This document shows positions 1 through 64,000 of a stretch of 64,000 bases of DNA, piece by piece (positions within the stretch are counted from its first letter, which is position 1; each line of letters begins with the position of its first letter). The notes beneath the pieces were generated by a model. That model did not search any database and had not been told where the DNA came from. It saw only the letters and a list, made by a program, of their open reading frames with translations. This DNA is from Pseudomonadota bacterium (GTDB lineage: Bacteria > Pseudomonadota > Gammaproteobacteria > Burkholderiales > Casimicrobiaceae), in contig JAFEDD010000002.1 in NCBI GenBank assembly GCA_018241765.1, forward strand, positions 1 to 64,000, in the 5' to 3' direction. Made by a program: the position numbers and the translations under genes.

Positions 1-80
1 ATGTATTTAGAGAATATCAATAGAATCGGCACACCAGCATGGTCGCCGCGAGCGTCGGCCAGATTCCCAGGCAAGATCTC

Positions 81-800
81 ATGCTCGAATTCTTCACGAC
101 GATTCACTGGGCCGCGATCGGCCAGATCATCCTCATCGATATCCTCCTGGGCGGGGACAACGCGGTCGTCATCGCGTTGGCTTGCCGCAATCTGCCGGTG
201 GCGCAGCGCACGCGGGGCATCGTGCTCGGCACGCTCGGGGCCATCGTGCTGCGTGTGGTGCTGATCGCCTTTGCCGTGACCATGCTGAACATCCCCTACC
301 TGAAAATCGTCGGTGGGCTGCTGTTGCTGTGGATCGGCATCAAGCTGTTGGTCGGCGAGGACGACGGGGAGCACAACGTCGGTGGCGCCAACACGCTGTG
401 GGCGGCGGTGAAGACCATCATCATCGCAGACCTCGTCATGAGTCTCGACAATGTCATTGCCATCGCTGGCGCCGCACAGAACACGCCGGGGCACCATCAG
501 ATGGGCTATGTGATCTTTGGGCTGCTGGTCAGCATCCCGCTGATTGTGTGGGGCTCGACGCTGGTGCTCAAACTCATCGATCGCTTCCCGGTCGTCGTCA
601 TCGCCGGCGCGGCGCTGCTCGGCTGGATCGCGGGCGGCATGATCGTGACCGACATCGGCTGGACGGAGTGGTTCGGTGCTGCCAGCACCCAGGTCAAATA
701 TGCGGCTGAAATTGCCGGGGCCGTGTGCGTTGCGGGTCTGGGCATGCTGCTCGCGCGGCGGGCGCGCAACACCGGGGGTGCCGGCGACACGACGGCCTGA
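81..800 (+). CDS. TerC/YjbE-family integral membrane protein
   Basis: TerC-superfamily membrane protein of about 239 residues, of the YjbE subgroup often annotated as a putative metal (manganese) exporter. The N-terminus carries the family signature ILLGGDNAVVIALACRNLP, and a second acidic membrane motif follows later (DLVMSLDNVIAIAGAA). Both aspartate/asparagine clusters lie in predicted membrane helices, as expected for ion transport. About seven hydrophobic segments are visible. I chose the ATG giving MLEFF because family members begin there; an ATG at 39 would add 14 unconserved residues. The family assignment is firm, the substrate is not shown by the sequence. It converges on folB with a 26-bp gap. 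Confidence 0.88.
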   Translation: MLEFFTTIHWAAIGQIILIDILLGGDNAVVIALACRNLPVAQRTRGIVLGTLGAIVLRVVLIAFAVTMLNIPYLKIVGGLLLLWIGIKLLVGEDDGEHNVGGANTLWAAVKTIIIADLVMSLDNVIAIAGAAQNTPGHHQMGYVIFGLLVSIPLIVWGSTLVLKLIDRFPVVVIAGAALLGWIAGGMIVTDIGWTEWFGAASTQVKYAAEIAGAVCVAGLGMLLARRARNTGGAGDTTA

Positions 801-826
801 GCGAGGGCGTAGCGCGCCGCGTTGCG

Positions 827-1186
827 TCAGGCGGTGCGTGTCCCGCGCTCGATGGTCACGCCCACCAGCGCCGCATGGCGGACGGCGCCCGGCTTGCCAA
901 TGGTCACCTTGACCCACGGCGCATGGAACGCTTCGATCAGCAGTTGCGCGACGTGCTCGGCCAGGCGCTCGACGGTGCGGTAGTGCAGCGTCGGCAACGT
1001 CTCGGTGAGGCGGCGCGCGATGCTGTCGTAGTTCATCAGGCCGCGCGTGCTGTCATGGCTGAAGGCTTCGCTCGACGCCGCCGCGATTTCGAGATCGATC
1101 AGCACCGGCCGCGGCGCCACGCGCTCCCAGTCGTAGACGCCCAGCGTCGTCTCGCAGCGCAGAGCGCGAATGAAAATGATGTCCAC
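827..1186 (-). CDS. folB: Dihydroneopterin aldolase
   Basis: Dihydroneopterin aldolase of folate synthesis, which cleaves 7,8-dihydroneopterin to 6-hydroxymethyl-dihydropterin and glycolaldehyde in the cytoplasm. The 119-residue product has the FolB pattern: IFIRALRCETTLGVYDWER near the start, MNYDSIARRL in the middle, TVERLAEHVAQLLIEAF with the conserved glutamate, and VKVTIGKPGAV near the end. The length matches the family. The start is a GTG giving VDIIFIRAL; no ATG lies close by, and an in-frame ATT two codons upstream is possible. The open frame runs on upstream without a recognisable domain, so a longer protein is unlikely. It is divergent from plsY, with a 75-bp gap containing TAGAAT (1234-1239 on this strand) as a possible -10. 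Confidence 0.9.
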   Translation of the reverse strand: MDIIFIRALRCETTLGVYDWERVAPRPVLIDLEIAAASSEAFSHDSTRGLMNYDSIARRLTETLPTLHYRTVERLAEHVAQLLIEAFHAPWVKVTIGKPGAVRHAALVGVTIERGTRTA

Positions 1187-1264
1187 GTCAATGCCTTCCG
1201 CCACCGCGCGTGTCGCGGCGCTACACTGCCCGCATTCTAGAGAGCGCAGGGTGGCGGCACGGTG

Positions 1265-1873
1265 ATGGCTTCGGGTGTGGACTGGTTGGCGGCGATCGTG
1301 GCCTACCTGATCGGCTCGCTGTCGTTTGCCGTCATCGTGAGTCGCGCGCTCGGGCTGCCCAACCCGCACAGCTACGGCAGCGGCAACCCCGGCGCCACCA
1401 ATGTGCTGCGCAGCGGAAGCAAGAAGGCGGCACTTCTCACCCTGCTCGGCGACACGGCGAAGGGCGTCGTTGCGGTGCTGTTGGCCCGCGCGCTGGCCCC
1501 GAGCCTTGGCATCACCACGACGGGCCTCGCGCTGGTCGCCGTCGCCGTGTTCCTCGGTCATCTGTACCCGGTTTTTTTCGCCTTCAAGGGCGGCAAGGGC
1601 GTGGCGACGGCCGCGGGCGTGCTGTGGGCGCTCGACTGGCGGCTCGGCCTCGCGCTCACGGCGATCTGGGGGCTGGTTTTTGCCGTCACTCGCGTCTCGT
1701 CGCTGTCGGCGCTGATCGGCGCGGCGGCGACGCCGCTGCTCGGCTATGTCTTTTTTGGGCCGGGCGCGCTGTTTGCGGCGACGGTCGTGATGGCGCTGTT
1801 GCTGATCTGGCGGCATCGCGCCAACATGCGGCGGCTCGCCTCGGGCGAGGAAGCCGCGTTCAAGAGGCGCTGA
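1265..1873 (+). CDS. plsY: Acyl-phosphate glycerol-3-phosphate acyltransferase PlsY
   Basis: Membrane acyltransferase that transfers an acyl group from acyl-phosphate to glycerol-3-phosphate, the first step of phospholipid synthesis in the PlsX/PlsY route. The roughly 202-residue protein shows the three PlsY motifs: [14 protein letters not shown], then LLGDTAKG, then [21 protein letters not shown]. Several hydrophobic helices separate them. An ATG at 1265 follows directly on a GTG at 1262; either may be used. The 3' end overlaps the 3' end of convergent tsaD by 14 bp. The window also carries plsB (61.9 kb), so this organism appears to have both G3P acyltransferase types. Confidence 0.95.
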
Positions 1874-3002
1874 GCGGCGGCGCAAGCTCCGTCAACGCCC
1901 AGCGCGGCCGCACATTCACCGCATAGTCGCAGCGCGCCTCCGCGAGCCGCAGCGCGCCGACGTGCGCGATCATCGCCCCGTTGTCGGTGCACAGCGCGAG
2001 CGGCGGATGAAACACCTGGGCACCGAAGCCGGCTGCGCCCTGGGCGAGCGCCGTGCGCAGTCGCGCGTTGGCGCCGACGCCGCCGGCCACCACCAGTTGC
2101 CGCAGGCCGGTCTCGCGCAACGCGGCGAGCGACTTGGCGACCAGCACATCGACGATCGCCGCCTGCACGCTGGCGGCAAGATCGGCGCGTCTCGGATGCG
2201 TCGGCGGCAACTGCGGTTGCGGCAGCGACACGGCGCCGCGCGCCGGCAGTGGCGTGCCGCACAGGCGGCGCACCTCGTTGGCGACGGCCGTTTTCAACCC
2301 CGCGAAGCTGAAATCGAGGTTGCCCGAGTGCAGCAGCGGCCGCGGCAGCGCAAACGCCGTCGCGTCTCCGGTTTCGGCCAGCCGCGCGAGCAGCGGCCCG
2401 CCGGGGTAGTCGAGCCCGAGCAGCTTCGCCGATTTGTCGAAGGCTTCGCCGGCGGCATCGTCGATGCTCTCGCCGAGCAGCCGGTAGCGGCCGACGCCGT
2501 CGACACGCATCAGTTGCGTGTGCCCCCCCGACACCAAGAGCGCGACGAACGGGAAGCGCGGCGCCGGGTCGGCCAGGAGCGGCGACAGCAGATGCCCCTC
2601 CATGTGGTGCACCGGCAGCACCGGTTTGCGCCACGCGAAGGCGAGGCTTGCGGCCAACTGGGCGCCGACCAAGAGCGCCCCGGCGAGGCCCGGCCCCTGC
2701 GTGTAGGCGAGTGCTTGCACATCGTCCTGTGTTGCACCTGCCTCGCGCAGCGTCTGCGCGATCAGCCGCAGGCCGTAGCGGATGTGGTCGCGGCTTGCCA
2801 GTTCCGGCACCACGCCGCCGTAGGGCGCGTGCAGCGCCACCTGCGAATGCAGCGCCTCGGCGACGATGCGGCCGCTGGCCGGATCGAACAGCGCCACCCC
2901 CGTCTCGTCGCACGACGATTCGACGCCGAGCACGAGGCCGCGTCCCTGCGCCGACGGCGTCGGGGCGGGGTGTTGCGTGGTGTCGCTTGAATTCATTGCC
3001 AT
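1860..3002 (-). CDS. tsaD: tRNA N6-threonylcarbamoyladenosine synthase TsaD
   Basis: TsaD (Gcp/YgjD), the ASKHA-fold subunit that transfers the threonylcarbamoyl group to A37 of ANN-decoding tRNAs, with TsaB/TsaE. Hallmarks are [15 protein letters not shown] at the N-terminus, the metal-binding [49 protein letters not shown] and [10 protein letters not shown]. Two ATGs are possible (3002, MAMNSS; 2996, MNSS). A -10-like TAATAT lies 8 nt before 3002, so the message may be leaderless or nearly so. It is divergent from rpsU, an arrangement common in proteobacteria, and the two genes share an AT-rich promoter core. Confidence 0.95.
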
Positions 3003-3015
3003 TTCGCGGTATATT
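2987..3015 (+). promoter_or_regulatory. Sigma70-type promoter of rpsU
   Basis: TTGAAT (2987-2992) and TATATT (3010-3015) are separated by exactly 17 bp. This is the best vegetative promoter match I found in the window. The transcript would start near 3022, about 37 nt before the rpsU ATG. The -10 overlaps the -10-like TAATAT on the other strand in front of tsaD, so the two promoters probably compete. Confidence 0.65.
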
Positions 3016-3016
3016 A
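3011..3016 (-). promoter_or_regulatory. -10-like hexamer of tsaD (leaderless-type)
   Basis: TAATAT read on the minus strand ends 8 nt before the tsaD ATG at 3002. This spacing places the transcription start at or next to the start codon. I see no good -35. Inferred from spacing only. Confidence 0.35.
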
Positions 3017-3058
3017 CCCGGCTACTCAGCACCAACACGCCGTCGGCAACACTTCCGC

Positions 3059-3268
3059 ATGATCATCAAAGTCCGCGAAAACGAACCTTTCGAAGTGGCG
3101 ATGCGCCGCTTCAAGCGCGCCATCGAGAAAACCGGCCTCCTCACCGAGCTTCGCGCCCGCGAGTTCTACGAAAAGCCGACCGCCGAGCGCAAGCGCAAAC
3201 ACGCCGCTGCCTGCAAGCGCCATTTCAAGCGCATCCGCAGCATGCAGCTGCCGCCGAAGCTCTACTGA
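3059..3268 (+). CDS. rpsU: 30S ribosomal protein S21
   Basis: Small ribosomal subunit protein bS21, 69 residues, needed for the 30S platform and initiation. The sequence is typical: [20 protein letters not shown], an arginine/lysine-rich middle ([20 protein letters not shown]) and a basic C-terminus ending in MQLPPKLY. The start is the only suitable ATG and sits 37 nt behind a strong promoter. A GC-rich perfect palindrome followed by TTTTC separates it from yqeY, which probably attenuates read-through so that S21 is made in excess. Confidence 0.97.
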
Positions 3269-3297
3269 TCTCTCGTTGCGTTTGCTGAGTCTGGAGG

Positions 3298-3320
3298 CGG
3301 CCCCGATCGGGGCCGTTTTC
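3298..3320 (+). terminator. Intercistronic hairpin/attenuator between rpsU and yqeY
   Basis: An 18-nt perfect GC-rich palindrome (3298-3315, arms CGGCCCCGA and its complement) is followed by TTTTC. It has the shape of an intrinsic terminator, weak because the T-tract is short. It lies between rpsU and yqeY, where partial termination would separate their expression levels. Confidence 0.55.
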
Positions 3321-3353
3321 GTTGGTGCGTCGCACCGAACGAAAGGGAAACCC

Positions 3354-3809
3354 ATGTCGCTGAAAGAAACCATCACCCAGGATATGAAGACCGCCATGAA
3401 GGCGGGCGACAGCGCGCGGCTGGGCACCATCCGCATGCTGCTCGCGGCCATGAAGCAGCGCGAAGTCGACGAGCGCATCACGCTCAGCGATGCCGACATC
3501 GTGGCGCTGGTCGAAAAGGCCATCAAGCAGCGCCGCGAGGCCATCGCGCAGTTCACCGCCGGTGCGCGCGCCGACCTGGTGGCCAAGGAGACGGCGGAAA
3601 TCGCCGTGCTCACGCCCTATCTGCCGGCGCAGATGAGCGAGGCGGAGATCGACACCGTGATCGCGGCGGCCATCGCCGACGTCGCGGCGAGCGGCGCGAG
3701 TGGCAACGCGGCGATGGGCAAAGTCATGGCCATCGTCAAGCCCAAGCTCGCCGGCCGGGCCGACATGAGCGCCGTCTCGGCGCGTGTGAAGGCGCGGCTG
3801 GGCGGTTGA
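3354..3809 (+). CDS. GatB/YqeY-domain protein
   Basis: YqeY-family protein of 151 residues, related to the C-terminal domain of the GatB subunit of tRNA-dependent amidotransferase. It starts MSLKETITQDMKTAMKAGD, followed by ARLGTIRMLLAAMKQREVD and the family PYLPAQMSEAEI segment; the C-terminus has GKVMAIVKPKLAGRADMSAV. The ATG is preceded by GAAAGGGAAACCC, a fair ribosome site. The biological role is not established; the usual position is after rpsU and before dnaG/rpoD. Here dnaG and rpoD are absent, so the classical macromolecular-synthesis operon is broken after yqeY. Confidence 0.9.
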   Translation: MSLKETITQDMKTAMKAGDSARLGTIRMLLAAMKQREVDERITLSDADIVALVEKAIKQRREAIAQFTAGARADLVAKETAEIAVLTPYLPAQMSEAEIDTVIAAAIADVAASGASGNAAMGKVMAIVKPKLAGRADMSAVSARVKARLGG

Positions 3810-3836
3810 GCCGTCCGCTGCGACCGCGCCGCCCGC

Positions 3837-4166
3837 TCAGCCAGCGTCGGTTCGCCGCCGCGCCCGCGCTTCGCGCAGCAACGCCATGCGTTGCAGCAGC
3901 GCCCGCGCCTTCGCGCTCTGCGCCTCGCCGCGCGCATCGAGCCCTCGCCACTCGATTTCGAGCGCAGCCAGCGCGCGCAACTCGGCCACCTCCGGCGGCG
4001 TGAATCCGGCATGTTTCAGCACGCGGTGGAGCGCGCGCACCTCGGGCGGCACCAGCGGCTCGACATCGAGATCGAGCGGCGCGCCTTCCCCCGGCAACGC
4101 GGTCAATTCGCCCCGACGCACGGCGTCGCTGACGCGTCGTTCGGCGATGATGTCGGCCCAGTGCAT
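3837..4166 (-). CDS. DUF1992 (DnaJ-related) protein
   Basis: 109-residue cytoplasmic protein of the DUF1992 family. Family members are sometimes called DnaJ-homologue subfamily C member 28-like, though no J domain is present here. The conserved core is at the N-terminus: WADIIAERRVSDAVRRGE, LPGEGAPLDLD, then VPPEVRALHRVLKHAGFTPPEV. The rest is a basic helical tail. Function unknown. The start is the single good ATG; a 21-bp perfect palindrome lies 30 bp upstream. It converges on yqeY. Confidence 0.8.
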   Translation of the reverse strand: MHWADIIAERRVSDAVRRGELTALPGEGAPLDLDVEPLVPPEVRALHRVLKHAGFTPPEVAELRALAALEIEWRGLDARGEAQSAKARALLQRMALLREARARRRTDAG

Positions 4167-4195
4167 GAAACGTTGGCGTTGCTGCGAGTGATTCG

Positions 4196-4216
4196 TTGCG
4201 TAACTATGTTACGCAA
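4196..4216. promoter_or_regulatory. 21-bp perfect palindrome, possible operator
   Basis: TTGCGTAAC-TAT-GTTACGCAA is a perfect 9-bp inverted repeat with a 3-bp centre, 30 bp upstream of the DUF1992 start. Its length and symmetry suit a dimeric repressor such as a TetR-type protein. No regulator gene is adjacent, so the binding partner is unknown. It lies about 35 bp outside the REP array and does not resemble the array units. Confidence 0.35.
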
Positions 4217-4249
4217 GCTCCGCATAACCTCTCACCGCCAAGGGCCGCA

Positions 4250-5193
4250 GCGGGCTCGACCGCGCTGGGTCGCGTTCGATGACCGGTGGCGGTGATCAAC
4301 CGCACGAAAGCGACGTCAAGCCGTCGCCTACAGCCTGTAGGCGCGGGCTTGACCGCGCTTGGCTGCCTTCGACGACCGCTGGCAATGACCAACCCCACAA
4401 AAGCGACGTCAAGCCGTCGCCTACAACACGTAGGCGCGGGCTCGACCGCGCTGGGTCGCGTTCGATGACCGGTGGCGGTGATCGACCGCACGAAAGCGAC
4501 GTCAAGCCGTCGCCTACAACACGTAGGAGCGGGCTTGACCGCGCTGGGTTGCGTTCGATGACCGGTGGGGTTGATCAACCCCACGCAAGCGACGTCAAGC
4601 CGTCGCCTACAACCTGTAGGAGCGGGCTTGACCGCGCTTGGCTGCGTTCGATGACCGGTGGCGACGATCAACCCCACGCAAGCGACGTCAAGCCGTCGCC
4701 TACAACACGTAGGCGCGGGCTCGACCGCGCTGGGTTGCGTTCGATGACCGGTGGGGTTGATCAACCCCACGAAAGCGACGTCAAGCCGTCGCCTACAACA
4801 CGTAGGCGCGGGCTCGACCGCGCTGGGTCGCGTTCGATGACCGGTGGCGGTGATCGACCGCACGAAAGCGACGTCAAGCCGTCGCCTACGACATGTAGGC
4901 GCGGGCTTGACCGCGCTGGGCTGCGTTCGATGACCGGCGGCGAGAACAACCGCACGAAAGCGACGTCAAGCCGTCGCCTACAACACGTAGGAGCGGGCTT
5001 GACCGCGCTTGGCTGCATTCGACGACCGCTGGCGATGACCAACCCCACGAAAGCGACGTCAAGCCGTCGCCTACAGCCGGTAGGCGCGGGCTTGACCGCG
5101 CTTGGCTGCGTTCGATGGCCGGTGGCGATAGCCGCACGAAAGCGACGTCAAGCCGTCGCCTACAGCGCGTAGGCGCGGGCTTGACCGCGCTGG
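4250..5193. repeat. Tandem REPIN/BIME-like array, about ten 93-bp units
   Basis: Ten copies of a unit start (CGACGTCAAG) at 4311, 4404, 4497, 4590, 4683, 4776, 4869, 4961, 5054 and 5143. The period is 93 bp with one 92 and one 89; a half unit precedes the first. Each unit holds two inverted REP-like hairpins. The minus-strand one is GTAG plus stem GCGACG/CGTCGC; the plus-strand one is GTAG plus stem GCGCGG/CCGCGC. Both share the loop GCTTGA or GCTCGA. The two GTAG heads face each other across a variable 5-nt spacer, and a roughly 44-bp linker completes the unit. Because 93 is divisible by three, long open frames appear on both strands; I judge them non-coding. Confidence 0.88.
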
Positions 5194-5227
5194 CCGAACG
5201 CTTTCCGCAGTTGCCGTTCGTCGTGCC

Positions 5228-5335
5228 GCTCGGCATCCATGACAGGCTTCCCGCGCGAAAACGTGCCAAGTCGACTTCAGCGGCATTTCGCTTGCAAGCC
5301 CGTCATGGACGCCATTTCAGCAACAAGCTGATGAC
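5228..5335. repeat. Interspersed palindromic repeat, copy 1
   Basis: Imperfect long palindrome centred on AAGTCGACTT (5268-5277). The left arm contains GGCATCCATGACAGGCTT, the right arm GCAAGCCCGTCATGGACGCC. The outer left end is eroded. It lies directly behind the REP array and in front of the frameshifted secreted-protein gene. Confidence 0.75.
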
Positions 5336-5508
5336 GATGCGGTGCTGCCGATACAACATCCCGCCTCGCTCCTGCCGTCCTTCCGAAGGCGCTTGATGCG
5401 CGTCAAGCACGATCCGCCTGAACGCGCCCAGACTGATCGGATGCGATGGTGCCGCGCTCGTCCCCGTCACCGGCACTGTGGCGCCTGACGAACCCTGACC
5501 GGAAGACG

Positions 5509-6135
5509 ATGATGGCAAACTCCTCGAGCGTTCATGTTCATTCACGCTGGCGCAATCGCTGGCTCGCGATGCTCGGCTGCATCGGCGCGCTGATCTGCAC
5601 CGGCCCGCTCGTCGCGCAGCCGCTCGGCTGGCAGCATGGCATCGCGTTGCGAGTCATTCCGGCCACCAGCGTTGCCGACTTGCAGGTGCGACTCGAACTG
5701 AACAGCGACACGTTCGACTACGGCAAGGCCAAGGCCGACGGCAGCGACCTGCGCGTGTACGCCGGCAGCACCGAGCTCGCGTACTGGATCGAAAGCTGGA
5801 ACCCGACGGGCGTCTCGACGCTGTGGGTCAAGGTGCCAACCGTCGGCACCCGTGCGCTCACCCTCTACTTCGGCAACCCCGCGGCGAGCGCGGTCAGCAG
5901 TGGCGCGGCCACCTTCGAACTGTTCGACGATTTCGAATCGCTCGACGCGTGGACGTTGCGCACGCAGGCCACCGGCACCGCGGTGCAGACCACGTTCGAC
6001 GGGCACAGCGTGGCGCAACTCACCTCGCCCGACATGGGCAACGGCAGCGTGCTGACGCGTCCGTTCGCGGCCAGCGGCGCCACCGGCCATGTCATCGAAA
6101 CGCGCGCGCTGCGGGCCCGCAGGGTTCGGGATTGA
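5509..6135 (+). pseudogene. Secreted DUF2341-type protein, 5' part before frameshift
   Basis: N-terminal part of a large exported protein. It begins MMANSSSVHVHSRWRNRW with a signal peptide whose hydrophobic core (LAMLGCIGALICTGPLVAQ) suggests cleavage after VAQ. A DUF2341-like jelly-roll module follows: QVRLELNSDTFDYGKA, DLRVYAGSTELAYWIESW, LTLYFGNPAAS, then FELFDDFESLDAW. The frame stops at 6135, but the fold clearly continues in the +1-shifted frame (GFGIDGILVGFTDGS) at about 6105-6130, in a run of GC-rich repeats (CGCGCGCGCTGCGGGCCCGC). A one-base gain (or two-base loss) would explain it. It may be a real mutation or a sequencing error. ATGs at 5509 and 5512 are both possible. Confidence 0.65.
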
Positions 6136-7933
6136 CGGCATCCTGGTCGGCTTTACCGACGGCAGCCTCTACGCGACCTACTCTGACCTGCCCGACAACG
6201 GCTATGTCGGTTATCTGTTTCGCCACGGCAACATCCGCTCCGGATTGCTGCGCAACGTCGCCGGCGGCGGCGCGGGCAGCGGCGAGTGGAACGTCGTCGA
6301 CAGTGGCGTTGCCGACCAATGGTATGTCGGCGGTCTGCGCTGGATCGGCGACACGCTGACATCGGAGCGTGACCGCCGGGCGCTGGTGTCGGCGCCGGCA
6401 CAGGCGTTCGCCACGCTGAGTCACCTGCACATTTCCACCCTCGCCAGCGTCTGGAACTTCGACTGGGTGCTGGTGCGCAAGGCGGCGGCGAGCGACAGCG
6501 TCGCCACGCCGGTGACACCGCTGCTCTACGCCGCCAATCATTCAGCCCACTCCGTGACCGTGCACGAACGTCGCGACGCGGGCGATCAGCCGCCCCTGAA
6601 AACCTATGGTGGCCTCTACACACCGACCTGCGCGTTTGTTGCCGGCGACGAGTTGTTCGTGACCAATCATCAGGCCCACAACATCACCGTGCACGACGTC
6701 GATGCACCCGGTGATGCTCCGCCGAAACGCTACATCATGGGCAACCTCTACTACCCGGCGCACTGCTGGGTCGACCACGGCGAGCTCTATGTGGCCAACG
6801 CCAACGGCGGCAATGTGCAGGTCTACGACAGCCGCGACCACGGCGAGGACGTCGTGCCCAAGCGGGTGCTGAACGTGCAGGCACGTGGACTCGCCGTCCA
6901 TGGCGACGAATTGATCCTGCCGCTGGATCCTTCCGTGACGGCCGGCGACAGCATCCACATCTACCCGAAGAGCGCCAGCAGCCCGGCCTCTCCGTCGCGC
7001 ATCATCAGCGGCAGCAACACGCAGCTTGCCGGCCTGATTGGCGTGCATGCATCCGACGGTGAGCTCTTCGTCGTGACCAGTGGCGCCGTGCGTGTGTTCA
7101 ACCTCGGCGATGACGGCAACGTCGCGCCGAAGCGCTCGATCACCGGCGCACAGACCGGGTTCGCCTTTCCGACCGCCGTGTGGGTGATCGGCGAGGAACT
7201 CTTCGTCGCCGATGCCAACAGCAACCGGATCAGCGTGTTCAACCGCAACGACAGCGGCGACGTGGCGCCGAAGCGGGTCATCACGGGCGCCGCGACGGGT
7301 CTGAACTACCCCTACCACCTCACGTTTGCCGTATCCACGCTCAGCATCACCCGCACCGGAAGCGGCGGCGGCACGGTCAGCAGCAGCGACGCGCAGATTG
7401 CCTGTGGTGCGACCTGCGCGCACCCGTACGCCAACGGCAGTACCGTGACGATCAGCGCGACCGCCGACGCGGGCTCGGTGTTCACCGGCTGGCTCGGTGC
7501 GTGCACGGGGCGCGCCGACTGCAAACTCACGATCAACGCCGCGACGGCGGTCACTGCCACCTTCGCGCCGGAACCGCTCGCGCAATACACGGCAAACATC
7601 GACGACAACGCGGGCTATGAGGCGGCCCACGATGGGTTGCTGGCGATGCGCTATCTGTTCGGCGTACGCGGCCTTGCGCTGACGGACCATGCGCTCGGCC
7701 CCCTTGCCGCGCGGACCGACCCCGACACGCTGGCCGGCTATCTCGACGATATGCGCCCGTTGCTCGACTTCGATGGCGACGGCAGCGTTGCCGCCACCAC
7801 CGATGGTCTGCTGCTGATGCGCTACCTGCTCGGTCTGCGCGGCGACGCGCTGATCGCCGGCGCGCTCGGCGGCGCGGCCACCCGAACCACGGCCGCCGCC
7901 ATCGAACAGGCCATTGGCGCCGTCGTGCCGTAG
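6089..7933 (+). pseudogene. Secreted DUF2341/propeller/dockerin-like protein, 3' part after frameshift
   Basis: C-terminal part of the same protein; an ATG exists at 6089 but the natural N-terminus is upstream across the frameshift. After the rest of the DUF2341-like module come about six beta-propeller-type repeats from about residue 145 (ELFVTNHQAHNITVH, ELYVANANGGNVQVY, ELFVADANSNRISVF, each followed by a PKR strand). An InlB-B-type bacterial repeat follows from about residue 418 (GSGGGTVSSSDAQIACG, SVFTGWLGACTG). The end carries two dockerin-like calcium repeats (a degenerate one, then DFDGDGSVAATTDGLLLMRYLLGLRG, shown here in part as family pattern). Likely extracellular; ligand unknown. 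Downstream is palindromic repeat copy 2. Confidence 0.7.
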
Positions 7934-8016
7934 GGAAGCATCGCGGACTGTTCTGCGCTGCTGCGGGCTCGGGCGCTTTGTGCTGCGGAGGCGATCCTCG
8001 TGCGTGCTTTCCAAGC

Positions 8017-8142
8017 CATCAACTTTCCATGAAAAGCCGCATCCACAACGGGCTTGCAGCGCGAAAACGCGCGAAGTCGACTATTCACGAAACGACGCGC
8101 CAAGCCTGTCATGAATGCGCCTTTCAGCAAAAAGCCATTGAC
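8017..8142. repeat. Interspersed palindromic repeat, copy 2
   Basis: Full-length copy between the dockerin-like gene and gabD. Left arm: TTTCCATGAAAAGCCGCATCC then ACAACGGGCTTG. Centre: AGTCGACT (8075-8082). Right arm: CAAGCCTGTCATGAATGCGC followed by CTTTCAGCAAAAAG. The element ends in ATTGAC. Confidence 0.8.
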
Positions 8143-8251
8143 CCGATCAGTGCGGAATTTGGTTCGTCCCCGCCGCCGACCGGCGAGCGCTTGCGGATAA
8201 TGGCCCGGCGCCGTCCGTCCCGCTGACGGCCGAGACGTGGAGTGACCTGCC

Positions 8252-9706
8252 ATGCAACTGAAGGAACCGCGCCTGCTGCGTGAACAGGCGCTGATCGACG
8301 GCCAATGGTGCGATGCCGCCGACGGGCGTCGCTTCGCCGTGGACGACCCGGCCACCGGTGCCACGATCGGGCACGTGCCCGACATGGGCGTGACCGAGAC
8401 CGAACGCGCGATCGCTGCGGCGGCGCGGGCGCAGAGGGCGTGGGCCGCGCAGAGCGCGAAGGCGCGCGCGGCCGTGCTGCGCCGATGGTTCGATCTGATC
8501 GTCGCCCACGCCGATGATCTCGCCCACATCATGGTGCGCGAGCAGGGCAAGCCGCTCGCCGAGGCGAAGGCCGAAGTGCTCTATGGCGCGAGCTTCGTCG
8601 AATGGTTCGCGGAGGAAGGCAAGCGCGCCTACGGTGACGTGATCCCGACGCTCGGCGCCGACCGCCGCTTCGTCGTCATCAAGCAGCCGATCGGCGTCTG
8701 CGCGGCCATCACGCCGTGGAATTTCCCGTTGGCGATGATCACCCGCAAATGCGCGCCGGGGTTGGCCGTCGGTTGCAGCTTCGTCGTGAAGCCCGCCGAG
8801 CAGACGCCGTTTTGCGCGCTCGCGCTTGCCGTGCTGGCCGAGGAGGCGGGGCTGCCGGCCGGCGTCTTCAACGTGCTCACCACGCTCGATGCGCCAGCGG
8901 TCGGCGCCACGCTCTGCGCCTCGCCCGTCGTGCGCAAGCTGAGCTTCACCGGCTCCACCGAGGTCGGGCGCATCCTGATGCGCCAGAGCGCCGGCACGGT
9001 GAAGAAGCTCGGGCTCGAACTCGGCGGCAACGCGAGCTTCATCGTGTTCGACGACGCGGACCTCGATGCCGCCGTCGATGGCGCCATCGCATCGAAATAC
9101 CGCAACAGCGGCCAGACCTGCGTCTGCGCCAACCGCATCTACGTGCAGGACGGCGTCTACGACCGCTTCGCCGCGAAGCTCACCGAGAAAGTGCGGCAGC
9201 TGAAGGTCGGTCAGGGCTTCGAGGGCGGCGTGGTGCAGGGCCCGCTGATCGACGCGCAGGCGCTGGCCAAGGTCGAGGCGCACGTCGCCGACGCCGTGCA
9301 GCACGGCGCCCGCGTGCTGACCGGTGGCCGGCCGCATGCGCGCGGCGGGCGCTTCTATGAACCCACGGTGCTCGTCGATGTGACGCCAGCGATGCGCGTC
9401 AGCGTCGAGGAGACGTTCGGCCCCGTCGCGCCGCTCTTTCGCTTCGCCGACGAGGCCGAGGTCATCGGTCTCGCCAACGCTTCGGAATTCGGGCTCGCCA
9501 GCTACTTCTTCTCGCGCGACATCGGTCGCGTGTGGCGGGTGGCCGAAGCGCTCGAAGTCGGCATCGTCGGTGTCAACACCGGGCTCATCTCGAACGAACT
9601 GGTGCCCTTCGGTGGCGTCAAGCAGTCCGGCCTCGGGCGTGAGGGCTCGAAGTACGGCATCGAGGATTACCTCGAAATCAAGTACATCTGCATGGGCGGG
9701 CTTTGA
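8252..9706 (+). CDS. gabD: NAD(P)+-dependent succinate-semialdehyde dehydrogenase
   Basis: Aldehyde dehydrogenase of 484 residues that oxidises succinate semialdehyde to succinate, the last step of GABA and related amine breakdown; cytoplasmic. The ALDH core is complete: TPWNFPLAMITRK, the cofactor loop FTGSTEVGRILM, the catalytic glutamate in LELGGNASFIVFDDADLD and the catalytic cysteine in NSGQTCVCANRIYVQ. The second cysteine two residues after the nucleophile (CVC) is typical of the GabD branch. Towards the end come EETFGPVAPLFRF and GGVKQSGLGREGSKYG. No gabT lies next to it. The call as GabD rests on overall similarity and could be a close ALDH relative. Confidence 0.9.
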   Translation: MQLKEPRLLREQALIDGQWCDAADGRRFAVDDPATGATIGHVPDMGVTETERAIAAAARAQRAWAAQSAKARAAVLRRWFDLIVAHADDLAHIMVREQGKPLAEAKAEVLYGASFVEWFAEEGKRAYGDVIPTLGADRRFVVIKQPIGVCAAITPWNFPLAMITRKCAPGLAVGCSFVVKPAEQTPFCALALAVLAEEAGLPAGVFNVLTTLDAPAVGATLCASPVVRKLSFTGSTEVGRILMRQSAGTVKKLGLELGGNASFIVFDDADLDAAVDGAIASKYRNSGQTCVCANRIYVQDGVYDRFAAKLTEKVRQLKVGQGFEGGVVQGPLIDAQALAKVEAHVADAVQHGARVLTGGRPHARGGRFYEPTVLVDVTPAMRVSVEETFGPVAPLFRFADEAEVIGLANASEFGLASYFFSRDIGRVWRVAEALEVGIVGVNTGLISNELVPFGGVKQSGLGREGSKYGIEDYLEIKYICMGGL

Positions 9707-9737
9707 TGCCGCGTCGCCGCCGTCGCGCGGCCCGATC

Positions 9738-9755
9738 CCGGTCGACGTCGACCGG
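9738..9755. terminator. 18-bp perfect palindrome between convergent gabD and GGDEF gene
   Basis: CCGGTCGACGTCGACCGG is perfectly self-complementary and lies in the 58-bp gap between two convergent genes. It could fold into a strong hairpin on either transcript, but no T-tract follows, so its role as a terminator is a guess. Confidence 0.3.
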
Positions 9756-9764
9756 CAGCGGCAA

Positions 9765-10862
9765 TCAAAGGTCGGCGCGGGCGACGATGACGCAATTGCG
9801 CCCGCTTTGCTTGGCCCGCAGCAGCGCCCGCTCGGCGCGATCAAGCACGCTCGACAGCGGCTCGTGCGTCGGCGCCGGCGTGACGCCCAACGAGGCCGTG
9901 AGCCGCTCGTCGGCCGCCTGATCGGACGGGACCGGCAGCGCCGCCAGCGCGACGCGGATTTTCTCGGCCGTCGTGCCGGCGTTGCTGGTGGCCAGATGGG
10001 GTAGCCACACGAGGAAGCAGTCACCGCCCCAGCGGGCGACGAGATCGCTGCGCCGCGCCTGCCCGAGCAGCACCTGCGCCGCATCGCGCAAGGCATGGTC
10101 ACCGGTGAGGCGACCGAAACGATCGTTCAAATCACGGAAGCGGTCGAGCGCGACGAAGGCCAGCACGCCGCGCGACTCGTGATCGCTCGGCTGCATCCAG
10201 GTTTCTTCCAGTAGCTTGCGGGCACGGTGGCGGTTGACCAGGCCGGTGATCGGGTCGGCCAGCGCGTCCGCCGGTCGCGCCGCCTCGCGCCGCGTCGCCA
10301 CCAGCGTGGCATGCAGCAATTGCCCGACGGTCTGCATCAGCCCGACATGCAACGGCTGAAAGTAATTGGCCGGCGTGGCGTAGACGCCGAGCAGCCCGCG
10401 CTGGTCGCCGCCCACGCCGATCGGCGCGACCAGCGCGCTGCGGGCACCGAAGCGGTTGGCGGCGTCGCGCCACGGGCCGTGCAGCGACGTCGGCGCGAGC
10501 GCGAAGATGCGCGCCGCGTTGGTGTCTGGCGTCGCAAGCGTATCTTCACGTTGCGTGAGGAAGTCGCCGGCGATGCTGAGCGGCCCTTCGGCCTGGGCGA
10601 TGGCCGGGCCGACGGCGACCTGCGGCGAGAGTCGGGGTGCGCGCGCGTCGCCAAACCACACCCACGCGAGGCCGATGTTGGGGGTCGCGCCCGTCATCGC
10701 TTCGCAGAAGTGCCTTGCCGCCGCCAGCGGGTCGGGCCGGCCGATCAGATGGGCGCTGGCATGCAGCAGCGCCTCCGCGAGCAGCGTCTGCTCGGCAAGC
10801 TGCAAGGCATCGGTGGCCGCCCGTCCGGCGTCCGCCCGCCCTCGCTGAAACACGTTGAACAT
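9765..10862 (-). CDS. GAF-GGDEF protein with degenerate active site
   Basis: 365-residue cytoplasmic signalling protein. Residues of about 30-190 look like a GAF-type sensory domain; about 195-360 is a GGDEF domain (DPITGLVNRHRARKLLEE, FVALDRFRDLNDRFGRLTGD, RRSDLVARWGGDCF, ASLGVTPAPTHEPLSSVLDRAERALLRAKQSGRN). The signature reads GGDCF instead of GGDEF, so the glutamate needed for diguanylate cyclase catalysis is a cysteine. The protein is therefore probably not a cyclase; it could bind GTP or c-di-GMP or act through partners. A GTG precedes the ATG start by one codon. No phosphodiesterase EAL domain is attached. Confidence 0.82.
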   Translation of the reverse strand: MFNVFQRGRADAGRAATDALQLAEQTLLAEALLHASAHLIGRPDPLAAARHFCEAMTGATPNIGLAWVWFGDARAPRLSPQVAVGPAIAQAEGPLSIAGDFLTQREDTLATPDTNAARIFALAPTSLHGPWRDAANRFGARSALVAPIGVGGDQRGLLGVYATPANYFQPLHVGLMQTVGQLLHATLVATRREAARPADALADPITGLVNRHRARKLLEETWMQPSDHESRGVLAFVALDRFRDLNDRFGRLTGDHALRDAAQVLLGQARRSDLVARWGGDCFLVWLPHLATSNAGTTAEKIRVALAALPVPSDQAADERLTASLGVTPAPTHEPLSSVLDRAERALLRAKQSGRNCVIVARADL

Positions 10863-10978
10863 CACACACCTGCCCGCGGCACGCCGGTCGATCTAACCAT
10901 CCATCGTCCGGTCGCGCGCCGCGATCCCTCACCGTCATCCTACCGCAGCCAGCTGACGGCGACCTGATGCGGGCCGGT

Positions 10979-12463
10979 TTACGCGTCGCCGGCCGTTTCG
11001 GCCTCGGGGGGTGTCTCGCCCAGTTGGGCGAACGGCAGTTCCTGCTTGACCAGGATGACCGTGCACGGCGCCGCCATCGCCACCTTGATCGGGATGGTCG
11101 GCTTGAACGATTGCATCTTCAGGCCGTGCGTCGCCGCGCCCATGACGATGACGGTGACGAAGTTGCCGCGGGCGAAGTCGATGATCGCGCCGGCCACGTC
11201 GCCGGACTCGATGACGTGATGTGAAACCGCGAGCCCCTCGTTCGGGATCGCGCGCGCCCATTGCTTCTGTCGCTCGACGTGGTAGCTGCGCACGCGGCTC
11301 TCGCTGCGTTCGGCATCGGTGTGGCTCAGATCCGACGGCGACACCACGGTGAGGCAGGTCAGCCGCGCCCCCGGCAGCGAGCCGAGCGCGCGGCTCACGC
11401 CGACGCGCAGCGCGTAGAGCGTGGCGTCGGTGACGTCCTTGTACGGCAGCGCGGCCATGACGATCGGCGCCTGCGCCAACTGCTCGGTCGGCAGCGGGCT
11501 CGGCTTGTACTCCATGCCTGCCGCCTTGACCCAGCGCCGCAGGTGATGTCCGAACGACGCCGCCTGCATGTCGTGGCTGCGCTCGGAGAGCGGCACCAGC
11601 GCGGGCTCCGCCAGATCGAGCGCGAGGTGGGCCGCCGACGGATAGCGCTTGGCGGCCTCGGGTTCGAGGCAGCGCAGGATGATCTCCTGCAACCACGGCG
11701 GAATGTCGGAATGCCACGCGCGCGGTGGTTTCGGCTGCATCCACAGTCGCTGGCGCAGCCCGCCCTTGGTGCTCGGCTCGCCGAACGGCGTCTCGCCGGT
11801 GGCGAGCTCGTAGAGCATGACGCCGATGGCGAAGATGTCGCTGCGCGGATCGCCGCGCACGCCCACCACCTGTTCCGGCGCCATCCACACCGGCGAGCCG
11901 ATCGCGTGGCGCAGTTCCTCGGCGAGGAGGTCGGGGTAGTGACCGTGATAGCTCAGGCCGAAGTCGAGCAGCACGGCGTCGCCGATGTCGTCGTCCGCAC
12001 TCGGGCGAATCACCACGTTGGCCGGCTTCAGGTCTTGATGCACGACGTTTTGCTGATGCAGGCTGTGCGCCGCCGTGGCGACGGCCTCGCCGAGACGGGC
12101 GATGAGATCGGGCGCGAGCCGCTCGCGCCGATCGCGCACCTGATCGACCCAGTGCTGCAACGAGCGGCCCTCGATGTACTCCATGACGAGGTAGGGCAGC
12201 CGCGTGAGATCGCCCGCGGCGACGAAGCGCGGCACGTGCGGGCCGACCAGCGCCTGCAGGATCTGCGTTTCGACTTCGAAGCCGACCAGGTTCTCGGCGC
12301 CGTCGCCCGCCGCCATGCGCGGCACCTTCATCGCCATGCGAAAGCCGGGGTCGGGCCGGCCGTTGGCGTATTCGACGTGATAGATGTGCGCCATGCCGCC
12401 CGAGTGCAGGCTCGCGCGGACGACGAAACCGTCGAGAACCTCGCCCGCTTGCAGCGCTTTCAT
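10979..12463 (-). CDS. Ser/Thr protein kinase fused to a universal-stress-protein domain
   Basis: 494-residue soluble protein. Residues of about 10-285 form a Hanks-type kinase: SGGMAHIYHV (glycine loop), MAMK with Lys46, VMEYIEGRSL hinge, catalytic loop VHQDLKPANV (Asp144), LLDFGL (Asp167), MAPEQ and SDIFAIGVMLYELATGETPFGE. The usual HRD arginine is Gln143. From about residue 330 a UspA-like alpha/beta domain follows (IVMAALPYKDVTDATLYALR, VIESGDVAGAIIDFARG, TVIVMGAATHGLK, APCTVILVKQ). No membrane segment or PASTA repeat. The start ATG overlaps the stop of the upstream metallophosphoesterase gene by 4 bp, so the two are translationally coupled. Substrates unknown. Confidence 0.88.
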   Translation of the reverse strand: MKALQAGEVLDGFVVRASLHSGGMAHIYHVEYANGRPDPGFRMAMKVPRMAAGDGAENLVGFEVETQILQALVGPHVPRFVAAGDLTRLPYLVMEYIEGRSLQHWVDQVRDRRERLAPDLIARLGEAVATAAHSLHQQNVVHQDLKPANVVIRPSADDDIGDAVLLDFGLSYHGHYPDLLAEELRHAIGSPVWMAPEQVVGVRGDPRSDIFAIGVMLYELATGETPFGEPSTKGGLRQRLWMQPKPPRAWHSDIPPWLQEIILRCLEPEAAKRYPSAAHLALDLAEPALVPLSERSHDMQAASFGHHLRRWVKAAGMEYKPSPLPTEQLAQAPIVMAALPYKDVTDATLYALRVGVSRALGSLPGARLTCLTVVSPSDLSHTDAERSESRVRSYHVERQKQWARAIPNEGLAVSHHVIESGDVAGAIIDFARGNFVTVIVMGAATHGLKMQSFKPTIPIKVAMAAPCTVILVKQELPFAQLGETPPEAETAGDA

Positions 12464-13218
12464 ATGCCCTGCCCCAGCCGTTCGGCAAAGAATTCGGGCA
12501 ACCCGGCGGCACGGATGGCGGCGGCAGCGGCGCCCACGTCATACGGCACGCGCACGAAGGTCAGGCGCAACCGCTCGCGGTCGAAGAGGGCGTACATGGC
12601 GTCGGTGCGACCATCGCGCGGCTGCCCGACCGAGCCGATGGTGGCCAGCCAGCGCCGATGCAGCGGCACCGGAATCGCCGCGTCGGGCGTCGGCATGAAG
12701 GGCATCAGCGTGCCGGCATGGCCGCGATAGAAGAGCATCTGCCGGTGCACGTGACCTCCGAACACGTGATGGATGTCGGGGTCGAGCGCCTGCGCCGCCT
12801 GCATCGAGGCGGCCGCGCCACGTTCGTCGTAGACGTAATGCCAGCGGCTCGGCGCATCGACGCTCGCATGCACGAGCAGGCAACTGCCGTCGCGGTGCAT
12901 CAGCGGCAAGTGGTCGACGAACTGCCGCTCGCTGGCGCTCAGTTGGTCGTGTGTCCACTGCGCCGTCATCTCACCGAGCGCGCCGCTCGGGGCGCTCGGC
13001 GGATGACACGCGAGTTCGTCGTGGTTGCCGCGCACCAGCCATGCTCCGCTTTCGGCCATCGCCATCGCCCGGCGCACCACGGCCACCGGGTCGGCACCGT
13101 AGCCGACCAGGTCGCCGAGCAGCGCGAACTGCGTGGCACCGCGCGCGCGGGCGTCGGCGAGACAGGCCTCGAAGGCCTGCAGGTTGGCGTGGATGTCGGA
13201 GAGCAGCGCGAGTTTCAT
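12460..13218 (-). CDS. Calcineurin-like metallophosphoesterase
   Basis: 252-residue protein with the full metallophosphoesterase motif set: LLSDIHANLQAFEACL (D-x-H), LLGDLVGYGADP, LVRGNHDEL, LLVHASVD and FGGHVHRQML. These residues would bind a dinuclear metal centre. It belongs to the YfcE/MJ0936-like branch, whose members act on phosphodiesters or phosphorylated small molecules and in some cases proteins. It is coupled by a 4-bp overlap to the kinase-USP gene, so it could reverse the kinase's phosphorylation, but this is inferred from context only. The ATG giving MKLALLSD is chosen over an in-frame upstream start because motif spacing fits. Confidence 0.88.
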   Translation of the reverse strand: MKLALLSDIHANLQAFEACLADARARGATQFALLGDLVGYGADPVAVVRRAMAMAESGAWLVRGNHDELACHPPSAPSGALGEMTAQWTHDQLSASERQFVDHLPLMHRDGSCLLVHASVDAPSRWHYVYDERGAAASMQAAQALDPDIHHVFGGHVHRQMLFYRGHAGTLMPFMPTPDAAIPVPLHRRWLATIGSVGQPRDGRTDAMYALFDRERLRLTFVRVPYDVGAAAAAIRAAGLPEFFAERLGQGI

Positions 13219-13320
13219 GGTCGGGCGGGGTCGCACAGCAGCGGTTCACGCGCCGGCGAAAGCATTGTCACGGCGCGGCCTCGGGCGGCACTTCCTGCCC
13301 TGCGCCCGCGTTGACGTGCG

Positions 13321-15105
13321 TCAAGCGGGTTCGGCGGCCGGTGGTGGTGCGAAGTAGAGATCGACATCCCCCCAAGCGTGCCACAAACCGGGCCGTGCGC
13401 GGATGCGCGCCTCGAGCCGCGCCGCGTAGTCGGCAAAGGCGCGCTCGATGGCGGCAGGCTCGGGGCCGAGCGCGATCGGCTCGAAGTCGATGCGCTGCCT
13501 GAGCGTCGTGCGGTCCACTTCGCCGAAGAAGACGCAGAGCGCGCTGCCGGTCTGCGCCGCCAGCTCGATCATGCGCCGCGCCATCTGCGCCTCACCGCCG
13601 AGGAAGGCCACCGGTGAAGTGCGCCGCGCGAGCACCGGCGGAATGTCGATGGCGGCGAGTCCGCGACCGCCGGCGCGCAGCACGCCGCGCATGTGCTCGC
13701 TCGCCCCGCGCATCGTCACCAGCGGCACGCCGCCCAGCCGGTTCATCTCGCGCCAGCGCAGCAACAGATAGGGCCGCCACAGGCGCTCGCGCCACGAGCG
13801 CGGCTCGGGCAGCGGCGCCGAGATCAGGTGCACCGGCATGCCCTGCGCGGCGAGCAGCGGCAGCGTCCACCAACCGTTGCCGTAGTGCGCGAAGAGGATC
13901 ATCGTGCCCGGCCCCGGCGGCGGCAGGCCGTGCACGTCGAGATCATGACGCATCGTGCGTCGAAAGCGCAGCGTGCTCAGAAAGACGTCGGCGCGGTCGG
14001 CGAGCCGTGTGAGGCGGTGATCGCGGCAGGCGTCCTCGACGTCGGCATCGGGCAGATAGCGCGGCAGGTTCGCGCGCAGCGCCGTCGTCTCCTCGCGGAA
14101 GTACTGCGCGCCGGCCATGATGCGCGCCGCGATGCGCCGACGCAGCCAGACACCGCCCAACGCGTAGAGCAGCGGCCAGAACAGCCAGTCGCGCACGCGC
14201 TCGCGATCGGTCGTCGCGCCGCTCGTGTGGTTGGGCATCGACACCAGCGCGGTGCCGATCAGCACGATCGCCATGCCGGCCACCATGTTGAAGGTGATCG
14301 CCTCCGACAGGATCAGCCAGCCCCAGAACGCGGCGAACGCCGGAAACAGGAAGGCGACGCTCGAGGCGCGCTGCGGCCCGATGGTCTTGATGAGATGGAA
14401 GAACAGCGCATAGCCGGCCGCCGTGCAGAACACGGCGAGCGCGAGCACGGCGCCCCAGGCCTTGGCCGACGGCGCGACGGCCGGTGCGGCGATGAGCCCC
14501 GGCAGCAGAAGCCACATCGCCGCGCCCCACACCATGCCGGTGGCCGAGGCGAACTGCGTGACGTTCTGGCTGGGCGCTTCGTCGCGCGTCAGGTAGTGCC
14601 CGATCAGGTAGGCCGCCGTGCCGTAGAGACTGGCCGCCGCCACGGCGGCGGTGATGCCGGCCAGCGCCATTGGCGTCAGCGCCACCGGTTGCAGCCCAAC
14701 GAGCACCACCACGCCCGCAAAGGCGAATGCGATGCCGAGCCACTTCAGCGCGCCCAGACGCTCCTTGAACCACAGCCACGCGATCAGCGCCGTCCACACC
14801 GGCGTCGTCGAGTTGGCGATGGCGCTGTAGCCGGCGGGGATGTGTTGCGCCGCGAAGGTGTAGGCGATGAAGGGCAGCGCCGTGTTCACCGCCCCGACGC
14901 CCAGATAGGCGCGCCAGCGGCGGCGAAAGCCGAGCGGCTCGCGCAGCACCAGTGCGACGGCCGCCATGATCACGAGCGCCAAGCCGACGCGTGCGGCGGC
15001 CAGCGCCAGCGCGCCGAACTCGGGCACGGCGATGCGCATGAACATGAACGCCGCACCCCACAGCGCGCCGAGCAGCATCAGTTGCGCAAAGGCGGCGGCA
15101 TTCAT
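13321..15105 (-). CDS. EamA-type transporter fused to a lipid A acyltransferase-like domain
   Basis: 594-residue fusion. The first 290 residues or so are a DMT/EamA permease with about ten helices in two repeats (WGAAFMFMRIAVPEFGALAL, PFIAYTFAAQHIPAGYSAIA, TTPVWTALIAWLWFKERLG, then GYALFFHLIKTIGPQRAS). From about residue 300 a LABLAT domain (LpxL/HtrB-like) follows: YFREETTALRANLPRYLPD, MILFAHYGNGWWTLPLLAAQ, LRAGGRGLAAIDIPP and SALCVFFGEVDRTTL. The HX4(D/E) catalytic motif of LpxL enzymes reads HYGNGW, so the acid is missing and catalysis is uncertain. No stop, start or shift separates the halves. An in-frame TTG at 15126 lies within palindromic repeat copy 3; the ATG is preferred. Confidence 0.8.
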   Translation of the reverse strand: MNAAAFAQLMLLGALWGAAFMFMRIAVPEFGALALAAARVGLALVIMAAVALVLREPLGFRRRWRAYLGVGAVNTALPFIAYTFAAQHIPAGYSAIANSTTPVWTALIAWLWFKERLGALKWLGIAFAFAGVVVLVGLQPVALTPMALAGITAAVAAASLYGTAAYLIGHYLTRDEAPSQNVTQFASATGMVWGAAMWLLLPGLIAAPAVAPSAKAWGAVLALAVFCTAAGYALFFHLIKTIGPQRASSVAFLFPAFAAFWGWLILSEAITFNMVAGMAIVLIGTALVSMPNHTSGATTDRERVRDWLFWPLLYALGGVWLRRRIAARIMAGAQYFREETTALRANLPRYLPDADVEDACRDHRLTRLADRADVFLSTLRFRRTMRHDLDVHGLPPPGPGTMILFAHYGNGWWTLPLLAAQGMPVHLISAPLPEPRSWRERLWRPYLLLRWREMNRLGGVPLVTMRGASEHMRGVLRAGGRGLAAIDIPPVLARRTSPVAFLGGEAQMARRMIELAAQTGSALCVFFGEVDRTTLRQRIDFEPIALGPEPAAIERAFADYAARLEARIRARPGLWHAWGDVDLYFAPPPAAEPA

Positions 15106-15123
15106 GAACGCCGACGGAAGTCG

Positions 15124-15247
15124 CAATGACTTTTCAGTGAAATGGCGTCCACAACGGGCTTGCAGGCAGAAAACACGGAAACTCGACTTGGCCCCGAATG
15201 GGGCGTGAAGCCCATCATGGACGCCATTGGCGCAAAAAGCTGATGAC
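15124..15247. repeat. Interspersed palindromic repeat, copy 3
   Basis: Full-length copy. Left arm TTTTCAGTGAAATGGCGTCC then ACAACGGGCTTG, centre ACTCGACT (one base off the AGTCGACT core), right arm AAGCCCATCATGGACGCCAT then TGGCGCAAAAAGC, ending TGATGAC. It lies just upstream of the EamA-acyltransferase start. Confidence 0.8.
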
Positions 15248-15328
15248 CACGGTACCGCGGCAAACCGTTGCGGGAACGATGCCGGGCGCGGCTGCGCGCA
15301 TTGTAGGCGGGCTCGGTTGCCGCGCCGT

Positions 15329-16726
15329 TCAGTCGCGCCGCCGCGCCGCGTTCAGCGCCGTCTCCACTTCGCGGGCGAGCGCGAGCAGCGCGTGGTCGCC
15401 GGCGTGCCGTCCGACCAATTGCAGCCCGACCGGCGCCGCGCCCGCGTCGTGGCACGGCAGCGAGATCGCGCAGCCATCCATGTGGTTCACCCAGATCGTG
15501 TTGCGCAGGATCAGCGCGTTGGCCGCGAAGAACGCGGCGTCATCGGCGACGAGCGGCGCGATCGGCGGCGGCACGCAGGCCACGGTCGGCGCGATCAACG
15601 CATCGAATGCGGCCAGCGCGGCGTGCATGCGGTGCTTCCACAGCCGCAGCCAGGCGATGGCCTGCGATGTCTCGGCGCGGCTGACATCGGCGCCGAGCGC
15701 GATGCGCTGCCACACGCGCGGGTCATAGCCGACGCCCTGCGTGCCGACGTTCGCGGCGTGCCAGTCCCAGGTTTCGGCCAAGCGTCCCATGTGGCGCTCG
15801 CCCGGCGCGGCGGCCAGTTCGGCGAAGAATGCTTCCAGCGGCGCGCAAGGCGCCGTGACCACCGTGGCGCCGGCATCGCGCAACACGTCGACGGCGCGGC
15901 GACAGGCCGCGAGCACCTCGGCATCGAGGCCACGCCACAGCGTCCCCTGCGGCAGCAGGAAGCGCCGCCCGGCGAGCGGCTGCGGCGGCATCACGGGCGC
16001 CGTGTCGCCGCTCAGCACCGCATCGATGCGCGCGCAGCAATCGACGCTCGCCGCCAGCGGGCCGACCGAATCGTGCAGGAACGACAGCGGGACGGCGCCA
16101 TTGACCGGCACCCGGAACGCGCTGGGCTTGAAACCCACCAAGGCGTTGAAGGCGGCCGGGATGCGCACGCTGCCGCCGGTGTCGGTGCCGAGCGAGGCCG
16201 TGCACATGCCATCGGCCACGCCGATCGCCGCGCCGCTCGACGAGCCACCGGGCACGCGTCCGCCACCATCGTTCGTGCGCGCCCAGACATTGCGCGGCGT
16301 GCCATAGTGCGGGTTGATGCCGACGCCGGAGAAGGCGAACTCGACCATGTTGCTGCGCCCGAAGATGATGGCGCCGGCCTCGCGCAGACGGGCGACGGCC
16401 GGCGCATCGGCCGCCGCCGGCGCACGAGCGCGCAGCACGGTCGAACCCGCGGTCGTCACTTCACCGGCAACGTCGAAGAGGTCCTTGATCGAGATCGTGA
16501 TGCCTTCCAGCGCGCGTGCCGCGTCGCGCTCCGCGTTCGCCCATCGCGCATCGGCCGCACGCGCCGCCTGCCGGATCGCCTCCGCGTCGAGCGCGACGAA
16601 GGTGCGCGAGCCCTCGCCCGAGGGGTCGAGTGCGCGCGCCAGTTGCTGCTCGCAGCGCGCCGAGGGGGTCTCGTCGCCCTGAGCGAAGGCCTGCCATTGC
16701 TCGCGGATCGTCATCATGGTCGTCAT
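15329..16726 (-). CDS. Amidase (amidase signature family)
   Basis: 465-residue amidohydrolase with the Ser-cisSer-Lys triad: Lys81 in SIKDLFDVAG, cis-Ser162 in VPGGSSSGAA and nucleophile Ser186 in GTDTGGSVRIP. The 24-residue gap between the serines is the usual one for the family. No signal peptide, so cytoplasmic. The family covers hydrolysis of amides such as indoleacetamide, mandelamide and allophanate as well as GatA; the absence of gatB/gatC neighbours and the lower similarity argue against GatA. Substrate unknown. It is divergent from a secreted hydrolase gene. Confidence 0.88.
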   Translation of the reverse strand: MTTMMTIREQWQAFAQGDETPSARCEQQLARALDPSGEGSRTFVALDAEAIRQAARAADARWANAERDAARALEGITISIKDLFDVAGEVTTAGSTVLRARAPAAADAPAVARLREAGAIIFGRSNMVEFAFSGVGINPHYGTPRNVWARTNDGGGRVPGGSSSGAAIGVADGMCTASLGTDTGGSVRIPAAFNALVGFKPSAFRVPVNGAVPLSFLHDSVGPLAASVDCCARIDAVLSGDTAPVMPPQPLAGRRFLLPQGTLWRGLDAEVLAACRRAVDVLRDAGATVVTAPCAPLEAFFAELAAAPGERHMGRLAETWDWHAANVGTQGVGYDPRVWQRIALGADVSRAETSQAIAWLRLWKHRMHAALAAFDALIAPTVACVPPPIAPLVADDAAFFAANALILRNTIWVNHMDGCAISLPCHDAGAAPVGLQLVGRHAGDHALLALAREVETALNAARRRD

Positions 16727-16853
16727 CGTCGTTGCCTGTCGGTCATCGGCGGAAACTCGCCCGCATCGCGCCGCGCAGTGCGCCCGTCGCGCTCATGGCA
16801 CGCCGCCTTACATTCGTTTGCATTATGCGTGTGACGGCAGGCGCGGCCGCCGC

Positions 16854-16859
16854 TACATT
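16854..16859 (+). promoter_or_regulatory. -10-like hexamer six bases before a start codon
   Basis: TACATT ends 6 nt before the ATG at 16866, so the message of the secreted hydrolase would start at the ATG. Part of a pattern seen at several genes in the window. No clear -35. Confidence 0.35.
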
Positions 16860-16865
16860 CAGCGC

Positions 16866-17894
16866 ATGAAACCGCACGTCCCTCTCGCCACCATGGCATC
16901 CTCGATCTGGTTGCGCGCTCTGATCCTCGGCTGCACGCTGCTGGCCACCGTCGCCACCGCGCAAGCCGCCACCGTCATCGATCTCGACTGGCGCGATGCC
17001 GCCCGCGAGCGCACGCTGCCGCTCAAGCTGCGACTGCCCGACGGCGACGCGCGGGTGCCGGTCGTGCTCTTCTCGCACGGACTCGGCGGCTCGCGCGAGG
17101 GCGGCGCCGCGTGGGGCGAGTATTGGGCGGACCATGGCTACCTCGTCATTCACGTGCAGCATCCGGGCAGCGATGAGGCGTTGTGGAAGGACGTCGCGCC
17201 GGCCGCGCGTCGCGCCAGCGTCGTTCGTGGCGCCACGGCGGAGCAACTGCTCGGCCGCGTCGACGACATCCGGTTCGTGCTCGACGAGCTCGCGCGCCGC
17301 CAGCGCGCGGCCGATGCCCCGGCGTGGCTGCGCCGCGCCGACCTCACGCGCATCGCGATGACCGGCCACAGCTTCGGCGCGCAGACGACGATGGCGCTGG
17401 CCGGACAGCATCATCGCGGCCCGATTCGCGATCTCGGGGACACGCGCCTGCGCGCCTTCATCGCGTTCAGCCCGCTGGCGCAGGGCCTGAAAGCGAGCTG
17501 GCCGGAACGCTACGGCGCGATGACGCGACCGTTTCTGAGCGTCACCGGCACGCTCGACGGCGATGTGCTCGGCAACGGCGCCTCGGCCGCGCGCCGCGCC
17601 GCCGTGTTCGACGCGCAGCCGGCAGGCGACAAGTACCGTGTCGTGTTCGAGGGCGCCAATCATTTCGTCTTCGCCGGCGGCGACCCGGCCAGCGCACGGC
17701 GTCTGAGCCTCGCCAGCGGCCGGCCGCGCTCGGCCACGCCGGACGCGCTCGCCGCAGCCATCGCAGAGCGCACGCAGGCGCTGACGCTCAAGTTCCTCGA
17801 TGCCTATCTGAAGTCCGACGCCCCGGCGTTGCGCTGGCTGCACGACGAGGCGGGCGCCTTCATCGGCGACCTGGGCGCCTGGAGCGCGAAGTAA
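16866..17894 (+). CDS. Secreted alpha/beta hydrolase (PAF-acetylhydrolase/dienelactone hydrolase-like)
   Basis: 342-residue exported serine hydrolase. A signal peptide (WLRALILGCTLLATVATAQA) ends near residue 35. The oxyanion segment is VVLFSHGLGG, the nucleophile elbow is MTGHSFGAQTT with Ser169, a likely acid is in SVTGTLDGDVLG and the histidine is in FEGANHFVFAGGD. This arrangement is like bacterial homologues of platelet-activating-factor acetylhydrolase. The substrate is probably a small ester, but unknown. The ATG was chosen because it begins the signal peptide and lies six bases behind a -10-like box. Confidence 0.82.
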   Translation: MKPHVPLATMASSIWLRALILGCTLLATVATAQAATVIDLDWRDAARERTLPLKLRLPDGDARVPVVLFSHGLGGSREGGAAWGEYWADHGYLVIHVQHPGSDEALWKDVAPAARRASVVRGATAEQLLGRVDDIRFVLDELARRQRAADAPAWLRRADLTRIAMTGHSFGAQTTMALAGQHHRGPIRDLGDTRLRAFIAFSPLAQGLKASWPERYGAMTRPFLSVTGTLDGDVLGNGASAARRAAVFDAQPAGDKYRVVFEGANHFVFAGGDPASARRLSLASGRPRSATPDALAAAIAERTQALTLKFLDAYLKSDAPALRWLHDEAGAFIGDLGAWSAK

Positions 17895-17914
17895 GGCCGC
17901 GCACTGCGGAGCGA

Positions 17915-18967
17915 TCAGGATGGCGGCGGCGCGGGCAGCCAGCCCTCGAGGTTTCGCAGCGCGAGGTCGCGCAGGCAGCGGATGTGCGCCGGATGATCGT
18001 TCAGCGCCGGGATGTAGTCGAAGCTCTGGCCGCCCGCCCGCAGAAAGGCCGCCTTGCCCTCGATGGCGATTTCCTCCAGCGTCTCCAGGCAATCGACCGG
18101 AAAGCCGGGACAGGCCACATGCACCCGCCGCACACCCTCAGCCGGCCACGCCGCGAGCAGTGTCGAAGTGTTCGGTTCCAGCCACTTGGCGCGACCGAAA
18201 CGTGACTGATAGGCGAGCTGCCACTGGGTGCCCGCGAGGTCGAGCTCGCGGGCGATCCGCGCCGCCGTGCCTTCGCAGTGCGCCTGATAGGGCTCGCCGC
18301 GAGCGATGGTGAACTGCGGCACGCCGTGAAAGCTCAACAGCAAGCGATCGGGGCGACCGTGGCGCTGCCAATGCTCGCCGATGCGTCGCGCGACGGCCTG
18401 CACGTAGCCTGCGTCATCGTGCCAATCGTGCACCGTGCGCAGCGATGGCGGCGCGCGCTCGCCCGCGAGCGCGCGCTCGATCGCATCGAACGCGCTGCCG
18501 GTCGTGCTTCCCGCATATTGCGGATAGAGCGGCAACGCCAGCACGCGCGTGCAACCGGCATCGCGCAGCCGCGCGAGCGCAGCGGCAATCGAAGGTTCGC
18601 CATAGCGCATGCCGGCTTCGACGACGATGCGGTCCGGTGGCAACCCCAGTGCCTTCAGGTGTTCGCCGAGACTGCCGCGCAGATACTGCGCAACGCGCGT
18701 CGTCCAAACGAGAAGCGGCGAGCCCTCGGGCATCCAGATCTGCGCGTATTTGCGCGCACTCTTCGCCGGCCGCGTGCGCAGGATCACACCGTGCAGCAGC
18801 GGCAACCACAGCAGGCGCGGCAACTCCACCACGCGGCGATCGCCGAGAAATTGCGCGAGATAGCGCCGCACCGCCGGCGTCGTCGGCGCCTCGGGCGTAC
18901 CCAGATTGACCAGCAGGACGCCGATGCGCTGCCCGGATGCGGCGGTGGTGACGGGCGCATGAACCAT
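17915..18967 (-). CDS. hemH: Ferrochelatase
   Basis: Ferrochelatase, the last enzyme of protoheme synthesis, inserting Fe2+ into protoporphyrin IX at the inner face of the membrane. The 350-residue protein shows GVLLVNLGTPEAPTTPAVRRYL, PRLLWLPLLHGVILRTRP, YPQYAGSTTGSAFDAI, LLSFHGVPQ with the metal-binding histidine, YQSRFGRAKWLEP and CPGFPVDCLETLEEI with the catalytic glutamate. No C-terminal cysteine cluster is present. A TACAAT lies 8 nt before the ATG. Genes on both sides are in different units. Confidence 0.96.
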   Translation of the reverse strand: MVHAPVTTAASGQRIGVLLVNLGTPEAPTTPAVRRYLAQFLGDRRVVELPRLLWLPLLHGVILRTRPAKSARKYAQIWMPEGSPLLVWTTRVAQYLRGSLGEHLKALGLPPDRIVVEAGMRYGEPSIAAALARLRDAGCTRVLALPLYPQYAGSTTGSAFDAIERALAGERAPPSLRTVHDWHDDAGYVQAVARRIGEHWQRHGRPDRLLLSFHGVPQFTIARGEPYQAHCEGTAARIARELDLAGTQWQLAYQSRFGRAKWLEPNTSTLLAAWPAEGVRRVHVACPGFPVDCLETLEEIAIEGKAAFLRAGGQSFDYIPALNDHPAHIRCLRDLALRNLEGWLPAPPPS

Positions 18968-18975
18968 GGACGACG

Positions 18976-18981
18976 ATTGTA
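18976..18981 (-). promoter_or_regulatory. -10-like hexamer of hemH (leaderless-type)
   Basis: TACAAT on the minus strand ends 8 nt before the hemH ATG at 18967, putting the expected transcript start within a base or two of the ATG. Confidence 0.4.
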
Positions 18982-19017
18982 GGCAAGCGTCTCCGTGTCG
19001 CGTTGCGGGCAGCGGCG

Positions 19018-20049
19018 TCAGGACGTCTCGCCCAGTTCGCGTTGCAGCGCGGAGGAGAGGAGCTTGGCGGTGAGATCGACGATCGGGATCACGCGGTCGT
19101 AGGCCATGCGGGTGGGGCCGATGACGCCGAGCGTGCCGATCACTTCGCCGTTGACTTGATAGGGCGCGGTGACCAGCGAGAACTCGTCGAGCGGCACCAC
19201 CTGCGATTCGCCGCCGATGAAAATCTGCACGCCGTCGGCCTTGTTGGCGAGATCGAAGAGATGCAGCAGTTGCGTGCGCTGCTCGAAGAGGTCGAACAGC
19301 TGCCGCAGGCTGCCGAGGTTGCCGCTCGCCTCGGGCGTGTGCAGCAGACGGCGCTCGCCGGAGACGATCAGATTGTCGCTCGCCTGCTGCGCGAGCTCGG
19401 AGCCGGTGGCGACGGCCGCCGTCATCAGCACCATGATGTCCTCGCGCAGTCGCTGCAAGTCCTCGGTCAGGCGCGCGCGGACCTGATCGAGCGGCACGCC
19501 GCCGAAGCGTTCATTGAAGAAGTTCGCCGCTTCGGTCAGCTGCGCCGGAGAGAAGGCGCGGTCGGTGTTCAGGATGCGGTTTTGCACATCGCCGTCGGCG
19601 GCGACCAGCACCATCAGCAACCGCCGTTCGCCAAGGCGCACGAATTCGATGTGACGAAAGGCCGGCGTCTTGTGTGGCGCGGCGACGATGCCGGCGAAGG
19701 ACGAGAGCTCCGAGAGCAGCCGCGCCGCCGCGCCGATCAATTCCTGCGGCTGCTGCCCGTGCATCTGCGCCTCGGCGCCCTGCACTTCGACGCGGTCGAG
19801 CGCCTGCGTGACGAGCAGCGTGTCGACGAAGAAGCGGTAGCCGCGCGGTGTCGGCACCCGTCCGGCCGAGGTGTGGGGGCTGGCGATGAAGCCATGCTCT
19901 TCGAGGTCGGCCATGACGTTGCGGATCGTCGCGGGCGAGAGCTCGAGTCCGCTTTGCTTCGACAGCGTGCGTGAACCGACCGGCTCGCCATCGGCGATGT
20001 AGCGCTCGACCAGCGCCTTGAGCAGGATACGGGAGCGAGGGTCCAGCAT
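19018..20049 (-). CDS. hrcA: Heat-inducible transcription repressor HrcA
   Basis: HrcA, 343 residues, the repressor that binds CIRCE operators and is kept active by GroEL. The winged-helix start is MLDPRSRILLKALVERYIAD followed by GEPVGSRTLSKQSGLELSPATIRNVMADLEEHGF (conserved recognition helix) and SPHTSAGRVPTPRGYRFFVD. The C-terminus has the GAF-like family end (GVIGPTRMAYDRVIPIVDLTAKLLS). The ATG sits only six bases after TACAAT, suggesting a leaderless message. No CIRCE lies in front of hrcA itself, but a perfect one precedes rpoH at 49.6 kb. It is divergent from nadK, as in many betaproteobacteria. Confidence 0.96.
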   Translation of the reverse strand: MLDPRSRILLKALVERYIADGEPVGSRTLSKQSGLELSPATIRNVMADLEEHGFIASPHTSAGRVPTPRGYRFFVDTLLVTQALDRVEVQGAEAQMHGQQPQELIGAAARLLSELSSFAGIVAAPHKTPAFRHIEFVRLGERRLLMVLVAADGDVQNRILNTDRAFSPAQLTEAANFFNERFGGVPLDQVRARLTEDLQRLREDIMVLMTAAVATGSELAQQASDNLIVSGERRLLHTPEASGNLGSLRQLFDLFEQRTQLLHLFDLANKADGVQIFIGGESQVVPLDEFSLVTAPYQVNGEVIGTLGVIGPTRMAYDRVIPIVDLTAKLLSSALQRELGETS

Positions 20050-20055
20050 GCCCCG

Positions 20056-20061
20056 ATTGTA
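20056..20061 (-). promoter_or_regulatory. -10-like hexamer of hrcA (leaderless-type)
   Basis: TACAAT on the minus strand, six bases (CGGGGC) before the hrcA ATG at 20049. It is the clearest leaderless-type case in the window: no room for a ribosome-binding site. Confidence 0.45.
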
Positions 20062-20117
20062 ATGACGCACCCCGGCGGCGGGGCGGCGCTGCGCGATCGC
20101 TGTGATTAAATCGTTGC

Positions 20118-21038
20118 ATGCCCGCTGCCCTCGCTCCGTGCCCCGTTGCCATTGCCGTGCGGCCTTCGCAGCGCGACACGGCACGCGAGGCCCGGCACGA
20201 GTTGCGCGGCTGGGTCGACGCCATCGCCGACCTGCTGGCCGACAGCGGTTATCACCCGACGCTCGAAGCGCGCAGCGCCGATGAAATCGGCGGCTCCGGG
20301 CTGCCGACGCTCGCCATCGACGAAATCGGCGCGCAATGCGGCCTCGCCATCGTCCTCGGCGGCGACGGCACGCTGATCTCGGTGGCGCGACAACTGGCGC
20401 CGTATGGCGTGCCGGTGATCGGCATCAATCATGGCCGGCTCGGGTTTCTGACCGACCTCGGCGAGACGACCGTGCATGAGCTGCTGCCGCGCATGCTGGC
20501 CGGCGACTATCGCGAGGAGCGGCGCTCGCTGATCCGCGCCGTCATTTCGAACGACCCCGGGCGCGAGCACTTCGCGATGAACGATGTCGCGGTGAACCGG
20601 GGCACGACGGCATCGCTGGTCGACCTCGAAATCGCGCTCAACGATCACTTCGCATTCGCCTTTCGCGCCGATGGCGTGATCGTTGCCACGCCGACCGGCT
20701 CGACCGCGTACAGCCTGTCGGCCGGCGGGCCGATCCTCGCGCCGAGCGTCAATGCGTTCACGCTGGCGCCGATCGCGCCGCACGCGCTGACGATGCGTCC
20801 CATCGTGGTCGCCGACGACTCGGTGATCCGCATCACCGTGACCCGTGCCCGCGAAGCGGTGGCCAGCATCGACGGCCATCACAGCTGGGTGCTCGACGAC
20901 GGCGATTCGGTCGAACTGCGCCGCGCCGCGATCGGCGTCCGGCTATGGCATCCGCTCGACTACGACTACTACCACACGTTGCGCCGAAAGCTCGGGTGGA
21001 CCGAAACCCCGGAAGGGTTGACGCCGCGCAAGCGTTGA
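20118..21038 (+). CDS. nadK: NAD kinase
   Basis: NAD kinase (PpnK), which phosphorylates NAD+ to NADP+ in the cytoplasm. The 306-residue protein contains the GGDGT loop (IVLGGDGTLISVAR), INHGRLGFLTD, the NAD-binding AMNDVAVNRG, GVIVATPTGSTAYSLSAGGP and LTMRPIVVADDS. Length fits the family. TTAAAT sits six bases before the ATG. recN begins 12 bp downstream on the same strand, the usual betaproteobacterial nadK-recN pair. Confidence 0.96.
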   Translation: MPAALAPCPVAIAVRPSQRDTAREARHELRGWVDAIADLLADSGYHPTLEARSADEIGGSGLPTLAIDEIGAQCGLAIVLGGDGTLISVARQLAPYGVPVIGINHGRLGFLTDLGETTVHELLPRMLAGDYREERRSLIRAVISNDPGREHFAMNDVAVNRGTTASLVDLEIALNDHFAFAFRADGVIVATPTGSTAYSLSAGGPILAPSVNAFTLAPIAPHALTMRPIVVADDSVIRITVTRAREAVASIDGHHSWVLDDGDSVELRRAAIGVRLWHPLDYDYYHTLRRKLGWTETPEGLTPRKR

Positions 21039-21049
21039 CGCCCCTTGCC

Positions 21050-22711
21050 GTGCTCCGACAGCTCTCCATCACCAACTTCGTTCTGATCGACCGACTCGAC
21101 GTCGAGTTCGACGCGCGCCTCACTGCGCTCACCGGCGAGACCGGTGCCGGCAAATCGATCGTGCTCGACGCGCTGGGCCTCGCGCTCGGGGCGCGTGCCG
21201 ACAGCGCCAGCGTGCGTGCGGGCGAGCGGCAGGCCGATATTCGCGCCGAATTCGACATCGTCGACAACGCCGCCGCGTGCGCGTGGCTCGATGCGCAGGG
21301 CGAGGAGGCGGCCGATCATGTCGTGCTGCGTCGGGTCATCGACGCGGCCGGCAAGAGTCGTGCGCAGATCAACGGTCGGCCGGTGGCGGTCGCCGAGCTG
21401 CGCGAATTGGGCGGTCTGTTGCTCGAACTGCATGCGCAGCATGAACAGCAGGCGTTGCTGGCGGCAACGACTCAGCGCGCGTTGCTCGACCGCTATGCCG
21501 GCGCCGACGCCGACGCGGCGGCGGTGCGCGCGGCGTGGCTGCAAGCGCGGGCCTGTCGCGACGCGCTCACGGCGGCGCAGACCGAGGGCGCTGCCCGCGC
21601 CCGTGAGCGCGCCGCGCTTGAGGCCGAATTGCAGGAGTTGCGCGAGGCGCGCCCGAGCGCCGAGGAATGGCAGGCGCTCAGTCACGAGCAGACGCGCCTG
21701 AGTCACGGCAAGGAGCTGGTGCAGGCGGTCGGCTCCGCGCGCAGCGCGTTGCAGGACGAGCGTGGCGCGATCGATGCCGTGGTGGCCGTGCACACGCTGC
21801 TCGCGGGCGGCGAACGCATCGACCCCGCACTCGGCGAGACGCGACAGCTGCTCGATTCGGCCATCGCCCAACTTGGCGAGGCGGCGCACGCGCTGCGTCA
21901 CTACGAAGATCGCCTGCACCTCGACCCCGAGCGGCTGCATGAGGTGGAGAGCCGCTTGTCGAACCTGTTCGCGCTTGCGCGCAAGTTGCGTGAGCGGCCG
22001 GAAGCGCTCGCCGCGCGTTGGCAGGCAAGCGAAGCGAAGCTCGCGCAGCTTGCCGCCGCCCAAGACGTGGCGGCGCTCGAACGGGCGGCGCGCGAGGCCG
22101 ATGCGGCGCTCGAAGCCGCGGCCGCGGCGCTCGGCGCGAAGCGTGCCGTTGCCGCGCAGCGCCTGGCGCAGGCCGCCACGGCGGAACTGCCGGACCTCGC
22201 CTTGCCGAGTGCGGCGATCGAGATTGCCTTGACGCCCCTGCCCACGATCGAGGCGAGCGGCGGCGAGCGCATCGAGTATCGCTTTCGATCGCATCCGAGC
22301 CTCGCCTTCGCGCCGTTGGCCAAGGTCGCCTCGGGTGGCGAGTTGGCGCGACTCGCGCTGGCGATCCTCGTCGTCTGCGGCGATGCCGCGGCGCGGCCGA
22401 CGTTGATCTTCGACGAGGTCGATGTCGGGGTCGGGGGCCGCGTTGCCGCGCAGGTCGGACGCAAGTTGCAGGCGCTGGCCGCAACGCGGCAGGTGCTCTG
22501 CGTGACGCACATGCCGCAGGTGGCGGCCCATGCCGATCAGCACGTCACCGTCACGCGCGACAACTCGGCCAGTCCGACCACACGCATCACACCGCTCGGC
22601 GGCAAGGCGCGCGTGGCGGAGATCGCTCGCATGTTGTCCGGTCACGAAGTGGGCGCGGCGACCGAGCGCATGGCGCGCGAGCTCATCGAGTCGGCGCGGC
22701 GGCCCGATTGA
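21050..22711 (+). CDS. recN: DNA repair protein RecN
   Basis: SMC-like ATPase of recombinational double-strand-break repair, 553 residues. The N-terminus reads LRQLSITNFVLIDRLDVEFDARLTALTGETGAGKSIVLDAL (Walker A, family start), then LHAQHEQQALL (Q-loop region). Long alanine/glutamate-rich helices form the coiled-coil arms. The C-terminal ABC half has KVASGGELARLALAIL (signature), LIFDEVDVGVGG (Walker B) and VLCVTHMPQVAAHAD. The start is a GTG giving VLRQLSITNF, the position at which RecN proteins begin. It lies 12 bp behind nadK and is probably co-transcribed. Confidence 0.95.
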   Translation: MLRQLSITNFVLIDRLDVEFDARLTALTGETGAGKSIVLDALGLALGARADSASVRAGERQADIRAEFDIVDNAAACAWLDAQGEEAADHVVLRRVIDAAGKSRAQINGRPVAVAELRELGGLLLELHAQHEQQALLAATTQRALLDRYAGADADAAAVRAAWLQARACRDALTAAQTEGAARARERAALEAELQELREARPSAEEWQALSHEQTRLSHGKELVQAVGSARSALQDERGAIDAVVAVHTLLAGGERIDPALGETRQLLDSAIAQLGEAAHALRHYEDRLHLDPERLHEVESRLSNLFALARKLRERPEALAARWQASEAKLAQLAAAQDVAALERAAREADAALEAAAAALGAKRAVAAQRLAQAATAELPDLALPSAAIEIALTPLPTIEASGGERIEYRFRSHPSLAFAPLAKVASGGELARLALAILVVCGDAAARPTLIFDEVDVGVGGRVAAQVGRKLQALAATRQVLCVTHMPQVAAHADQHVTVTRDNSASPTTRITPLGGKARVAEIARMLSGHEVGAATERMARELIESARRPD

Positions 22712-22744
22712 GCGGCGGTCGCGCAGCGTCGTCGCGGCAGCGGT

Positions 22745-23686
22745 TCAGCGGCGACGTTTCTTGACGACGGCGCGACCGCGCGTGGCCTTGCCGACGCGGG
22801 CGGCCTTCGTGCCGCGTGCTTTCTTGCTCGTGACCTGCGGCTTCGGAATCGCCAGCACTTCGCCGGTTTCCATCCACGTCTTGACGCGCTGCGCGTCGCC
22901 GATGCGCGAGAACTTGCCAACCGAATCGAGCAGCACCAGCACCACCGGACGCTGCGCGATCTGCGTGAGCATGACGACACAGCGGCCCGCCTCGCGGATG
23001 AAGCCGGTCTTTTGCAGCATGATCTCCCAGCCGCCGCTCTTCACCAGGGCGTTGGAATTGTTGAAATGCAGCGTCTGGCCGGTGGCCGGCACCTGCACGT
23101 ATTCCTCGCTCTGGGTGCTGAACTCGCGGATCAGCGGATAACGCTGCGCGGCCTGCACCATGGCGGCGAGGTCGCGGGCGGTCGAGACGTTCTCGGGCGA
23201 CAGGCCCGTGCTGTCGACGAAACGCGTGTGCGTCATGCCGAGCGCCTTCGCCTTCGCGTTCATCGCCGCCACGGCGGCGGGCAGGCCACCCGGATAGTGG
23301 CGGCCGAGCGCGCTGGCGGCGCGGTTCTCGGAGGACATCAACGCGAGGCGCAGCATTTCGCGACGCGGCAGTTCGCTGCCGATCGAGAGCCGCGAGCGGC
23401 TGCCCTTCAGGAAATCGAGATCGTCGAGGTCGACCGCGAGCGTCTGCTCGAGCGGTTGCTGGGCGTCGAGCACGACCATCGCCGTCATCAGCTTGGTGAT
23501 GCTGGCGATCGGCGTGACGTTGTTGGCGTTCTTGGCAAAGATCGGGTCGCCGGTGCGGGCATCGATGACGAGCGCGGCCTGCGACAGCAGATTGGGGCCC
23601 TGCGCGTGGCTGATGCCGCTCGCGAGGAATGCGCCAGCGACGGCTACCGAACCAAAAAACCTAACGAAAACAATACGACCGATCAT
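22745..23686 (-). CDS. pbpG: D-alanyl-D-alanine endopeptidase (PBP7-like)
   Basis: Low-molecular-mass penicillin-binding protein of 313 residues acting in the periplasm on peptidoglycan cross-links. The three S11 peptidase motifs are present: Ser62-I-T-Lys65 in PIASITKLMTAMVVLD, Ser119-Glu-Asn121 in LMSSENRAASALGRHYPGG, and Lys225-Thr-Gly in MLQKTGFI. A signal peptide ends at SHAQ. The last 30 residues are very basic (KKARGTKAARVGKATRGR then VVKKRRR), perhaps binding anionic wall polymers or membrane. A strong ribosome site (GGAGG, seven bases before the ATG) distinguishes it from the leaderless-type genes around it. Confidence 0.92.
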   Translation of the reverse strand: MIGRIVFVRFFGSVAVAGAFLASGISHAQGPNLLSQAALVIDARTGDPIFAKNANNVTPIASITKLMTAMVVLDAQQPLEQTLAVDLDDLDFLKGSRSRLSIGSELPRREMLRLALMSSENRAASALGRHYPGGLPAAVAAMNAKAKALGMTHTRFVDSTGLSPENVSTARDLAAMVQAAQRYPLIREFSTQSEEYVQVPATGQTLHFNNSNALVKSGGWEIMLQKTGFIREAGRCVVMLTQIAQRPVVLVLLDSVGKFSRIGDAQRVKTWMETGEVLAIPKPQVTSKKARGTKAARVGKATRGRAVVKKRRR

Positions 23687-23806
23687 TTACTTCACCCTCC
23701 ACGCGAATTTTACGCGGAGCACGCGCCAGACGGGCTCAACGGTTCATTCGAGCAAGGGTCGTGCCGCGCGGCGTGGCAACGGCGCCACGGCCGCTCGTGG
23801 CGCCGT

Positions 23807-24808
23807 TCAGTCGACGCGGGCGCCGCTGTCGCGCACGATGCGGGCGTATTTGGTCAGTTCGCGGCCGATGAAGGCGCGAAATTCGTCAGGTGTATCGGCG
23901 GCGGGTTCGGCGCCGCTGGCGAGCCATTTCTCGCGCAGTTCGGGCGCCGCGAGCGCACGCTGAATCTCCAGCGAGATTCGCTTGACGATGTCGGGCGGCG
24001 TGCCGGCAGGCGCCAGAACGCCCCACCAGGTGAAGACGTCGAAGTCCTTGATGCCCGCCTCCGCCATCGTTGGCAGCTCCGGCGCCAGCGCGCTGCGCTT
24101 GGGCGTCGTCACGGCGAACGCGCGCAGCTTGCCCGCCTTGATCTGCGGCATCGCCGAGGCCATGTTGTCGAACATCATTTGCACCTGTCCGCCGAGCAGA
24201 TCGGTCATGGCCGGTCCGCCGCCCTTGTAGGGCACGTGCGTGATCGGGGCGCCGGTGGCGAGTTTGAAGAGCTCGCAGGCGAGGTGGCCGGCGCTGCCGT
24301 TGCTGCCGCTCGCGCAGTTGAGCTTGCCGCCGGCCTTGGCGGCGGCAACGATGCCAGCGACGTCGGTGGCGGGCAGCACCTGCGGGTTCGTCACCAGCAC
24401 GTTCGGCGTCACCACGACGAGCGAGACGGGCGCGAAGTCCTTCACCGCGTCGTAGGGCATCTTGGCGAAGAGCGCCGGGTTGACGGCGTGCGTCGACAGC
24501 GCGCCCATGCCGATCGTGTAGCCATCGGGTGCCGACTTGGCGACGGCGTCCATGCCGATGTTGCCACCGGCGCCGGGGCGGTTGTCGACGACCACCGGCT
24601 GCCCGAGCTGCTCGGAGAGTTTCTTCGCGAGGTCGCGCGAGGTGGCGTCGACGGCGCCGCCCGCCGGAAACGGCACGATGAGGCGGATCGGTTTCGTCGG
24701 CCAGGCGCTGGCGCCTTGGGCGTGCGGTGCGACGGCGGGCAGCGCCAGGGCGCCGAGCGCGAGCAGGGCGTGTGGCAGGAGTCGGGTGGCGAGGCGAGGC
24801 AGGCGCAT
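23807..24808 (-). CDS. Bug-family tripartite tricarboxylate transporter substrate-binding protein
   Basis: 333-residue periplasmic binding protein of the TctC/Bug family that is greatly expanded in Burkholderiales. A signal peptide (LPHALLALGALALPAVAPHAQ) is followed by WPTKPIRLIVPFPAGGAVDATSR, QPVVVDNRPGAGGNIGMDAV, YTIGMGALSTHAVNPALF, THVPYKGGGPAM and LLGGQVQMMFDNMASAMP, all standard. No membrane partners (tctA/tctB) are nearby, so it is an orphan; ligand unknown, typically a carboxylate. The frame is open far upstream, but the ATG with a signal peptide is clearly the start. Confidence 0.92.
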   Translation of the reverse strand: MRLPRLATRLLPHALLALGALALPAVAPHAQGASAWPTKPIRLIVPFPAGGAVDATSRDLAKKLSEQLGQPVVVDNRPGAGGNIGMDAVAKSAPDGYTIGMGALSTHAVNPALFAKMPYDAVKDFAPVSLVVVTPNVLVTNPQVLPATDVAGIVAAAKAGGKLNCASGSNGSAGHLACELFKLATGAPITHVPYKGGGPAMTDLLGGQVQMMFDNMASAMPQIKAGKLRAFAVTTPKRSALAPELPTMAEAGIKDFDVFTWWGVLAPAGTPPDIVKRISLEIQRALAAPELREKWLASGAEPAADTPDEFRAFIGRELTKYARIVRDSGARVD

Positions 24809-24940
24809 GGGCGGGGTGTGCTGAGGTGGATACGCCGCGATGATACGCAAGCGCCACGGCGCTGAGTAGAACGCGCCGCCGCGCCGCGCACCGACACCGC
24901 GCATAATTGAACGTTCGACGGGCGTCACGCCAGAGCGCGG

Positions 24941-26143
24941 ATGAGCATGCAGAAGACGATTTACGGCATCACGGTGGCGGTGCTGGGTGCGCTGTTGGGC
25001 GCGGGGGTGATGTTTCTTTGGGGCGGCGGCAAGGCGGCCCCGGCACCGCAGCAGGCGGCGACGCCAGCGCCTGTGGCCAAGGCGCCCGATGGTGCGAAGA
25101 AACCCGCTGACGGTGCGGCGAGCAAGGGCGGCGGCGCTGGCGCCGGCGCTGGCAATGCGGTGCCGGTGGAGACGGGCAAGCCCGAGCGCCTGGACTGGCC
25201 GCGCACGGTGACGGCGGTGGGCTCGCTGCGCTCCGACGAATCGGTCATGGTGCGCGCGGAGCAGTCCGGACGCATCACGGCGTTCCAGTTCCGCGAAGGC
25301 CAGCCGGTGGCGGCCGGTCAGGTGCTGGTGCAGCTCGACGATGCGGTGGCGCGGGCCGAGCTCGAGCAGGCTGTCGCCAACCAGAAGCTCGCGAAGGCGA
25401 AATTCGACCGCGCCGTGGAACTCCAGCAGAAGAACTTCATCTCGGGGCAAGCTCGCGACGAGGCCGAAAATGCGCTGCGCGTGGCCAACGCCACGGTGTC
25501 GTTGGCGCAGGCCAAGCTGACCAAGACCGTGATCCGTGCGCCGTTCGCCGGCACCATCGGGCTGCGCTCGGCCAGCATCGGCGACTATGTGAAGGACGGC
25601 CAGGACATCGTGAACCTCGAGAAGACCGACCCGATCAAGGTCGACTTCAAGGTGCCGGAACTGTTCCAGGCGAAGATCGGCGTCGGGCAGGCGCTCGCCG
25701 TCACGCTCGACGCGCTGCCGGGCCAGCAGCGCAGCGGCCGCGTCTATGCCGTCAACCCGCAGCTCGATGCGGCTGGCCGCGCCGTCGTGCTGCGCGCGCA
25801 GATGGACAACCGCGACGGCAAACTGAAGCCGGGCATGTTCGCCCGCGTGCGCCTGACGCTGTCGGACGTCGGGCCGACGCTGGTGGTGCCCGAGCAGGCG
25901 GTGGCGATGCAGGGCGACGAGCAGGTGCTCTACAAGGTGCTCGATGGCCGCGCGGTGCGCAGCAAGGTCGAAGTCGGCCAGCGTCGCGACGGCAAGGTCG
26001 AGATCGTCGAGGGGCTGCGCGCCGACGATGTCGTCGTGCTCGCGGGCTGGCAGCGCCTGCGTGACGGCGCGGCGGTGCGTCCGGCGGCCGGTGCGACCGC
26101 GCAGGACGCCGCGAACGCGAATCCGCCGGCCAAGAAGACGTAA
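24941..26143 (+). CDS. RND efflux periplasmic adaptor (membrane fusion protein)
   Basis: 400-residue adaptor that links an RND pump to an outer-membrane channel. An N-terminal membrane anchor (IYGITVAVLGALLGAGVMFLW) is followed by an Ala/Pro/Gly-rich linker, then the lipoyl half-motif (GRITAFQFREGQPVAAGQVLVQLDD), a helical hairpin (VANQKLAKAKFDRAVELQQK), the second lipoyl half (KTVIRAPFAGTIGLRSASIGDYVKDGQ) and beta-barrel and membrane-proximal domains. It pairs with the pump gene at 26323. The stop codon is immediately followed by palindromic repeat copy 4, which separates adaptor and pump. A second ATG two codons in is possible. Confidence 0.92.
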   Translation: MSMQKTIYGITVAVLGALLGAGVMFLWGGGKAAPAPQQAATPAPVAKAPDGAKKPADGAASKGGGAGAGAGNAVPVETGKPERLDWPRTVTAVGSLRSDESVMVRAEQSGRITAFQFREGQPVAAGQVLVQLDDAVARAELEQAVANQKLAKAKFDRAVELQQKNFISGQARDEAENALRVANATVSLAQAKLTKTVIRAPFAGTIGLRSASIGDYVKDGQDIVNLEKTDPIKVDFKVPELFQAKIGVGQALAVTLDALPGQQRSGRVYAVNPQLDAAGRAVVLRAQMDNRDGKLKPGMFARVRLTLSDVGPTLVVPEQAVAMQGDEQVLYKVLDGRAVRSKVEVGQRRDGKVEIVEGLRADDVVVLAGWQRLRDGAAVRPAAGATAQDAANANPPAKKT

Positions 26144-26265
26144 CAGCTTTGTCGTGAAAGCCGCATTCATGATGGGCTTGGAGCGTATTTCTTGCAAAAG
26201 TCGAGTTTTGGCCATTTGTGCGTCCAAGCCCGTTGTGGACGCCATTTGCACAAAAAGATGTTGAC
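26143..26265. repeat. Interspersed palindromic repeat, copy 4
   Basis: Full-length copy inside the efflux operon, between adaptor and pump. Left arm CTTTGTCGTGAAAGCCGC then ATTCATGATGGGCTTGG, centre AAGTCGAGTT (one base off), right arm CCAAGCCCGTTGTGGACGCC then ATTTGCACAAAAAGATG, ending TTGAC. The left end touches the stop codon of the adaptor gene. Confidence 0.8.
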
Positions 26266-26322
26266 TGCGCGGCGTCGTTTGCCGCGTGTTGAAGGTCGCC
26301 GCGCGGCGCCGGGAGACGGACC

Positions 26323-29300
26323 ATGAAGTTCTTTGATCTGTGCATCAAGCGACCGGTGCTCGCCACCGTGCTCTCGCTGGTCGTCGTGCTGCTCGGGCTG
26401 ATCGGCTACACGCGGCTGTCGATCCGTGAATACCCGAAGATCGACGAGCCGATCGTCAGCGTCAGCACGACCTACAAGGGCGCCTCGCCCGAGGTCATCG
26501 AATCGCAGATCACCAAGACGCTCGAGGATTCGCTCTCCGGCATCGAGGGCGTCAACCTCATCACGTCGAACTCGCGCAGCGAGCGTAGCGACATCACGGT
26601 GTCGTTCAAGATCACGAAGGACCCCGACGTCGCCGCCGCCGAGGTGCGCGACAAGGTGGCGCGGGTGCGGGCGCGTCTGCCGGCCGCGGCGGATGAGCCG
26701 GTCATCGCCAAGGTCGAGGCCGATTCCTTCCCGGTCATGTGGTTTGCGCTGACCTCCGACAGCCACAACCAACTGCAACTCTCCGACGCCGTCAACCGCA
26801 TCATCAAGCCGCGCATGCTGGTGCTGCCCGGGGCGGCCGATCTGCGCATCTTCGGCGAACGCAAGATCTCGATGCGCATCTACATCGACCCGGCCAAGCT
26901 CGCCGCCTACCGCCTGACGGTGGCTGACGTCGAGGCGGCGCTGCGCGCCCAGAATGTGGAGATTCCGGCCGGTCGCATCGAGAGCCGGCTGCGCGAATTC
27001 AACGTGCTGGCGCAGACGGACTTGCAGACCGTCGATGAGTTCGGCGCCATCGTCATCGCGCAATCCTCGGGCTATCCGATCCGCATCCGCGATGTCGCGC
27101 GGGTCGAGATCGGTGCGGCCGAGGAGCGCGGCTTCCAGCGTTTCATGGGGCGCACGGCGGTCGGCTTCGGCATCATCCGGCAGTCCACCGGCAACCCGCT
27201 CGAACTGTCGAAGGCGGTGCTCTCCGAGATGCCGCGCATCCAGGAATCGCTGCCGCAGGGCATGAAGATCGAGCTCAACTACGACAGCTCGGTGTTCATC
27301 GCGCAGTCCATCAAGGCAGTGTTCTCGACGATCGGCGAGGCCGTGCTGCTCGTCGCGCTGGTCATCTTCTTCTTCCTGCGCAGCCTGCGCGCGACGATCA
27401 TCCCGCTGATCACGATCCCGGTGTCGCTGACCGGCGCGTTCTTCCTGATGTACCTCTTCGGTTTCACGATCAACACGCTGACGCTCTTGGCGATGGTGCT
27501 CGCCGTCGGGCTCGTCGTCGACGACGCCATCGTCGTGCTCGAGAACATCCATCGCCACATCGAGTCGGGCATGACGCGGGTGCAGGCCGCGCTGGTCGGC
27601 ATGCGCGAGATCGGCTTCGCGGTGGTGGCGATGACGCTCTCGCTCGCCGCCGTGTTCGCGCCGCTCGCGTTCGCCACCGGCCGCACGGGGCGGCTGTTCA
27701 TCGAATTCGCGCTGGCGCTGGCCGGCGCCGTCGTCGTCTCCGGCTTCGTCGCGCTGACGCTGTCGCCGATGATGTGCTCGCTGCTCCTGCGCCACGAGGC
27801 GAAACACTCGGCGCTCTACAACGCGATCGAGCGTGGCTTCGACGCCTTCACGCGCGGCTACCGGCGCGCGCTGAATCTGGCGCTCGACAACCGGCTGATC
27901 GTGGTGCTGGTGGCGCTCGTCGTCGCCGGTCTCGCCGCCGTGCTGTTCAAGGTGACCAAAACCGAGCTTGCGCCGCTCGAGGACCGGGGCGTGATCTTCG
28001 GCTTCATCTCGGCGCCCGAGGGCTCGACCTCGGACTACCTGATCAAGTACGTGCGTCAGGTCGAGGACATCTACAAGACGCTGCCGGAGACGCAGGCCTA
28101 TGGCGGCAACGGCGGCTTCCCCAACGTCTCCGACGGCACCGCCATCCTGCGCCTGAAGGACTGGAGCGAGCGCACGCGCTCGCAGGCCGACGTCGCGCGC
28201 GAGCTGATGCCGAAGTTCCAGGCGCTCGCGGGCGTGCAGGCGTTCCCCTCGCAGCCGGGTTCGCTCGGGCAGAGCGCGCGGGCCAAGCCGGTCGAATTCG
28301 TGCTGATGGCGCCGGTGCCCTACGAGCAGATGCAGAGCTACGTCAACGCGATGCAGGCGGAGATGCAGAAAAACCCCGGCTTCACCAACATCGACACCGA
28401 CTTGCGCATGAACACGCCCGAGCTTCGCGTGCGCGTCAACCGCGATCGCGTACTCGACGTCGGCGCCAACGTCGACGTCGTCGGCCGCACGCTGGAGACG
28501 ATGCTCGGCGGGCGTCTGGTCACCCGCTTCAAGCAGGATGGCGAGCAGTACGACGTCATCGTGCAGGTCGCGCGTGACGGCCGCGACACGCCCGAGCGCA
28601 TCAGCGAGATCCACGTCCGCAACCGCAGCGGCGACATGGTGCCGCTCGCCAATCTGGTCACCGTGCGCGAGGGCGTGAGCCCGCGCGCCATCGCCCACTT
28701 CCAGCGCGTGCGGGCCGCCACGGTCAACGCCAATCTCGCCCCCGGCTACACGCAGGGCGAGGCGCTCGCCTACATGGCCGAGGCCGCCAAGCGCGTGCTG
28801 CCGGGCACCGTGCAGACCGACCTGTCGGGCTCGGCGCGCGAGTTCCGCGACTCATCGAGCGACATCTACTTCGTGTTTCTGCTCGCGCTCGGTTTCATCT
28901 ACCTCGTGCTCGCCGCGCAGTTCGAGAGCTTCATCGATCCGCTCATCATCATGCTCACGGTGCCGCTGTCGATGGCCGGCGCGCTGCTCGCGCTGCAACT
29001 GACCGGCAACACGCTGAACATCTATTCGCAGATCGGCCTCATCACGCTGGTCGGCCTCATCACGAAGCACGGCATCCTGCTGGTGGAATTCAGCAACCAG
29101 TTGCGCGATCAGGGTCGCAGCATCCGCGATGCCGTCATCGAAGCGGCGGTACTGCGCCTGCGCCCGATCCTGATGACCACGGGCGCCATGGTGCTTGGCG
29201 CCATTCCGCTGGCGCGCGCGGTGGGCGCCGGCGCCGAAAGCCGCCAGGCCATCGGCTGGGTCATCGTCGGCGGTCTGCTGCTCGGCACGCTGCTGACGTT

Positions 29301-29415
29301 GTTCGTGGTGCCGACAGCGTACACTCTGCTCGCTCGAACGAAACGGGGCGAGCGCGCGCGCGAAATCGAACGGGCGGAACAACTGACGCATGGCGCGCAG
29401 GTGGCCGGAGAATGA
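26323..29415 (+). CDS. RND multidrug efflux permease
   Basis: Inner-membrane proton-driven efflux pump of 1030 residues, HAE1/MdtBC-like. The N-terminus is typical (MKFFDLCIKRPVLATVLSLV, then LSIREYPKIDEPIVSVSTTY). Helix 4 carries the proton-relay aspartates in VGLVVDDAIVVLENIHRHIE. Two large periplasmic loops and about 12 helices are present; the second half has GLITLVGLITKHGILLVEF and ARAVGAGAESRQAIGWVI. Substrates cannot be read from sequence. The partner adaptor lies upstream; no TolC-like outer-membrane gene is adjacent, so the channel must come from elsewhere. The first ATG, 10 bp behind GGGAGA, is used. Confidence 0.94.
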   Translation: MKFFDLCIKRPVLATVLSLVVVLLGLIGYTRLSIREYPKIDEPIVSVSTTYKGASPEVIESQITKTLEDSLSGIEGVNLITSNSRSERSDITVSFKITKDPDVAAAEVRDKVARVRARLPAAADEPVIAKVEADSFPVMWFALTSDSHNQLQLSDAVNRIIKPRMLVLPGAADLRIFGERKISMRIYIDPAKLAAYRLTVADVEAALRAQNVEIPAGRIESRLREFNVLAQTDLQTVDEFGAIVIAQSSGYPIRIRDVARVEIGAAEERGFQRFMGRTAVGFGIIRQSTGNPLELSKAVLSEMPRIQESLPQGMKIELNYDSSVFIAQSIKAVFSTIGEAVLLVALVIFFFLRSLRATIIPLITIPVSLTGAFFLMYLFGFTINTLTLLAMVLAVGLVVDDAIVVLENIHRHIESGMTRVQAALVGMREIGFAVVAMTLSLAAVFAPLAFATGRTGRLFIEFALALAGAVVVSGFVALTLSPMMCSLLLRHEAKHSALYNAIERGFDAFTRGYRRALNLALDNRLIVVLVALVVAGLAAVLFKVTKTELAPLEDRGVIFGFISAPEGSTSDYLIKYVRQVEDIYKTLPETQAYGGNGGFPNVSDGTAILRLKDWSERTRSQADVARELMPKFQALAGVQAFPSQPGSLGQSARAKPVEFVLMAPVPYEQMQSYVNAMQAEMQKNPGFTNIDTDLRMNTPELRVRVNRDRVLDVGANVDVVGRTLETMLGGRLVTRFKQDGEQYDVIVQVARDGRDTPERISEIHVRNRSGDMVPLANLVTVREGVSPRAIAHFQRVRAATVNANLAPGYTQGEALAYMAEAAKRVLPGTVQTDLSGSAREFRDSSSDIYFVFLLALGFIYLVLAAQFESFIDPLIIMLTVPLSMAGALLALQLTGNTLNIYSQIGLITLVGLITKHGILLVEFSNQLRDQGRSIRDAVIEAAVLRLRPILMTTGAMVLGAIPLARAVGAGAESRQAIGWVIVGGLLLGTLLTLFVVPTAYTLLARTKRGERAREIERAEQLTHGAQVAGE

Positions 29416-29431
29416 TGGACGGAGCACGGGC

Positions 29432-29962
29432 ATGAGTGTTGGCGTATCGATCAAGCCACTGACAGCAAGCGACGGCGGCATCTATCGCGCCTTGATGCTG
29501 CGCGCGTACAGCGAACATCCGGAAGCGTTCACCTCGACCTTCGAGGAGCGTGCCGGCAAACCGGTCGACTGGTGGACCAAGCGGCTGACCGACCCCACCA
29601 CCGTCACGCTGGGCGCCTTCGATGCCACCGAGGCACTGATCGGCAGCGCCCGCCTCGAAGCGTTTCAGCGCGCCCGCGAGCGCCACAAGGTTGCGCTCGC
29701 GGCGGTGTACGTCATGAAGGACTATGCCAATCGCGGCATCGGGCGTCGGTTGGTGGAAGAAGCCCTCGGCGCCTCGCGCCGCATGAATGCCGTGGAAATC
29801 ATGAACCTCACGGTCACGGCCGACAACCTGCCGGCGGTGCGCCTGTTCTCGCGCATGGGGTTCCAGACCTTCGGGCGCGAGATTCGGGCCGAGCGCAGCG
29901 AAGGGGCCTATTTCGACCGGCTCTCGATGTGGCGCCCGGTCAGCGCCGACTACATCGCCTGA
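29432..29962 (+). CDS. GNAT-family N-acetyltransferase
   Basis: 176-residue GCN5-related acetyltransferase. The fold is recognisable: an N-terminal strand and helix (YRALMLRAYSEHPEAFTSTFEE), then LAAVYVMKDYANRGIGRRLVEEAL with the acetyl-CoA binding R/Q-x-x-G-x-G/A pattern, and VTADNLPAVRLFSRMGFQTFGRE at the C-terminus. The acceptor is unknown. It starts 16 bp after the RND pump stop and may be co-transcribed with the pump, which would suggest, but not prove, a resistance role. It converges on the MarR-type regulator. Confidence 0.85.
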   Translation: MSVGVSIKPLTASDGGIYRALMLRAYSEHPEAFTSTFEERAGKPVDWWTKRLTDPTTVTLGAFDATEALIGSARLEAFQRARERHKVALAAVYVMKDYANRGIGRRLVEEALGASRRMNAVEIMNLTVTADNLPAVRLFSRMGFQTFGREIRAERSEGAYFDRLSMWRPVSADYIA

Positions 29963-29971
29963 GACGACCGC

Positions 29972-30448
29972 TCAGGCGGCCAGCACCTTCCACAGCAACT
30001 GGGCGAGCAGCGCCTGCTGCTCTTCGGTCAGCGCGTGGTTCACGCGCTGTTCGAGCGCTGTGCTGAGCGCGGGCGGATAGGGCATCACTTCCAGCGCTTT
30101 GTCGGTCAACGCATATTTCGCTGGCCGTTCGCCGAGCTCACGCACCCAGCCGCGGCCGGCCAGCCGGTTCATCAGCACCGTCGTCTGCGACGGCGAGCGG
30201 TAGACGCGTCGCGCCACCTGCGCGATGGTCGGCTCGCCGAGCGTATAGATCGCCGCGAGCGCCTGCCATTCGAGCATGCTGAGTTGATAGCGCCACAGCA
30301 CGCTGTCGAGAGCGACGAAGCAGGCATGGCCGAACCGCGCGAGCGCCGGGCTCAAGGCTTCATCGGCGACGGGCTGGCTCGTCACGGCGGCCGCTCCCCG
30401 CGCGCGCGGTGGGCGCATCAGGGTCGGATCATTGTCCTCGGGCAGCAT
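29972..30448 (-). CDS. MarR-family transcriptional regulator
   Basis: 158-residue regulator with a winged helix: LSMLEWQALAAIYTLGEPTIAQVARRVYRSPSQTTVLMNRLAGRGWVRELGER (given here as its recognisable pattern, read in two blocks), then KYALTDKALEVM wing and a helical dimerisation C-terminus. It lies between the efflux/GNAT unit (convergent) and the pteridine-reductase gene (same strand, upstream). A control of the efflux operon is plausible but the operon's promoter is 5 kb away. TATAAA lies nine bases before its ATG, so its message may have almost no leader. Confidence 0.87.
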   Translation of the reverse strand: MLPEDNDPTLMRPPRARGAAAVTSQPVADEALSPALARFGHACFVALDSVLWRYQLSMLEWQALAAIYTLGEPTIAQVARRVYRSPSQTTVLMNRLAGRGWVRELGERPAKYALTDKALEVMPYPPALSTALEQRVNHALTEEQQALLAQLLWKVLAA

Positions 30449-30477
30449 GATGCGGCGTTTATATCACGCGCGTGTCG

Positions 30478-31224
30478 TCAAATGGCGATGCTGCGCCCGC
30501 CGTCGACGGCGATCGTGTGGCCGGTGACGTAATCGGCGTCGCAGACCAGATATTTCACGGCTTCCGCCACCTGCGCGGCGCCGCCTTCGCGTCCAAGCGG
30601 CACCGTCGCGAGGATGCGTCGACGCTCGGCCTCGTCGATCTGCCCGTCGAGCGGCCACGCGATCGGGCCCGGCGCCACCGCGTTCACGCGCACCTCCGGC
30701 GCAAGCTCTCGGGCGAGGGCGCGGGTGAGCCCCTGCAACCCCGCCTTGGCCACGTTGTAGACGAGATAACCCGGCATCGGCAACTCGCTGTGGATGTCCG
30801 TGATGTTGACGATCACGCCGCGTCTCGCGCGCAGATGCGGTGCCGCGGCCTGCGCGAGAAAAAGCGGCGCCTCGAGGTTGCTGCCCACCAACGCGCGCCA
30901 GTCGGCGGCCGTCACCGTGGCGAGCGGCGTCGGGTAGAAGGTGGAGGCGTTGTTGACCAACGCATCGAGGCGGCCGAAGTGCGCCACGACGCGCGCCACG
31001 AGGGCAGCGGGCGCGGTGCCGTCGAGCAGGTCGGCGGCGAAGGTCGCCGCGCTGTCGGCGCGCTCTGTGTTCAACCGCGCGGCGAGCGCCTCGGCGGCCG
31101 TGGCCGACGCGCGATAATGGATCGCCGCCCGAAACCCCGCATCGTGCAGTCGCCCGACGATGGCGGCCCCCAAGCGCTGGGCGCTTCCCGTCACCAGCAC
31201 CACCGGTTCGCCGCTCGTCACCAT
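30478..31224 (-). CDS. SDR-family pteridine reductase-like oxidoreductase
   Basis: 248-residue short-chain dehydrogenase. The nucleotide loop is VTGSAQRLGAAIV with the arginine typical of pteridine reductases and FolM rather than the usual TGxxxGxG. Then come VNNASTFYPTPLATV, the catalytic Tyr/Lys in YLVYNVAKAG, NAVAPGPIAWP and YVTGHTIAVDGGRSI. It probably reduces dihydrobiopterin/dihydrofolate-like substrates with NADPH. The start ATG shares the bases CATG with the ATG of the divergent methyltransferase gene, so each promoter must lie within the other gene's 5' coding region or use downstream starts. Confidence 0.87.
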   Translation of the reverse strand: MVTSGEPVVLVTGSAQRLGAAIVGRLHDAGFRAAIHYRASATAAEALAARLNTERADSAATFAADLLDGTAPAALVARVVAHFGRLDALVNNASTFYPTPLATVTAADWRALVGSNLEAPLFLAQAAAPHLRARRGVIVNITDIHSELPMPGYLVYNVAKAGLQGLTRALARELAPEVRVNAVAPGPIAWPLDGQIDEAERRRILATVPLGREGGAAQVAEAVKYLVCDADYVTGHTIAVDGGRSIAI

Positions 31225-32389
31225 GCCTGCTCCTCGCCCCGTCGTCTCCGGCCTGCCCGCGCCCACACCGGATGAGGCCGCGCATGGCGCGCGTCTGTGC
31301 GCCCATCTGCGCGAGTGCATCGCGCGGGAAACGCCGCTCGCATCAGAGCCGGAAGCGACGATCGGCTTTGCCGATTTTATGCACGAGGCGCTCTATGCGC
31401 CGGGGCTTGGCTACTACGCGGCCGGCGCCACCAAGCTCGGCGCTGCCGGCGACTTCGTCACCGCGCCCGAACTCTCGCCGCTGTTCGCCGCGACACTGAC
31501 CGACGCCTTCGCGCCCATCATGGACGAGGGCGTGCTCGAGCTTGGCGCCGGCAGTGGCCGGCTCGCGCGTGACGCCATCGCCGCCGCGCCGTCGCTCGAT
31601 GGGCGCTGGCGCGTGCTCGAAGTCAGCGCCGATCTGCGCGAGCGCCAGCGCGGCGCGCTCGAAGGCGCGGGCGTCGTCTGGCTCGACGCGCTGCCCGAGC
31701 GCCTGCGCGGCCTCGTGCTCGGCAACGAAGTGCTCGATGCCATTGCCTGCGAGATCGTGCGCCACCACGACGGGCGATACGAGCAGGCACGCGTCGCCGT
31801 CGCCGAGGCTGGCTTCGCGTGGCGTTGGCGGCCGTTGACCGACGACGGGCCGCTTCTCGCGGCGGCCCAAGTGCGCATGCCACCGATCGCGGGCTATCAG
31901 AGCGAAATCAATCTGCGCGCCGAAGCGCTGGTCGCCACGCTCGCCGAGCGGCTCGACGATGGCGCGCTGTGCTTCATCGATTACGGTTTTCCGCGCCGCG
32001 AGTACTACCACCCCGAGCGCGGCGCCGGCACGCTCGCCTGCCACTACCGGCAGCGCGTGCACTTCGATCCGCTGCAACGCGTCGGCTTGCAGGACATCAC
32101 GGCGCACGTCGACTTCACGGCCATCGCCGAGGCGGCCGTCGATGCGGGCCTCCAGGTCATCTGCTACGCCACGCAGGCGCAGTTCCTGCTGCACGCGGGG
32201 CTGCTTGGCCGGCTCGAGCGGCAGACGTTCGCCAGCGAGCGCGAGCGCGCGCTGGCCATCGGCGCCGTGCAAAAACTGCTGTCACCCGCCGAAATGGGCG
32301 AGCTCTTCAAGGTGCTCGTGGTCGGCCGTGGCGAAGCCGTCGCCAAGCTTGGCGCACTCAGTGCGTTCGACCAGAGTTACCGGCTGTAG
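31223..32389 (+). CDS. MidA/NDUFAF7-type SAM-dependent methyltransferase
   Basis: 388-residue class I methyltransferase of the DUF185/MidA family; the mitochondrial homologue NDUFAF7 methylates an arginine of a complex I subunit. The pattern is clear: IGFADFMHEALYAPGLGYYAAG, LGAAGDFVTAPELSPLFAATL, the SAM motif VLELGAGSGRLARDAI, LVLGNEVLDAIACEIV, FIDYGFPRREYYHPERGAGTLACHYRQR (two blocks) and VDFTAIAEAA. A bacterial target is not established. The first ATG overlaps the start of the divergent SDR gene; later starts would shorten only the unconserved N-terminus. Confidence 0.9.
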   Translation: MPAPRPVVSGLPAPTPDEAAHGARLCAHLRECIARETPLASEPEATIGFADFMHEALYAPGLGYYAAGATKLGAAGDFVTAPELSPLFAATLTDAFAPIMDEGVLELGAGSGRLARDAIAAAPSLDGRWRVLEVSADLRERQRGALEGAGVVWLDALPERLRGLVLGNEVLDAIACEIVRHHDGRYEQARVAVAEAGFAWRWRPLTDDGPLLAAAQVRMPPIAGYQSEINLRAEALVATLAERLDDGALCFIDYGFPRREYYHPERGAGTLACHYRQRVHFDPLQRVGLQDITAHVDFTAIAEAAVDAGLQVICYATQAQFLLHAGLLGRLERQTFASERERALAIGAVQKLLSPAEMGELFKVLVVGRGEAVAKLGALSAFDQSYRL

Positions 32390-32399
32390 CGACGCCCGG

Positions 32400-33377
32400 T
32401 CAGCGCTTCAGCAGCACCTGTCGCAACCACGCCAGACGGTCCTTGCGTGCCTCATCGTTGAGCAGTTCGTCCGATTCGTACAACTGGCGCGTCTTCGGCG
32501 TCGGCGCGGCGCGGTAGAGGTCCACCTGTTCGAGTGTCTGCGCCCAGGCGTCGCGCGTGGCGAACTGGAAGTGCAGCTTGGCCGGTGCGGCAAAGCGAAT
32601 CCAGTTTTCCGGGTCGAGCGGCGCGATGGCGTTCAGGTAGGCGATCCACGCATCCTTCTCGAAACTCTCGCGGAACGCCTTCGCGCGCGGCTGCTCGGTG
32701 ACCTGCAACCATCCGCTCGGCTTGCCCGGCGGGCTCATCAAGAGCGCGGCGTCGATGCGCGGCTCGACGGCGGTCAGCAACACGGCGGCCCACGCGCCAT
32801 AGCGCTGCCCGGCCACGGCGAGCCGCGTCAGGTCGAACTGCGGTTGCGTGGCCGCCCAGTCGAGCGCGCGGCGGGCGTCGATGACCGCGCTGCGGATGAT
32901 GTCGGCATCCCCGGCGATGTTGTCGGCGCGGGCGACGTAGGGGTGCTTGAACGGCAGTTCGACCAGGAGCGAGGCGATGCCACCGCTCGCGAGCGCCTCG
33001 GCCTCTTGCACGAACATCGCGCGTTTGACTTCCGCGCCCTCACGGTGCAACCACAGCACGGTCGGGTGCTTGCGCACCTTGCCGAGCGGAGCGACGACGG
33101 TGAGATCGATGTCGCCGTCGGGCTTTCCGAGCTTCCATTCGGTGATCGTGCAGCAGCGCGCTTTCTGGAACACGCCGCCGGCCAGCGCTGGAACGTTTGC
33201 CTCGGCGCTATAGTCGAACAACGCGGCCTGTTCGCGCGGTGCTTTTTCCGCATGCGCCTGAGGCCCGAGTGTCGCGGCGAGCGACCACAGCAGCACCGAG
33301 GTCAGTGTGACGCCATGGGAACGTCGGCGTGGCGTGGCCGTGGTGGGTGAGGTCGGCGTGGTCGTGGCGGTGTTCAA
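32400..33377 (-). CDS. Secreted alpha/beta-hydrolase-fold protein lacking the usual nucleophile
   Basis: 325-residue exported protein. The signal peptide is [23 protein letters not shown]. The alpha/beta-hydrolase layout is visible: [49 protein letters not shown] and [16 protein letters not shown] at the elbow. The elbow should read G-x-S-x-G; here it is G-Q-R-Y-G, so the serine is an arginine and classical catalysis is unlikely. A histidine occurs near the end of the core ([10 protein letters not shown]). The start is a TTG, supported by AAGGAA 12 bases upstream. Function unknown. Confidence 0.72.
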
Positions 33378-33432
33378 CGGTGGGGTTCCTTCGCGTATGT
33401 GGTGTCAACGCGGCGAGCCTTCGAGGTGTTTC

Positions 33433-34386
33433 ATGCTGATTCGTCGCGCATCCGATATTGTGCCTTCCGAGGTGACTCCCGAGTCGCTCTTTCGCGCCCG
33501 CCGAACGTGGCTTGGTCGCGCGGCGCTTCTTGGCGTCGCGGCCGCGGCTCCGGCGCTGCCGCTGGCGTCGGTAATGGCGCAGGGCGCGCGTCTCGCGGGC
33601 GTCAAACCCAATCCGCACTATGCGCTGGCGGGAGAGAAGACCAATCCGGTCACCGAATTTCGTTCGTACTGCAATTTTTACGAGTTCGGCAGCAGCAAGT
33701 CCGACCCCGCCCAATACGCCGGCACATTGAAGCTGCGGCCGTGGACGGTGGCCGTGGAGGGCGCCGTGCTGAAGCCGCGCACGTTCGACGTCGACGAGCT
33801 GATGCGGCTGGCGGCGCTCGAAGAGCGGGTCTATCGTTTGCGTTGCGTCGAAGGTTGGTCGATGGTGATCCCGTGGGTGGGTTTTCCGCTCTCGGCGTTG
33901 ATCCAGCAGGTGCAGCCGACCGGACAGGCGAAGTACGTCGAGTTCACGACCTTGGCCGACCGCGCGCAGATGCCCGGCGTGCGCTCGGGCATTCTCGACT
34001 GGCCCTACACCGAAGGGCTGCGGCTCGATGAGGCAATGCATCCGCTCGCGCTCTTGACGTTTGGCGCCTACGGCGAGATGCTCGCGCCGCAGAACGGCGC
34101 ACCGGTGCGCATGGTGTTGCCGTGGAAATACGGCTTCAAGAGCGCGAAGTCGATCGTGCGCATCCGCTTCGTCGAGCACGAACCGCGCAGCGCCTGGATG
34201 AAGGCGAATCCGACCGAATACGGCTTTTATGCCAATGTGAATCCCAACGTCGATCATCCGCGCTGGAGTCAGGCCAGCGAGCGCCGGCTCGGCGAGTTCG
34301 GCAAGCGAAAGACGCTGTTGTTCAACGGCTACGGCGAGCAGGTGGCCTCGCTCTACGCCGGCATGGACTTGCAGAAGTTCTACTGA
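33433..34386 (+). CDS. msrP: Protein-methionine-sulfoxide reductase, molybdopterin subunit MsrP
   Basis: Periplasmic molybdoenzyme (YedY) of 317 residues that repairs oxidised methionines in envelope proteins. A Tat signal is present ([20 protein letters not shown]). The cofactor cysteine is in [17 protein letters not shown]; other family blocks are [58 protein letters not shown] and [19 protein letters not shown]. The ATG at 33433 follows GAGGTG. msrQ lies 51 bp downstream. Confidence 0.95.
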
Positions 34387-34437
34387 CGGCATGGTGACCA
34401 CCGTCGCGCCGTGGCTCGCGCCTGCCCGCACCGTCGC

Positions 34438-35106
34438 ATGAGCGAGCGGTGGCAGCCCTCGCCGCGCGCCGTGCAACGCATGCGATGGGCGCTGATCGCG
34501 CTCGCGTCGCTGCCGCTTGGGCGGCTGGTCGCGGGCGCCGTGCTGGGCACGCTTGGCGCCAACCCGATCGAGGCCGTGACCCACTCCACCGGTACCTGGA
34601 CGCTCGTGATGCTCGCCGTCACGCTCGCCGTCACGCCACTGAGGCGGCTCGGCGGCTGGCCGTGGCTGCTGCGACTGCGGCGCACGCTCGGGCTGCTCAC
34701 GTTTGCGTGGGCCTGCCTGCACGCGCTGACCTACTTCTGGTTCGATCGCTTCTTCGACTGGGCCGACATCGTGCGCGACATCGGCAAGCGGCCGTTCATC
34801 ACGGCGGGGTTCGCCGCCTTCGTGCTTCTGGTGCCGCTCGCGGCGACGTCGACCAATGCCGCCATCCGCTGGCTCGGCGGGCGTCGCTGGCAGCGGTTGC
34901 ATTACGCCGTCTACGCGGTGGCCGTGCTCGGCGTCGCGCACTTCGTGTGGCTGGTCAAGAAGGATCTGCGCGAGCCGCTCATCTACGCCGCCGTGTTCGC
35001 GCTGCTATTCGCGCTGCGCATCGCCGGGTGGCTTCAGGAGGCCCGGCGTCGCGCCCGCGATGCGAAATCGGCATCACCGCTCGCCATGCGTCGCAAGGCG
35101 TTTTAG
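34438..35106 (+). CDS. msrQ: Haem-binding membrane subunit MsrQ
   Basis: Membrane b-type cytochrome (YedZ), 222 residues, that passes electrons from the quinone pool or flavin reductase to MsrP. About six helices are visible, with histidines in AVTHSTGTWTLVMLAVTLAVTP, AWACLHALTYFWFD, RRWQRLHYAVYAVAVLGVAHFVW, positions expected for haem ligands. The ferric-reductase-like core ends LIYAAVFALLFALRIAGWL. I use the ATG at 34438; a GTG 27 bases upstream is also in frame. It forms a two-gene unit with msrP. Confidence 0.92.
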   Translation: MSERWQPSPRAVQRMRWALIALASLPLGRLVAGAVLGTLGANPIEAVTHSTGTWTLVMLAVTLAVTPLRRLGGWPWLLRLRRTLGLLTFAWACLHALTYFWFDRFFDWADIVRDIGKRPFITAGFAAFVLLVPLAATSTNAAIRWLGGRRWQRLHYAVYAVAVLGVAHFVWLVKKDLREPLIYAAVFALLFALRIAGWLQEARRRARDAKSASPLAMRRKAF

Positions 35107-35155
35107 GATGCGCACTTCGGCCGCGACGGGCGGCCCTTTTCGATAGAGCCAGCTC

Positions 35156-36460
35156 ATGAAGCGCATCCTCATCCTCGGCGCCGGCATCCTCGGCGTCCAC
35201 ACCGCATGGTTTCTTCGCCAGCGCGGTTTCGAAGTCACCGTCGTCGATCGTCAGCCCGGCCCGGCGCTGGAGACGAGCTTTGCCAACGGCGCGCAGATTT
35301 CCGTGAGTCAGTCCGACCCGTGGGCCAGCCCGCACGCCCCGTTCAAGGTGCTGAAGTGGCTCGGTCAGGAGGATGCGCCGCTGCTCTTTCGCCTGCGCGC
35401 CGACCCGAACCAGTGGCGCTGGGGCCTGCGCTTTCTTTATGAGTGCCTGCCCAGCCGCACCGAATACAACACGCTGCAAGCGATGCGGCTGGCCGAATAC
35501 AGCCGCCGCACGCTGCAGGCGATGCGCCGCGAAACCGGCATTCAGTACGATCACTCGGAGGCCGGCATCATGATGATCCACGCCGATCCGAAGAGTTTTG
35601 CCGACGCCGCCCAAGCCGCGCAACTCTTGACCCGCAACGGCGAGCGGCGCGACGTGCTGGCCGTGGCCGACGCGGTGAAGATCGAGCCGGCGCTCGCGCA
35701 CACGGCGCCAACCCTTGCCGGTGCCATCTACGCGCCGCACGACGAGGGCGGTGACGCCTACAAGTTCACGGCGGCGCTGGCCGCGCTGGCGGCCGAACGC
35801 GGCGTCGAGTTCCGCTACGGCGTCGCCATCCACCGGCTCGAGCGTGCCGGTGGCGCCATCTCGGGCGTCGTCGTCAACGACGGCAATGGCGACACCACAC
35901 TCACCGCCGACGCCTATGTCGTCGCACTCGGCTCGTACTCGCAGCCGATGCTGCGCGCGGTCGGCGTCGACGCGCTGATGTATCCGGCCAAGGGCTACAG
36001 CGCGACGATCCCGCTGGCCTCGGGCAGCAAGCTGCCGGCACCGCGCGGCAGCATCACCGACGATGAGAAGAAGGTCGTGTTCACCACGCTCGGCGACCGT
36101 CTGCGCATCGCCGGCACGGCGGAGATGACGGGCTTCAGCACCGATCTGAACATGGTTCGCTGCGAGGCGCTGACGCGTCGCGCGAAGCATCACTTCCCCG
36201 ATCTGTGCCAGTGGGAGCGCGTCGAATACTGGACCGGGCTGCGGCCGGCGACGCCGTCGAACCTGCCGATCATCGGTCGCTCGTCGCTGTCGAACCTCTA
36301 TCTGAACACCGGGCACGGCACGCTCGGCTGGACCGAGGGGCCGGGTTCGGGCCGCGCGCTGGCCGACATCATTGCCGGTGAGGTGCCCGAGGTCGACTTC
36401 GCGTTCCTCAATGCCCCGGCTCGTAAAATTGCCGTCTCTGCCGCCCCCTCGAATGCCTGA
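35156..36460 (+). CDS. dadA: D-amino acid dehydrogenase
   Basis: FAD-dependent D-amino acid dehydrogenase, 434 residues, which oxidises D-alanine and other D-amino acids and feeds electrons to the membrane quinone pool. The N-terminal dinucleotide fold is ILILGAGILGVHTAWFLRQRGFEVTVVDR. Further blocks are ETSFANGAQISVSQSDPWA, DEGGDAYKFTAALA, DAYVVALGSYSQPML, YPAKGYSATIPL and LNTGHGTLGWTEGPGSGRALAD. It is followed without a gap by dacA, and a D-amino acid aminotransferase comes next, so the locus groups three D-alanine enzymes. Confidence 0.94.
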   Translation: MKRILILGAGILGVHTAWFLRQRGFEVTVVDRQPGPALETSFANGAQISVSQSDPWASPHAPFKVLKWLGQEDAPLLFRLRADPNQWRWGLRFLYECLPSRTEYNTLQAMRLAEYSRRTLQAMRRETGIQYDHSEAGIMMIHADPKSFADAAQAAQLLTRNGERRDVLAVADAVKIEPALAHTAPTLAGAIYAPHDEGGDAYKFTAALAALAAERGVEFRYGVAIHRLERAGGAISGVVVNDGNGDTTLTADAYVVALGSYSQPMLRAVGVDALMYPAKGYSATIPLASGSKLPAPRGSITDDEKKVVFTTLGDRLRIAGTAEMTGFSTDLNMVRCEALTRRAKHHFPDLCQWERVEYWTGLRPATPSNLPIIGRSSLSNLYLNTGHGTLGWTEGPGSGRALADIIAGEVPEVDFAFLNAPARKIAVSAAPSNA

Positions 36461-37657
36461 GTGAATGCCTCGTTCCTGACCCGCGTTGCCGCCGGCGTCG
36501 CGCTGATTGCGCTCGCCGTCGGCCTGTCCGCGCCGCTGCGCGCGCAGCCCGGCGCGAGCGCCTCGGGCAGCGAGCCGGTGCCGGTCGCCGCGCTGACGGC
36601 GAATGCCGCCGCCTTCCTCGTCGTCGAGGCGACCAGCGGGCAGGTGCTTGCCGAATCGAACCAGCGGGCACGGCGCGATCCGGCGTCGTTGACCAAGCTG
36701 ATGACGGCCTACGTGGTCTTCGATGCGTTGCACCAGAAGCAGCTCTCGCTCACGCAGCGGCTGCGCATTCCCGAGCGTGCGTGGCGCGCGGAAGGCTCGC
36801 GCATGTTCGTCGAGCCGGGGGCGCCGGTCACCACCGAGGATCTGCTGCGCGGCATGATCGTGCAGTCGGGCAACGATGCCGCCATCGCGCTGGCCATTGC
36901 CGTCGCCGGCAACGAGAGCGAATTCGTCGCTCGCATGAACCGCGAGGCGAAGCGGCTCGGCATGGCCGACACGCAATTCCTGAACCCGACCGGGCTCACG
37001 CAGCAGGGCCACTACTCGACGGCGCATGACCTCGCCGTGCTCTCGCTCGCGCTGTTGCGCGACTATCCGCAATACGCTCGCCTGTTCGCCGAAAAGAGCT
37101 TCACCTTCGGGCGCATCACGCAGCCCAATCGCAATCGGCTGCTGTTCACCGACCCGAGCGTCGACGGCCTGAAGACCGGACACACCGATGCCGCTGGCTG
37201 GTGCCTCATCGCCACCGTCAACCGCGCGCCGAGGCGGCTCCTGGTCGTGCTGCTTGGCGCTCCGACCGAGGCGGCGCGCACGAGCGAGGCGCAGATGCTC
37301 ATCGAATGGGCCTTCGCCGCCTGGGAGGGCCGACGGTTTTATGAGGCCGGCAAGCCGGTGCGCCAGTTGCGCGTCTGGAAGTCGAGCGTCGACAGCGTGC
37401 CGGTCGGCTTCCGCGACGACGTGACGGCGGCGACCGAAGTGGCGCGCGGGCCGGCGCTGTCCACCGTGCTCGACATTCCCGAGCCGCGCGTCGGCCCCTT
37501 GCAGGCGGGCGACGTGGTGGGCACCTTGAAGGTGCTGCGCGGCAGTGAACTCATCTACGAGCGCGAGGTGCTGGCGCTCGAATCGGCGCCCTCGGCGCCG
37601 ATCTGGAAGCGCATGTGGCACTCGGTCGTGCTTTGGTTCAAGGGGTTGTTGAAATGA
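36461..37657 (+). CDS. dacA: D-alanyl-D-alanine carboxypeptidase (PBP5/6 family)
   Basis: Penicillin-binding protein of 398 residues that trims the terminal D-alanine from peptidoglycan stem peptides. Signal peptide to LRAQP. Motifs: Ser76-L-T-Lys79 in DPASLTKLMTAYVVFD, Ser136-Gly-Asn138 in MIVQSGNDAAIALA, and Lys238-Thr-Gly240 in DGLKTGHTDAAGWC. The C-terminus is the beta-rich PBP5 domain and an amphipathic membrane anchor (PIWKRMWHSVVLWFKGLLK). The start is a GTG directly after the dadA stop. Its stop overlaps the next start (ATGA). First gene of dacA-dat-ybeD-lipB. Confidence 0.93.
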   Translation: MNASFLTRVAAGVALIALAVGLSAPLRAQPGASASGSEPVPVAALTANAAAFLVVEATSGQVLAESNQRARRDPASLTKLMTAYVVFDALHQKQLSLTQRLRIPERAWRAEGSRMFVEPGAPVTTEDLLRGMIVQSGNDAAIALAIAVAGNESEFVARMNREAKRLGMADTQFLNPTGLTQQGHYSTAHDLAVLSLALLRDYPQYARLFAEKSFTFGRITQPNRNRLLFTDPSVDGLKTGHTDAAGWCLIATVNRAPRRLLVVLLGAPTEAARTSEAQMLIEWAFAAWEGRRFYEAGKPVRQLRVWKSSVDSVPVGFRDDVTAATEVARGPALSTVLDIPEPRVGPLQAGDVVGTLKVLRGSELIYEREVLALESAPSAPIWKRMWHSVVLWFKGLLK

Positions 37658-38517
37658 CGGATCAGGTGGTCTTCCTGAACGGTGAATGGTTGCCGATCAC
37701 GCAAGCGAAGGTCAGCGTGCTCGACCGCGGTTTCGTGTTCGGCGACGGGGTCTACGAATACGTGCCGGTCATCGATGGGCGGCCCTACCGGCTGGCGGGG
37801 CATCTCGCGCGGCTGGCCAACTCGTGCCGCGAGATCGGCCTTCGCAACCCCTACGACGACGCACGCTGGCGCGAACTCGTGCTCGAAGCGGCGCGCCGCA
37901 ACGGCCCCGGCGACAAGGGCGTCTACTGGCAGGTCACGCGCGGCGTGGCCAAGCGCGACCACGCGTTTCCGTCGGCCGATACCGAGCCGACCGTGTTCAT
38001 GATGGCCAACCCGCTGCCCAAGCTCACGGATGAGCAGATCGAGCACGGCGTCGCCTGCTACACCTTCCCCGACAGCCGTTGGCACCGCTGCCATATCAAG
38101 AGCATTTCGCTCTTGGGCAACGTGCTGGCACGACAGCACGCCAGCGAGCACGGCGGCATCGAAGCGGTCATGCTGCGCGATGGCTACCTGACCGAAGCCT
38201 CGGCCTCCAACGTCTTCTGCGTATTCGGCGACACCATCGTGTCGCCGCCGAAGGACAATCTCATCCTTGGCGGCATCACGCTCGACGGCGTGGTCGAACT
38301 GGCGCAGCGTCACGGGCTCAAGTTCGACACGCGCCCGGTGTCGGAGGCCGACATGTGGCGCTCCGACGAGATGTGGCTGTCCTCGTCGAGCAAGGGCGTG
38401 CTCGCCATCACCTCGCTCGACGACAAACCGATCGGCAACGCGGCCCACCGCGGTGAGCCGGGGCCGATGTTCCGGCGCATGTTCGCGCTGATGCAGGCCG
38501 ACATGCATGGCGGCTGA
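37654..38517 (+). CDS. dat: D-amino acid aminotransferase
   Basis: Fold-type IV PLP aminotransferase of 287 residues, D-alanine transaminase type. Visible are LNGEWLPITQAKVSVLDRGFVFGDGVYEYV (family start, two blocks), the PLP lysine Lys149 in HRCHIKSISLLGNVLARQ, and EASASNVFCVFGDTIVSPP with the PLP-proximal glutamate. It would interconvert D-alanine/2-oxoglutarate and pyruvate/D-glutamate, supplying cell-wall D-amino acids. It overlaps dacA by 4 bp and is followed by ybeD after 3 bp. The position between dacA and lipB is a conserved betaproteobacterial arrangement. Confidence 0.92.
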   Translation: MTDQVVFLNGEWLPITQAKVSVLDRGFVFGDGVYEYVPVIDGRPYRLAGHLARLANSCREIGLRNPYDDARWRELVLEAARRNGPGDKGVYWQVTRGVAKRDHAFPSADTEPTVFMMANPLPKLTDEQIEHGVACYTFPDSRWHRCHIKSISLLGNVLARQHASEHGGIEAVMLRDGYLTEASASNVFCVFGDTIVSPPKDNLILGGITLDGVVELAQRHGLKFDTRPVSEADMWRSDEMWLSSSSKGVLAITSLDDKPIGNAAHRGEPGPMFRRMFALMQADMHGG

Positions 38518-38520
38518 GGC

Positions 38521-38805
38521 ATGAGCGAAGTGCATCCGCCGGCCGCCGGCGACGGCCCGTTCGTCTTTCCGACCGTCTATCCGCTGAAGGTCGCGGGCCG
38601 CAACGCGGTTTCGCTCGAAGCGACCGTCGTCGACATCGTGCGCCGTCACGTTGCCGATTTCGACGCCACCACCGTCACCGTGCGTGAATCGCGCGGCGGC
38701 AAGTACCTCGCCGTCAGCGTGAGCTTCACGGCGCACTCGCGCGCGCAACTCGATGCGCTCTATCGCGAGCTGACGGCGCACCCCGACATCGTCTGGGCGC
38801 TGTAG
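38521..38805 (+). CDS. YbeD-family (DUF493) protein
   Basis: 94-residue ferredoxin-fold protein of the YbeD/DUF493 family, usually encoded between dacA and lipB and thought to be regulatory. Family features are [13 protein letters not shown], the VVDIVRRHV helix, and the beta strands [20 protein letters not shown], ending [14 protein letters not shown]. It lies between dat and lipB on the same strand, which supports the assignment. Confidence 0.92.
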
Positions 38806-38834
38806 CGCCGCACGTCGCCACCGCTGCCCGCGCC

Positions 38835-39506
38835 ATGATCATCCGCACGCTCGGCCGCGCCGACTATCAGGCCACGTGGGATGCGATGCGCGCGTTCACC
38901 GACGCGCGCCGCGCCGACACGCCCGACGAACTCTGGGTCTGCGAGCACGCGCCGGTCTACACGCAGGGCGTGGCCGGCCGCGCCGAGCACCTGCTCGGCA
39001 ATCCGCACGGCATTGCGGTCGTGCAGACCGACCGCGGCGGGCAGATCACCTACCACGGGCCGGGCCAGACGATGGTCTACGTGCTGCTCGATCTGCGCCG
39101 CGCGGGCTACGGCGTGCGCGCGCTGGTCGAGCGCATCGAGCGCGGTGTCAGCGCGCTGCTGGCGGGCTACGGCATCGACGCCCACGGTCGCCGCGATGCC
39201 CCCGGCGTCTACGTTCGCCGAGCGCAGGCCGCATCGAGCACGGCAGACGGAGGCTTCGCGGGCGAGGCGAAGATCGCCTCCCTCGGGCTCAAGGTGCGCA
39301 ACGGCTGCACCTACCACGGCGTCGCCTTCAACGTCGACATGGATCTCGCGCCCTTCGCCAGCATCAACCCCTGCGGCTACGCCGGCCTCGCCGTCACGGA
39401 TCTCGCCACGATGACCGGCACCACGCCCGATTTCGCCGCCGTCTCGCTCGCGCTCGCGCAGGCGTTGCAGGCCAGCTTGAGCGAGAACAGCTTCGCGCCA
39501 AGGTGA
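38835..39506 (+). CDS. lipB: Octanoyltransferase LipB
   Basis: Octanoyl-ACP:protein N-octanoyltransferase, 223 residues, first step of lipoate assembly on E2 and GcvH proteins. Motifs: [34 protein letters not shown], catalytic Lys146 in [15 protein letters not shown], and acyl-accepting Cys180 in [10 protein letters not shown] short low-complexity insert ([13 protein letters not shown]) precedes the lysine motif. The last residues (SENSFAPR) and the stop codon lie inside the left arm of palindromic repeat copy 5, so the natural C-terminus was probably replaced. lipA, usually next, is not found downstream. Confidence 0.93.
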
Positions 39507-39606
39507 CGTCCATAACAGGCTTGACGCTCGATATTGCACAAAGTCGACTTCAGCATAAACGGGCCGCCAAGCCCGTTATGGATGCGGTTTTCACGAAAAA
39601 GATGAT
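39487..39606. repeat. Interspersed palindromic repeat, copy 5
   Basis: Full-length copy with a perfect AAGTCGACTT centre (39541-39550). Left arm CAGCTTCGCGCCAAGGTGAC then GTCCATAACAGGCTTG, right arm CCAAGCCCGTTATGGATGCG then GTTTTCACGAAAAAG. Its first 20 bases are the last codons and stop of lipB. Confidence 0.82.
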
Positions 39607-39642
39607 GCCCCGTTGCTGCATGGCAGCGCGGCGTCATCACCG

Positions 39643-41028
39643 TCAGCTCGCCGGCAACTGCAACGTCATGCGCAGCCCGCCGAGCGGGGAAGCCTGCGCC
39701 TCGACGTGCCCGCCGTAGGTTTCCGCCAGCGTGCGCACGATGTCGAGCCCGAGCCCGGCACCCGGCTGCCGCTGATCCAACTGCACGCCGCGCTCGAACA
39801 TGCGCTCGCGCTGCGCCGCCGGAATGCCGGGGCCGTCGTCGTCGACCGTGAAGCGCAGCGTCGCGCCGTCGCGCCCGACGTCGACCACGACGCGCGAACG
39901 AGCCCACTTGCCGGCGTTGTCGATCAGGTTGCCGAGCAGTTCGTAGAGGTCCTGCGCCTCGCCGCGAAAGACCGCCTCCTCGGCCGTCGCTGCGAGCTCG
40001 AAGTTCAGGTTGCGCGCCGCGTGCAGGCGCTGCATCGTGCGCAGCAACGCGCGCAGCGGCTCCAGCACCGGCGTGCCGAGCCCGGTCGCGCGCACGGCGG
40101 CCGCAGCGCGCGCCCGCGCCAGGTGGTAGTCGACCTGGCGGCGGGCGCTCGCCACCTGCTCGCGCACCAGTTGTGGCAGCGCACCTTCTTCGCGGGCCGC
40201 CGCGTTGGCGAGGATCGTCAGCGGCGTGTGCACGGCATGGGCGAGATTGCCCGCCTGCGTCCGTGCGCGCTGCACGATGTCGGCGTTTTCCGCGAGCACA
40301 TGGTTGAACTCGCTGACCAGCGGTTGCAGCTCCTGCGGAAAGCGTCCCTCGATGCGGGTCGCTTCGCTGCGTCGCACGGCGGCCAGTTGCCGTCGCAGCA
40401 ACGAGAGCGGGCGCAGCGCGAGTTGCAGTTGCAGTGCCACGGCGAGCGCGAGCCCCGCCGCCAGCAAGCCGAGCGCGGCGAGCAGCATGCGCGTGAAGCG
40501 CTCCAGCGGCTCGGCGATCAGGGCGGTGTCGGCCGCGACCGCCAGACGCAGCGGCGGCGCGTCGTCCTCGGGCAGTTGCAGCGGTCGCGCCACGGCCAGC
40601 AGTTCATGCTGCGCGCCATCGTGCAGACGAAACACACGATAGCCCTGTGCCGGGTATGTCGCGGGCGGTGGCGGCAGCGTCAACACCTGATCCCACAGCG
40701 AGCGCGAGCGCGCGGCCGCCGCCTCCGGCTGCGCTCCCAGCCGGTCGATCTGCCAATAGAGCCCCGACAGCGGCTGCCCGAGACGCACGTCCATCGCGCT
40801 CGCGTTGACGCTGAGGCGCCCCTCGGGCGTCCAGTCCACCGCTGCGCTCAACTGATCGAGCTGCACGACCAACTGCGCTTCGAGCTGCTGCGTGATGTGC
40901 TCCTGAAAGAGATTGCGCAGGCCCCACGCCGCGAGTGCGATGGACAGCACGATCCAGACCAGCGCGCCCACCCACAGGCGCAGGCGCAGCGATCCGCCGC
41001 CCTTGCCCTCAGGTTGCGCTGCCGACAT
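39643..41028 (-). CDS. Two-component sensor histidine kinase (PhoQ/QseC-like)
   Basis: 461-residue membrane kinase. Helix 1 is WVGALVWIVLSIALAAWGL, helix 2 is MLLAALGLLAAGLALAVALQ, with a periplasmic sensor between (about 40-180). A HAMP-like linker leads to the H-box NLAHAVHTPLTIL, with His264 as the likely phospho-acceptor (compare PhoQ LTHSLKTPL). N-box LLGNLIDNAGKWAR, G1 VDDDGPGIPAAQR and G2 GAGLGLDIVRTLAETYGG complete the ATPase. It overlaps the response-regulator gene by 20 bp. The signal is unknown; the regulon is probably the PepSY/b561 module next door. Confidence 0.92.
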   Translation of the reverse strand: MSAAQPEGKGGGSLRLRLWVGALVWIVLSIALAAWGLRNLFQEHITQQLEAQLVVQLDQLSAAVDWTPEGRLSVNASAMDVRLGQPLSGLYWQIDRLGAQPEAAAARSRSLWDQVLTLPPPPATYPAQGYRVFRLHDGAQHELLAVARPLQLPEDDAPPLRLAVAADTALIAEPLERFTRMLLAALGLLAAGLALAVALQLQLALRPLSLLRRQLAAVRRSEATRIEGRFPQELQPLVSEFNHVLAENADIVQRARTQAGNLAHAVHTPLTILANAAAREEGALPQLVREQVASARRQVDYHLARARAAAAVRATGLGTPVLEPLRALLRTMQRLHAARNLNFELAATAEEAVFRGEAQDLYELLGNLIDNAGKWARSRVVVDVGRDGATLRFTVDDDGPGIPAAQRERMFERGVQLDQRQPGAGLGLDIVRTLAETYGGHVEAQASPLGGLRMTLQLPAS

Positions 41029-41680
41029 CGACGAGGCGATAGCCGAGACCGCGCACCGTCTCGATGCTGCCCGGCGGCAGCTTTTTGCGCAGGCGACCGA
41101 CGAACACTTCGATGGTGTTCGAATCGCGATCGTTGTCCCACGCGTAGATGTGTTCCGACAGTTCGGTGCGCGACAGCACCTCGCCCTTGCGTTGCATCAG
41201 CAGTGCGAGCAGCTTGAACTCGTGACTGGTGAGCGCCAGCGGGTGGCCGTCGATGAGCACCCGTGCCGCCCGCGTATCGATCTCGATCGCGCCGCAGCGC
41301 CACTGCGCGCTCGTATGCTCACCGACGCGGCGCAGCAGCGCGCGCAGCCGCGCCAGGAGCTCTTCCATGTGAAAGGGCTTGGTCAGGTAGTCGTCGGCCC
41401 CGGCGTCCATGCCGGCCACCTTCTCCTGCCACGCGCTGCGCGCGGTGAGGATCAGCACCGGCATTCGCCGATCCGCCTCGCGCCATCGGCGCAGCACCGA
41501 CAGGCCATCCTGCATCGGCAAGCCGAGATCGAGCACGACGGCGTCGAAGTCCTCCTGCTCACCGAGGTAATGACCCTCGCGACCATCGCCCGCCGACTCC
41601 ACGGTGTGGCCAGCCGCCGCAATGGCTTCGACGAGCTGCCCGCGTAGCGTCGGCTCATCCTCCACCACCAGAATGCGCAT
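41009..41680 (-). CDS. OmpR-family response regulator
   Basis: 223-residue regulator. Receiver: VVEDEPTLRGQL, phospho-acceptor Asp51 in AVVLDLGLPMQDGL, Thr in ILTARS and Lys101 in DDYLTKPFHMEELLARL. The winged-helix output has IEIDTRAARVLIDGHPLALT, EFKLLALLMQRKGEVLSRTEL and NTIEVFVGRLRKKLPPGSIETVRGLGYRL (two blocks). It is most like PmrA/QseB/PhoP. The start ATG shares its A with the TGA stop of the PepSY gene upstream, so PepSY, regulator and kinase form one unit. Members bind 11-bp-spaced direct repeats, as found in the two operator copies nearby. Confidence 0.93.
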   Translation of the reverse strand: MRILVVEDEPTLRGQLVEAIAAAGHTVESAGDGREGHYLGEQEDFDAVVLDLGLPMQDGLSVLRRWREADRRMPVLILTARSAWQEKVAGMDAGADDYLTKPFHMEELLARLRALLRRVGEHTSAQWRCGAIEIDTRAARVLIDGHPLALTSHEFKLLALLMQRKGEVLSRTELSEHIYAWDNDRDSNTIEVFVGRLRKKLPPGSIETVRGLGYRLVDVGSAT

Positions 41681-42030
41681 CAGGGGCTCCTGCGTTTGAT
41701 GCCGAGCACGCGGCCGTCGACGGCGTCGACCTTGATGCGCGCAACGTGTCCGTCGGCCTGCAACAAGCGAATCTTATAGACGAAGCGACCGTCGTCGCGC
41801 TCGAACTCCACGCGCAGCACCTGCCCCTGCTGCTCTCGTTCGATGCGTTCGAGGACGCCGCGCAGAGGCAACACCTCGCCACGCTCGAACGCCTGCCGTG
41901 CGAGATCGTGGTCGCGCCCGTGGTCGTCGGCGCGCAACGGCGCCGAAGCGGGCAGCGCGACGAGCAGCGCGAGGGCGCCGAACGCGACGCGCAGGCGCGT
42001 CGAGTGGCGGGGCGTGAGCAGGGCGTTCAT
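41680..42030 (-). CDS. Periplasmic PepSY-domain protein
   Basis: 116-residue exported protein. The signal peptide (LRVAFGALALLVALPASAPLRA) is followed by a charged linker and one PepSY domain: ARQAFERGEVLPLRGVLERIE, QVLRVEFERDDGRFVYKIRLL, and VARIKVDAVDGRVLGIKRR. Single PepSY proteins of this kind often precede QseBC/PmrAB-like pairs and may modulate the sensor. It is the first gene of the regulator operon and lies 25 bp from the shared operator. Confidence 0.85.
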   Translation of the reverse strand: MNALLTPRHSTRLRVAFGALALLVALPASAPLRADDHGRDHDLARQAFERGEVLPLRGVLERIEREQQGQVLRVEFERDDGRFVYKIRLLQADGHVARIKVDAVDGRVLGIKRRSP

Positions 42031-42054
42031 GGCTCGATTTCTAGCGCGCCCCGC

Positions 42055-42092
42055 ATGAACGACAGATGAACGCGGATTTCAGCCACGGTTCA
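42055..42092. promoter_or_regulatory. 38-bp composite operator, copy A (divergent PepSY/b561 promoter region)
   Basis: ATGAAC-N5-ATGAAC-like direct repeat with an 11-bp period (TGAAC at 42056 and 42067), then six bases, then TTCAGC-N2-CGGTTCA. The same elements with identical spacing recur at 46984-47021. The 11-bp period is that of OmpR-family response-regulator boxes. The site lies between the regulator operon and the b561 operon and could serve both. Confidence 0.6.
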
Positions 42093-42184
42093 GCAAGCGC
42101 GGCGCATCATGCACCCCATGTGTCGGGCACCCCTCGCCGACATCCCGAGCGGCCGGGATCGCCGCCTGCGCTTAGGAGACCATC

Positions 42185-42802
42185 ATGCAAGCGTTTTCCC
42201 CGTCCGGCGCGGCGCGTGCGCCGCAGCGCTTTCATCCGCTCATGATCGGCATGCACTGGCTCACGCTGGCGCTGCTGCTCGCCGTCTATGTTTTGATCGA
42301 ATTTCGTGGCGCGTTCCCCAAAGGCAGCGTGGGTCGCGACACGATGAGGCTGTGGCACGAGATGCTCGGCCTCACCGTGCTCGGGCTGGTGTTCGTGCGT
42401 CTGGCGCTGCGCGCGGTGCTGCCGGCGCCCGAACCGCTCGTGGCGCCACGCTGGCAGCAGCGTTTCGCGCGCCTGATGCACGTGGCGCTGTATGTCTTTC
42501 TGATCGCAACGCCGATTCTGGGCTGGCTGATGCTCAGCGCCAAGGGCAAGGCAGTGCCGTGGTTCGGCTTCGATCTGCCCTCGCTGGTTGGGCCGGATCG
42601 CGCGCTCGGCCGCCGTTTCGAATCGATGCACGAGGCGATCGCAACCCTCGGCTACCTGCTGATCGGCGTCCACGCTGCCGCCGCGATCGGCCATCACTAC
42701 CTGCTGCGCGACGACACGCTGCGGCGCATGCTGCCCTGGCGCCGCCTCGACGCCCCATCGAAGGCGCCCTTGGTCACGGAGAACGGCCATGAACCGGCGT
42801 GA
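42185..42802 (+). CDS. Cytochrome b561
   Basis: 205-residue di-haem membrane cytochrome that exchanges electrons with the quinone pool. Four helices carry the haem-ligand histidines: HPLMIGMHWLTLALLLAVYVL, RLWHEMLGLTVLGLVFVRLAL, RLMHVALYVFLIATPILGW and LLIGVHAAAAIGHHYLLRDD. The C-terminus is a short cytoplasmic tail. It is the first gene of the operon to apbE, overlapping the next gene by 14 bp, and is preceded by operator copy A. GGAGAC seven bases before the ATG is the ribosome site. Confidence 0.93.
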   Translation: MQAFSPSGAARAPQRFHPLMIGMHWLTLALLLAVYVLIEFRGAFPKGSVGRDTMRLWHEMLGLTVLGLVFVRLALRAVLPAPEPLVAPRWQQRFARLMHVALYVFLIATPILGWLMLSAKGKAVPWFGFDLPSLVGPDRALGRRFESMHEAIATLGYLLIGVHAAAAIGHHYLLRDDTLRRMLPWRRLDAPSKAPLVTENGHEPA

Positions 42803-43181
42803 CGCGACGCTTCGCCGCGCCGTGCTCGCCTCGGCGTTGGCGCTGGCCGTCGGTCTCGGCGCGTGGCCGGCGCTCGCCGCCGACGAGTGCGATGCGCCTG
42901 CGGCGCGCTGGCAATCGCGCGAGGCGGTGCGCAAGATGGCAGCGCTGCGCGGTTGGCAAGTGCAGCGATTGAAGATCGACGACGGCTGCTACGAGCTGCG
43001 TGGCGTCGACGCCGAGGGGCGCGCATTCAAGGCGCGCATCGACCCCGAGACGCTCGAGGTGCTGCGGATGCAGACCCGTGCGCGCGATGGCGATGGCCAT
43101 CGCAAGCGTGAACGCGGCGGCCCCGGCGCACAAGGCGCTGCGCCAGCCAACGAATCCTTCCCTGCTGGAGCATCGTCATGA
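42789..43181 (+). CDS. Periplasmic PepSY-domain protein
   Basis: 130-residue exported protein: signal peptide (RAVLASALALAVGLGAWPALAA), then one PepSY-like domain (WQSREAVRKMAALRGWQVQRLKIDDGCYELRGVDAEGRAF, in blocks; KARIDPETLEVLRMQ) with a cysteine in DDGCYEL and another in ADECDAP that could pair. A Gly/Ala-rich tail follows. It overlaps b561 (14 bp) and the DUF2271 gene (4 bp). Probably a periplasmic partner of the electron-transfer module. Confidence 0.83.
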   Translation: MNRRDATLRRAVLASALALAVGLGAWPALAADECDAPAARWQSREAVRKMAALRGWQVQRLKIDDGCYELRGVDAEGRAFKARIDPETLEVLRMQTRARDGDGHRKRERGGPGAQGAAPANESFPAGASS

Positions 43182-43657
43182 CCGACAAACCCACCCTCAC
43201 CACCCTCGCCGCCGCCTGTGCGCTCGCCCTGCCCGTGCTGTCCGACGCACGGCCGGTGACGATCAGCACCACGCTGAAGAACTACGACGGCAACGGCGCC
43301 TACCTCGCCATCTACCTGACCGATGCCAAGGGCGCCTACGCCGGCACGCTGTGGGTAGCCGGCAGCAAGGCGAAGTACTACAAGCATCTGGCCGACTGGA
43401 ACCGCCTGTCGGCGGCGGATGGCAAGCGACTGGTCGGCATCACCGGCGCCAGCGTCGGCGCCGGCCGCACGCTCAAGGTGACGGCGGAACTCGCCGATGC
43501 GCTGCTCGATGCCGGCTATGAAATCCGTGTCGATGCCGCCGTCGAGGACCTGCGCGACAGCCCCGCCGACGTGCGGGTGCCGCTGACGCGCGCCAACGCC
43601 GGCAAGGCGCAGCCTGGCAAGCAGTACGTGCAGACGCTGACCTACGACCTGCCATGA
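43178..43657 (+). CDS. DUF2271 periplasmic protein, candidate flavin carrier
   Basis: 159-residue exported protein of the DUF2271 family. After a short signal (LAAACALALPVLSDARP) come beta strands VTISTTLKNYDGNGAYLAIYL and YAGTLWVAGSKAKYYKHLADW, both family blocks. Residues 86-92 read V-G-I-T89-G-A-S92, which resembles the flavinylation motif D-x-x-(S/T)-G-A-(S/T) recognised by ApbE, though the leading acid is missing. With apbE two genes downstream, Thr89 may carry covalent FMN. That is inference. It overlaps its neighbours by 4 bp on each side, implying tight co-translation. Confidence 0.82.
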   Translation: MTDKPTLTTLAAACALALPVLSDARPVTISTTLKNYDGNGAYLAIYLTDAKGAYAGTLWVAGSKAKYYKHLADWNRLSAADGKRLVGITGASVGAGRTLKVTAELADALLDAGYEIRVDAAVEDLRDSPADVRVPLTRANAGKAQPGKQYVQTLTYDLP

Positions 43658-45888
43658 CGCTGCGTCTCGCGTTCGGCTGGAAGGCACTGCACCGCTGGGT
43701 GGGCCTGCTCGCCGGTGCCGTTGCGCTGGTGCTCGCCGTCACCGGGGTGCTGCTGGCGGCGGATCCGGTGCAGCGGGCCTGGCAGTCGCCGCCGATGCCG
43801 CTGGCGACGTCGGTCGCCGCGCTGGCCGGGCGTGTCGCGCAGACGGTGCCGGGTGCGCAGGAGATCCGCCGCCTGCCCTCGGGCATGCTGGTGGTGCACG
43901 CCTTCGACGGCGATCAGGCGCGCGCGGTGCGGGTCGACCCCGCCGATGGCCGCGTGCTCGGCGGGTACGAGGCATCGCTGATGCCGCGCTGGGTGAAGAA
44001 CCTGCACCGCTCGCTGCTCCTGGGCGATGCCGGGCGTTGGGGCACGGCGCTGACGGCGCTGGCGATGCTCGCGCTGTCGGTGTCGGGGCTGGTCCTCTTG
44101 CTGCGCCGCATGGGTGGCTGGCGGCGGCTGACCGGCGCGGTGCGCGGCACGCTCGCGCAGCGCGTCCATGTGCTGATCGGCCGCGTGGCGCTGGTGGCGC
44201 TGCTGGTCAGTTCGATCAGCGCGCTCTACCTGAGCGCCGCGACGCTTGGCCTGATCGGGCGCGATGCGACCGGCGACGCGGAGATGATCTCGCGCGTGGC
44301 GCCGGGCGCGGCCGCCGTCGACCGCGCGCCTGAGCGCCTGCCGGCGCTGCAGGGCATCGCGCTCACCGATCTTCGCAAGCTGAGCTTTCCGGACGCCGCC
44401 GACCCCGAGGACGTCTGGCAGGTGGTCACCGTGGACGGCAGCGGCGGCATCGATCGCTATTCGGGGCAATGGCTCGGGTGGCAGCGCGCGAGCCTCGGGC
44501 AGCGCCTGGACGAGTGGGCGTTGCTGTTGCACAGCGGTGACGGCGCCTGGCCCTGGGCGCTTGCGCTCGCGGTGCTGGCGGCGAGCATCCCGCTGTTCTG
44601 GATCTCGGGCGTGTTCATCTGGTGGCAGGCGCGGCGCGACCGCCCGCGCTTCGAGCACAACGCGGCGGTCGCCGACGCTGATGTGCTGATCTTCGTCGCC
44701 AGTGAAGGCGGCAGCAGCTGGGGGTTCGCCGAGGCGCTGCACGGCGCGTTCGTCGCCGCCGGGCATCGCGTGCATGCCGACGCGCTCGAGCGCTTTCACG
44801 TCGGCCCGCGGGCGCGGCAGGTGCTCGTGTTGGCCGCCACCTACGGCGAGGGGCAGGCGCCGGCCCATGCGCGCGACGCGCTCGCGGTCATCGCGCGGCA
44901 GCCGGTGCGACCGATTCCGGTCACCGTGCTCGGCTTCGGCGATCGCCAGTTTCCGGCCTTTTGCGCGTTTGCCGAGGACGTCGAGCGTGTGCTGCGCGAG
45001 CGGGGCTGGCCGAGCCTCTTGCCGCTCGAGCGCGTCCATCAGCAGTCGGCGCAGCAGTTCGCGCGCTGGTGCGAAGCGTTGGCGGCGGCGCTCGGTGAGC
45101 CGTTGCAGCCGCGCTACCGGCCACGGCTGCCGGCCACCACGTCGCTCACGCTGGTGGCGCGGCAGGAGTTCGCCGCTCGTGAAGGTTCGCGCAGCGCGAT
45201 CCTGCGCTTCGCATGGCCGGCGCAGAGTCGATGGCAGCGCTGGCTCGGGCGCGGCCTGGGGCGCTTCGAGGCGGGTGACCTGATCGCCATCGTGCCGCCC
45301 GGCTCCACGGTGCCGCGCTATTACTCGCTCGCCTCCGGCAGCGCCGATGGCTTCGTCGAAATCTGTGTGCGCCATCTCCCGGGCGGACTGTGTTCGACGC
45401 ATCTGCTCGGGCTTGCGCCGGGCGACGGCGTGGACGCCTTCATCCGCGCCAACCCCGGTTTTGCATTGCCGCGGAGGCGGCGACCGGTGCTGCTGATCGG
45501 CGCCGGCACCGGCGTCGCGCCGCTCGCCGGGTTCATTCGACGCAACGAGCGGCGCGCGCCGATGCATCTGTTCTTCGGCAGCCGCGATCCGGCGAAGGAT
45601 TTCTACTTTCAGCCCGAGCTTGCGCGCTGGCGCGACGACGGGCGCGTCGCCACGGTGCGTACCGCGTTCTCAAGGGTGCCGGGCGGTGGCGGCTATGTGC
45701 AGGATGCGCTGCGCCACGATGCCGATCGCGTGCGTCAATTGCTCGCCGATGGCGCCGTCGTGCGCGTCTGCGGCAGCCGCCCCATGGCGCAGGGTGTGGC
45801 CGACGCGCTCGATGCCATCCTCGCGGGGCTGCGCTCGAGCGTGCATCAACTGAAATTGCAGGGCCGCTATGCCGAAGACGTGTTCTGA
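43654..45888 (+). CDS. PepSY-TM/flavodoxin/ferredoxin-reductase fusion
   Basis: 744-residue membrane flavoprotein. The first third is a PepSY_TM unit with four helices (WVGLLAGAVALVLAVTGVLL; TALTALAMLALSVSGLVLLL; VHVLIGRVALVALLVSSISA; WALALAVLAASIPLFWISGV) and a PepSY loop. A flavodoxin-like domain (VLIFVASEGGSSWGFAEALHGAF, about 345-490) and a CysJ/CPR-like reductase follow: RYYSLASGSADGFVEICVRH for FAD, VLLIGAGTGVAPLAGFIRRN for NAD(P)H and VCGSRPMAQGVADALDAIL. It can take electrons from cytoplasmic NAD(P)H across the membrane. The arrangement matches iron-uptake-related reductases, but the acceptor here is probably in the operon. Confidence 0.88.
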   Translation: MTLRLAFGWKALHRWVGLLAGAVALVLAVTGVLLAADPVQRAWQSPPMPLATSVAALAGRVAQTVPGAQEIRRLPSGMLVVHAFDGDQARAVRVDPADGRVLGGYEASLMPRWVKNLHRSLLLGDAGRWGTALTALAMLALSVSGLVLLLRRMGGWRRLTGAVRGTLAQRVHVLIGRVALVALLVSSISALYLSAATLGLIGRDATGDAEMISRVAPGAAAVDRAPERLPALQGIALTDLRKLSFPDAADPEDVWQVVTVDGSGGIDRYSGQWLGWQRASLGQRLDEWALLLHSGDGAWPWALALAVLAASIPLFWISGVFIWWQARRDRPRFEHNAAVADADVLIFVASEGGSSWGFAEALHGAFVAAGHRVHADALERFHVGPRARQVLVLAATYGEGQAPAHARDALAVIARQPVRPIPVTVLGFGDRQFPAFCAFAEDVERVLRERGWPSLLPLERVHQQSAQQFARWCEALAAALGEPLQPRYRPRLPATTSLTLVARQEFAAREGSRSAILRFAWPAQSRWQRWLGRGLGRFEAGDLIAIVPPGSTVPRYYSLASGSADGFVEICVRHLPGGLCSTHLLGLAPGDGVDAFIRANPGFALPRRRRPVLLIGAGTGVAPLAGFIRRNERRAPMHLFFGSRDPAKDFYFQPELARWRDDGRVATVRTAFSRVPGGGGYVQDALRHDADRVRQLLADGAVVRVCGSRPMAQGVADALDAILAGLRSSVHQLKLQGRYAEDVF

Positions 45889-46834
45889 AGTGAGCCTGCC
45901 CGCCAGCCGGCGGACGCTGCACGGCCCGACGATGGGCACGCGCTGGTCGGTCACGCTCGATGAGGCTCCCGAAGACTCGCTCGATCGCCTGCAGGCCGCG
46001 CTGTCCGGCGCGGTGGCGGAAGTCGATCACCAGATGTCGCCGTGGCGAGCGGACAGCGATCTCGTGCGCTTCAACGAGGCGCCGGTCGGCGCCTGGGTCA
46101 CGTTGCCCGAAGCGATGACGCAGGTGCTCGCCCGGGCGCTCGACGTCGCGCGCTGGAGCGATGGTGCCTTCGATCCGACCGTCGGCGCGCTGGTCGATGC
46201 CTGGGGCTTCGGCGCGGCGCGCGACACACCCGACGGCGCGGCCATCGTGGCGGCGCGCGCCGCCGCGCGGGGCGGGCCGGGACACCGCGCGCTGGAGCTC
46301 GATGTCGGCGCCCGGCGTGCGCGAAAGCTCGCGCCGTTGCAACTCGATCTCTGCGGCATCGCCAAGGGATTCGCCGTCGACCGCATGGTCGAGCGCTTGC
46401 GCGGGCACGGCATCGAGCGCGCGCTGGTCGCGCTCGACGGCGAACTGCGCGCGCTCGGCGGCCAGCGCGATGGCCACGGCTGGCCGGTGGCGGTGGAGCA
46501 ACCCGAACCCGGTCGCCGCGCCGCGCACAGCGTGCTCGAACTGCGCGACATCGCCGTCGCCACCTCGGGTGACTACCGGCGATTCTTCACCTTGCAGGGC
46601 GAGCGCATCGCGCACACGATGGACCCGCGCCGCGCCGCGCCGCTGCGCAACGAGGTGGCCGCCGTCACCGTGCTGGCGCCCGAGTGCATGAGCGCGGACG
46701 CTTGGGCCACGGCGCTCCTCGTCGTCGGCGCCGATGACGGCATGGCGCTCGCGGGGCGGCATGGCCTCGAAGCGATGTTTCTGCTGCGTAGCGACGGGGC
46801 GCTCGTGGCGCAGGGCTGCGGCGCGTTCGCCTGA
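45869..46834 (+). CDS. apbE: FAD:protein FMN transferase (ApbE)
   Basis: ApbE-type flavin transferase of 321 residues, which moves FMN from FAD onto Ser/Thr of target proteins. Family blocks: GPTMGTRWSVTL, VDHQMSPWRADSDLVRFNEA, LDVARWSDGAFDPTVGALVDAWGFG (two blocks), LDLCGIAKGFAVDRMVE, ALVALDGELRALGG, VATSGDYRRFF and IAHTMDPRRAAPL with the Mg-binding region. No signal peptide or lipobox is visible, although many ApbE proteins are exported; export may be missing or the start misread. ATG 45869 overlaps the reductase gene; a GTG at 45890, directly after the reductase stop, is also in frame. Confidence 0.9.
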   Translation: MPKTCSEVSLPASRRTLHGPTMGTRWSVTLDEAPEDSLDRLQAALSGAVAEVDHQMSPWRADSDLVRFNEAPVGAWVTLPEAMTQVLARALDVARWSDGAFDPTVGALVDAWGFGAARDTPDGAAIVAARAAARGGPGHRALELDVGARRARKLAPLQLDLCGIAKGFAVDRMVERLRGHGIERALVALDGELRALGGQRDGHGWPVAVEQPEPGRRAAHSVLELRDIAVATSGDYRRFFTLQGERIAHTMDPRRAAPLRNEVAAVTVLAPECMSADAWATALLVVGADDGMALAGRHGLEAMFLLRSDGALVAQGCGAFA

Positions 46835-46850
46835 GCGCGCGCGAACGGCA

Positions 46851-46972
46851 CATTGGCTTTTTGCGCAAACGGCGCCCATAACGGGCTTGGCGCCATGATT
46901 CGCTGATAGTCGACTTCCGGCAAATTCATGCGCCAAGCCCGTTGTACACGTCATTTCCGGGAAAAGCCGATG
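46851..46972. repeat. Interspersed palindromic repeat, copy 6
   Basis: Full-length copy behind apbE. Left arm CTTTTTGCGCAAACGGCGC then CCATAACGGGCTTGGCGCC, centre AGTCGACT (46908-46915), right arm GCGCCAAGCCCGTTGTACAC then GTCATTTCCGGGAAAAG. It ends 12 bp before operator copy B. Confidence 0.82.
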
Positions 46973-46983
46973 CGTTTTCGTCG

Positions 46984-47021
46984 ATGAACGTTCGTTGAAC
47001 ATGCGCTTCAGCATCGGTTCA
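46984..47021. promoter_or_regulatory. 38-bp composite operator, copy B
   Basis: TGAAC at 46985 and 46996 (11-bp period), six bases, then TTCAGC-N2-CGGTTCA (47007-47021). All parts and spacings equal those of copy A at 42055-42092, while the bases between differ. It lies 65 bp upstream of the small exported protein, so that gene probably belongs to the same regulon. Confidence 0.6.
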
Positions 47022-47086
47022 CGGTGCGCCGCGCACACTGGCATCGCAGTCGATTCCGGCTGCGCCCATCGACCAAGGAGCATCCC

Positions 47087-47353
47087 ATGAAAGCACTCAT
47101 CCGCATCGCTTCGATCACGCTGCTGTGCAGCGGCATCGCCACCGCCTCGTGGGCGGGCAGTCACCGCGATTCCCGCGGCGACGGCCTTCAAGCCGTCGTC
47201 CACCACGCGCAAACGGGCGAAGCCGCCCACGGCTGGCGCTACTTCACCGACCCTGCCGCGCTGCGCGCCGTGGTCATCAGCCCCGACGGTGACTACTACC
47301 TCAGCGTCGGCAAGGGGCTGCGCTGGATCGCACGGCGCCCGCTGTCGGCGTGA
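47087..47353 (+). CDS. Small exported protein of the PepSY/b561 regulon
   Basis: 88-residue protein with a clear signal peptide (LIRIASITLLCSGIATASWAG, cleavage after AWA or AWAG). The mature part of about 65 residues has no motif I recognise (DGLQAVVHHAQTGEAAHGWRY, then YYLSVGKGLRWIARRPLS). AAGGAG ten bases before the ATG is the ribosome site. The operator copy upstream ties it to the two-component system at 39.6-41.7 kb. It converges on the hypothetical gene at 47370. Confidence 0.72.
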   Translation: MKALIRIASITLLCSGIATASWAGSHRDSRGDGLQAVVHHAQTGEAAHGWRYFTDPAALRAVVISPDGDYYLSVGKGLRWIARRPLSA

Positions 47354-47369
47354 GCGGGTCGCGGCCGCG

Positions 47370-48482
47370 TCAGCGCCGCACGCGCAGCGAGCCGGCCAGT
47401 TGCGCCCAGGCGGATTGCGCCTCGGCGCCGTAGGCCTGATCGGCGCTCAGTTCGACCGTCAGCCGCGCACCCTCGGTATCGCCGACGAAGAGGGTGCGCA
47501 GCGCTTCGATGGCGGCCGCCTTCGGCGCCGGCTTGACCATGCCGAGCAGCGCGACGCCGCTGCCCTCGATCGCGCCGAAGCGCTTGAATTCGATGGCGGA
47601 CGCGCGACCGCTGAACGCGGCTTCGGCTCGCTCGCGCAGCGTCTCGGCCTGACGAGCCACCGGCTCGCCGGCGCTCGCCCGCAGCGTCACCGTGATGACC
47701 GGGCCGCCACGCTCTCGCGTCTTCGGTGCGAGTTCGACGGCGAGCTCTCCGGCCTCCTCGCGCAGCACGCGCGTGCGCAGGTAGCCTGGGTGCTCGAACG
47801 CGAGACGGGCGTGCTCGAAGCGCGTGCTGAGCGGGCTGGCGCCGATGTCGGGCGCGCGCTCGGGCGACGGGCTTGGCGCCTGCGCGGCAGGGGTTGTGCC
47901 ATTCGTGTCAGCGAGGCGCGGTGCCGCAGCGGCATCGGTGGCGGTGCCGAGGGGGGCGGAGGAGGGTTCCGGCTCGGCTCCCGGCAGTTGCAGCGACGCG
48001 CGCAGCGCGGCGGCAACGGCGTCGGTTGCGGCGTTGCGCACGGCGACGACTTCGAGGAATTCCCAGTACGAATCGCCCGCGATCAACGAGGCGAAGGTGA
48101 CTGCGGGCGAGGCGCGGGTGCCGTTGCCGGGCAGCGCGGCGCCGAGCGCGGCGTACTTGCCGTAGCGCTCGAAACGGCTGGGCGCGGTGCTGTTGAACGT
48201 GCTTTGCATGACGTGGCCCAGCGCCTCCTCATGCGTGCTCCGCAGCCACTCGGCGCGCTCGGTGGCCGCCGCGCTCGAGGCGAGCGCGGGGGCGAGCGGC
48301 TTCCGCGTCACCCACAGCTCGAACTGCTCACCACCAATCAGGCAGGCGATGGCGCGCTCCTGCGCCAGCCGACACGACGGCGGCAGATCGAAGCGTGCCT
48401 CGTGCAGCGTGACCGGCGCGGCGTTGGCGGCGATCAGCAGCGACGAGGTGAAAACGAAGGAAGCGGTGCGACGCACGAACAT
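47370..48482 (-). CDS. Hypothetical secreted protein
   Basis: 370-residue exported protein of unknown function. Signal peptide: FVRRTASFVFTSSLLIAANA. The mature protein is mostly beta-rich in two halves of similar size (FDLPPSCRLAQERAIACLIGG with a cysteine pair; then SIRFEHARLAFEHPGY-type strands and VITVTLRASAGEPVARQ), separated by a Ser/Pro/Ala linker (about residues 180-220). The two halves may be a divergent duplication. No catalytic motif. ATG 48482 gives the signal peptide; an earlier in-frame ATG nine codons upstream would add basic residues. No operon partner. Confidence 0.6.
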   Translation of the reverse strand: MFVRRTASFVFTSSLLIAANAAPVTLHEARFDLPPSCRLAQERAIACLIGGEQFELWVTRKPLAPALASSAAATERAEWLRSTHEEALGHVMQSTFNSTAPSRFERYGKYAALGAALPGNGTRASPAVTFASLIAGDSYWEFLEVVAVRNAATDAVAAALRASLQLPGAEPEPSSAPLGTATDAAAAPRLADTNGTTPAAQAPSPSPERAPDIGASPLSTRFEHARLAFEHPGYLRTRVLREEAGELAVELAPKTRERGGPVITVTLRASAGEPVARQAETLRERAEAAFSGRASAIEFKRFGAIEGSGVALLGMVKPAPKAAAIEALRTLFVGDTEGARLTVELSADQAYGAEAQSAWAQLAGSLRVRR

Positions 48483-48562
48483 GGAGGTTGCCCGGCGTGG
48501 GCGAGGCAAAACGTTGATGCGCGAACGATAGCGAAAACGTGGTGGCGCTGGCCGACGGGGCG

Positions 48563-48588
48563 CAAAAAAACGGCCGGATGACCGGCCG
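48563..48588 (-). terminator. Rho-independent terminator of rpoH
   Basis: On the minus strand: stem ACGGCCGG, loop TCAT, stem CCGGCCGT, followed by TTTTTTT (48569-48563). An 8-bp perfect GC-rich hairpin plus seven T makes this the best intrinsic terminator in the window. It lies 25 bp after the rpoH stop. Confidence 0.88.
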
Positions 48589-48612
48589 TTCGAGGTTCGC
48601 CGTCGGGGCGGG

Positions 48613-49479
48613 TCAGCCCTCGATTTCCTTGCGCATCTGCTTCATCGCCTTCGCCTCGATCTGGCGGATGCGTTCGGCCGATACGCCGTACTTGTCGGCC
48701 AGTTGCTGCAGCGTCTCTTCCTTGTCCTCGGCCAGCCAGCGACGGGTGATGATGTCGCGCGAGCGCTCGTCGAGCTTGACGAGGGCGCGCTTGAGCCCCT
48801 CGCTGTGCACGCGACCCACCTCGGCGGCCTCGACCACGCGCGCCGGATCGGCGACGTCGTCGTCGGCGGCGAGGTACGCCACCGGCGCCACGGCCTCGCT
48901 GTCCGCATCGTCCGGTGTGCCGTCCATCGCGATGTCGCGGCCAGAGAGGCGCATGTTCATCTCGAACACTTCTTCGGGCTTCACGTTCAGCTCTTTGGCG
49001 ATGCGTTTGGCCTCGGCCTGCGTGAGCGGATGCTCGCCCGTGCGCATGGCGCGCAGGTTGAAGAAGAGCTTGCGCTGCGCCTTGGTCGTGGCGACCTTGA
49101 CCAGGCGCCAGTTCTTCAGGATGTATTCGTGGATCTCGGCGCGGATCCAGTGCAGCGCGAAGCTCACCAGGCGCACGCCACGCTCGGGGTCGAAGCGGCG
49201 CACGGCCTTCATCAGCCCGACGTTGCCCTCCTGGATCAGGTCACCCTGCGGCAGCCCGTAACCCATGTAGTTGCGGCTGACGCTGACCACCAGGCGCAGA
49301 TGGCTCATGACCAGTTGCCGCGCCGAATCGACGTCCTGCAGGTATTTCCAGCGCAGCCCGAGCTCCTGCTCCTGCTCGGCGGTGAGCAGCGGATACTTGT
49401 TGACGGCCGTGACGTACTGGTCGATGGTGCCCAGCGCGGACGGAACCGGGAAGTTCAAGGTGGCGGTCGGGTTGGACAT
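48613..49479 (-). CDS. rpoH: RNA polymerase heat-shock sigma factor RpoH (sigma32)
   Basis: Sigma32, 288 residues, which directs RNA polymerase to heat-shock promoters. Region 2 reads LVMSHLRLVVSVSRNYMGYGLPQGDLIQEGNVGLMKAVRRFDPERGVRLVSFALHWIRAEIHEYILKNWRLVK (as family pattern, in blocks); the RpoH box is QRKLFFNLR; region 4 has DIITRRWLAEDKEETLQQLADKYGVSAERIRQIE. The start is the ATG giving MSNPTATLNF, nine bases after GAAGGGGAA. A perfect CIRCE operator lies 130 bp upstream, so HrcA should repress rpoH. An intrinsic terminator follows. Confidence 0.96.
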   Translation of the reverse strand: MSNPTATLNFPVPSALGTIDQYVTAVNKYPLLTAEQEQELGLRWKYLQDVDSARQLVMSHLRLVVSVSRNYMGYGLPQGDLIQEGNVGLMKAVRRFDPERGVRLVSFALHWIRAEIHEYILKNWRLVKVATTKAQRKLFFNLRAMRTGEHPLTQAEAKRIAKELNVKPEEVFEMNMRLSGRDIAMDGTPDDADSEAVAPVAYLAADDDVADPARVVEAAEVGRVHSEGLKRALVKLDERSRDIITRRWLAEDKEETLQQLADKYGVSAERIRQIEAKAMKQMRKEIEG

Positions 49480-49608
49480 GACTACGTTCCCCTTCGTTAT
49501 TGCCGTCGGCATCATTGCGCGGACGGCGCGCCGTGACTGACCCGCACGAGGGGGCGGCTGCTTCGCCGCCGGTGAGTGTCATCTCGATGCGCTTTGGTCA
49601 CCTTGATT

Positions 49609-49635
49609 TTAGCACTCAGGGCATTAGAGTGCTAA
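49609..49635 (-). promoter_or_regulatory. CIRCE operator (HrcA-binding site) upstream of rpoH
   Basis: TTAGCACTC-N9-GAGTGCTAA, a perfect match to the CIRCE consensus, 130 bp upstream of the rpoH ATG. Read on the minus strand, TTAGCA and TAAAAT (the end of the site plus the next bases) are 18 bp apart and could be the -35 and -10, so HrcA would block the promoter. hrcA itself is encoded at 19-20 kb. Confidence 0.93.
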
Positions 49636-49844
49636 CCGTTCGATTCGGTTCCCGACACGAGTGCGCCGTGTTTGCATTGATAGTGAGCGCGGGCTCACGT
49701 CGTGCCGCGCTTGCCGGAACGCAACGAAACCTCATGCCACTGAGACTCGCCACGCCGCCCCGAGTTGCCGCGATCCGTCACGGCGGTCGTCGTTTCGTCC
49801 GCTCATCGACCCGGCTCTCGCCCATGAAACCGCACCAAAATCGG

Positions 49845-49968
49845 ATATGGCTTTTCGCTGAAAAGCGCATCCATGACGGGCTTGCAGCGCAATATGGCCA
49901 AATATCGACTTCACGCCAAAACGCGCTCCAAGCCCGTCATGGATGCGCCTTTGCGGAAAAAGTTGTCA
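49845..49968. repeat. Interspersed palindromic repeat, copy 7
   Basis: Full-length copy. Left arm GGCTTTTCGCTGAAAAGCGC then ATCCATGACGGGCTTG, centre ATATCGACTT (decayed), right arm CCAAGCCCGTCATGGATGCG then CCTTTGCGGAAAAAG, ending TTGTCA. Its last bases are the stop codon of the S9 peptidase gene. Confidence 0.82.
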
Positions 49969-51981
49969 GGGTTTTTTGGCCAGATAGCGGTCCAGAAACA
50001 TCGTCTGCACCGCAAACAGATAGTCGACGTTGGACTTCTTGCTGAAGCCGTGGCCTTCGTCTTCGGCCAGCGCGTACCAGACCGGCGTGCCGCCCGCGCG
50101 CACCCGGCGCACGATCTGCTCGGCCTCCGTCCACGGAACGCGCGGGTCGTTGCGACCGTGGCAGACCAAGAGCGGCGCGCGGATGCGCTCGGCGTTGGCC
50201 AGCGGCGAGATGGCATCGAGAAACTGTCGCATGTCGGGGTCGCGCTCGTCGCCGTACTCGGCGCGTGCGAGGTCGCGGCGGTAACTCTCGGTGCCCTCGA
50301 GCAGGCTGACGAAATGGGAAATCCCCGACGAACTGACCGCGGCGGCGACGCGGTTCGGGTAGGCAGCAGCCGTCGCCAGCGCCAGAAAGCCGCCATAGCT
50401 CACGCCGGTGACCGCCACGCGCGAGGCATCGAGGTCGGGCTGCGTGGCGATCCAGTCGAGCAGCGCGCCGACGTCGCGCACGGCGTCCTCGCGCTTTTTC
50501 AGGTTGTCGGCCTCCATGAAGCGCCGCCCGAACCCGGCCGAGCCACGCACGTTGGGGTAGATCACGGCGTAGCCGCGTTCGTTGATCCAGAAGTTGGTGC
50601 GTCCGCGAAAACCCGGCCGCGCCAGCGATTCCGGCCCGCCGTGCAGCGCGATGACGACCGGGCGTCGGCCGGGGAACGCAGCGCCCGGCGGGCGATAGAT
50701 GAAGCCGCTGATCAGCATTTGGTCAAAGCTGCGCCAGACGATCGGCTCTGCCTCCACCGGCGCCTTGGCCGCCTTCGGCGCGGGCGCCGCCGCGCTCCAG
50801 CGGGTGACGCTGCCCTGTTCCGCGTTCAGCACATAGACCTCGGCCGGCGATTCGGCCGATTCGATGGACACGGCGAGGTCGCGCCCGTTGCGGTGCCAGC
50901 TCACCGCGCTGATGATGCCCGGCGGCAGTGGCGGCACCGGCTGCGCGCGCAGGTCGCCATCGTAGAGACGCAGGCGGGAGCCACCCGCCACGTTGGCGAG
51001 CGCGGCGATGCGACCGCCCGAGCGCGCCACCGACCAGCTCTCGATGTCGAAGTCGAAGTCCCGCGTCACCCACTGCCGGTCGCCGCCGTGCAGATCGACG
51101 CGCGTCAGCCGCGCCACGTCGCCATCGAAGCGGCGGCGGTACAGCCAGCGGCCCGACGCGTTTTCGAGGTCCGGTTCGTAATCGTTCAGTTCGCTGCGCC
51201 GGCCCGTGGCCATGTCGAGGAGCCACAGCTTCGCCTTGGTGCCCGAAGTCACCTCCGAGAGCACGAGGCGGTTGTCGCCGTCGAGCCAGCGCAGCACGCG
51301 CCAGCCGCCGCCGGCGAGCGAGGCGAGCTTGAAGCGTGCTTCGGGCTGCAACGGATCGATGGCGTAGATGTCCACCATCGCTGCGGCGCGGCGACCGGGC
51401 CGGTCGAGCGGCCGCGCGACGACGATCAGCTTGTCGTGGCTGCTGTTCCAGGGCCCCGGCGAATAGAGCTCGCCGTGCGGCGTCAATGCGGTTTCGATCA
51501 ACGACTTCGGGTCGAGCCGGAAGAGCTGCGTCGCCTCGTCGCCGCCCGTGTCGCGCGTGAAGAGGATGTACTCGCCCGCGCGTGGCTCGAACTGCGCGTC
51601 GCGCACCGGATCGCGCCCGTGCGTGAGCTGGCGTGCGCGGCCCAGTGGCTGGTTCAGCGCGAAGAGCTGGTTGACGTTGCCCGCGCGGCGCATCACCAGC
51701 ATCTCGGCGGCCAGCGGGTGCCACGCCACGAAGCGCGTGCCGCCAAAGTCGCCATAGGGGCTGATCTCGTGGGCGAGCGCGGCCGGCACCGGTGGCACGG
51801 CGTCGAGCCGCAGCGCGGAGGGAATGGGCGCGGGCGTGCTCGGGGCGGGTGGGTTCGTCCACATGCCGGCGCCGCCGAAGCCGCCGTGGCCACCGTTGCC
51901 GCCGGGCGCGCCGCCATGCGCGAGCGCGCCGAGCAACGACAACGCGCCGCCCGCCAGCACCGAGGGAAAAATCAGCCGCAT
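49966..51981 (-). CDS. Secreted S9-family (prolyl oligopeptidase) serine peptidase
   Basis: 671-residue exported peptidase. Signal peptide: LIFPSVLAGGALSLLGALAHG, followed by a glycine-rich stretch. A beta-propeller (WHPLAAEMLVMRRAGNVNQLF, YILFTRDTGGDEATQLFRLD, LWLLDMATGRRSELNDYEPD) leads to the catalytic domain: PVVIALHGGPES, NERGYAVIYPNVRGSAGFG, nucleophile in VAVTGVSYGGFLALA, aspartate in LLVCHGRNDPRVPWTEAEQ and histidine in EDEGHGFSKKSN. Acts on peptides in the periplasm or outside. The stop codon lies inside palindromic repeat copy 7. It is divergent from mutL with a 12-bp gap. Confidence 0.92.
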   Translation of the reverse strand: MRLIFPSVLAGGALSLLGALAHGGAPGGNGGHGGFGGAGMWTNPPAPSTPAPIPSALRLDAVPPVPAALAHEISPYGDFGGTRFVAWHPLAAEMLVMRRAGNVNQLFALNQPLGRARQLTHGRDPVRDAQFEPRAGEYILFTRDTGGDEATQLFRLDPKSLIETALTPHGELYSPGPWNSSHDKLIVVARPLDRPGRRAAAMVDIYAIDPLQPEARFKLASLAGGGWRVLRWLDGDNRLVLSEVTSGTKAKLWLLDMATGRRSELNDYEPDLENASGRWLYRRRFDGDVARLTRVDLHGGDRQWVTRDFDFDIESWSVARSGGRIAALANVAGGSRLRLYDGDLRAQPVPPLPPGIISAVSWHRNGRDLAVSIESAESPAEVYVLNAEQGSVTRWSAAAPAPKAAKAPVEAEPIVWRSFDQMLISGFIYRPPGAAFPGRRPVVIALHGGPESLARPGFRGRTNFWINERGYAVIYPNVRGSAGFGRRFMEADNLKKREDAVRDVGALLDWIATQPDLDASRVAVTGVSYGGFLALATAAAYPNRVAAAVSSSGISHFVSLLEGTESYRRDLARAEYGDERDPDMRQFLDAISPLANAERIRAPLLVCHGRNDPRVPWTEAEQIVRRVRAGGTPVWYALAEDEGHGFSKKSNVDYLFAVQTMFLDRYLAKKP

Positions 51982-51986
51982 AGAAT
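51981..51986 (+). promoter_or_regulatory. -10-like hexamer of mutL (leaderless-type)
   Basis: TAGAAT ends seven bases before the GTG at 51994, so transcription would begin at or beside that codon. This spacing is the main support for the GTG as the mutL start. Confidence 0.4.
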
Positions 51987-51993
51987 CGGACGT

Positions 51994-53976
51994 GTGAACG
52001 TATCGCTACCCAACGGTTCGGCCAATGAAGCGCATCGGGCGTCGCCACCCGTGGGGGCGGATAGAGGCGTCGGCGATGCCGGCGCGATTGTGCCAGAACC
52101 GCGCGTGGATGCGGCTTCCAGCGCGACCGTTGTCGCCGCTTTGCGACAGATCCGGGCGTTGCCCGACCACCTCGTCAACCAGATCGCGGCGGGTGAAGTC
52201 ATCGAGCGCCCGGCCGCCGCGCTGAAGGAATTGCTCGAAAACGCGGTCGACGGTGGGGCACGCGCCATCGACGTCACGCTGCGCGGCGGTGGCACTGCGC
52301 TGATCGCCGTCAGCGACGACGGCTGCGGCATCGCGGCCGACGAATTGCCGCTCGCGCTGGCGCGACACGCCACCTCGAAGATCGCGAGCCTCGACGAACT
52401 CGAAGCGGTCGCGAGCTACGGCTTCCGTGGCGAAGCGCTCGCCTCGATCGCCGCCGTCTCCCGCCTCGCGCTGACCAGTCGACCGGCCAATGCGCCCACC
52501 GCACAGCGGCTGCGCTCCGAGGGCGGCCAGGCGCAACCGATCGAGCCGGTTGCCGCACGCAGCGGCACCACGGTCACCGTCGCCGAGCTCTTCTTCAATA
52601 CGCCGGCGCGGCGTCGCTTTCTCAAATCCGAAGCCACCGAGTACGCGCATTGTCTCGAGGCCGTGCGCCGCCTCGCGCTCGCCCGCCCGGACATCGCCAT
52701 CGCGCTCACCCACAATGATCGCGCCGCGCTGCGCTGGCCGGCCGCCGCGTGGCCGGCGCGCCTCGCCGCCGTGCTCGGCGACGACTGGCTCGCCGCCGCC
52801 GCCCGCATCGAGGCGGGCGCCGGCCCGCTCCAGGTCAGCGGCTATGTGCTGAAACCGAACCAGCGCGTCAACCATCGCGATGCGCAGTACCTCTACGTCA
52901 ACGGCCGCTGGGTGCGCGACAAGGTCGTGCTGCACGCCATCCGCGACGCGCTGCGCGACCAGATGCACGGCTCCGCGACGCCTGCCTTCGTGCTGCGCCT
53001 CACGCTCGACCCGCGCGCCGTCGACGTCAACGTCCACCCGGCCAAGACCGAAGTGCGTTTTCGCGATGCGCAGGCCGTGCATCAATTCATCCGCCGCGCC
53101 GTCGAGCGCGCCCTGAGTGGCGCGGCGGGCAGCGAAGCCTCGGGCGCACCCGGCGCCGAGGCAGCGCCTTCGAGCGCCGCGCAGCGGCTCTTTGGCGAAC
53201 ACCTCTCCTCGACACCCACGACACGCGCCGCGAGCCCGCCCTATCCGCGCTCGCAAGCGCTTGCCTTTGGCGTCGCCGAGCGCGCCGCGCAGCAGTTCTT
53301 CGCACCCTTCGACCACGACGCGCGCAGCGCCCCATCCGACGCATCCGACGCTCCCGTCGCCGCTCGCGCCGAACCGCCGCACGAGGAGCGCGAGCCGTAC
53401 CCGCTCGGCTTCGCACTCGCCCAACTGCACGGCGTCTACATCCTCGCGCAGAACGCCGCCGGCCTCGTGCTGGTGGACATGCACGCCGCGCACGAGCGTA
53501 TCGTCTTCGAGCGGCTCAAGGCGCAGGCGACGGGCGCGCTCGCCACCCAGCGGCTGCTGATCCCCTGCGTCGTCGCCGCCAGCGAGCGCGAAGTCGCCGC
53601 CGCCGAGGCGCATCGCGACGCGCTTCTCGGGCTCGGCTTCGACCTGAGCCTCGGCGGCCCACGCGCGCTGACGCTGCGCAGCGTCCCCGCGCTGCTCGCC
53701 GATGCCGAGCCCGAGGCGCTGCTGCGCGCCGTGCTGGCCGAGTTCGATCTGCTCGGCGCAAGCAACGCGGTCGACGCCCGCCGCGAAGAACTGCTCTCCA
53801 CGATGGCCTGCCACGGCGCCGTGCGCGCCCACCGCACACTCACCACCACCGAAATGAACGCGCTGCTGCGCGACATGGAAGCGACCGAACGCGCCGGCCA
53901 ATGCAACCACGGCCGCCCGACGTGGTATCAGCTCACGCTGCGCGACCTGGACGCCTTGTTCATGCGCGGGCGCTGA
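51994..53976 (+). CDS. mutL: DNA mismatch repair protein MutL
   Basis: MutL, 660 residues, the ATPase that couples MutS recognition to strand incision. The GHKL domain begins RQIRALPDHLVNQIAAGEVIERP, with LKELLENAVDGGARAIDVTL, DDGCGIAADELPLALARHATSKI and YGFRGEALASIAAVSR. A Ser/Ala-rich linker (about 370-470) leads to the C-terminal domain, which has DMHAAHERIVFE, matching the metal-binding endonuclease pattern D-M-H-A-x2-E-x4-E of MutL proteins from MutH-less bacteria, and ends CNHGRPTWYQLTLRDLDALF. No ATG fits; GTG 51994 is used, with later GTG/TTG codons (52105, 52141) possible. miaA is not next, see the 54-61 kb island. Confidence 0.93.
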   Translation: MNVSLPNGSANEAHRASPPVGADRGVGDAGAIVPEPRVDAASSATVVAALRQIRALPDHLVNQIAAGEVIERPAAALKELLENAVDGGARAIDVTLRGGGTALIAVSDDGCGIAADELPLALARHATSKIASLDELEAVASYGFRGEALASIAAVSRLALTSRPANAPTAQRLRSEGGQAQPIEPVAARSGTTVTVAELFFNTPARRRFLKSEATEYAHCLEAVRRLALARPDIAIALTHNDRAALRWPAAAWPARLAAVLGDDWLAAAARIEAGAGPLQVSGYVLKPNQRVNHRDAQYLYVNGRWVRDKVVLHAIRDALRDQMHGSATPAFVLRLTLDPRAVDVNVHPAKTEVRFRDAQAVHQFIRRAVERALSGAAGSEASGAPGAEAAPSSAAQRLFGEHLSSTPTTRAASPPYPRSQALAFGVAERAAQQFFAPFDHDARSAPSDASDAPVAARAEPPHEEREPYPLGFALAQLHGVYILAQNAAGLVLVDMHAAHERIVFERLKAQATGALATQRLLIPCVVAASEREVAAAEAHRDALLGLGFDLSLGGPRALTLRSVPALLADAEPEALLRAVLAEFDLLGASNAVDARREELLSTMACHGAVRAHRTLTTTEMNALLRDMEATERAGQCNHGRPTWYQLTLRDLDALFMRGR

Positions 53977-54018
53977 GTCGCCATGCCATTCGTTCGCAGG
54001 GCGGACTCCGTACACGAT

Positions 54019-54105
54019 ACAGCTTGATGCTGGAAGGCGCATCCATAACGGGCTTGGAGCGCGAAATGCCGCCAAAGTCGACTTGAAATCACGGAAAAGT
54101 CATTA
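54019..54105. repeat. Interspersed palindromic repeat, copy 8 (right arm deleted)
   Basis: Left arm TTGATGCTGGAAGGCGCATC then CATAACGGGCTTGGAGCGC and a perfect AAGTCGACTT centre (54075-54084). The right arm lacks the AAGCCCGTTATGGATGCGC part and goes straight to its outer end (GGAAAAGTCAT). It marks the left edge of the region between mutL and the surface protein. Confidence 0.72.
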
Positions 54106-54194
54106 CGCCGGGCGAATGGGTGCATTTTCACTTGTTAATCAATGCGTTATGTGGGAACCGTCCGGTGCTGCCACCAAGCGAGCGCCGCGCAAAC

Positions 54195-54440
54195 GGCGTC
54201 TGTACGTGAAAGTTGACCTGCAAGCCGCGCCAGCAAACGAAGTTCCAAGAAGAGCGAAACACGGCACCAGCTGTTCGTGGCCATCGATCGAGCCACGCGC
54301 TGTACGTTCGTTCAGATCAAGGCCAACAAGCGTTCGGCCAGTTTGCGCTGCGCCCAGGCCTTGGTGCAGTCGACCGCGACGCTGGTACCAACCCTCTTGG
54401 CGCTCGCCTCGCCAGCGGGTTCGGCGACTCAACACAACTC
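54195..54440 (+). pseudogene. Remnant of an IS481-like transposase
   Basis: A degraded rve-type transposase. One frame reads LYVKVDLQ (compare GYLHVDLKYLP in IS481 members) and, after a frameshift, another reads HQLFVAIDRATRCTFVQIKANK, matching the first catalytic block YLFVAIDRATRWVFV of that family. Neither frame is open for a full protein and the rest of the DDE core is gone. It sits between mutL and the surface-protein gene. Confidence 0.5.
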
Positions 54441-54489
54441 GGTCAGTCGTGACGGCGAGGAACACTGCAAGCCGATGAGCGCTGTGCGC

Positions 54490-54532
54490 GCCGACCGAAC
54501 TTTGACCACCCGTGCCGACTGAACATTGACCA
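54490..54532. repeat. Two direct repeats resembling an IS21-type terminus
   Basis: Two 19-bp copies at 54490-54508 and 54514-54532 differ at two positions (GCCGACnGAACnTTGACCA). Repeats of this kind, spaced by one to two helix turns and ending TTGACCA, occur at the ends of IS21-family elements as transposase sites. No istA/istB genes are present, so only an end is left. The remaining bases to 54897 hold no gene I can support; they would include the surface-protein promoter. Confidence 0.4.
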
Positions 54533-54896
54533 GGGGTGGAAGCCCGTCTCGATCGAGGCGGGTTGTGGATAAGTTTACGGTGTTCGGTGTCGTTCGCTCT
54601 CCAGTTGTCGTTGTCGATGGTTCGCCACGATACCCAACGGGCTGAGCGCGTCGGGCGCGGCCGGACTGCGCGCTGGGGCCGTCATGAATGATGCAGCGGC
54701 GGACTCATGCGACATCGGTGAAATGGCCGTAGGAAAAGCCCGAAACCGGCCTAAAGTTGATATGGCGCTGGAATTTACGGTCGAAAATAGATTAACGTTC
54801 AACGGAAATCGTCATCGATGGGTGCGTGAAGGCGTCGGCGTGTGCCGGGAAAGCCAAGCGATGACGCTACTTGAGTCAGGTCGTACAGGGGGTTCC

Positions 54897-57800
54897 ATGC
54901 GTTCGCAAGCAGATATCGGTCTATTTCACTTTTGGACGGCGTTTGGTCGCCGTATGCGCGGTCTCGCCGCGGCGAGCGCGGCTACGGCGCTTGCCCTGGG
55001 GCTCGGCGCCGCCCAAGCACAGAACTTCCTGGTCAACAAGAAATTCGTCGACCAGCAGGGCGTGCCGAACGCACAGGTCAACATCATCGGCCCCAACCAG
55101 TCGGTGTTCCTCGAGTTCAACCTGTTCAACTCGTCGACCGGCTCCCTGACCGTCAACGTGACGGACAACCTGCCCGCCGGTCTTCTCGGCGATACCTCGT
55201 TCACACCCGTGATCACCGACTACAGCGGCGCCGTGAATGGGAACGGATGTTCGATTGCTCCGGGTTCGGTGACCGTGGCGTCCGGCTCCGTGACGATTGC
55301 CGGCGTCACGGTGCCGAACATTGCCGCCGCGGGGCTCAATCCCGACTGCCGCGTCGTCGTGAAGGTTCTGGGTGACCCGGCCGCGCTCGGCAATGTGGCG
55401 AGCAACGTGACCAATAGCGTGCCCGCGGCCAACACATCGGCCACCGGCCCCGGCGGCCCCTATCAGAGTGATGCGTTCCTTGCGTCGATCGTCGTGCAAC
55501 CCGCGGTCAATCCCGGATTGTCCAAGAGCTTCAACCCGACGACCGTGCCTCTGAACGGTCAGAGCACGCTTCGTTTCACGATCGTCAACAACGCGCCCTA
55601 CGCCATTCACAACGTCACGCTGACCGACGCATTGCCGGCCGGCGTCACGCCTACGGGGACGCCGACCACCAACGCGGCGTGCGGCGGTGGCACCGCCGCG
55701 ATCAGCGGACAGAACGTCACGCTGACGGGCGCGACGATCAGCCCCAACGCCTCCTGCACGGTCACCGCGACGGTGGTCGGAGCGGCTGGCGGCACGTTCA
55801 CGAACAACATACCGGCGAGCGCCATTACGTCGACCGAGGGCGTCACCAATCCAACGGCGGCTACGGCCACGCTGACCGTTCGCGACGATCTGACGATCGC
55901 GAAGACGTTCGACGACGCGACGTCGATCACGAGAGAGCAAGGTCAGGCGTTCCGCGTACGCATCACACTCACCAACTACGCAGGCTCGCTCACCAATGGC
56001 ACCGTAACGGATCCGCTTCCCACGGGGATCGTCCTGGCCGACAACGTCGCGGCGGGAACGACCTGCGGGACGGGTTGGACGCACAACGGCACCCCCGGCG
56101 CGGGCACGATCACCTTCAGCAATCTCACGGTTCCGGCAGCGAACCTCAGCACCGGAGCCCCTGGAACCTGTTACGTCGAATTCATGGCCAAGCTGACCGC
56201 GAATTCGGGGGCGATCACCAACACGGTCAACCCGTCAAATGTGACGAACACCCAAGGCAAGTCGCCAACCGGGCCGGCGAGCGCAACGGTCAACGCGACA
56301 CCGACCGGCGGCCCATCCGGCGGTCCCGGTGGCGGCAACTGGGGAACATTGCGCGCCGAGAAGAACTTCGTCAACGCAACCGCAGGGGCTGTGACGACCG
56401 TTGAAGAAGGCGGTACGTTCTGGATGCGGATGGGCGCCTGGAACCCCGGTTATGACTGGCAGTTCGCCAATGGGTCGATGACGGATACGTTGCCGGTCGG
56501 CCTGCTGGTCGACGCCGCTGGTGGGGCGGGAGCACTGACGCTCACACCCGGGACCAATCTGGTTTACTTCGGCAACCCGAACCAGACGGGGCAGGGGCCG
56601 AACGTGTCGCCGGGCACCAACTATTCGGGCTGCTTCAACACCGGCACCGTCACCGTCAACCGCGTCGCGGTTGGTTCGACCTTCCAGGACACGATCACGT
56701 ATTCCGGTTGGACCTTGCAGGCGATGTCGGCCAACGGCGCCGTGACGCCCGGCTGGTATCGATCGGGTTGCTGGTTCTCCATCCGCTTGAAGGGTGAGGC
56801 GCCGGGCGCCTACACCGATACGTCGGGCAGCCCGACGCTTCCGATCAAGCCACGCAACACGATTCCATCGGGCAACGTCACGGTGGGACCGGGCGTCACG
56901 AACTCGAACAGCGTCGGCGCACCGATCACGGTGTTGTCGGACGTCGGCGTACGCAAGAGTTTCAATTCGAATGTCATCGTTGGCGGCACTGGCGCGAAGC
57001 GCACGCGCCTGACCATTTGGCTGACCAACAAGTCGTCCGTGCCGCAGACGAACGCCGCGCTGACGGACACTTTTCCGACCGGCGGGGGGTGGACGTTCGC
57101 TGTCTCCAATCCGCCCAACGCCGGCACGAGCTGCGCGGGCGCCACGGTGACTGCAACGGCCGGCGCCGGTGCGGTGTCGATCTCGGGCGCCACCATTCCG
57201 GACGGCACGGGCTCGGTGCCCGGCGAATGCTCGTTCTCGGTCGACGTCGATGTCTCCGGCCCAAGCGGGAGTAATACGATCACCAACACGATTCCGCCCG
57301 GCGCTCTCACTACCGACACACCCGGCTTGACCAACGTCGTTTCGGCGACGGCCTCCGTCCTGACGCGGCCACGCAGCATCATCATCAACAAGACCTTCGG
57401 CAACGGCGGCGTTGCGCAGGGCGGTTCGCCCGTTCCGCTGACCATCACGCTTCGCGGTGATGCCTGGGCCTTCAACGAGGTCGGCTTCTCGGATGACTTG
57501 ATCAGCGTGCAACCGGGCCTCGTGATCGCGCCGTCACCGAACGTGAGTACGACGTGCCGCACGATCAACATGGCGGCCGCGCCGTACAACCTGTCCGGAC
57601 AGGCCGTGTACTACCAGTCGAGCAGCGCGCCGACCATCACGGCGGTGGCGGGCGCGACGACGATTTCCATGACGGGTGGTTACTTCCCGGGACAAAACGC
57701 GATCGACGCCGGCATGACGGGCAGCAATACCTGTACGGTGACGGTGGACGTCGTCGCCAGCACGACCGGCAACAAGACCAACACCATCCCGGCCAACAAC

Positions 57801-60740
57801 GTGACGACGCGCGAAGGCGCGACCAACCCAACGCCAACTTCGGCGACGCTGACGGTGCAGCCCAACGCGCAACTGGTCAAGACGTTCAATCCGAGCAGCG
57901 TGTCGGCCGGTACGCCGTTCACGTTGACCTTCACGCTGTTCAATGTCAACACATCGCCGTTGACGAACTTTACGGTGGCGGATACGTTGCCGTCAGGCAT
58001 CACGGCCACGTCGACTGGCGCCAATACCTGCGGCGGCACCCTCAGCATCATCGGTGGTGGAACCGGCATTTCGCTGGTCGGGCCAGGAACCAGCGTGGGC
58101 GCAAACGCAAGTTGCCAATGGGTCATCAACATGATCGGCAACACGGTGGGCAACTACACCAACGATCAAAACAACCTGACGGTAAGCGATGGCGTCAACA
58201 AGAACACGTCGACCACGGTTGAAATCACAACGGCAACGACATTCGACCTGACCGTTGCCAAGACGATCGATGCCAGCACGCCTGCGCCGTACAACCCCGG
58301 CGTCAGTTCGGTCCAGTTCAATCTGACGGCGAGCAACAATGGTCCGGGCGCATCGCAGGAAGGCATCGTGGTCAAGGACTGCTTGCCGCAAGGTTTGACG
58401 TACACGAGCGCGAGCGGTACCGGCTGGAGTTGTGTCAACAACGCCGGCCCCATCACTCGCGGGGCGCTGACGTGCTCCAGTGAAATCGTCTGCACGCGAA
58501 ACGCCGGCGGTGTCATTGCCTCCGGTTCGTCCGCCAACGCGATCCACGTCGTGGCCAGCGTCGATGCCACGGCGAGCGGGACACTGGTCAACTACACGCA
58601 AGTGAACCCGGCGGTCGGCGAGACCCTGACCGAAACCAACACGCTGGGGACGACCAACGGTGGCTACGAAACGGGAAGTCCGGGGACGAACTCGAACAAC
58701 GACGCGAGCGCGAGCATCGCCGTTGCCGCCCCGTATGCACTCGGCAACCGCATTTGGTTCGACACCAACAACAACGGCATCATCGATGCGGGCGAGGCCA
58801 CCGCACCCGGGGTTCTGGTGGAACTGCTCGACTCTGGCGGCAACGTCATCCGGACGACGGCAACCAATGCGACGGGCGAGTACATGTTCGAGAATCTCGC
58901 GGCTGGCACGTATACGGTGCGCGTTGCCAAAGAGAACTGGACGGGACTGACCGCAGCTCAGGTCGCCGCGGCCGGCAACCCGTCCGGCCTCGCCGCAGGG
59001 CAACGACCGCTCGCGGGCTACAACAACTCGACCGGTGCCGGAAGTGTCGACGCCTCGGCGACGGACGCAACCGACAAGGGCATCGACGTCGCCGATCCGA
59101 CGGCCGCCGGCATCAGCAGTGCGCCGGTCACACTGGGTCCGGGTCTGCAACCCTTGAATGAGGCGAATACCGGCGACAACGATGGCGTCGGCCCGACGAC
59201 GTCGCTCGATGCCAACAACAACATGACGATCGACTTCGGGTTCTATCGACTCACGGTCGGTGACCTCGTCTGGCGCGACGACGGCAACGGCGGCGCGACG
59301 CCAGGCAACATCAACAACGGCGTTCGTGACGCGGGTGAGGCGGGCATTGCCGGCGTTCGTGTCGAGCTCTATCGCGGTGGCACGTTGGTGGCCGTCACGA
59401 CGACGGATGCCAGCGGCAATTACCTGTTCACGCAAGGAACCAACAGCGCCGGCGTCCCGAACGGCATGCCGCTGCTTCCGGGCACGGACTATCAGGTTCG
59501 CATTCCGCAGGCCACCGGTGGTGTGAATACGGCACTCGCTGGGTTCACGTCGTCTGCCGCCAACGGTTCGAGCGAGACGAACCCGCTCGGTGCGAACAAC
59601 GACGACAGCGGCATCGGTGTCGGCTCCGCGAACGCGGGCGTGACATCGAGTGCGAGCTTCACGCTGGGCGCCGGCAGCAACGCTGGGGCGAACGCGCTGC
59701 CCGACAACGCGACCGGCACCACGGCGCAGCTGAACGTCGACTTCGGATTTGTGCCTGGCTACAGCCTTGGCAACCGCGTCTGGGTCGATGCCAACAACAA
59801 CGGCATCATGGACAGCGGTGAAAGCGGACTCGCCAACGTGCTCGTTCGTCTGCTCGATGCGAGCGGCAACCCGGTCCCCGGCGTGCCCACGCAGACGACG
59901 GATGGCAACGGCTACTACCGCTTCGATGGTCTGCCGGTTGGCAACTACATCGTCGAGATCGTTCCGGGCGCGGTCGGCGGCGTCAACTATGTGAGTTCGA
60001 CCGGTCAGAACGGGTCCGCGACCGGCCCCTACGAGCCGGGCACCAGCGCGACCGCGGCGAGCAGCAATGATCGCGACCATGGAACGCAGACGACGCCGAC
60101 GACGATTCGCAGCAATCCGATCACGCTGGGTCCGGCCAACGTGGTGACCGGTGAAGTCAACAGCGGCGCGACCGGCGCTGGAGGCAATGGCCCGAACGGC
60201 GATGCGTTCGACGTGCTCACGGCGGACTTTGGCGTGTTCCTGCCTGCGAAACTCGGCAACCTCGTTTGGTATGACACCAATCGCGACGGCCATGCGGATC
60301 CCGGCGAGCCGGGCCTCAATGGGGTGACGGTGATCCTTTATGACGGTTCGGGCAACGAGGTTGCGCGGCAGGTGACGCGGAACAATCCGACGACTGGGGA
60401 ACCGGGTTTCTACGAGTTCAGCTTCCTGACGCCGGGCAGCTACTCGGTCAAGGCCATCGCGCCGGGCACCATGGTTACCACCAGGCCGGGAACCCCGTCG
60501 GTGACCAACGGTAGCGGGCCCGATACCAACGACAGTCAGGGGCCGGGCGGATTGAGCATCGGGCAGTCGGCCGTGGTGACGGTCGCTGCGGGTGACAACA
60601 ATCCGCAGCTCGACTTCGGTTTCCACGACGCCTTGGCGATCCCGACCTTGGCGGAAGCAATGCGCAACCTGTTGGCGGCCCTCGTGCTGCTGATCGGTTG
60701 GGTTGCGCTTCGCCGTGGCGTCGCGCGCAAGCGAGTTTGA
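54897..60740 (+). CDS. Giant IPTL-CTERM surface protein with DUF11-like and SdrD_B-like repeats
   Basis: 1947-residue exported protein. The signal peptide is long (FGRRMRGLAAASAATALALGLGAAQAQ). Residues of about 40-1275 are beta-sandwich repeats of the DUF11/conserved-repeat type (each with V-T-D-x-L-P-x-G and N-x-V-T-N-x-x-P-x-x-x-x-x-T marks, for example VTDNLPAGLLGDTSFTPV, LTDALPAGVTPTGTPTT). Four SdrD_B-like domains follow, near 1279 (ALGNRIWFDTNNNGIIDAGE), 1452 (VGDLVWRDDGN), 1621 (SLGNRVWVDANNNG) and 1783 (KLGNLVWYDTNRDGHADPGE), with D/N-rich calcium-type loops. The C-terminus is IPTLAEAMRNLLAALVLLIGWVALRR, an IPTL-CTERM sorting signal. Probably an adhesin anchored through an exosortase H-type system. 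ATG 54897 is chosen since earlier starts lack export features. Confidence 0.85.
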   Translation: MRSQADIGLFHFWTAFGRRMRGLAAASAATALALGLGAAQAQNFLVNKKFVDQQGVPNAQVNIIGPNQSVFLEFNLFNSSTGSLTVNVTDNLPAGLLGDTSFTPVITDYSGAVNGNGCSIAPGSVTVASGSVTIAGVTVPNIAAAGLNPDCRVVVKVLGDPAALGNVASNVTNSVPAANTSATGPGGPYQSDAFLASIVVQPAVNPGLSKSFNPTTVPLNGQSTLRFTIVNNAPYAIHNVTLTDALPAGVTPTGTPTTNAACGGGTAAISGQNVTLTGATISPNASCTVTATVVGAAGGTFTNNIPASAITSTEGVTNPTAATATLTVRDDLTIAKTFDDATSITREQGQAFRVRITLTNYAGSLTNGTVTDPLPTGIVLADNVAAGTTCGTGWTHNGTPGAGTITFSNLTVPAANLSTGAPGTCYVEFMAKLTANSGAITNTVNPSNVTNTQGKSPTGPASATVNATPTGGPSGGPGGGNWGTLRAEKNFVNATAGAVTTVEEGGTFWMRMGAWNPGYDWQFANGSMTDTLPVGLLVDAAGGAGALTLTPGTNLVYFGNPNQTGQGPNVSPGTNYSGCFNTGTVTVNRVAVGSTFQDTITYSGWTLQAMSANGAVTPGWYRSGCWFSIRLKGEAPGAYTDTSGSPTLPIKPRNTIPSGNVTVGPGVTNSNSVGAPITVLSDVGVRKSFNSNVIVGGTGAKRTRLTIWLTNKSSVPQTNAALTDTFPTGGGWTFAVSNPPNAGTSCAGATVTATAGAGAVSISGATIPDGTGSVPGECSFSVDVDVSGPSGSNTITNTIPPGALTTDTPGLTNVVSATASVLTRPRSIIINKTFGNGGVAQGGSPVPLTITLRGDAWAFNEVGFSDDLISVQPGLVIAPSPNVSTTCRTINMAAAPYNLSGQAVYYQSSSAPTITAVAGATTISMTGGYFPGQNAIDAGMTGSNTCTVTVDVVASTTGNKTNTIPANNVTTREGATNPTPTSATLTVQPNAQLVKTFNPSSVSAGTPFTLTFTLFNVNTSPLTNFTVADTLPSGITATSTGANTCGGTLSIIGGGTGISLVGPGTSVGANASCQWVINMIGNTVGNYTNDQNNLTVSDGVNKNTSTTVEITTATTFDLTVAKTIDASTPAPYNPGVSSVQFNLTASNNGPGASQEGIVVKDCLPQGLTYTSASGTGWSCVNNAGPITRGALTCSSEIVCTRNAGGVIASGSSANAIHVVASVDATASGTLVNYTQVNPAVGETLTETNTLGTTNGGYETGSPGTNSNNDASASIAVAAPYALGNRIWFDTNNNGIIDAGEATAPGVLVELLDSGGNVIRTTATNATGEYMFENLAAGTYTVRVAKENWTGLTAAQVAAAGNPSGLAAGQRPLAGYNNSTGAGSVDASATDATDKGIDVADPTAAGISSAPVTLGPGLQPLNEANTGDNDGVGPTTSLDANNNMTIDFGFYRLTVGDLVWRDDGNGGATPGNINNGVRDAGEAGIAGVRVELYRGGTLVAVTTTDASGNYLFTQGTNSAGVPNGMPLLPGTDYQVRIPQATGGVNTALAGFTSSAANGSSETNPLGANNDDSGIGVGSANAGVTSSASFTLGAGSNAGANALPDNATGTTAQLNVDFGFVPGYSLGNRVWVDANNNGIMDSGESGLANVLVRLLDASGNPVPGVPTQTTDGNGYYRFDGLPVGNYIVEIVPGAVGGVNYVSSTGQNGSATGPYEPGTSATAASSNDRDHGTQTTPTTIRSNPITLGPANVVTGEVNSGATGAGGNGPNGDAFDVLTADFGVFLPAKLGNLVWYDTNRDGHADPGEPGLNGVTVILYDGSGNEVARQVTRNNPTTGEPGFYEFSFLTPGSYSVKAIAPGTMVTTRPGTPSVTNGSGPDTNDSQGPGGLSIGQSAVVTVAAGDNNPQLDFGFHDALAIPTLAEAMRNLLAALVLLIGWVALRRGVARKRV

Positions 60741-60964
60741 TCGAGGGCGTGCCGTGCGTGTTCGCGCCTGATCCCGCGCCGCGTGGGATTGGGCGCGTCG
60801 CTTGCGCCGTCTGCCGGAAGGCGCGACTCGAGGCAATCTGACGTCGTGGATGTCTGCGAACGTTTGTTGCTGTGACGCCGAACGCGCGATGACGCGGTCG
60901 TGAGCGAGGTGGTGACTCCGCGCGGCGTCGCCTCCATCAACATCCTCGAATGCACGCCTCTCGG

Positions 60965-60970
60965 CATAAT
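60965..60970 (+). promoter_or_regulatory. -10-like hexamer of miaA (leaderless-type)
   Basis: CATAAT ends six bases (CATCCG) before the miaA ATG at 60977. The expected transcript start is at the ATG. It gives miaA its own promoter after separation from mutL. Confidence 0.4.
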
Positions 60971-60976
60971 CATCCG

Positions 60977-61951
60977 ATGCCGTTCGATGAATCACATCGC
61001 GCCCGCCGATCACCGCCCGTTGTCATGCTGGTCGGCCCTACCGCGTCGGGCAAGAGTGCGGCGGGCATGGCCTTGGCGAAGCGTCTGGACGGCGAAATCG
61101 TCAGCATCGATTCGGCGCTGGTCTATCGGGGCATGGATATCGGCACCGCAAAGCCGACACCCGCCGAGCAGGCGCAGGTGCCGCACCACCTGATCGACCT
61201 CATCGCTCCGACCGAAACCTACTCCGTCGCCCGATTTCTGACCGACTGTCGCGCCGCCATCGACGGCATTCGCGCCCGCGGTCGCCTTCCGTTGCTCGTG
61301 GGCGGCACGATGATGTACGCCAACGCCCTGGTGCACGGGTTGAGTGACGTTCCGCCAACGGACGCGGCGGTGCGCGCGCAGGTGCAGGCGCGCTGCGCGA
61401 TCGAGGGTATCGCGGCGCTGCACGCCGAATTGATGCGGGTCGATCCGGTGACGGCGATGCGCCTACCGCCGACCGACACGCAGCGCATCACACGGGCGCT
61501 TGAAGTCTGGATGCTGACCGGCACCCCGATGTCGGCGCTGTTTGGGCGCCGACGCTCGGTGCTCTCCGATCTCGAACTCTTGATCGTGCGTTGGGTGCCC
61601 GAGAGCCGTGTGTGGCTGCATCTGCGCTGCGAAGAGCGCTTGCGGGCGATGTTTGCGCAGGGTTTGCTGGAGGAGGTGGTGCAGTTGCGCGAGCGCTACC
61701 CGTTGCGCGCGGACTTGCCGTCGATGCGCTGCGTGGGCTACCGTCAGGTGCTCGACGTGCTCGAAGGACGCGAGCCGAGCGAAGCGCTGTTCGAGCGCGC
61801 GCTGTTCGCGACACGTCAGTTGGCCAAGCGGCAGTTGACCTGGCTGCGAAGCTTTCCGGGGCATGGCGTGGCGAGTGACGCACCGGACGCGTTGACGACG
61901 CTCGAAGCGTTGCTCGCGCCCTGTCTTGCGCGTGGCGTGGCACCGTCATGA
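60977..61951 (+). CDS. miaA: tRNA dimethylallyltransferase MiaA
   Basis: Enzyme that adds the dimethylallyl group from DMAPP to N6 of A37 in tRNAs reading UNN codons, 324 residues. Motifs: P-loop VVMLVGPTASGKSAAGMALAKR, EIVSIDSALVYRGMDIGTAKP, LPLLVGGTMMYANALVHGLSD, TDTQRITRALEVWMLTG, LPSMRCVGYRQVLDVLEG, and ATRQLAKRQLTWLRSF. An ATG nine codons upstream (60950) is also in frame; the ATG giving MPFDES is preferred because of the adjacent -10-like box. The stop overlaps the plsB start by 3 bp (ATGA). Confidence 0.95.
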   Translation: MPFDESHRARRSPPVVMLVGPTASGKSAAGMALAKRLDGEIVSIDSALVYRGMDIGTAKPTPAEQAQVPHHLIDLIAPTETYSVARFLTDCRAAIDGIRARGRLPLLVGGTMMYANALVHGLSDVPPTDAAVRAQVQARCAIEGIAALHAELMRVDPVTAMRLPPTDTQRITRALEVWMLTGTPMSALFGRRRSVLSDLELLIVRWVPESRVWLHLRCEERLRAMFAQGLLEEVVQLRERYPLRADLPSMRCVGYRQVLDVLEGREPSEALFERALFATRQLAKRQLTWLRSFPGHGVASDAPDALTTLEALLAPCLARGVAPS

Positions 61952-64000
61952 CGTTTGCCGCGTCGATGCTCGAATGGCCGGAGCGCGCGATCAGAGCGTC
62001 GCTGCGACGCTTGCTTGCTGTATGGGTCCGGGTGCAGGTGTTCCCCGAGGCACCCTCCGCGCTGAACGACGAGCGAGGGGCGCCGGTTTGCTATGTGCTC
62101 GCGCGACCGTCATTGATCGATGCGGCGTTGCTCGACTTGTTGACCGAACGTCGCGCCATGCCGTCTCCGTTTGCAGCGCTTGCGGGACTCGACGAGCGGC
62201 GCGCGATCTTCGCCCTGCACGATGATCGTACGCGCTTGCCCGCGAAGCGCTTGCAACGGCTCGTCGAAGCCGTGCACGAGGGGCGAATCGCGGACGTTCG
62301 CCTGATTCCGATCAGCATTTTCTGGGGGCGTGCGCCGGAGCGCGAAGAGCGGGATGATTCCCCGTTGCGTGGCATGCGCTTGCTGCGCCTGTGGGCGGCC
62401 GAAGGCTGGGGCGCGCGTTCCCGGCTGCGCAAGCTGCTGTCGATTCTGTTCTATCGCAGCGCGGTCGTCGCGAAGTTCAGCGAGCCGCTCTCGCTCGCCG
62501 AATGGGTGAACGTGGGCAGGCTGGAAGGGTTGGATCGAGATCGTCTCGTTCGCCGTGCGGCACGCCTGCTTCGCGCCGAATTCCGAAGCGTTCGCGAAGC
62601 GGCGATCGGGCCGGATCTGTCGCATCGGCGCACGCTGATCGATGCGATGCTGCGTGACCCTCGGGTTCGCGCGGCAATCGATGCCGAGGCGCGCGCCCGC
62701 AAGGTCGATGCGGCCAAGGTCGAGCGCCGCGCCGAGTCGATCGGGCGCGAGATCGCGGCGGACTACTCGTTTCTGGCGGTACGGATCGGTGCGCGTATTC
62801 TGGGCCGACTATGGACGCGTATCTATCAAGGTGTCGAGGTGCGCGGAATCGAGCGCGTGCAGGCTCTTGCGAAGGACAATACGCTGGTCTATGTGCCCTG
62901 CCACCGCAGCCATATCGACTACCTGCTGCTCTCTTACGTCGTGCACGGGGCTGGCCTGGTGGTGCCGCACATCGCGGCGGGCGCGAATCTGAATCTGCCA
63001 ATCATCGGCGGCCTGCTGCGTCGTGGTGGGGCATTCTTTCTGCGTCGCTCCTTCAAGGGAGACGAACTCTATGGCGAGGTGTTCGCGGCCTACCTCCACG
63101 AAGTGCTGAAGCGCGGATTTTCGCTCGAGTATTTCGTCGAGGGCGGGCGTTCGCGCACGGGGCGCATGCTGCCGCCGAAGGCCGGGCTGGTTTCGATGAC
63201 CGTGCAGAGTTTTCTGCGTGAACACACGCGACCGTTGTTGTTCATCCCTGTCTACATCGGGTACGAGCGATTGATCGAGGGAGGCAGCTATACGCAGGAA
63301 CTCTCCGGTGCCGCGAAGCGCAAGGAATCGCTATGGGGGTTGCTGGGCGCCGTTCGTGAGCTGCGCGGGCAGCACTACGGATCCGTAGGCGTCAGTTTCG
63401 CGCGACCGATTGCGCTCGGTGAACTGCTCGATGCCGAGGGCGCGCACGACATGCCGACGTGGCTGGCCGACAAGGGATTGCGGCGCTCCACGCTCACCGA
63501 GCTTTCGCGACGTATCGCCGAGCGCATCAATGGCGCGGCGCAGGTCAATCCGGTGGCGTTGATCGCAACGCTGTTGCTCGCCACGCCCAAACATGCCGCC
63601 GACGCTACGCTGCTCGCCGATATGGTGGCGAGCGTGCGGCGTCTGCTGTCCGTCGTGCTGCGCGACCCGGAGGCAAGCATCACGCCACTCGACGGTGAGG
63701 CCGCCATCGCCTACACCGCGCGCCTGGGCTACCTGCGCCGACAGCAGCATCCGCTGGGTGACGTGGTGTCGGCGGGTGACGATGCGGCGGTGGCGCTCAC
63801 GTACTTTCGAAACAACGTGTTGCACGGCTTTGCCTTGCCGGGGCTGCTCGCGTGCCTCGTCGTGCAACATGGTGTGATCGGTGAGACGAAGCTCGCACGA
63901 CTCTCGCGGGCTTGGTACGTGCTGTTCGAGGCGGAGTTGTTTTTGCCGCCGTGGCGCGATGCCGACACGATGGACGAGGAGCCCGATGACGGGTCGCCGA
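61948..64000 (+). CDS. plsB: Glycerol-3-phosphate 1-O-acyltransferase PlsB (cut by window end)
   Basis: Membrane-associated acyltransferase that makes lysophosphatidate from acyl-CoA or acyl-ACP and glycerol-3-phosphate. 684 codons are present, the 3' end is missing. The catalytic H-x4-D is in VPCHRSHIDYLLLSYVV (His319, Asp324). Other family blocks: NLPIIGGLLRRGGAFFLRRSF, SLEYFVEGGRSRTGRMLPPK and LLFIPVYIGYERLIEGGSY, which bind glycerol phosphate. The reading frame is open to the window end. It is coupled to miaA by an ATGA overlap. The presence of PlsY at 1.3 kb implies two entry routes for phospholipid synthesis. Confidence 0.93.
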   Translation, partial: MTFAASMLEWPERAIRASLRRLLAVWVRVQVFPEAPSALNDERGAPVCYVLARPSLIDAALLDLLTERRAMPSPFAALAGLDERRAIFALHDDRTRLPAKRLQRLVEAVHEGRIADVRLIPISIFWGRAPEREERDDSPLRGMRLLRLWAAEGWGARSRLRKLLSILFYRSAVVAKFSEPLSLAEWVNVGRLEGLDRDRLVRRAARLLRAEFRSVREAAIGPDLSHRRTLIDAMLRDPRVRAAIDAEARARKVDAAKVERRAESIGREIAADYSFLAVRIGARILGRLWTRIYQGVEVRGIERVQALAKDNTLVYVPCHRSHIDYLLLSYVVHGAGLVVPHIAAGANLNLPIIGGLLRRGGAFFLRRSFKGDELYGEVFAAYLHEVLKRGFSLEYFVEGGRSRTGRMLPPKAGLVSMTVQSFLREHTRPLLFIPVYIGYERLIEGGSYTQELSGAAKRKESLWGLLGAVRELRGQHYGSVGVSFARPIALGELLDAEGAHDMPTWLADKGLRRSTLTELSRRIAERINGAAQVNPVALIATLLLATPKHAADATLLADMVASVRRLLSVVLRDPEASITPLDGEAAIAYTARLGYLRRQQHPLGDVVSAGDDAAVALTYFRNNVLHGFALPGLLACLVVQHGVIGETKLARLSRAWYVLFEAELFLPPWRDADTMDEEPDDGSP

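Follow-up and report, generated by a model that had tools for sequence, protein, structure and literature searches.

The locus described here is best read as a flavinylation system of the PepSY-like DUF2271 kind, controlled by its own two-component switch, a reading to which we assign a probability of about 0.7. It lies in a stretch of 64,000 nucleotides (the window) from the start of contig JAFEDD010000002.1 of a Casimicrobiaceae bacterium (assembly GCA_018241765.1) and very probably moves electrons through the inner membrane onto a small protein that bears a flavin. The evidence observed in sequence consists of the gene content, a conserved motif in the DUF2271 protein, invariant histidines, the co-occurrence of an operator-like array with one type of kinase and the missing export signal of the flavin transferase ApbE. 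The core of the system is already known; the regulatory wiring is new here and well supported, and the location of the enzyme is unusual.

In the mechanism we propose an SK1-type kinase, probably tuned by a small periplasmic PepSY protein from the same operon, would control a response regulator that would bind an array of four half-sites and drive both divergent operons together with a separate gene for a small exported protein. Electrons would pass from NADPH through the FAD and FMN of the reductase and the two haems of its PepSY-TM part to an FMN on T89 of the periplasmic DUF2271 protein and on to an acceptor, for which the literature on such clusters makes ferric iron the best guess, and a cytochrome b561, or the ferric-reductase-type protein found in the same slot in relatives, would provide a second electron entry. 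ApbE would most likely attach the FMN in the cytosol, after which the DUF2271 protein would be exported. We infer the chemistry of this path with its donor, direction and acceptor, and likewise the stimulus, the binding of the regulator to the array and attachment before export.

Organisation and conservation of the locus

ORF calls and a Pfam profile search recovered every gene named in a first-pass annotation of this DNA, in place and in family, and confirmed its picture of a five-gene module with divergent regulators and a small exported ORF. On the plus strand the module comprises cytochrome b561 (42185..42802; PF01292, E 1.6e-24), an exported PepSY_2 protein (42789..43181; PF13670, E 1.1e-25), the DUF2271 protein, a candidate FMN carrier with a Sec-type signal (43178..43657; PF10029, E 1e-33), a PepSY-TM protein in fusion with a flavodoxin domain and FAD/NAD(P) reductase domains (43654..45888; PF03929, E 1.6e-37) and ApbE, a flavin transferase without export signal (45869..46834; PF02424, E 4.5e-81). 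These genes overlap by 14, 4, 4 and 20 bp, within the 3-20 bp first described. The divergent operon on the minus strand (42030-39643) begins with the small exported PepSY protein (41680..42030; PF03413, E 1.9e-9), followed by an OmpR-family response regulator (41009..41680; Response_reg and Trans_reg_C) and a sensor histidine kinase with the motifs SGLYWQ and RSRSLWD (39643..41028; HATPase_c, E 1.7e-20).

Comparison of the window's two promoters identified a 37-bp array of the form TGAA-N7-TGAA-N7-TTCA-N7-TTCA, that is two direct-repeat pairs stepped by 11 bp and arranged as mirror images. One copy occupies the divergent promoter (42056..42092) and the other lies at 46985..47021, and at one mismatch or fewer these are the only two in the window genome. 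The second copy belongs to the small exported protein, which is indeed encoded as an exported ORF (47087..47353, plus strand) and stands outside the operon as a unit of its own, about 250 bp beyond it and behind a repeat element; its co-regulation through the array is predicted. Its 14 homologues share the pattern G-W-x-Y-F ... V-V-I-x-P-x-G-x-Y-Y-x-S-x-G-x-G-L once or twice per protein, with 20 columns invariant in 10 aligned homologues, and the structure model is a four-stranded meander (about 90 pLDDT) whose fold search returned no match below E 0.48. That it serves as a partner or scaffold is a guess. A resemblance to beta-propeller blades, raised by a single-sequence match to 'Cake' designed proteins (E 1.8e-9, no stretch passing alone), was not borne out by a profile, which gave 0 matches at 0.01.

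For comparison we used the best 80 of 92 loci from one scan of named genomes, picked by likeness to the window's DUF2271 and drawn mostly from Burkholderiales with some from Pseudomonas and Xanthomonadales. Environmental relatives include Diaphorobacter nitroreducens (L018) and Rhodoferax antarcticus (L014). A script recognised DUF2271, reductase and ApbE in 69 of the 80 loci and all of these with PepSY_2 in 63, several of the incomplete loci ending at contig ends or being masked by longer overlapping ORFs. Since the order of the module is kept in most of these loci it is not a chance assembly.

The DUF2271 protein as candidate flavin carrier

The candidate FMN site is T89-G-A-S92 (codons at 43442..43453, plus strand), which does lie in the context VGITGAS as first noted. 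An alignment of 81 DUF2271 relatives (79 of the 80 loci, L018 being missed by the script, plus L003 and L004) has [ST]-G-A-S in 81/81, the first residue being T in 53 and S in 28, and in 70 of them ApbE was found in the same locus. Conservation of this column, on which the first-pass annotation had staked its proposal, therefore holds within the subfamily. Likeness to the ApbE target D-x-x-(S/T)-G-A-(S/T) stands in part: [ST]GAS is kept, whereas the window has V at position -3, where D occurs in only 45 of the 81 sequences (Q 14, N 12, A 8, T 1, V 1). Because this position varies across the relatives, the V of the window is rare and a D is not needed there. In five more distant DUF2271 clusters (L184-L188) the motif reads TGPT, TGPT, SAAT, TQPT and SGAT, degenerate in four of the five, and ApbE was recognised in all except L186. 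Conservation of the motif is thus a property of this DUF2271 subfamily and was not seen across the whole family.

The window genome, which is about 90% complete, contains one DUF2271 and one ApbE, and no FMN_bind domain was found in it. A hydrophobic N-terminal stretch of the Sec type was present in 82/82 DUF2271 proteins (12-residue mean 1.52 to 2.94). In the structure model of the window protein (pLDDT 74.6) the motif lies at a low-confidence loop (86-91), and the best PDB match in a fold search was a C2 domain at E 0.03.

The idea that DUF2271 is the ApbE substrate in PepSY-reductase clusters cannot be claimed as new, as it is already in print in the available part of Meheust 2021 (PMC8238504), where an experiment showed a cognate ApbE to flavinylate a DUF2271 protein and a change of the Thr in [S/T]GA[S/T] abolished flavinylation. 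The ApbE used there (WP_053936888.1) is called signal-peptide-truncated. The same part of that study counts 2833 PepSY-like clusters that contain DUF2271 and 1077 PepSY-like genes that carry an NAD-binding domain. PepSY_TM, DUF2271 and ApbE, the combination that marks such a system, occur in one cluster in the window, which is a member of these published systems. Together with the invariant [ST]GAS and the sole DUF2271 and ApbE of the genome, the flavinylated homologue supports the first proposal of DUF2271 as a flavinylated carrier. As far as the published systems are described in that part, they have in common with the window a PepSY-TM reductase with an NAD-binding domain, a DUF2271 protein with [ST]GA[ST] and ApbE; the window differs in having no DUF4198, in the addition of b561, PepSY_2, an SK1-type switch with its array and the small protein, and perhaps in an ApbE without signal.

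A probable path across the inner membrane

Four histidines of the reductase (H13, H118, H172 and H293) are invariant in 72/72 sequences, which supports the earlier view that the PepSY-TM reductase transfers electrons across the membrane. Their number fits two haem sites as in the PepSY-like protein FoxB, described in the accessible part of PMC11334425 as having two such sites with two His each. The C-terminal part of the reductase is nearest to CysJ (NADPH sulfite reductase) and to P450 reductase flavoproteins, and NADPH is therefore the likely donor. In PepSY_2 the cysteines C34 and C67 are kept in 72/72 sequences.

Histidines H24, H58, H149 and H163 of b561 are kept in 12-13 of 13 sequences. 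The first slot of the operon is variable, and in the 26 loci with cognate regulators it holds a ferric-reductase-type gene in 11, b561 in 8, only YceI in 2 and none of these in 5 (typed by Pfam for the ferric-reductase-type genes of L011 and L066 and the YceI genes of L010 and L129, and by likeness to these for the others). As the ferric-reductase-type gene is commoner there than b561, the quinone coupling through b561 that was first envisaged is not general, and b561 is one possible membrane partner among several.

The proposed switch and the signal it may answer

The kinase has the two motifs of SK1 kinases, given as SGVYWQ and RSRSLWD in the part of Meyer 2010 available (PMC2909971), where SK1 kinases always come with an accessory ORF and where SK1 and the QseC-like SK2 kinases are both linked to SHP operons. 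We divided the loci into class A (kinase score >400 or the small PepSY gene in the locus) and class B (score 200-400), and the SK1 motifs (SGxYWQ, RSRSLWD) were present in 23/25 class A and 0/17 class B kinases. Of the 17 class B kinases we scanned four, and all were nearest to QseC, below its cut-off. Given the SK1 motifs of class A and the QseC-nearest class B kinases scanned, DUF2271 modules seem to be coupled to the two kinase types that SHP operons are linked to. Like the window, the SK1/Orf1 systems of SHP-DHC-CytB operons have both motifs, a divergent layout and periplasmic redox neighbours, and their accessory periplasmic ORF may correspond, by its description in that part of PMC2909971, to the small exported PepSY protein; in the window the switch would control a flavin path instead of SHP, and the shared array is defined here. 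A literature search over partly available sources found no paper linking SK1 kinases to DUF2271, and none on a link between PepSY, b561 and a two-component system was found.

Closer naming of the regulators failed. The nearest NCBIfam family of the kinase was PhoQ (139 bits where the cut-off is 497) and that of the regulator PmrA (216 against 330), with PhoP at 202 against 336, and all three identities were rejected. Iron sensing through a periplasmic ExxE motif, as in kinases of the BqsS/PmrB type, was likewise rejected, as no pair of E/E columns was present in at least 3 of the 26 aligned kinases.

At somewhat under even odds the role of the module may lie in envelope stress or repair and not in iron; the switch would then report membrane damage and the flavin path would reduce periplasmic components. 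In the DbfQRS system of Vibrio a small PepSY protein, regulator and kinase form one operon in the same order as in the window, the PepSY protein controls the kinase by binding and inhibiting it, and the system answers membrane damage and not added Fe(II) or Fe(III), according to the accessible part of PMC12714742. The lack of a conserved ExxE in the kinase and the presence of arrays before YceI and before the small gene point the same way. Against this, PepSY-like DUF2271 clusters elsewhere are Fur-repressed and tied to iron in the parts available of PMC8238504 and PMC11870441. The window also differs from DbfQRS, and from the BqsRS system, in its half-site, in having no ExxE and in a predicted regulon that is an electron-transfer module.

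An ApbE without signal beside an exported candidate target

The first-pass annotation placed the FMN of DUF2271 in the periplasm; attachment there is doubtful, as ApbE has no export signal. Signals of both proteins were judged with a hydrophobicity window and by eye. ApbE was matched in 71 of the 80 loci, and among the 67 operon ApbEs aligned (ORFs >280 aa, the window's included) an export signal was absent in 67/67: the 30 residues that precede the conserved GTRW region contain no hydrophobic stretch (the highest mean over 12 residues is 0.77), and none of the enzymes has the N-terminal lipobox, Sec or Tat signal by which classical exported ApbEs are recognised. A longer N-terminus of the window ApbE is forbidden by an in-frame TGA (45851-45853) six codons before its start. 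As a control, we inspected 17 stretches of further ApbEs that these genomes encode, and 13 had a Tat- or lipobox-like hydrophobic start; L167, L169 and L183 were ambiguous and L182 was cut by a contig end. In the distant DUF2271/DUF4198-type clusters L184 and L185 ApbE also starts without a signal, and in L188, a cluster of another type, it has a lipobox-like start.

The simplest reading of an unsigned ApbE in 67/67 and a signal-bearing DUF2271 in 82/82 is that FMN is most likely attached before export. It is unlikely that attachment takes place in the periplasm, by an ApbE that reaches it without a recognisable signal or by another, exported ApbE. Classical ApbEs are exported and in one early study had to be periplasmic, as told in the available part of a review (PMC12052999), and further ApbE matches, many of them Tat- or lipobox-like judging from the 13 of 17 stretches, occur in about two thirds of the 29 genomes searched; yet the uniform lack of a signal in the operon enzymes and the stop upstream of the window's start speak against it, as does the single ApbE match in 10 of the 29 genomes, the window's among them. 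The same part of that review records cytosolic ApbEs with intracellular targets, and the Klebsiella enzyme, signal-less like that of the window, acts on a soluble cytosolic fumarate reductase, whereas the candidate target in the window has a Sec-type signal.

The array accompanies the kinase

Regulation of the module, assumed from the first, was supported and extended by the distribution of the array. It was present in 23/26 class A loci, 0/17 class B loci and 9/37 loci without a two-component system nearby, and two rearranged control arrays had no match in the 80 loci. The class A loci without it were L010, L034 and L081, and L010 and L081 also have no SK1 motifs while L034 has them. For loci without a local system, a window-type kinase (E <= 1e-60) was found elsewhere in 9/9 array-positive and 2/28 array-negative genomes, where 44 candidates were scored in many genomes having more, such that some of the 26 negatives may hide a kinase; the co-occurrence has a Fisher p of 4.4e-7, which is only a guide since the loci share descent. 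The array was also counted in the window genome together with 28 others, picked because their loci had regulators or the array: 27 of these 29 genomes had it at one to four sites each and 0/29 the reversed pattern. G076, G078 and G079 carry the flavin operon on one contig and the regulators on another, with an array before each, and in G083 (L015) one PepSY-regulator-kinase set lies on the contig of the flavin operon and a second on another. The loci of G076, G078 and G079 are near-identical, of Comamonas type and close kin. An unlinked small gene also has its own array (L126, L127, L137).

Activating OmpR-type regulators can replace the -35 contact. Pooling 51 distinct sites (102 in both orientations) gave A at +14 in 83% and A at +16 in 75%, which points to a -10 element on either side of the array, 12 nt away, a spacing that would suit a regulator of this kind. 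By eye the window has matching -10-like elements 12 nt from the array: TAGAAA on the minus strand (42038..42043), some 8 nt ahead of the start codon of PepSY, and CATCAT for the b561 operon on the plus strand (42105..42110), both placed as in the pooled signal, and before the small exported gene a weak CACACT with 3/6 consensus letters (47034..47039, plus strand).

An order-wide search returned the exact array in 16/399 genomes, the window's included, and no match to the reversed pattern among the genomes listed. In 10 of the 15 others the array adjoins module genes, namely the PepSY-regulator-kinase genes in six and, in one each, a DUF2271 operon (some 5 kb from the regulators), the small gene, a ferric-reductase-type gene and a weak PepSY_2 match alone (38 bits). 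One of the 15 has its site beside genes for EptA-like and PAP2 proteins and a PmrAB-like system, and four have no related gene nearby. The reading of G580, G594, G638 and G666 covered 3 kb around the first site of each. Given the EptA/PAP2 sites with another two-component system, this regulator may not be the only one to use the half-site. That the 37-bp array is another factor's site or an RNA hairpin, as its perfect dyad of half-sites and the near-identical arrays beside EptA could suggest, is quite improbable in view of its tracking of the kinase across genomes, its constant spacing to the start of PepSY in most loci, the -10-like signal 12 nt off on both sides and an 11-bp direct-repeat step as in OmpR-family sites such as TTAAG-N6-TTAAG of BqsR (available part of PMC4682146; BqsRS in PMC12666569).

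The array also marks two SHP/DHC operons. In L222 and L224 DUF1924 and DHC cytochromes are among the controlled genes and are followed by PepSY_2 and a ferric-reductase-type gene, and the DUF1924 protein of L222 matches PDB 1dw0 (2.7e-33), which we take to be SHP.

Implications

For the flavinylation system under two-component control proposed here, a flavinylation-based electron path gains a candidate sensor and a candidate operator, where the regulation named in the accessible literature was Fur, and flavin modules become tied through one switch to the little-understood SHP cytochrome operons. A signal-less flavin transferase beside an exported target, the sole such enzyme found in the genome, contradicts the classical picture. 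We tentatively suggest that the carrier receives its FMN in the cytosol and is then exported by Sec, and that one SK1 switch and operator can be plugged to either a flavin or a haem path. If so, no FAD would be needed in the periplasm, and the DUF2271 flavin path and the SHP/DHC haem path would be interchangeable outputs of one periplasmic redox response.

Array sites and the small exported protein beyond the core module

The 37-bp operator-like array that marks the module was also found beside genes of another kind, as at two loci in other genomes (L128 at 3263 and L228 at 3411) the same array adjoins genes for an EptA-like phosphoethanolamine transferase and PAP2, and the two-component system at these sites is another, PmrAB-like one. 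This setting suggests that sister regulators may have the array half-site in common. In some relatives YceI-family genes form part of the module (L129, 3741-4385; L010, 6840-7466), that of L129 with an array of its own.

The small exported protein (47087-47353 in the window; also at L126, L127, L137, L047 and L207) is built on a unit of about 45 residues, present in two copies in some relatives, and its structure model is a four-strand meander. A single-sequence search hinted at beta-propeller blades, a likeness that a profile search did not support.

Variants of DUF2271 and apbE

In the more distant DUF4198-type clusters (L184-L187) the DUF2271 motifs are degenerate (TGPT, TGPT, SAAT and TQPT), and ApbE was recognised in three of the four. 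At L041 (G073:C1:278465-279286) the apbE match is split into four pieces: either the gene is disrupted or the sequencing introduced an error.

Repeats and distribution of the module

The window carries a family of palindromic repeats of about 95 bp whose ends resemble CCAAGCCCGTTATGGA, which has 13 matches against 0.44 expected when up to two mismatches are allowed. Two copies flank the module, one beyond the kinase gene (39500-39601) and one in the interval between apbE and the small gene (46872-46965); others lie at 5233-5326, 8033-8134, 15139-15240, 26138-26256, 49842-49962 and 54014-54082. Separately, about eight direct repeats with a step of 93 bp occupy 4156-5198.

Among 16 further genomes of the genus none has a DUF2271 above the family cut-off, and among 19 further ones of the family 2 have it, while the window's protein has counterparts in Burkholderiales records that are up to about 80% identical to it. 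Taken together, these absences and this sequence identity suggest that the module (42185-46834) could possibly have been gained horizontally.
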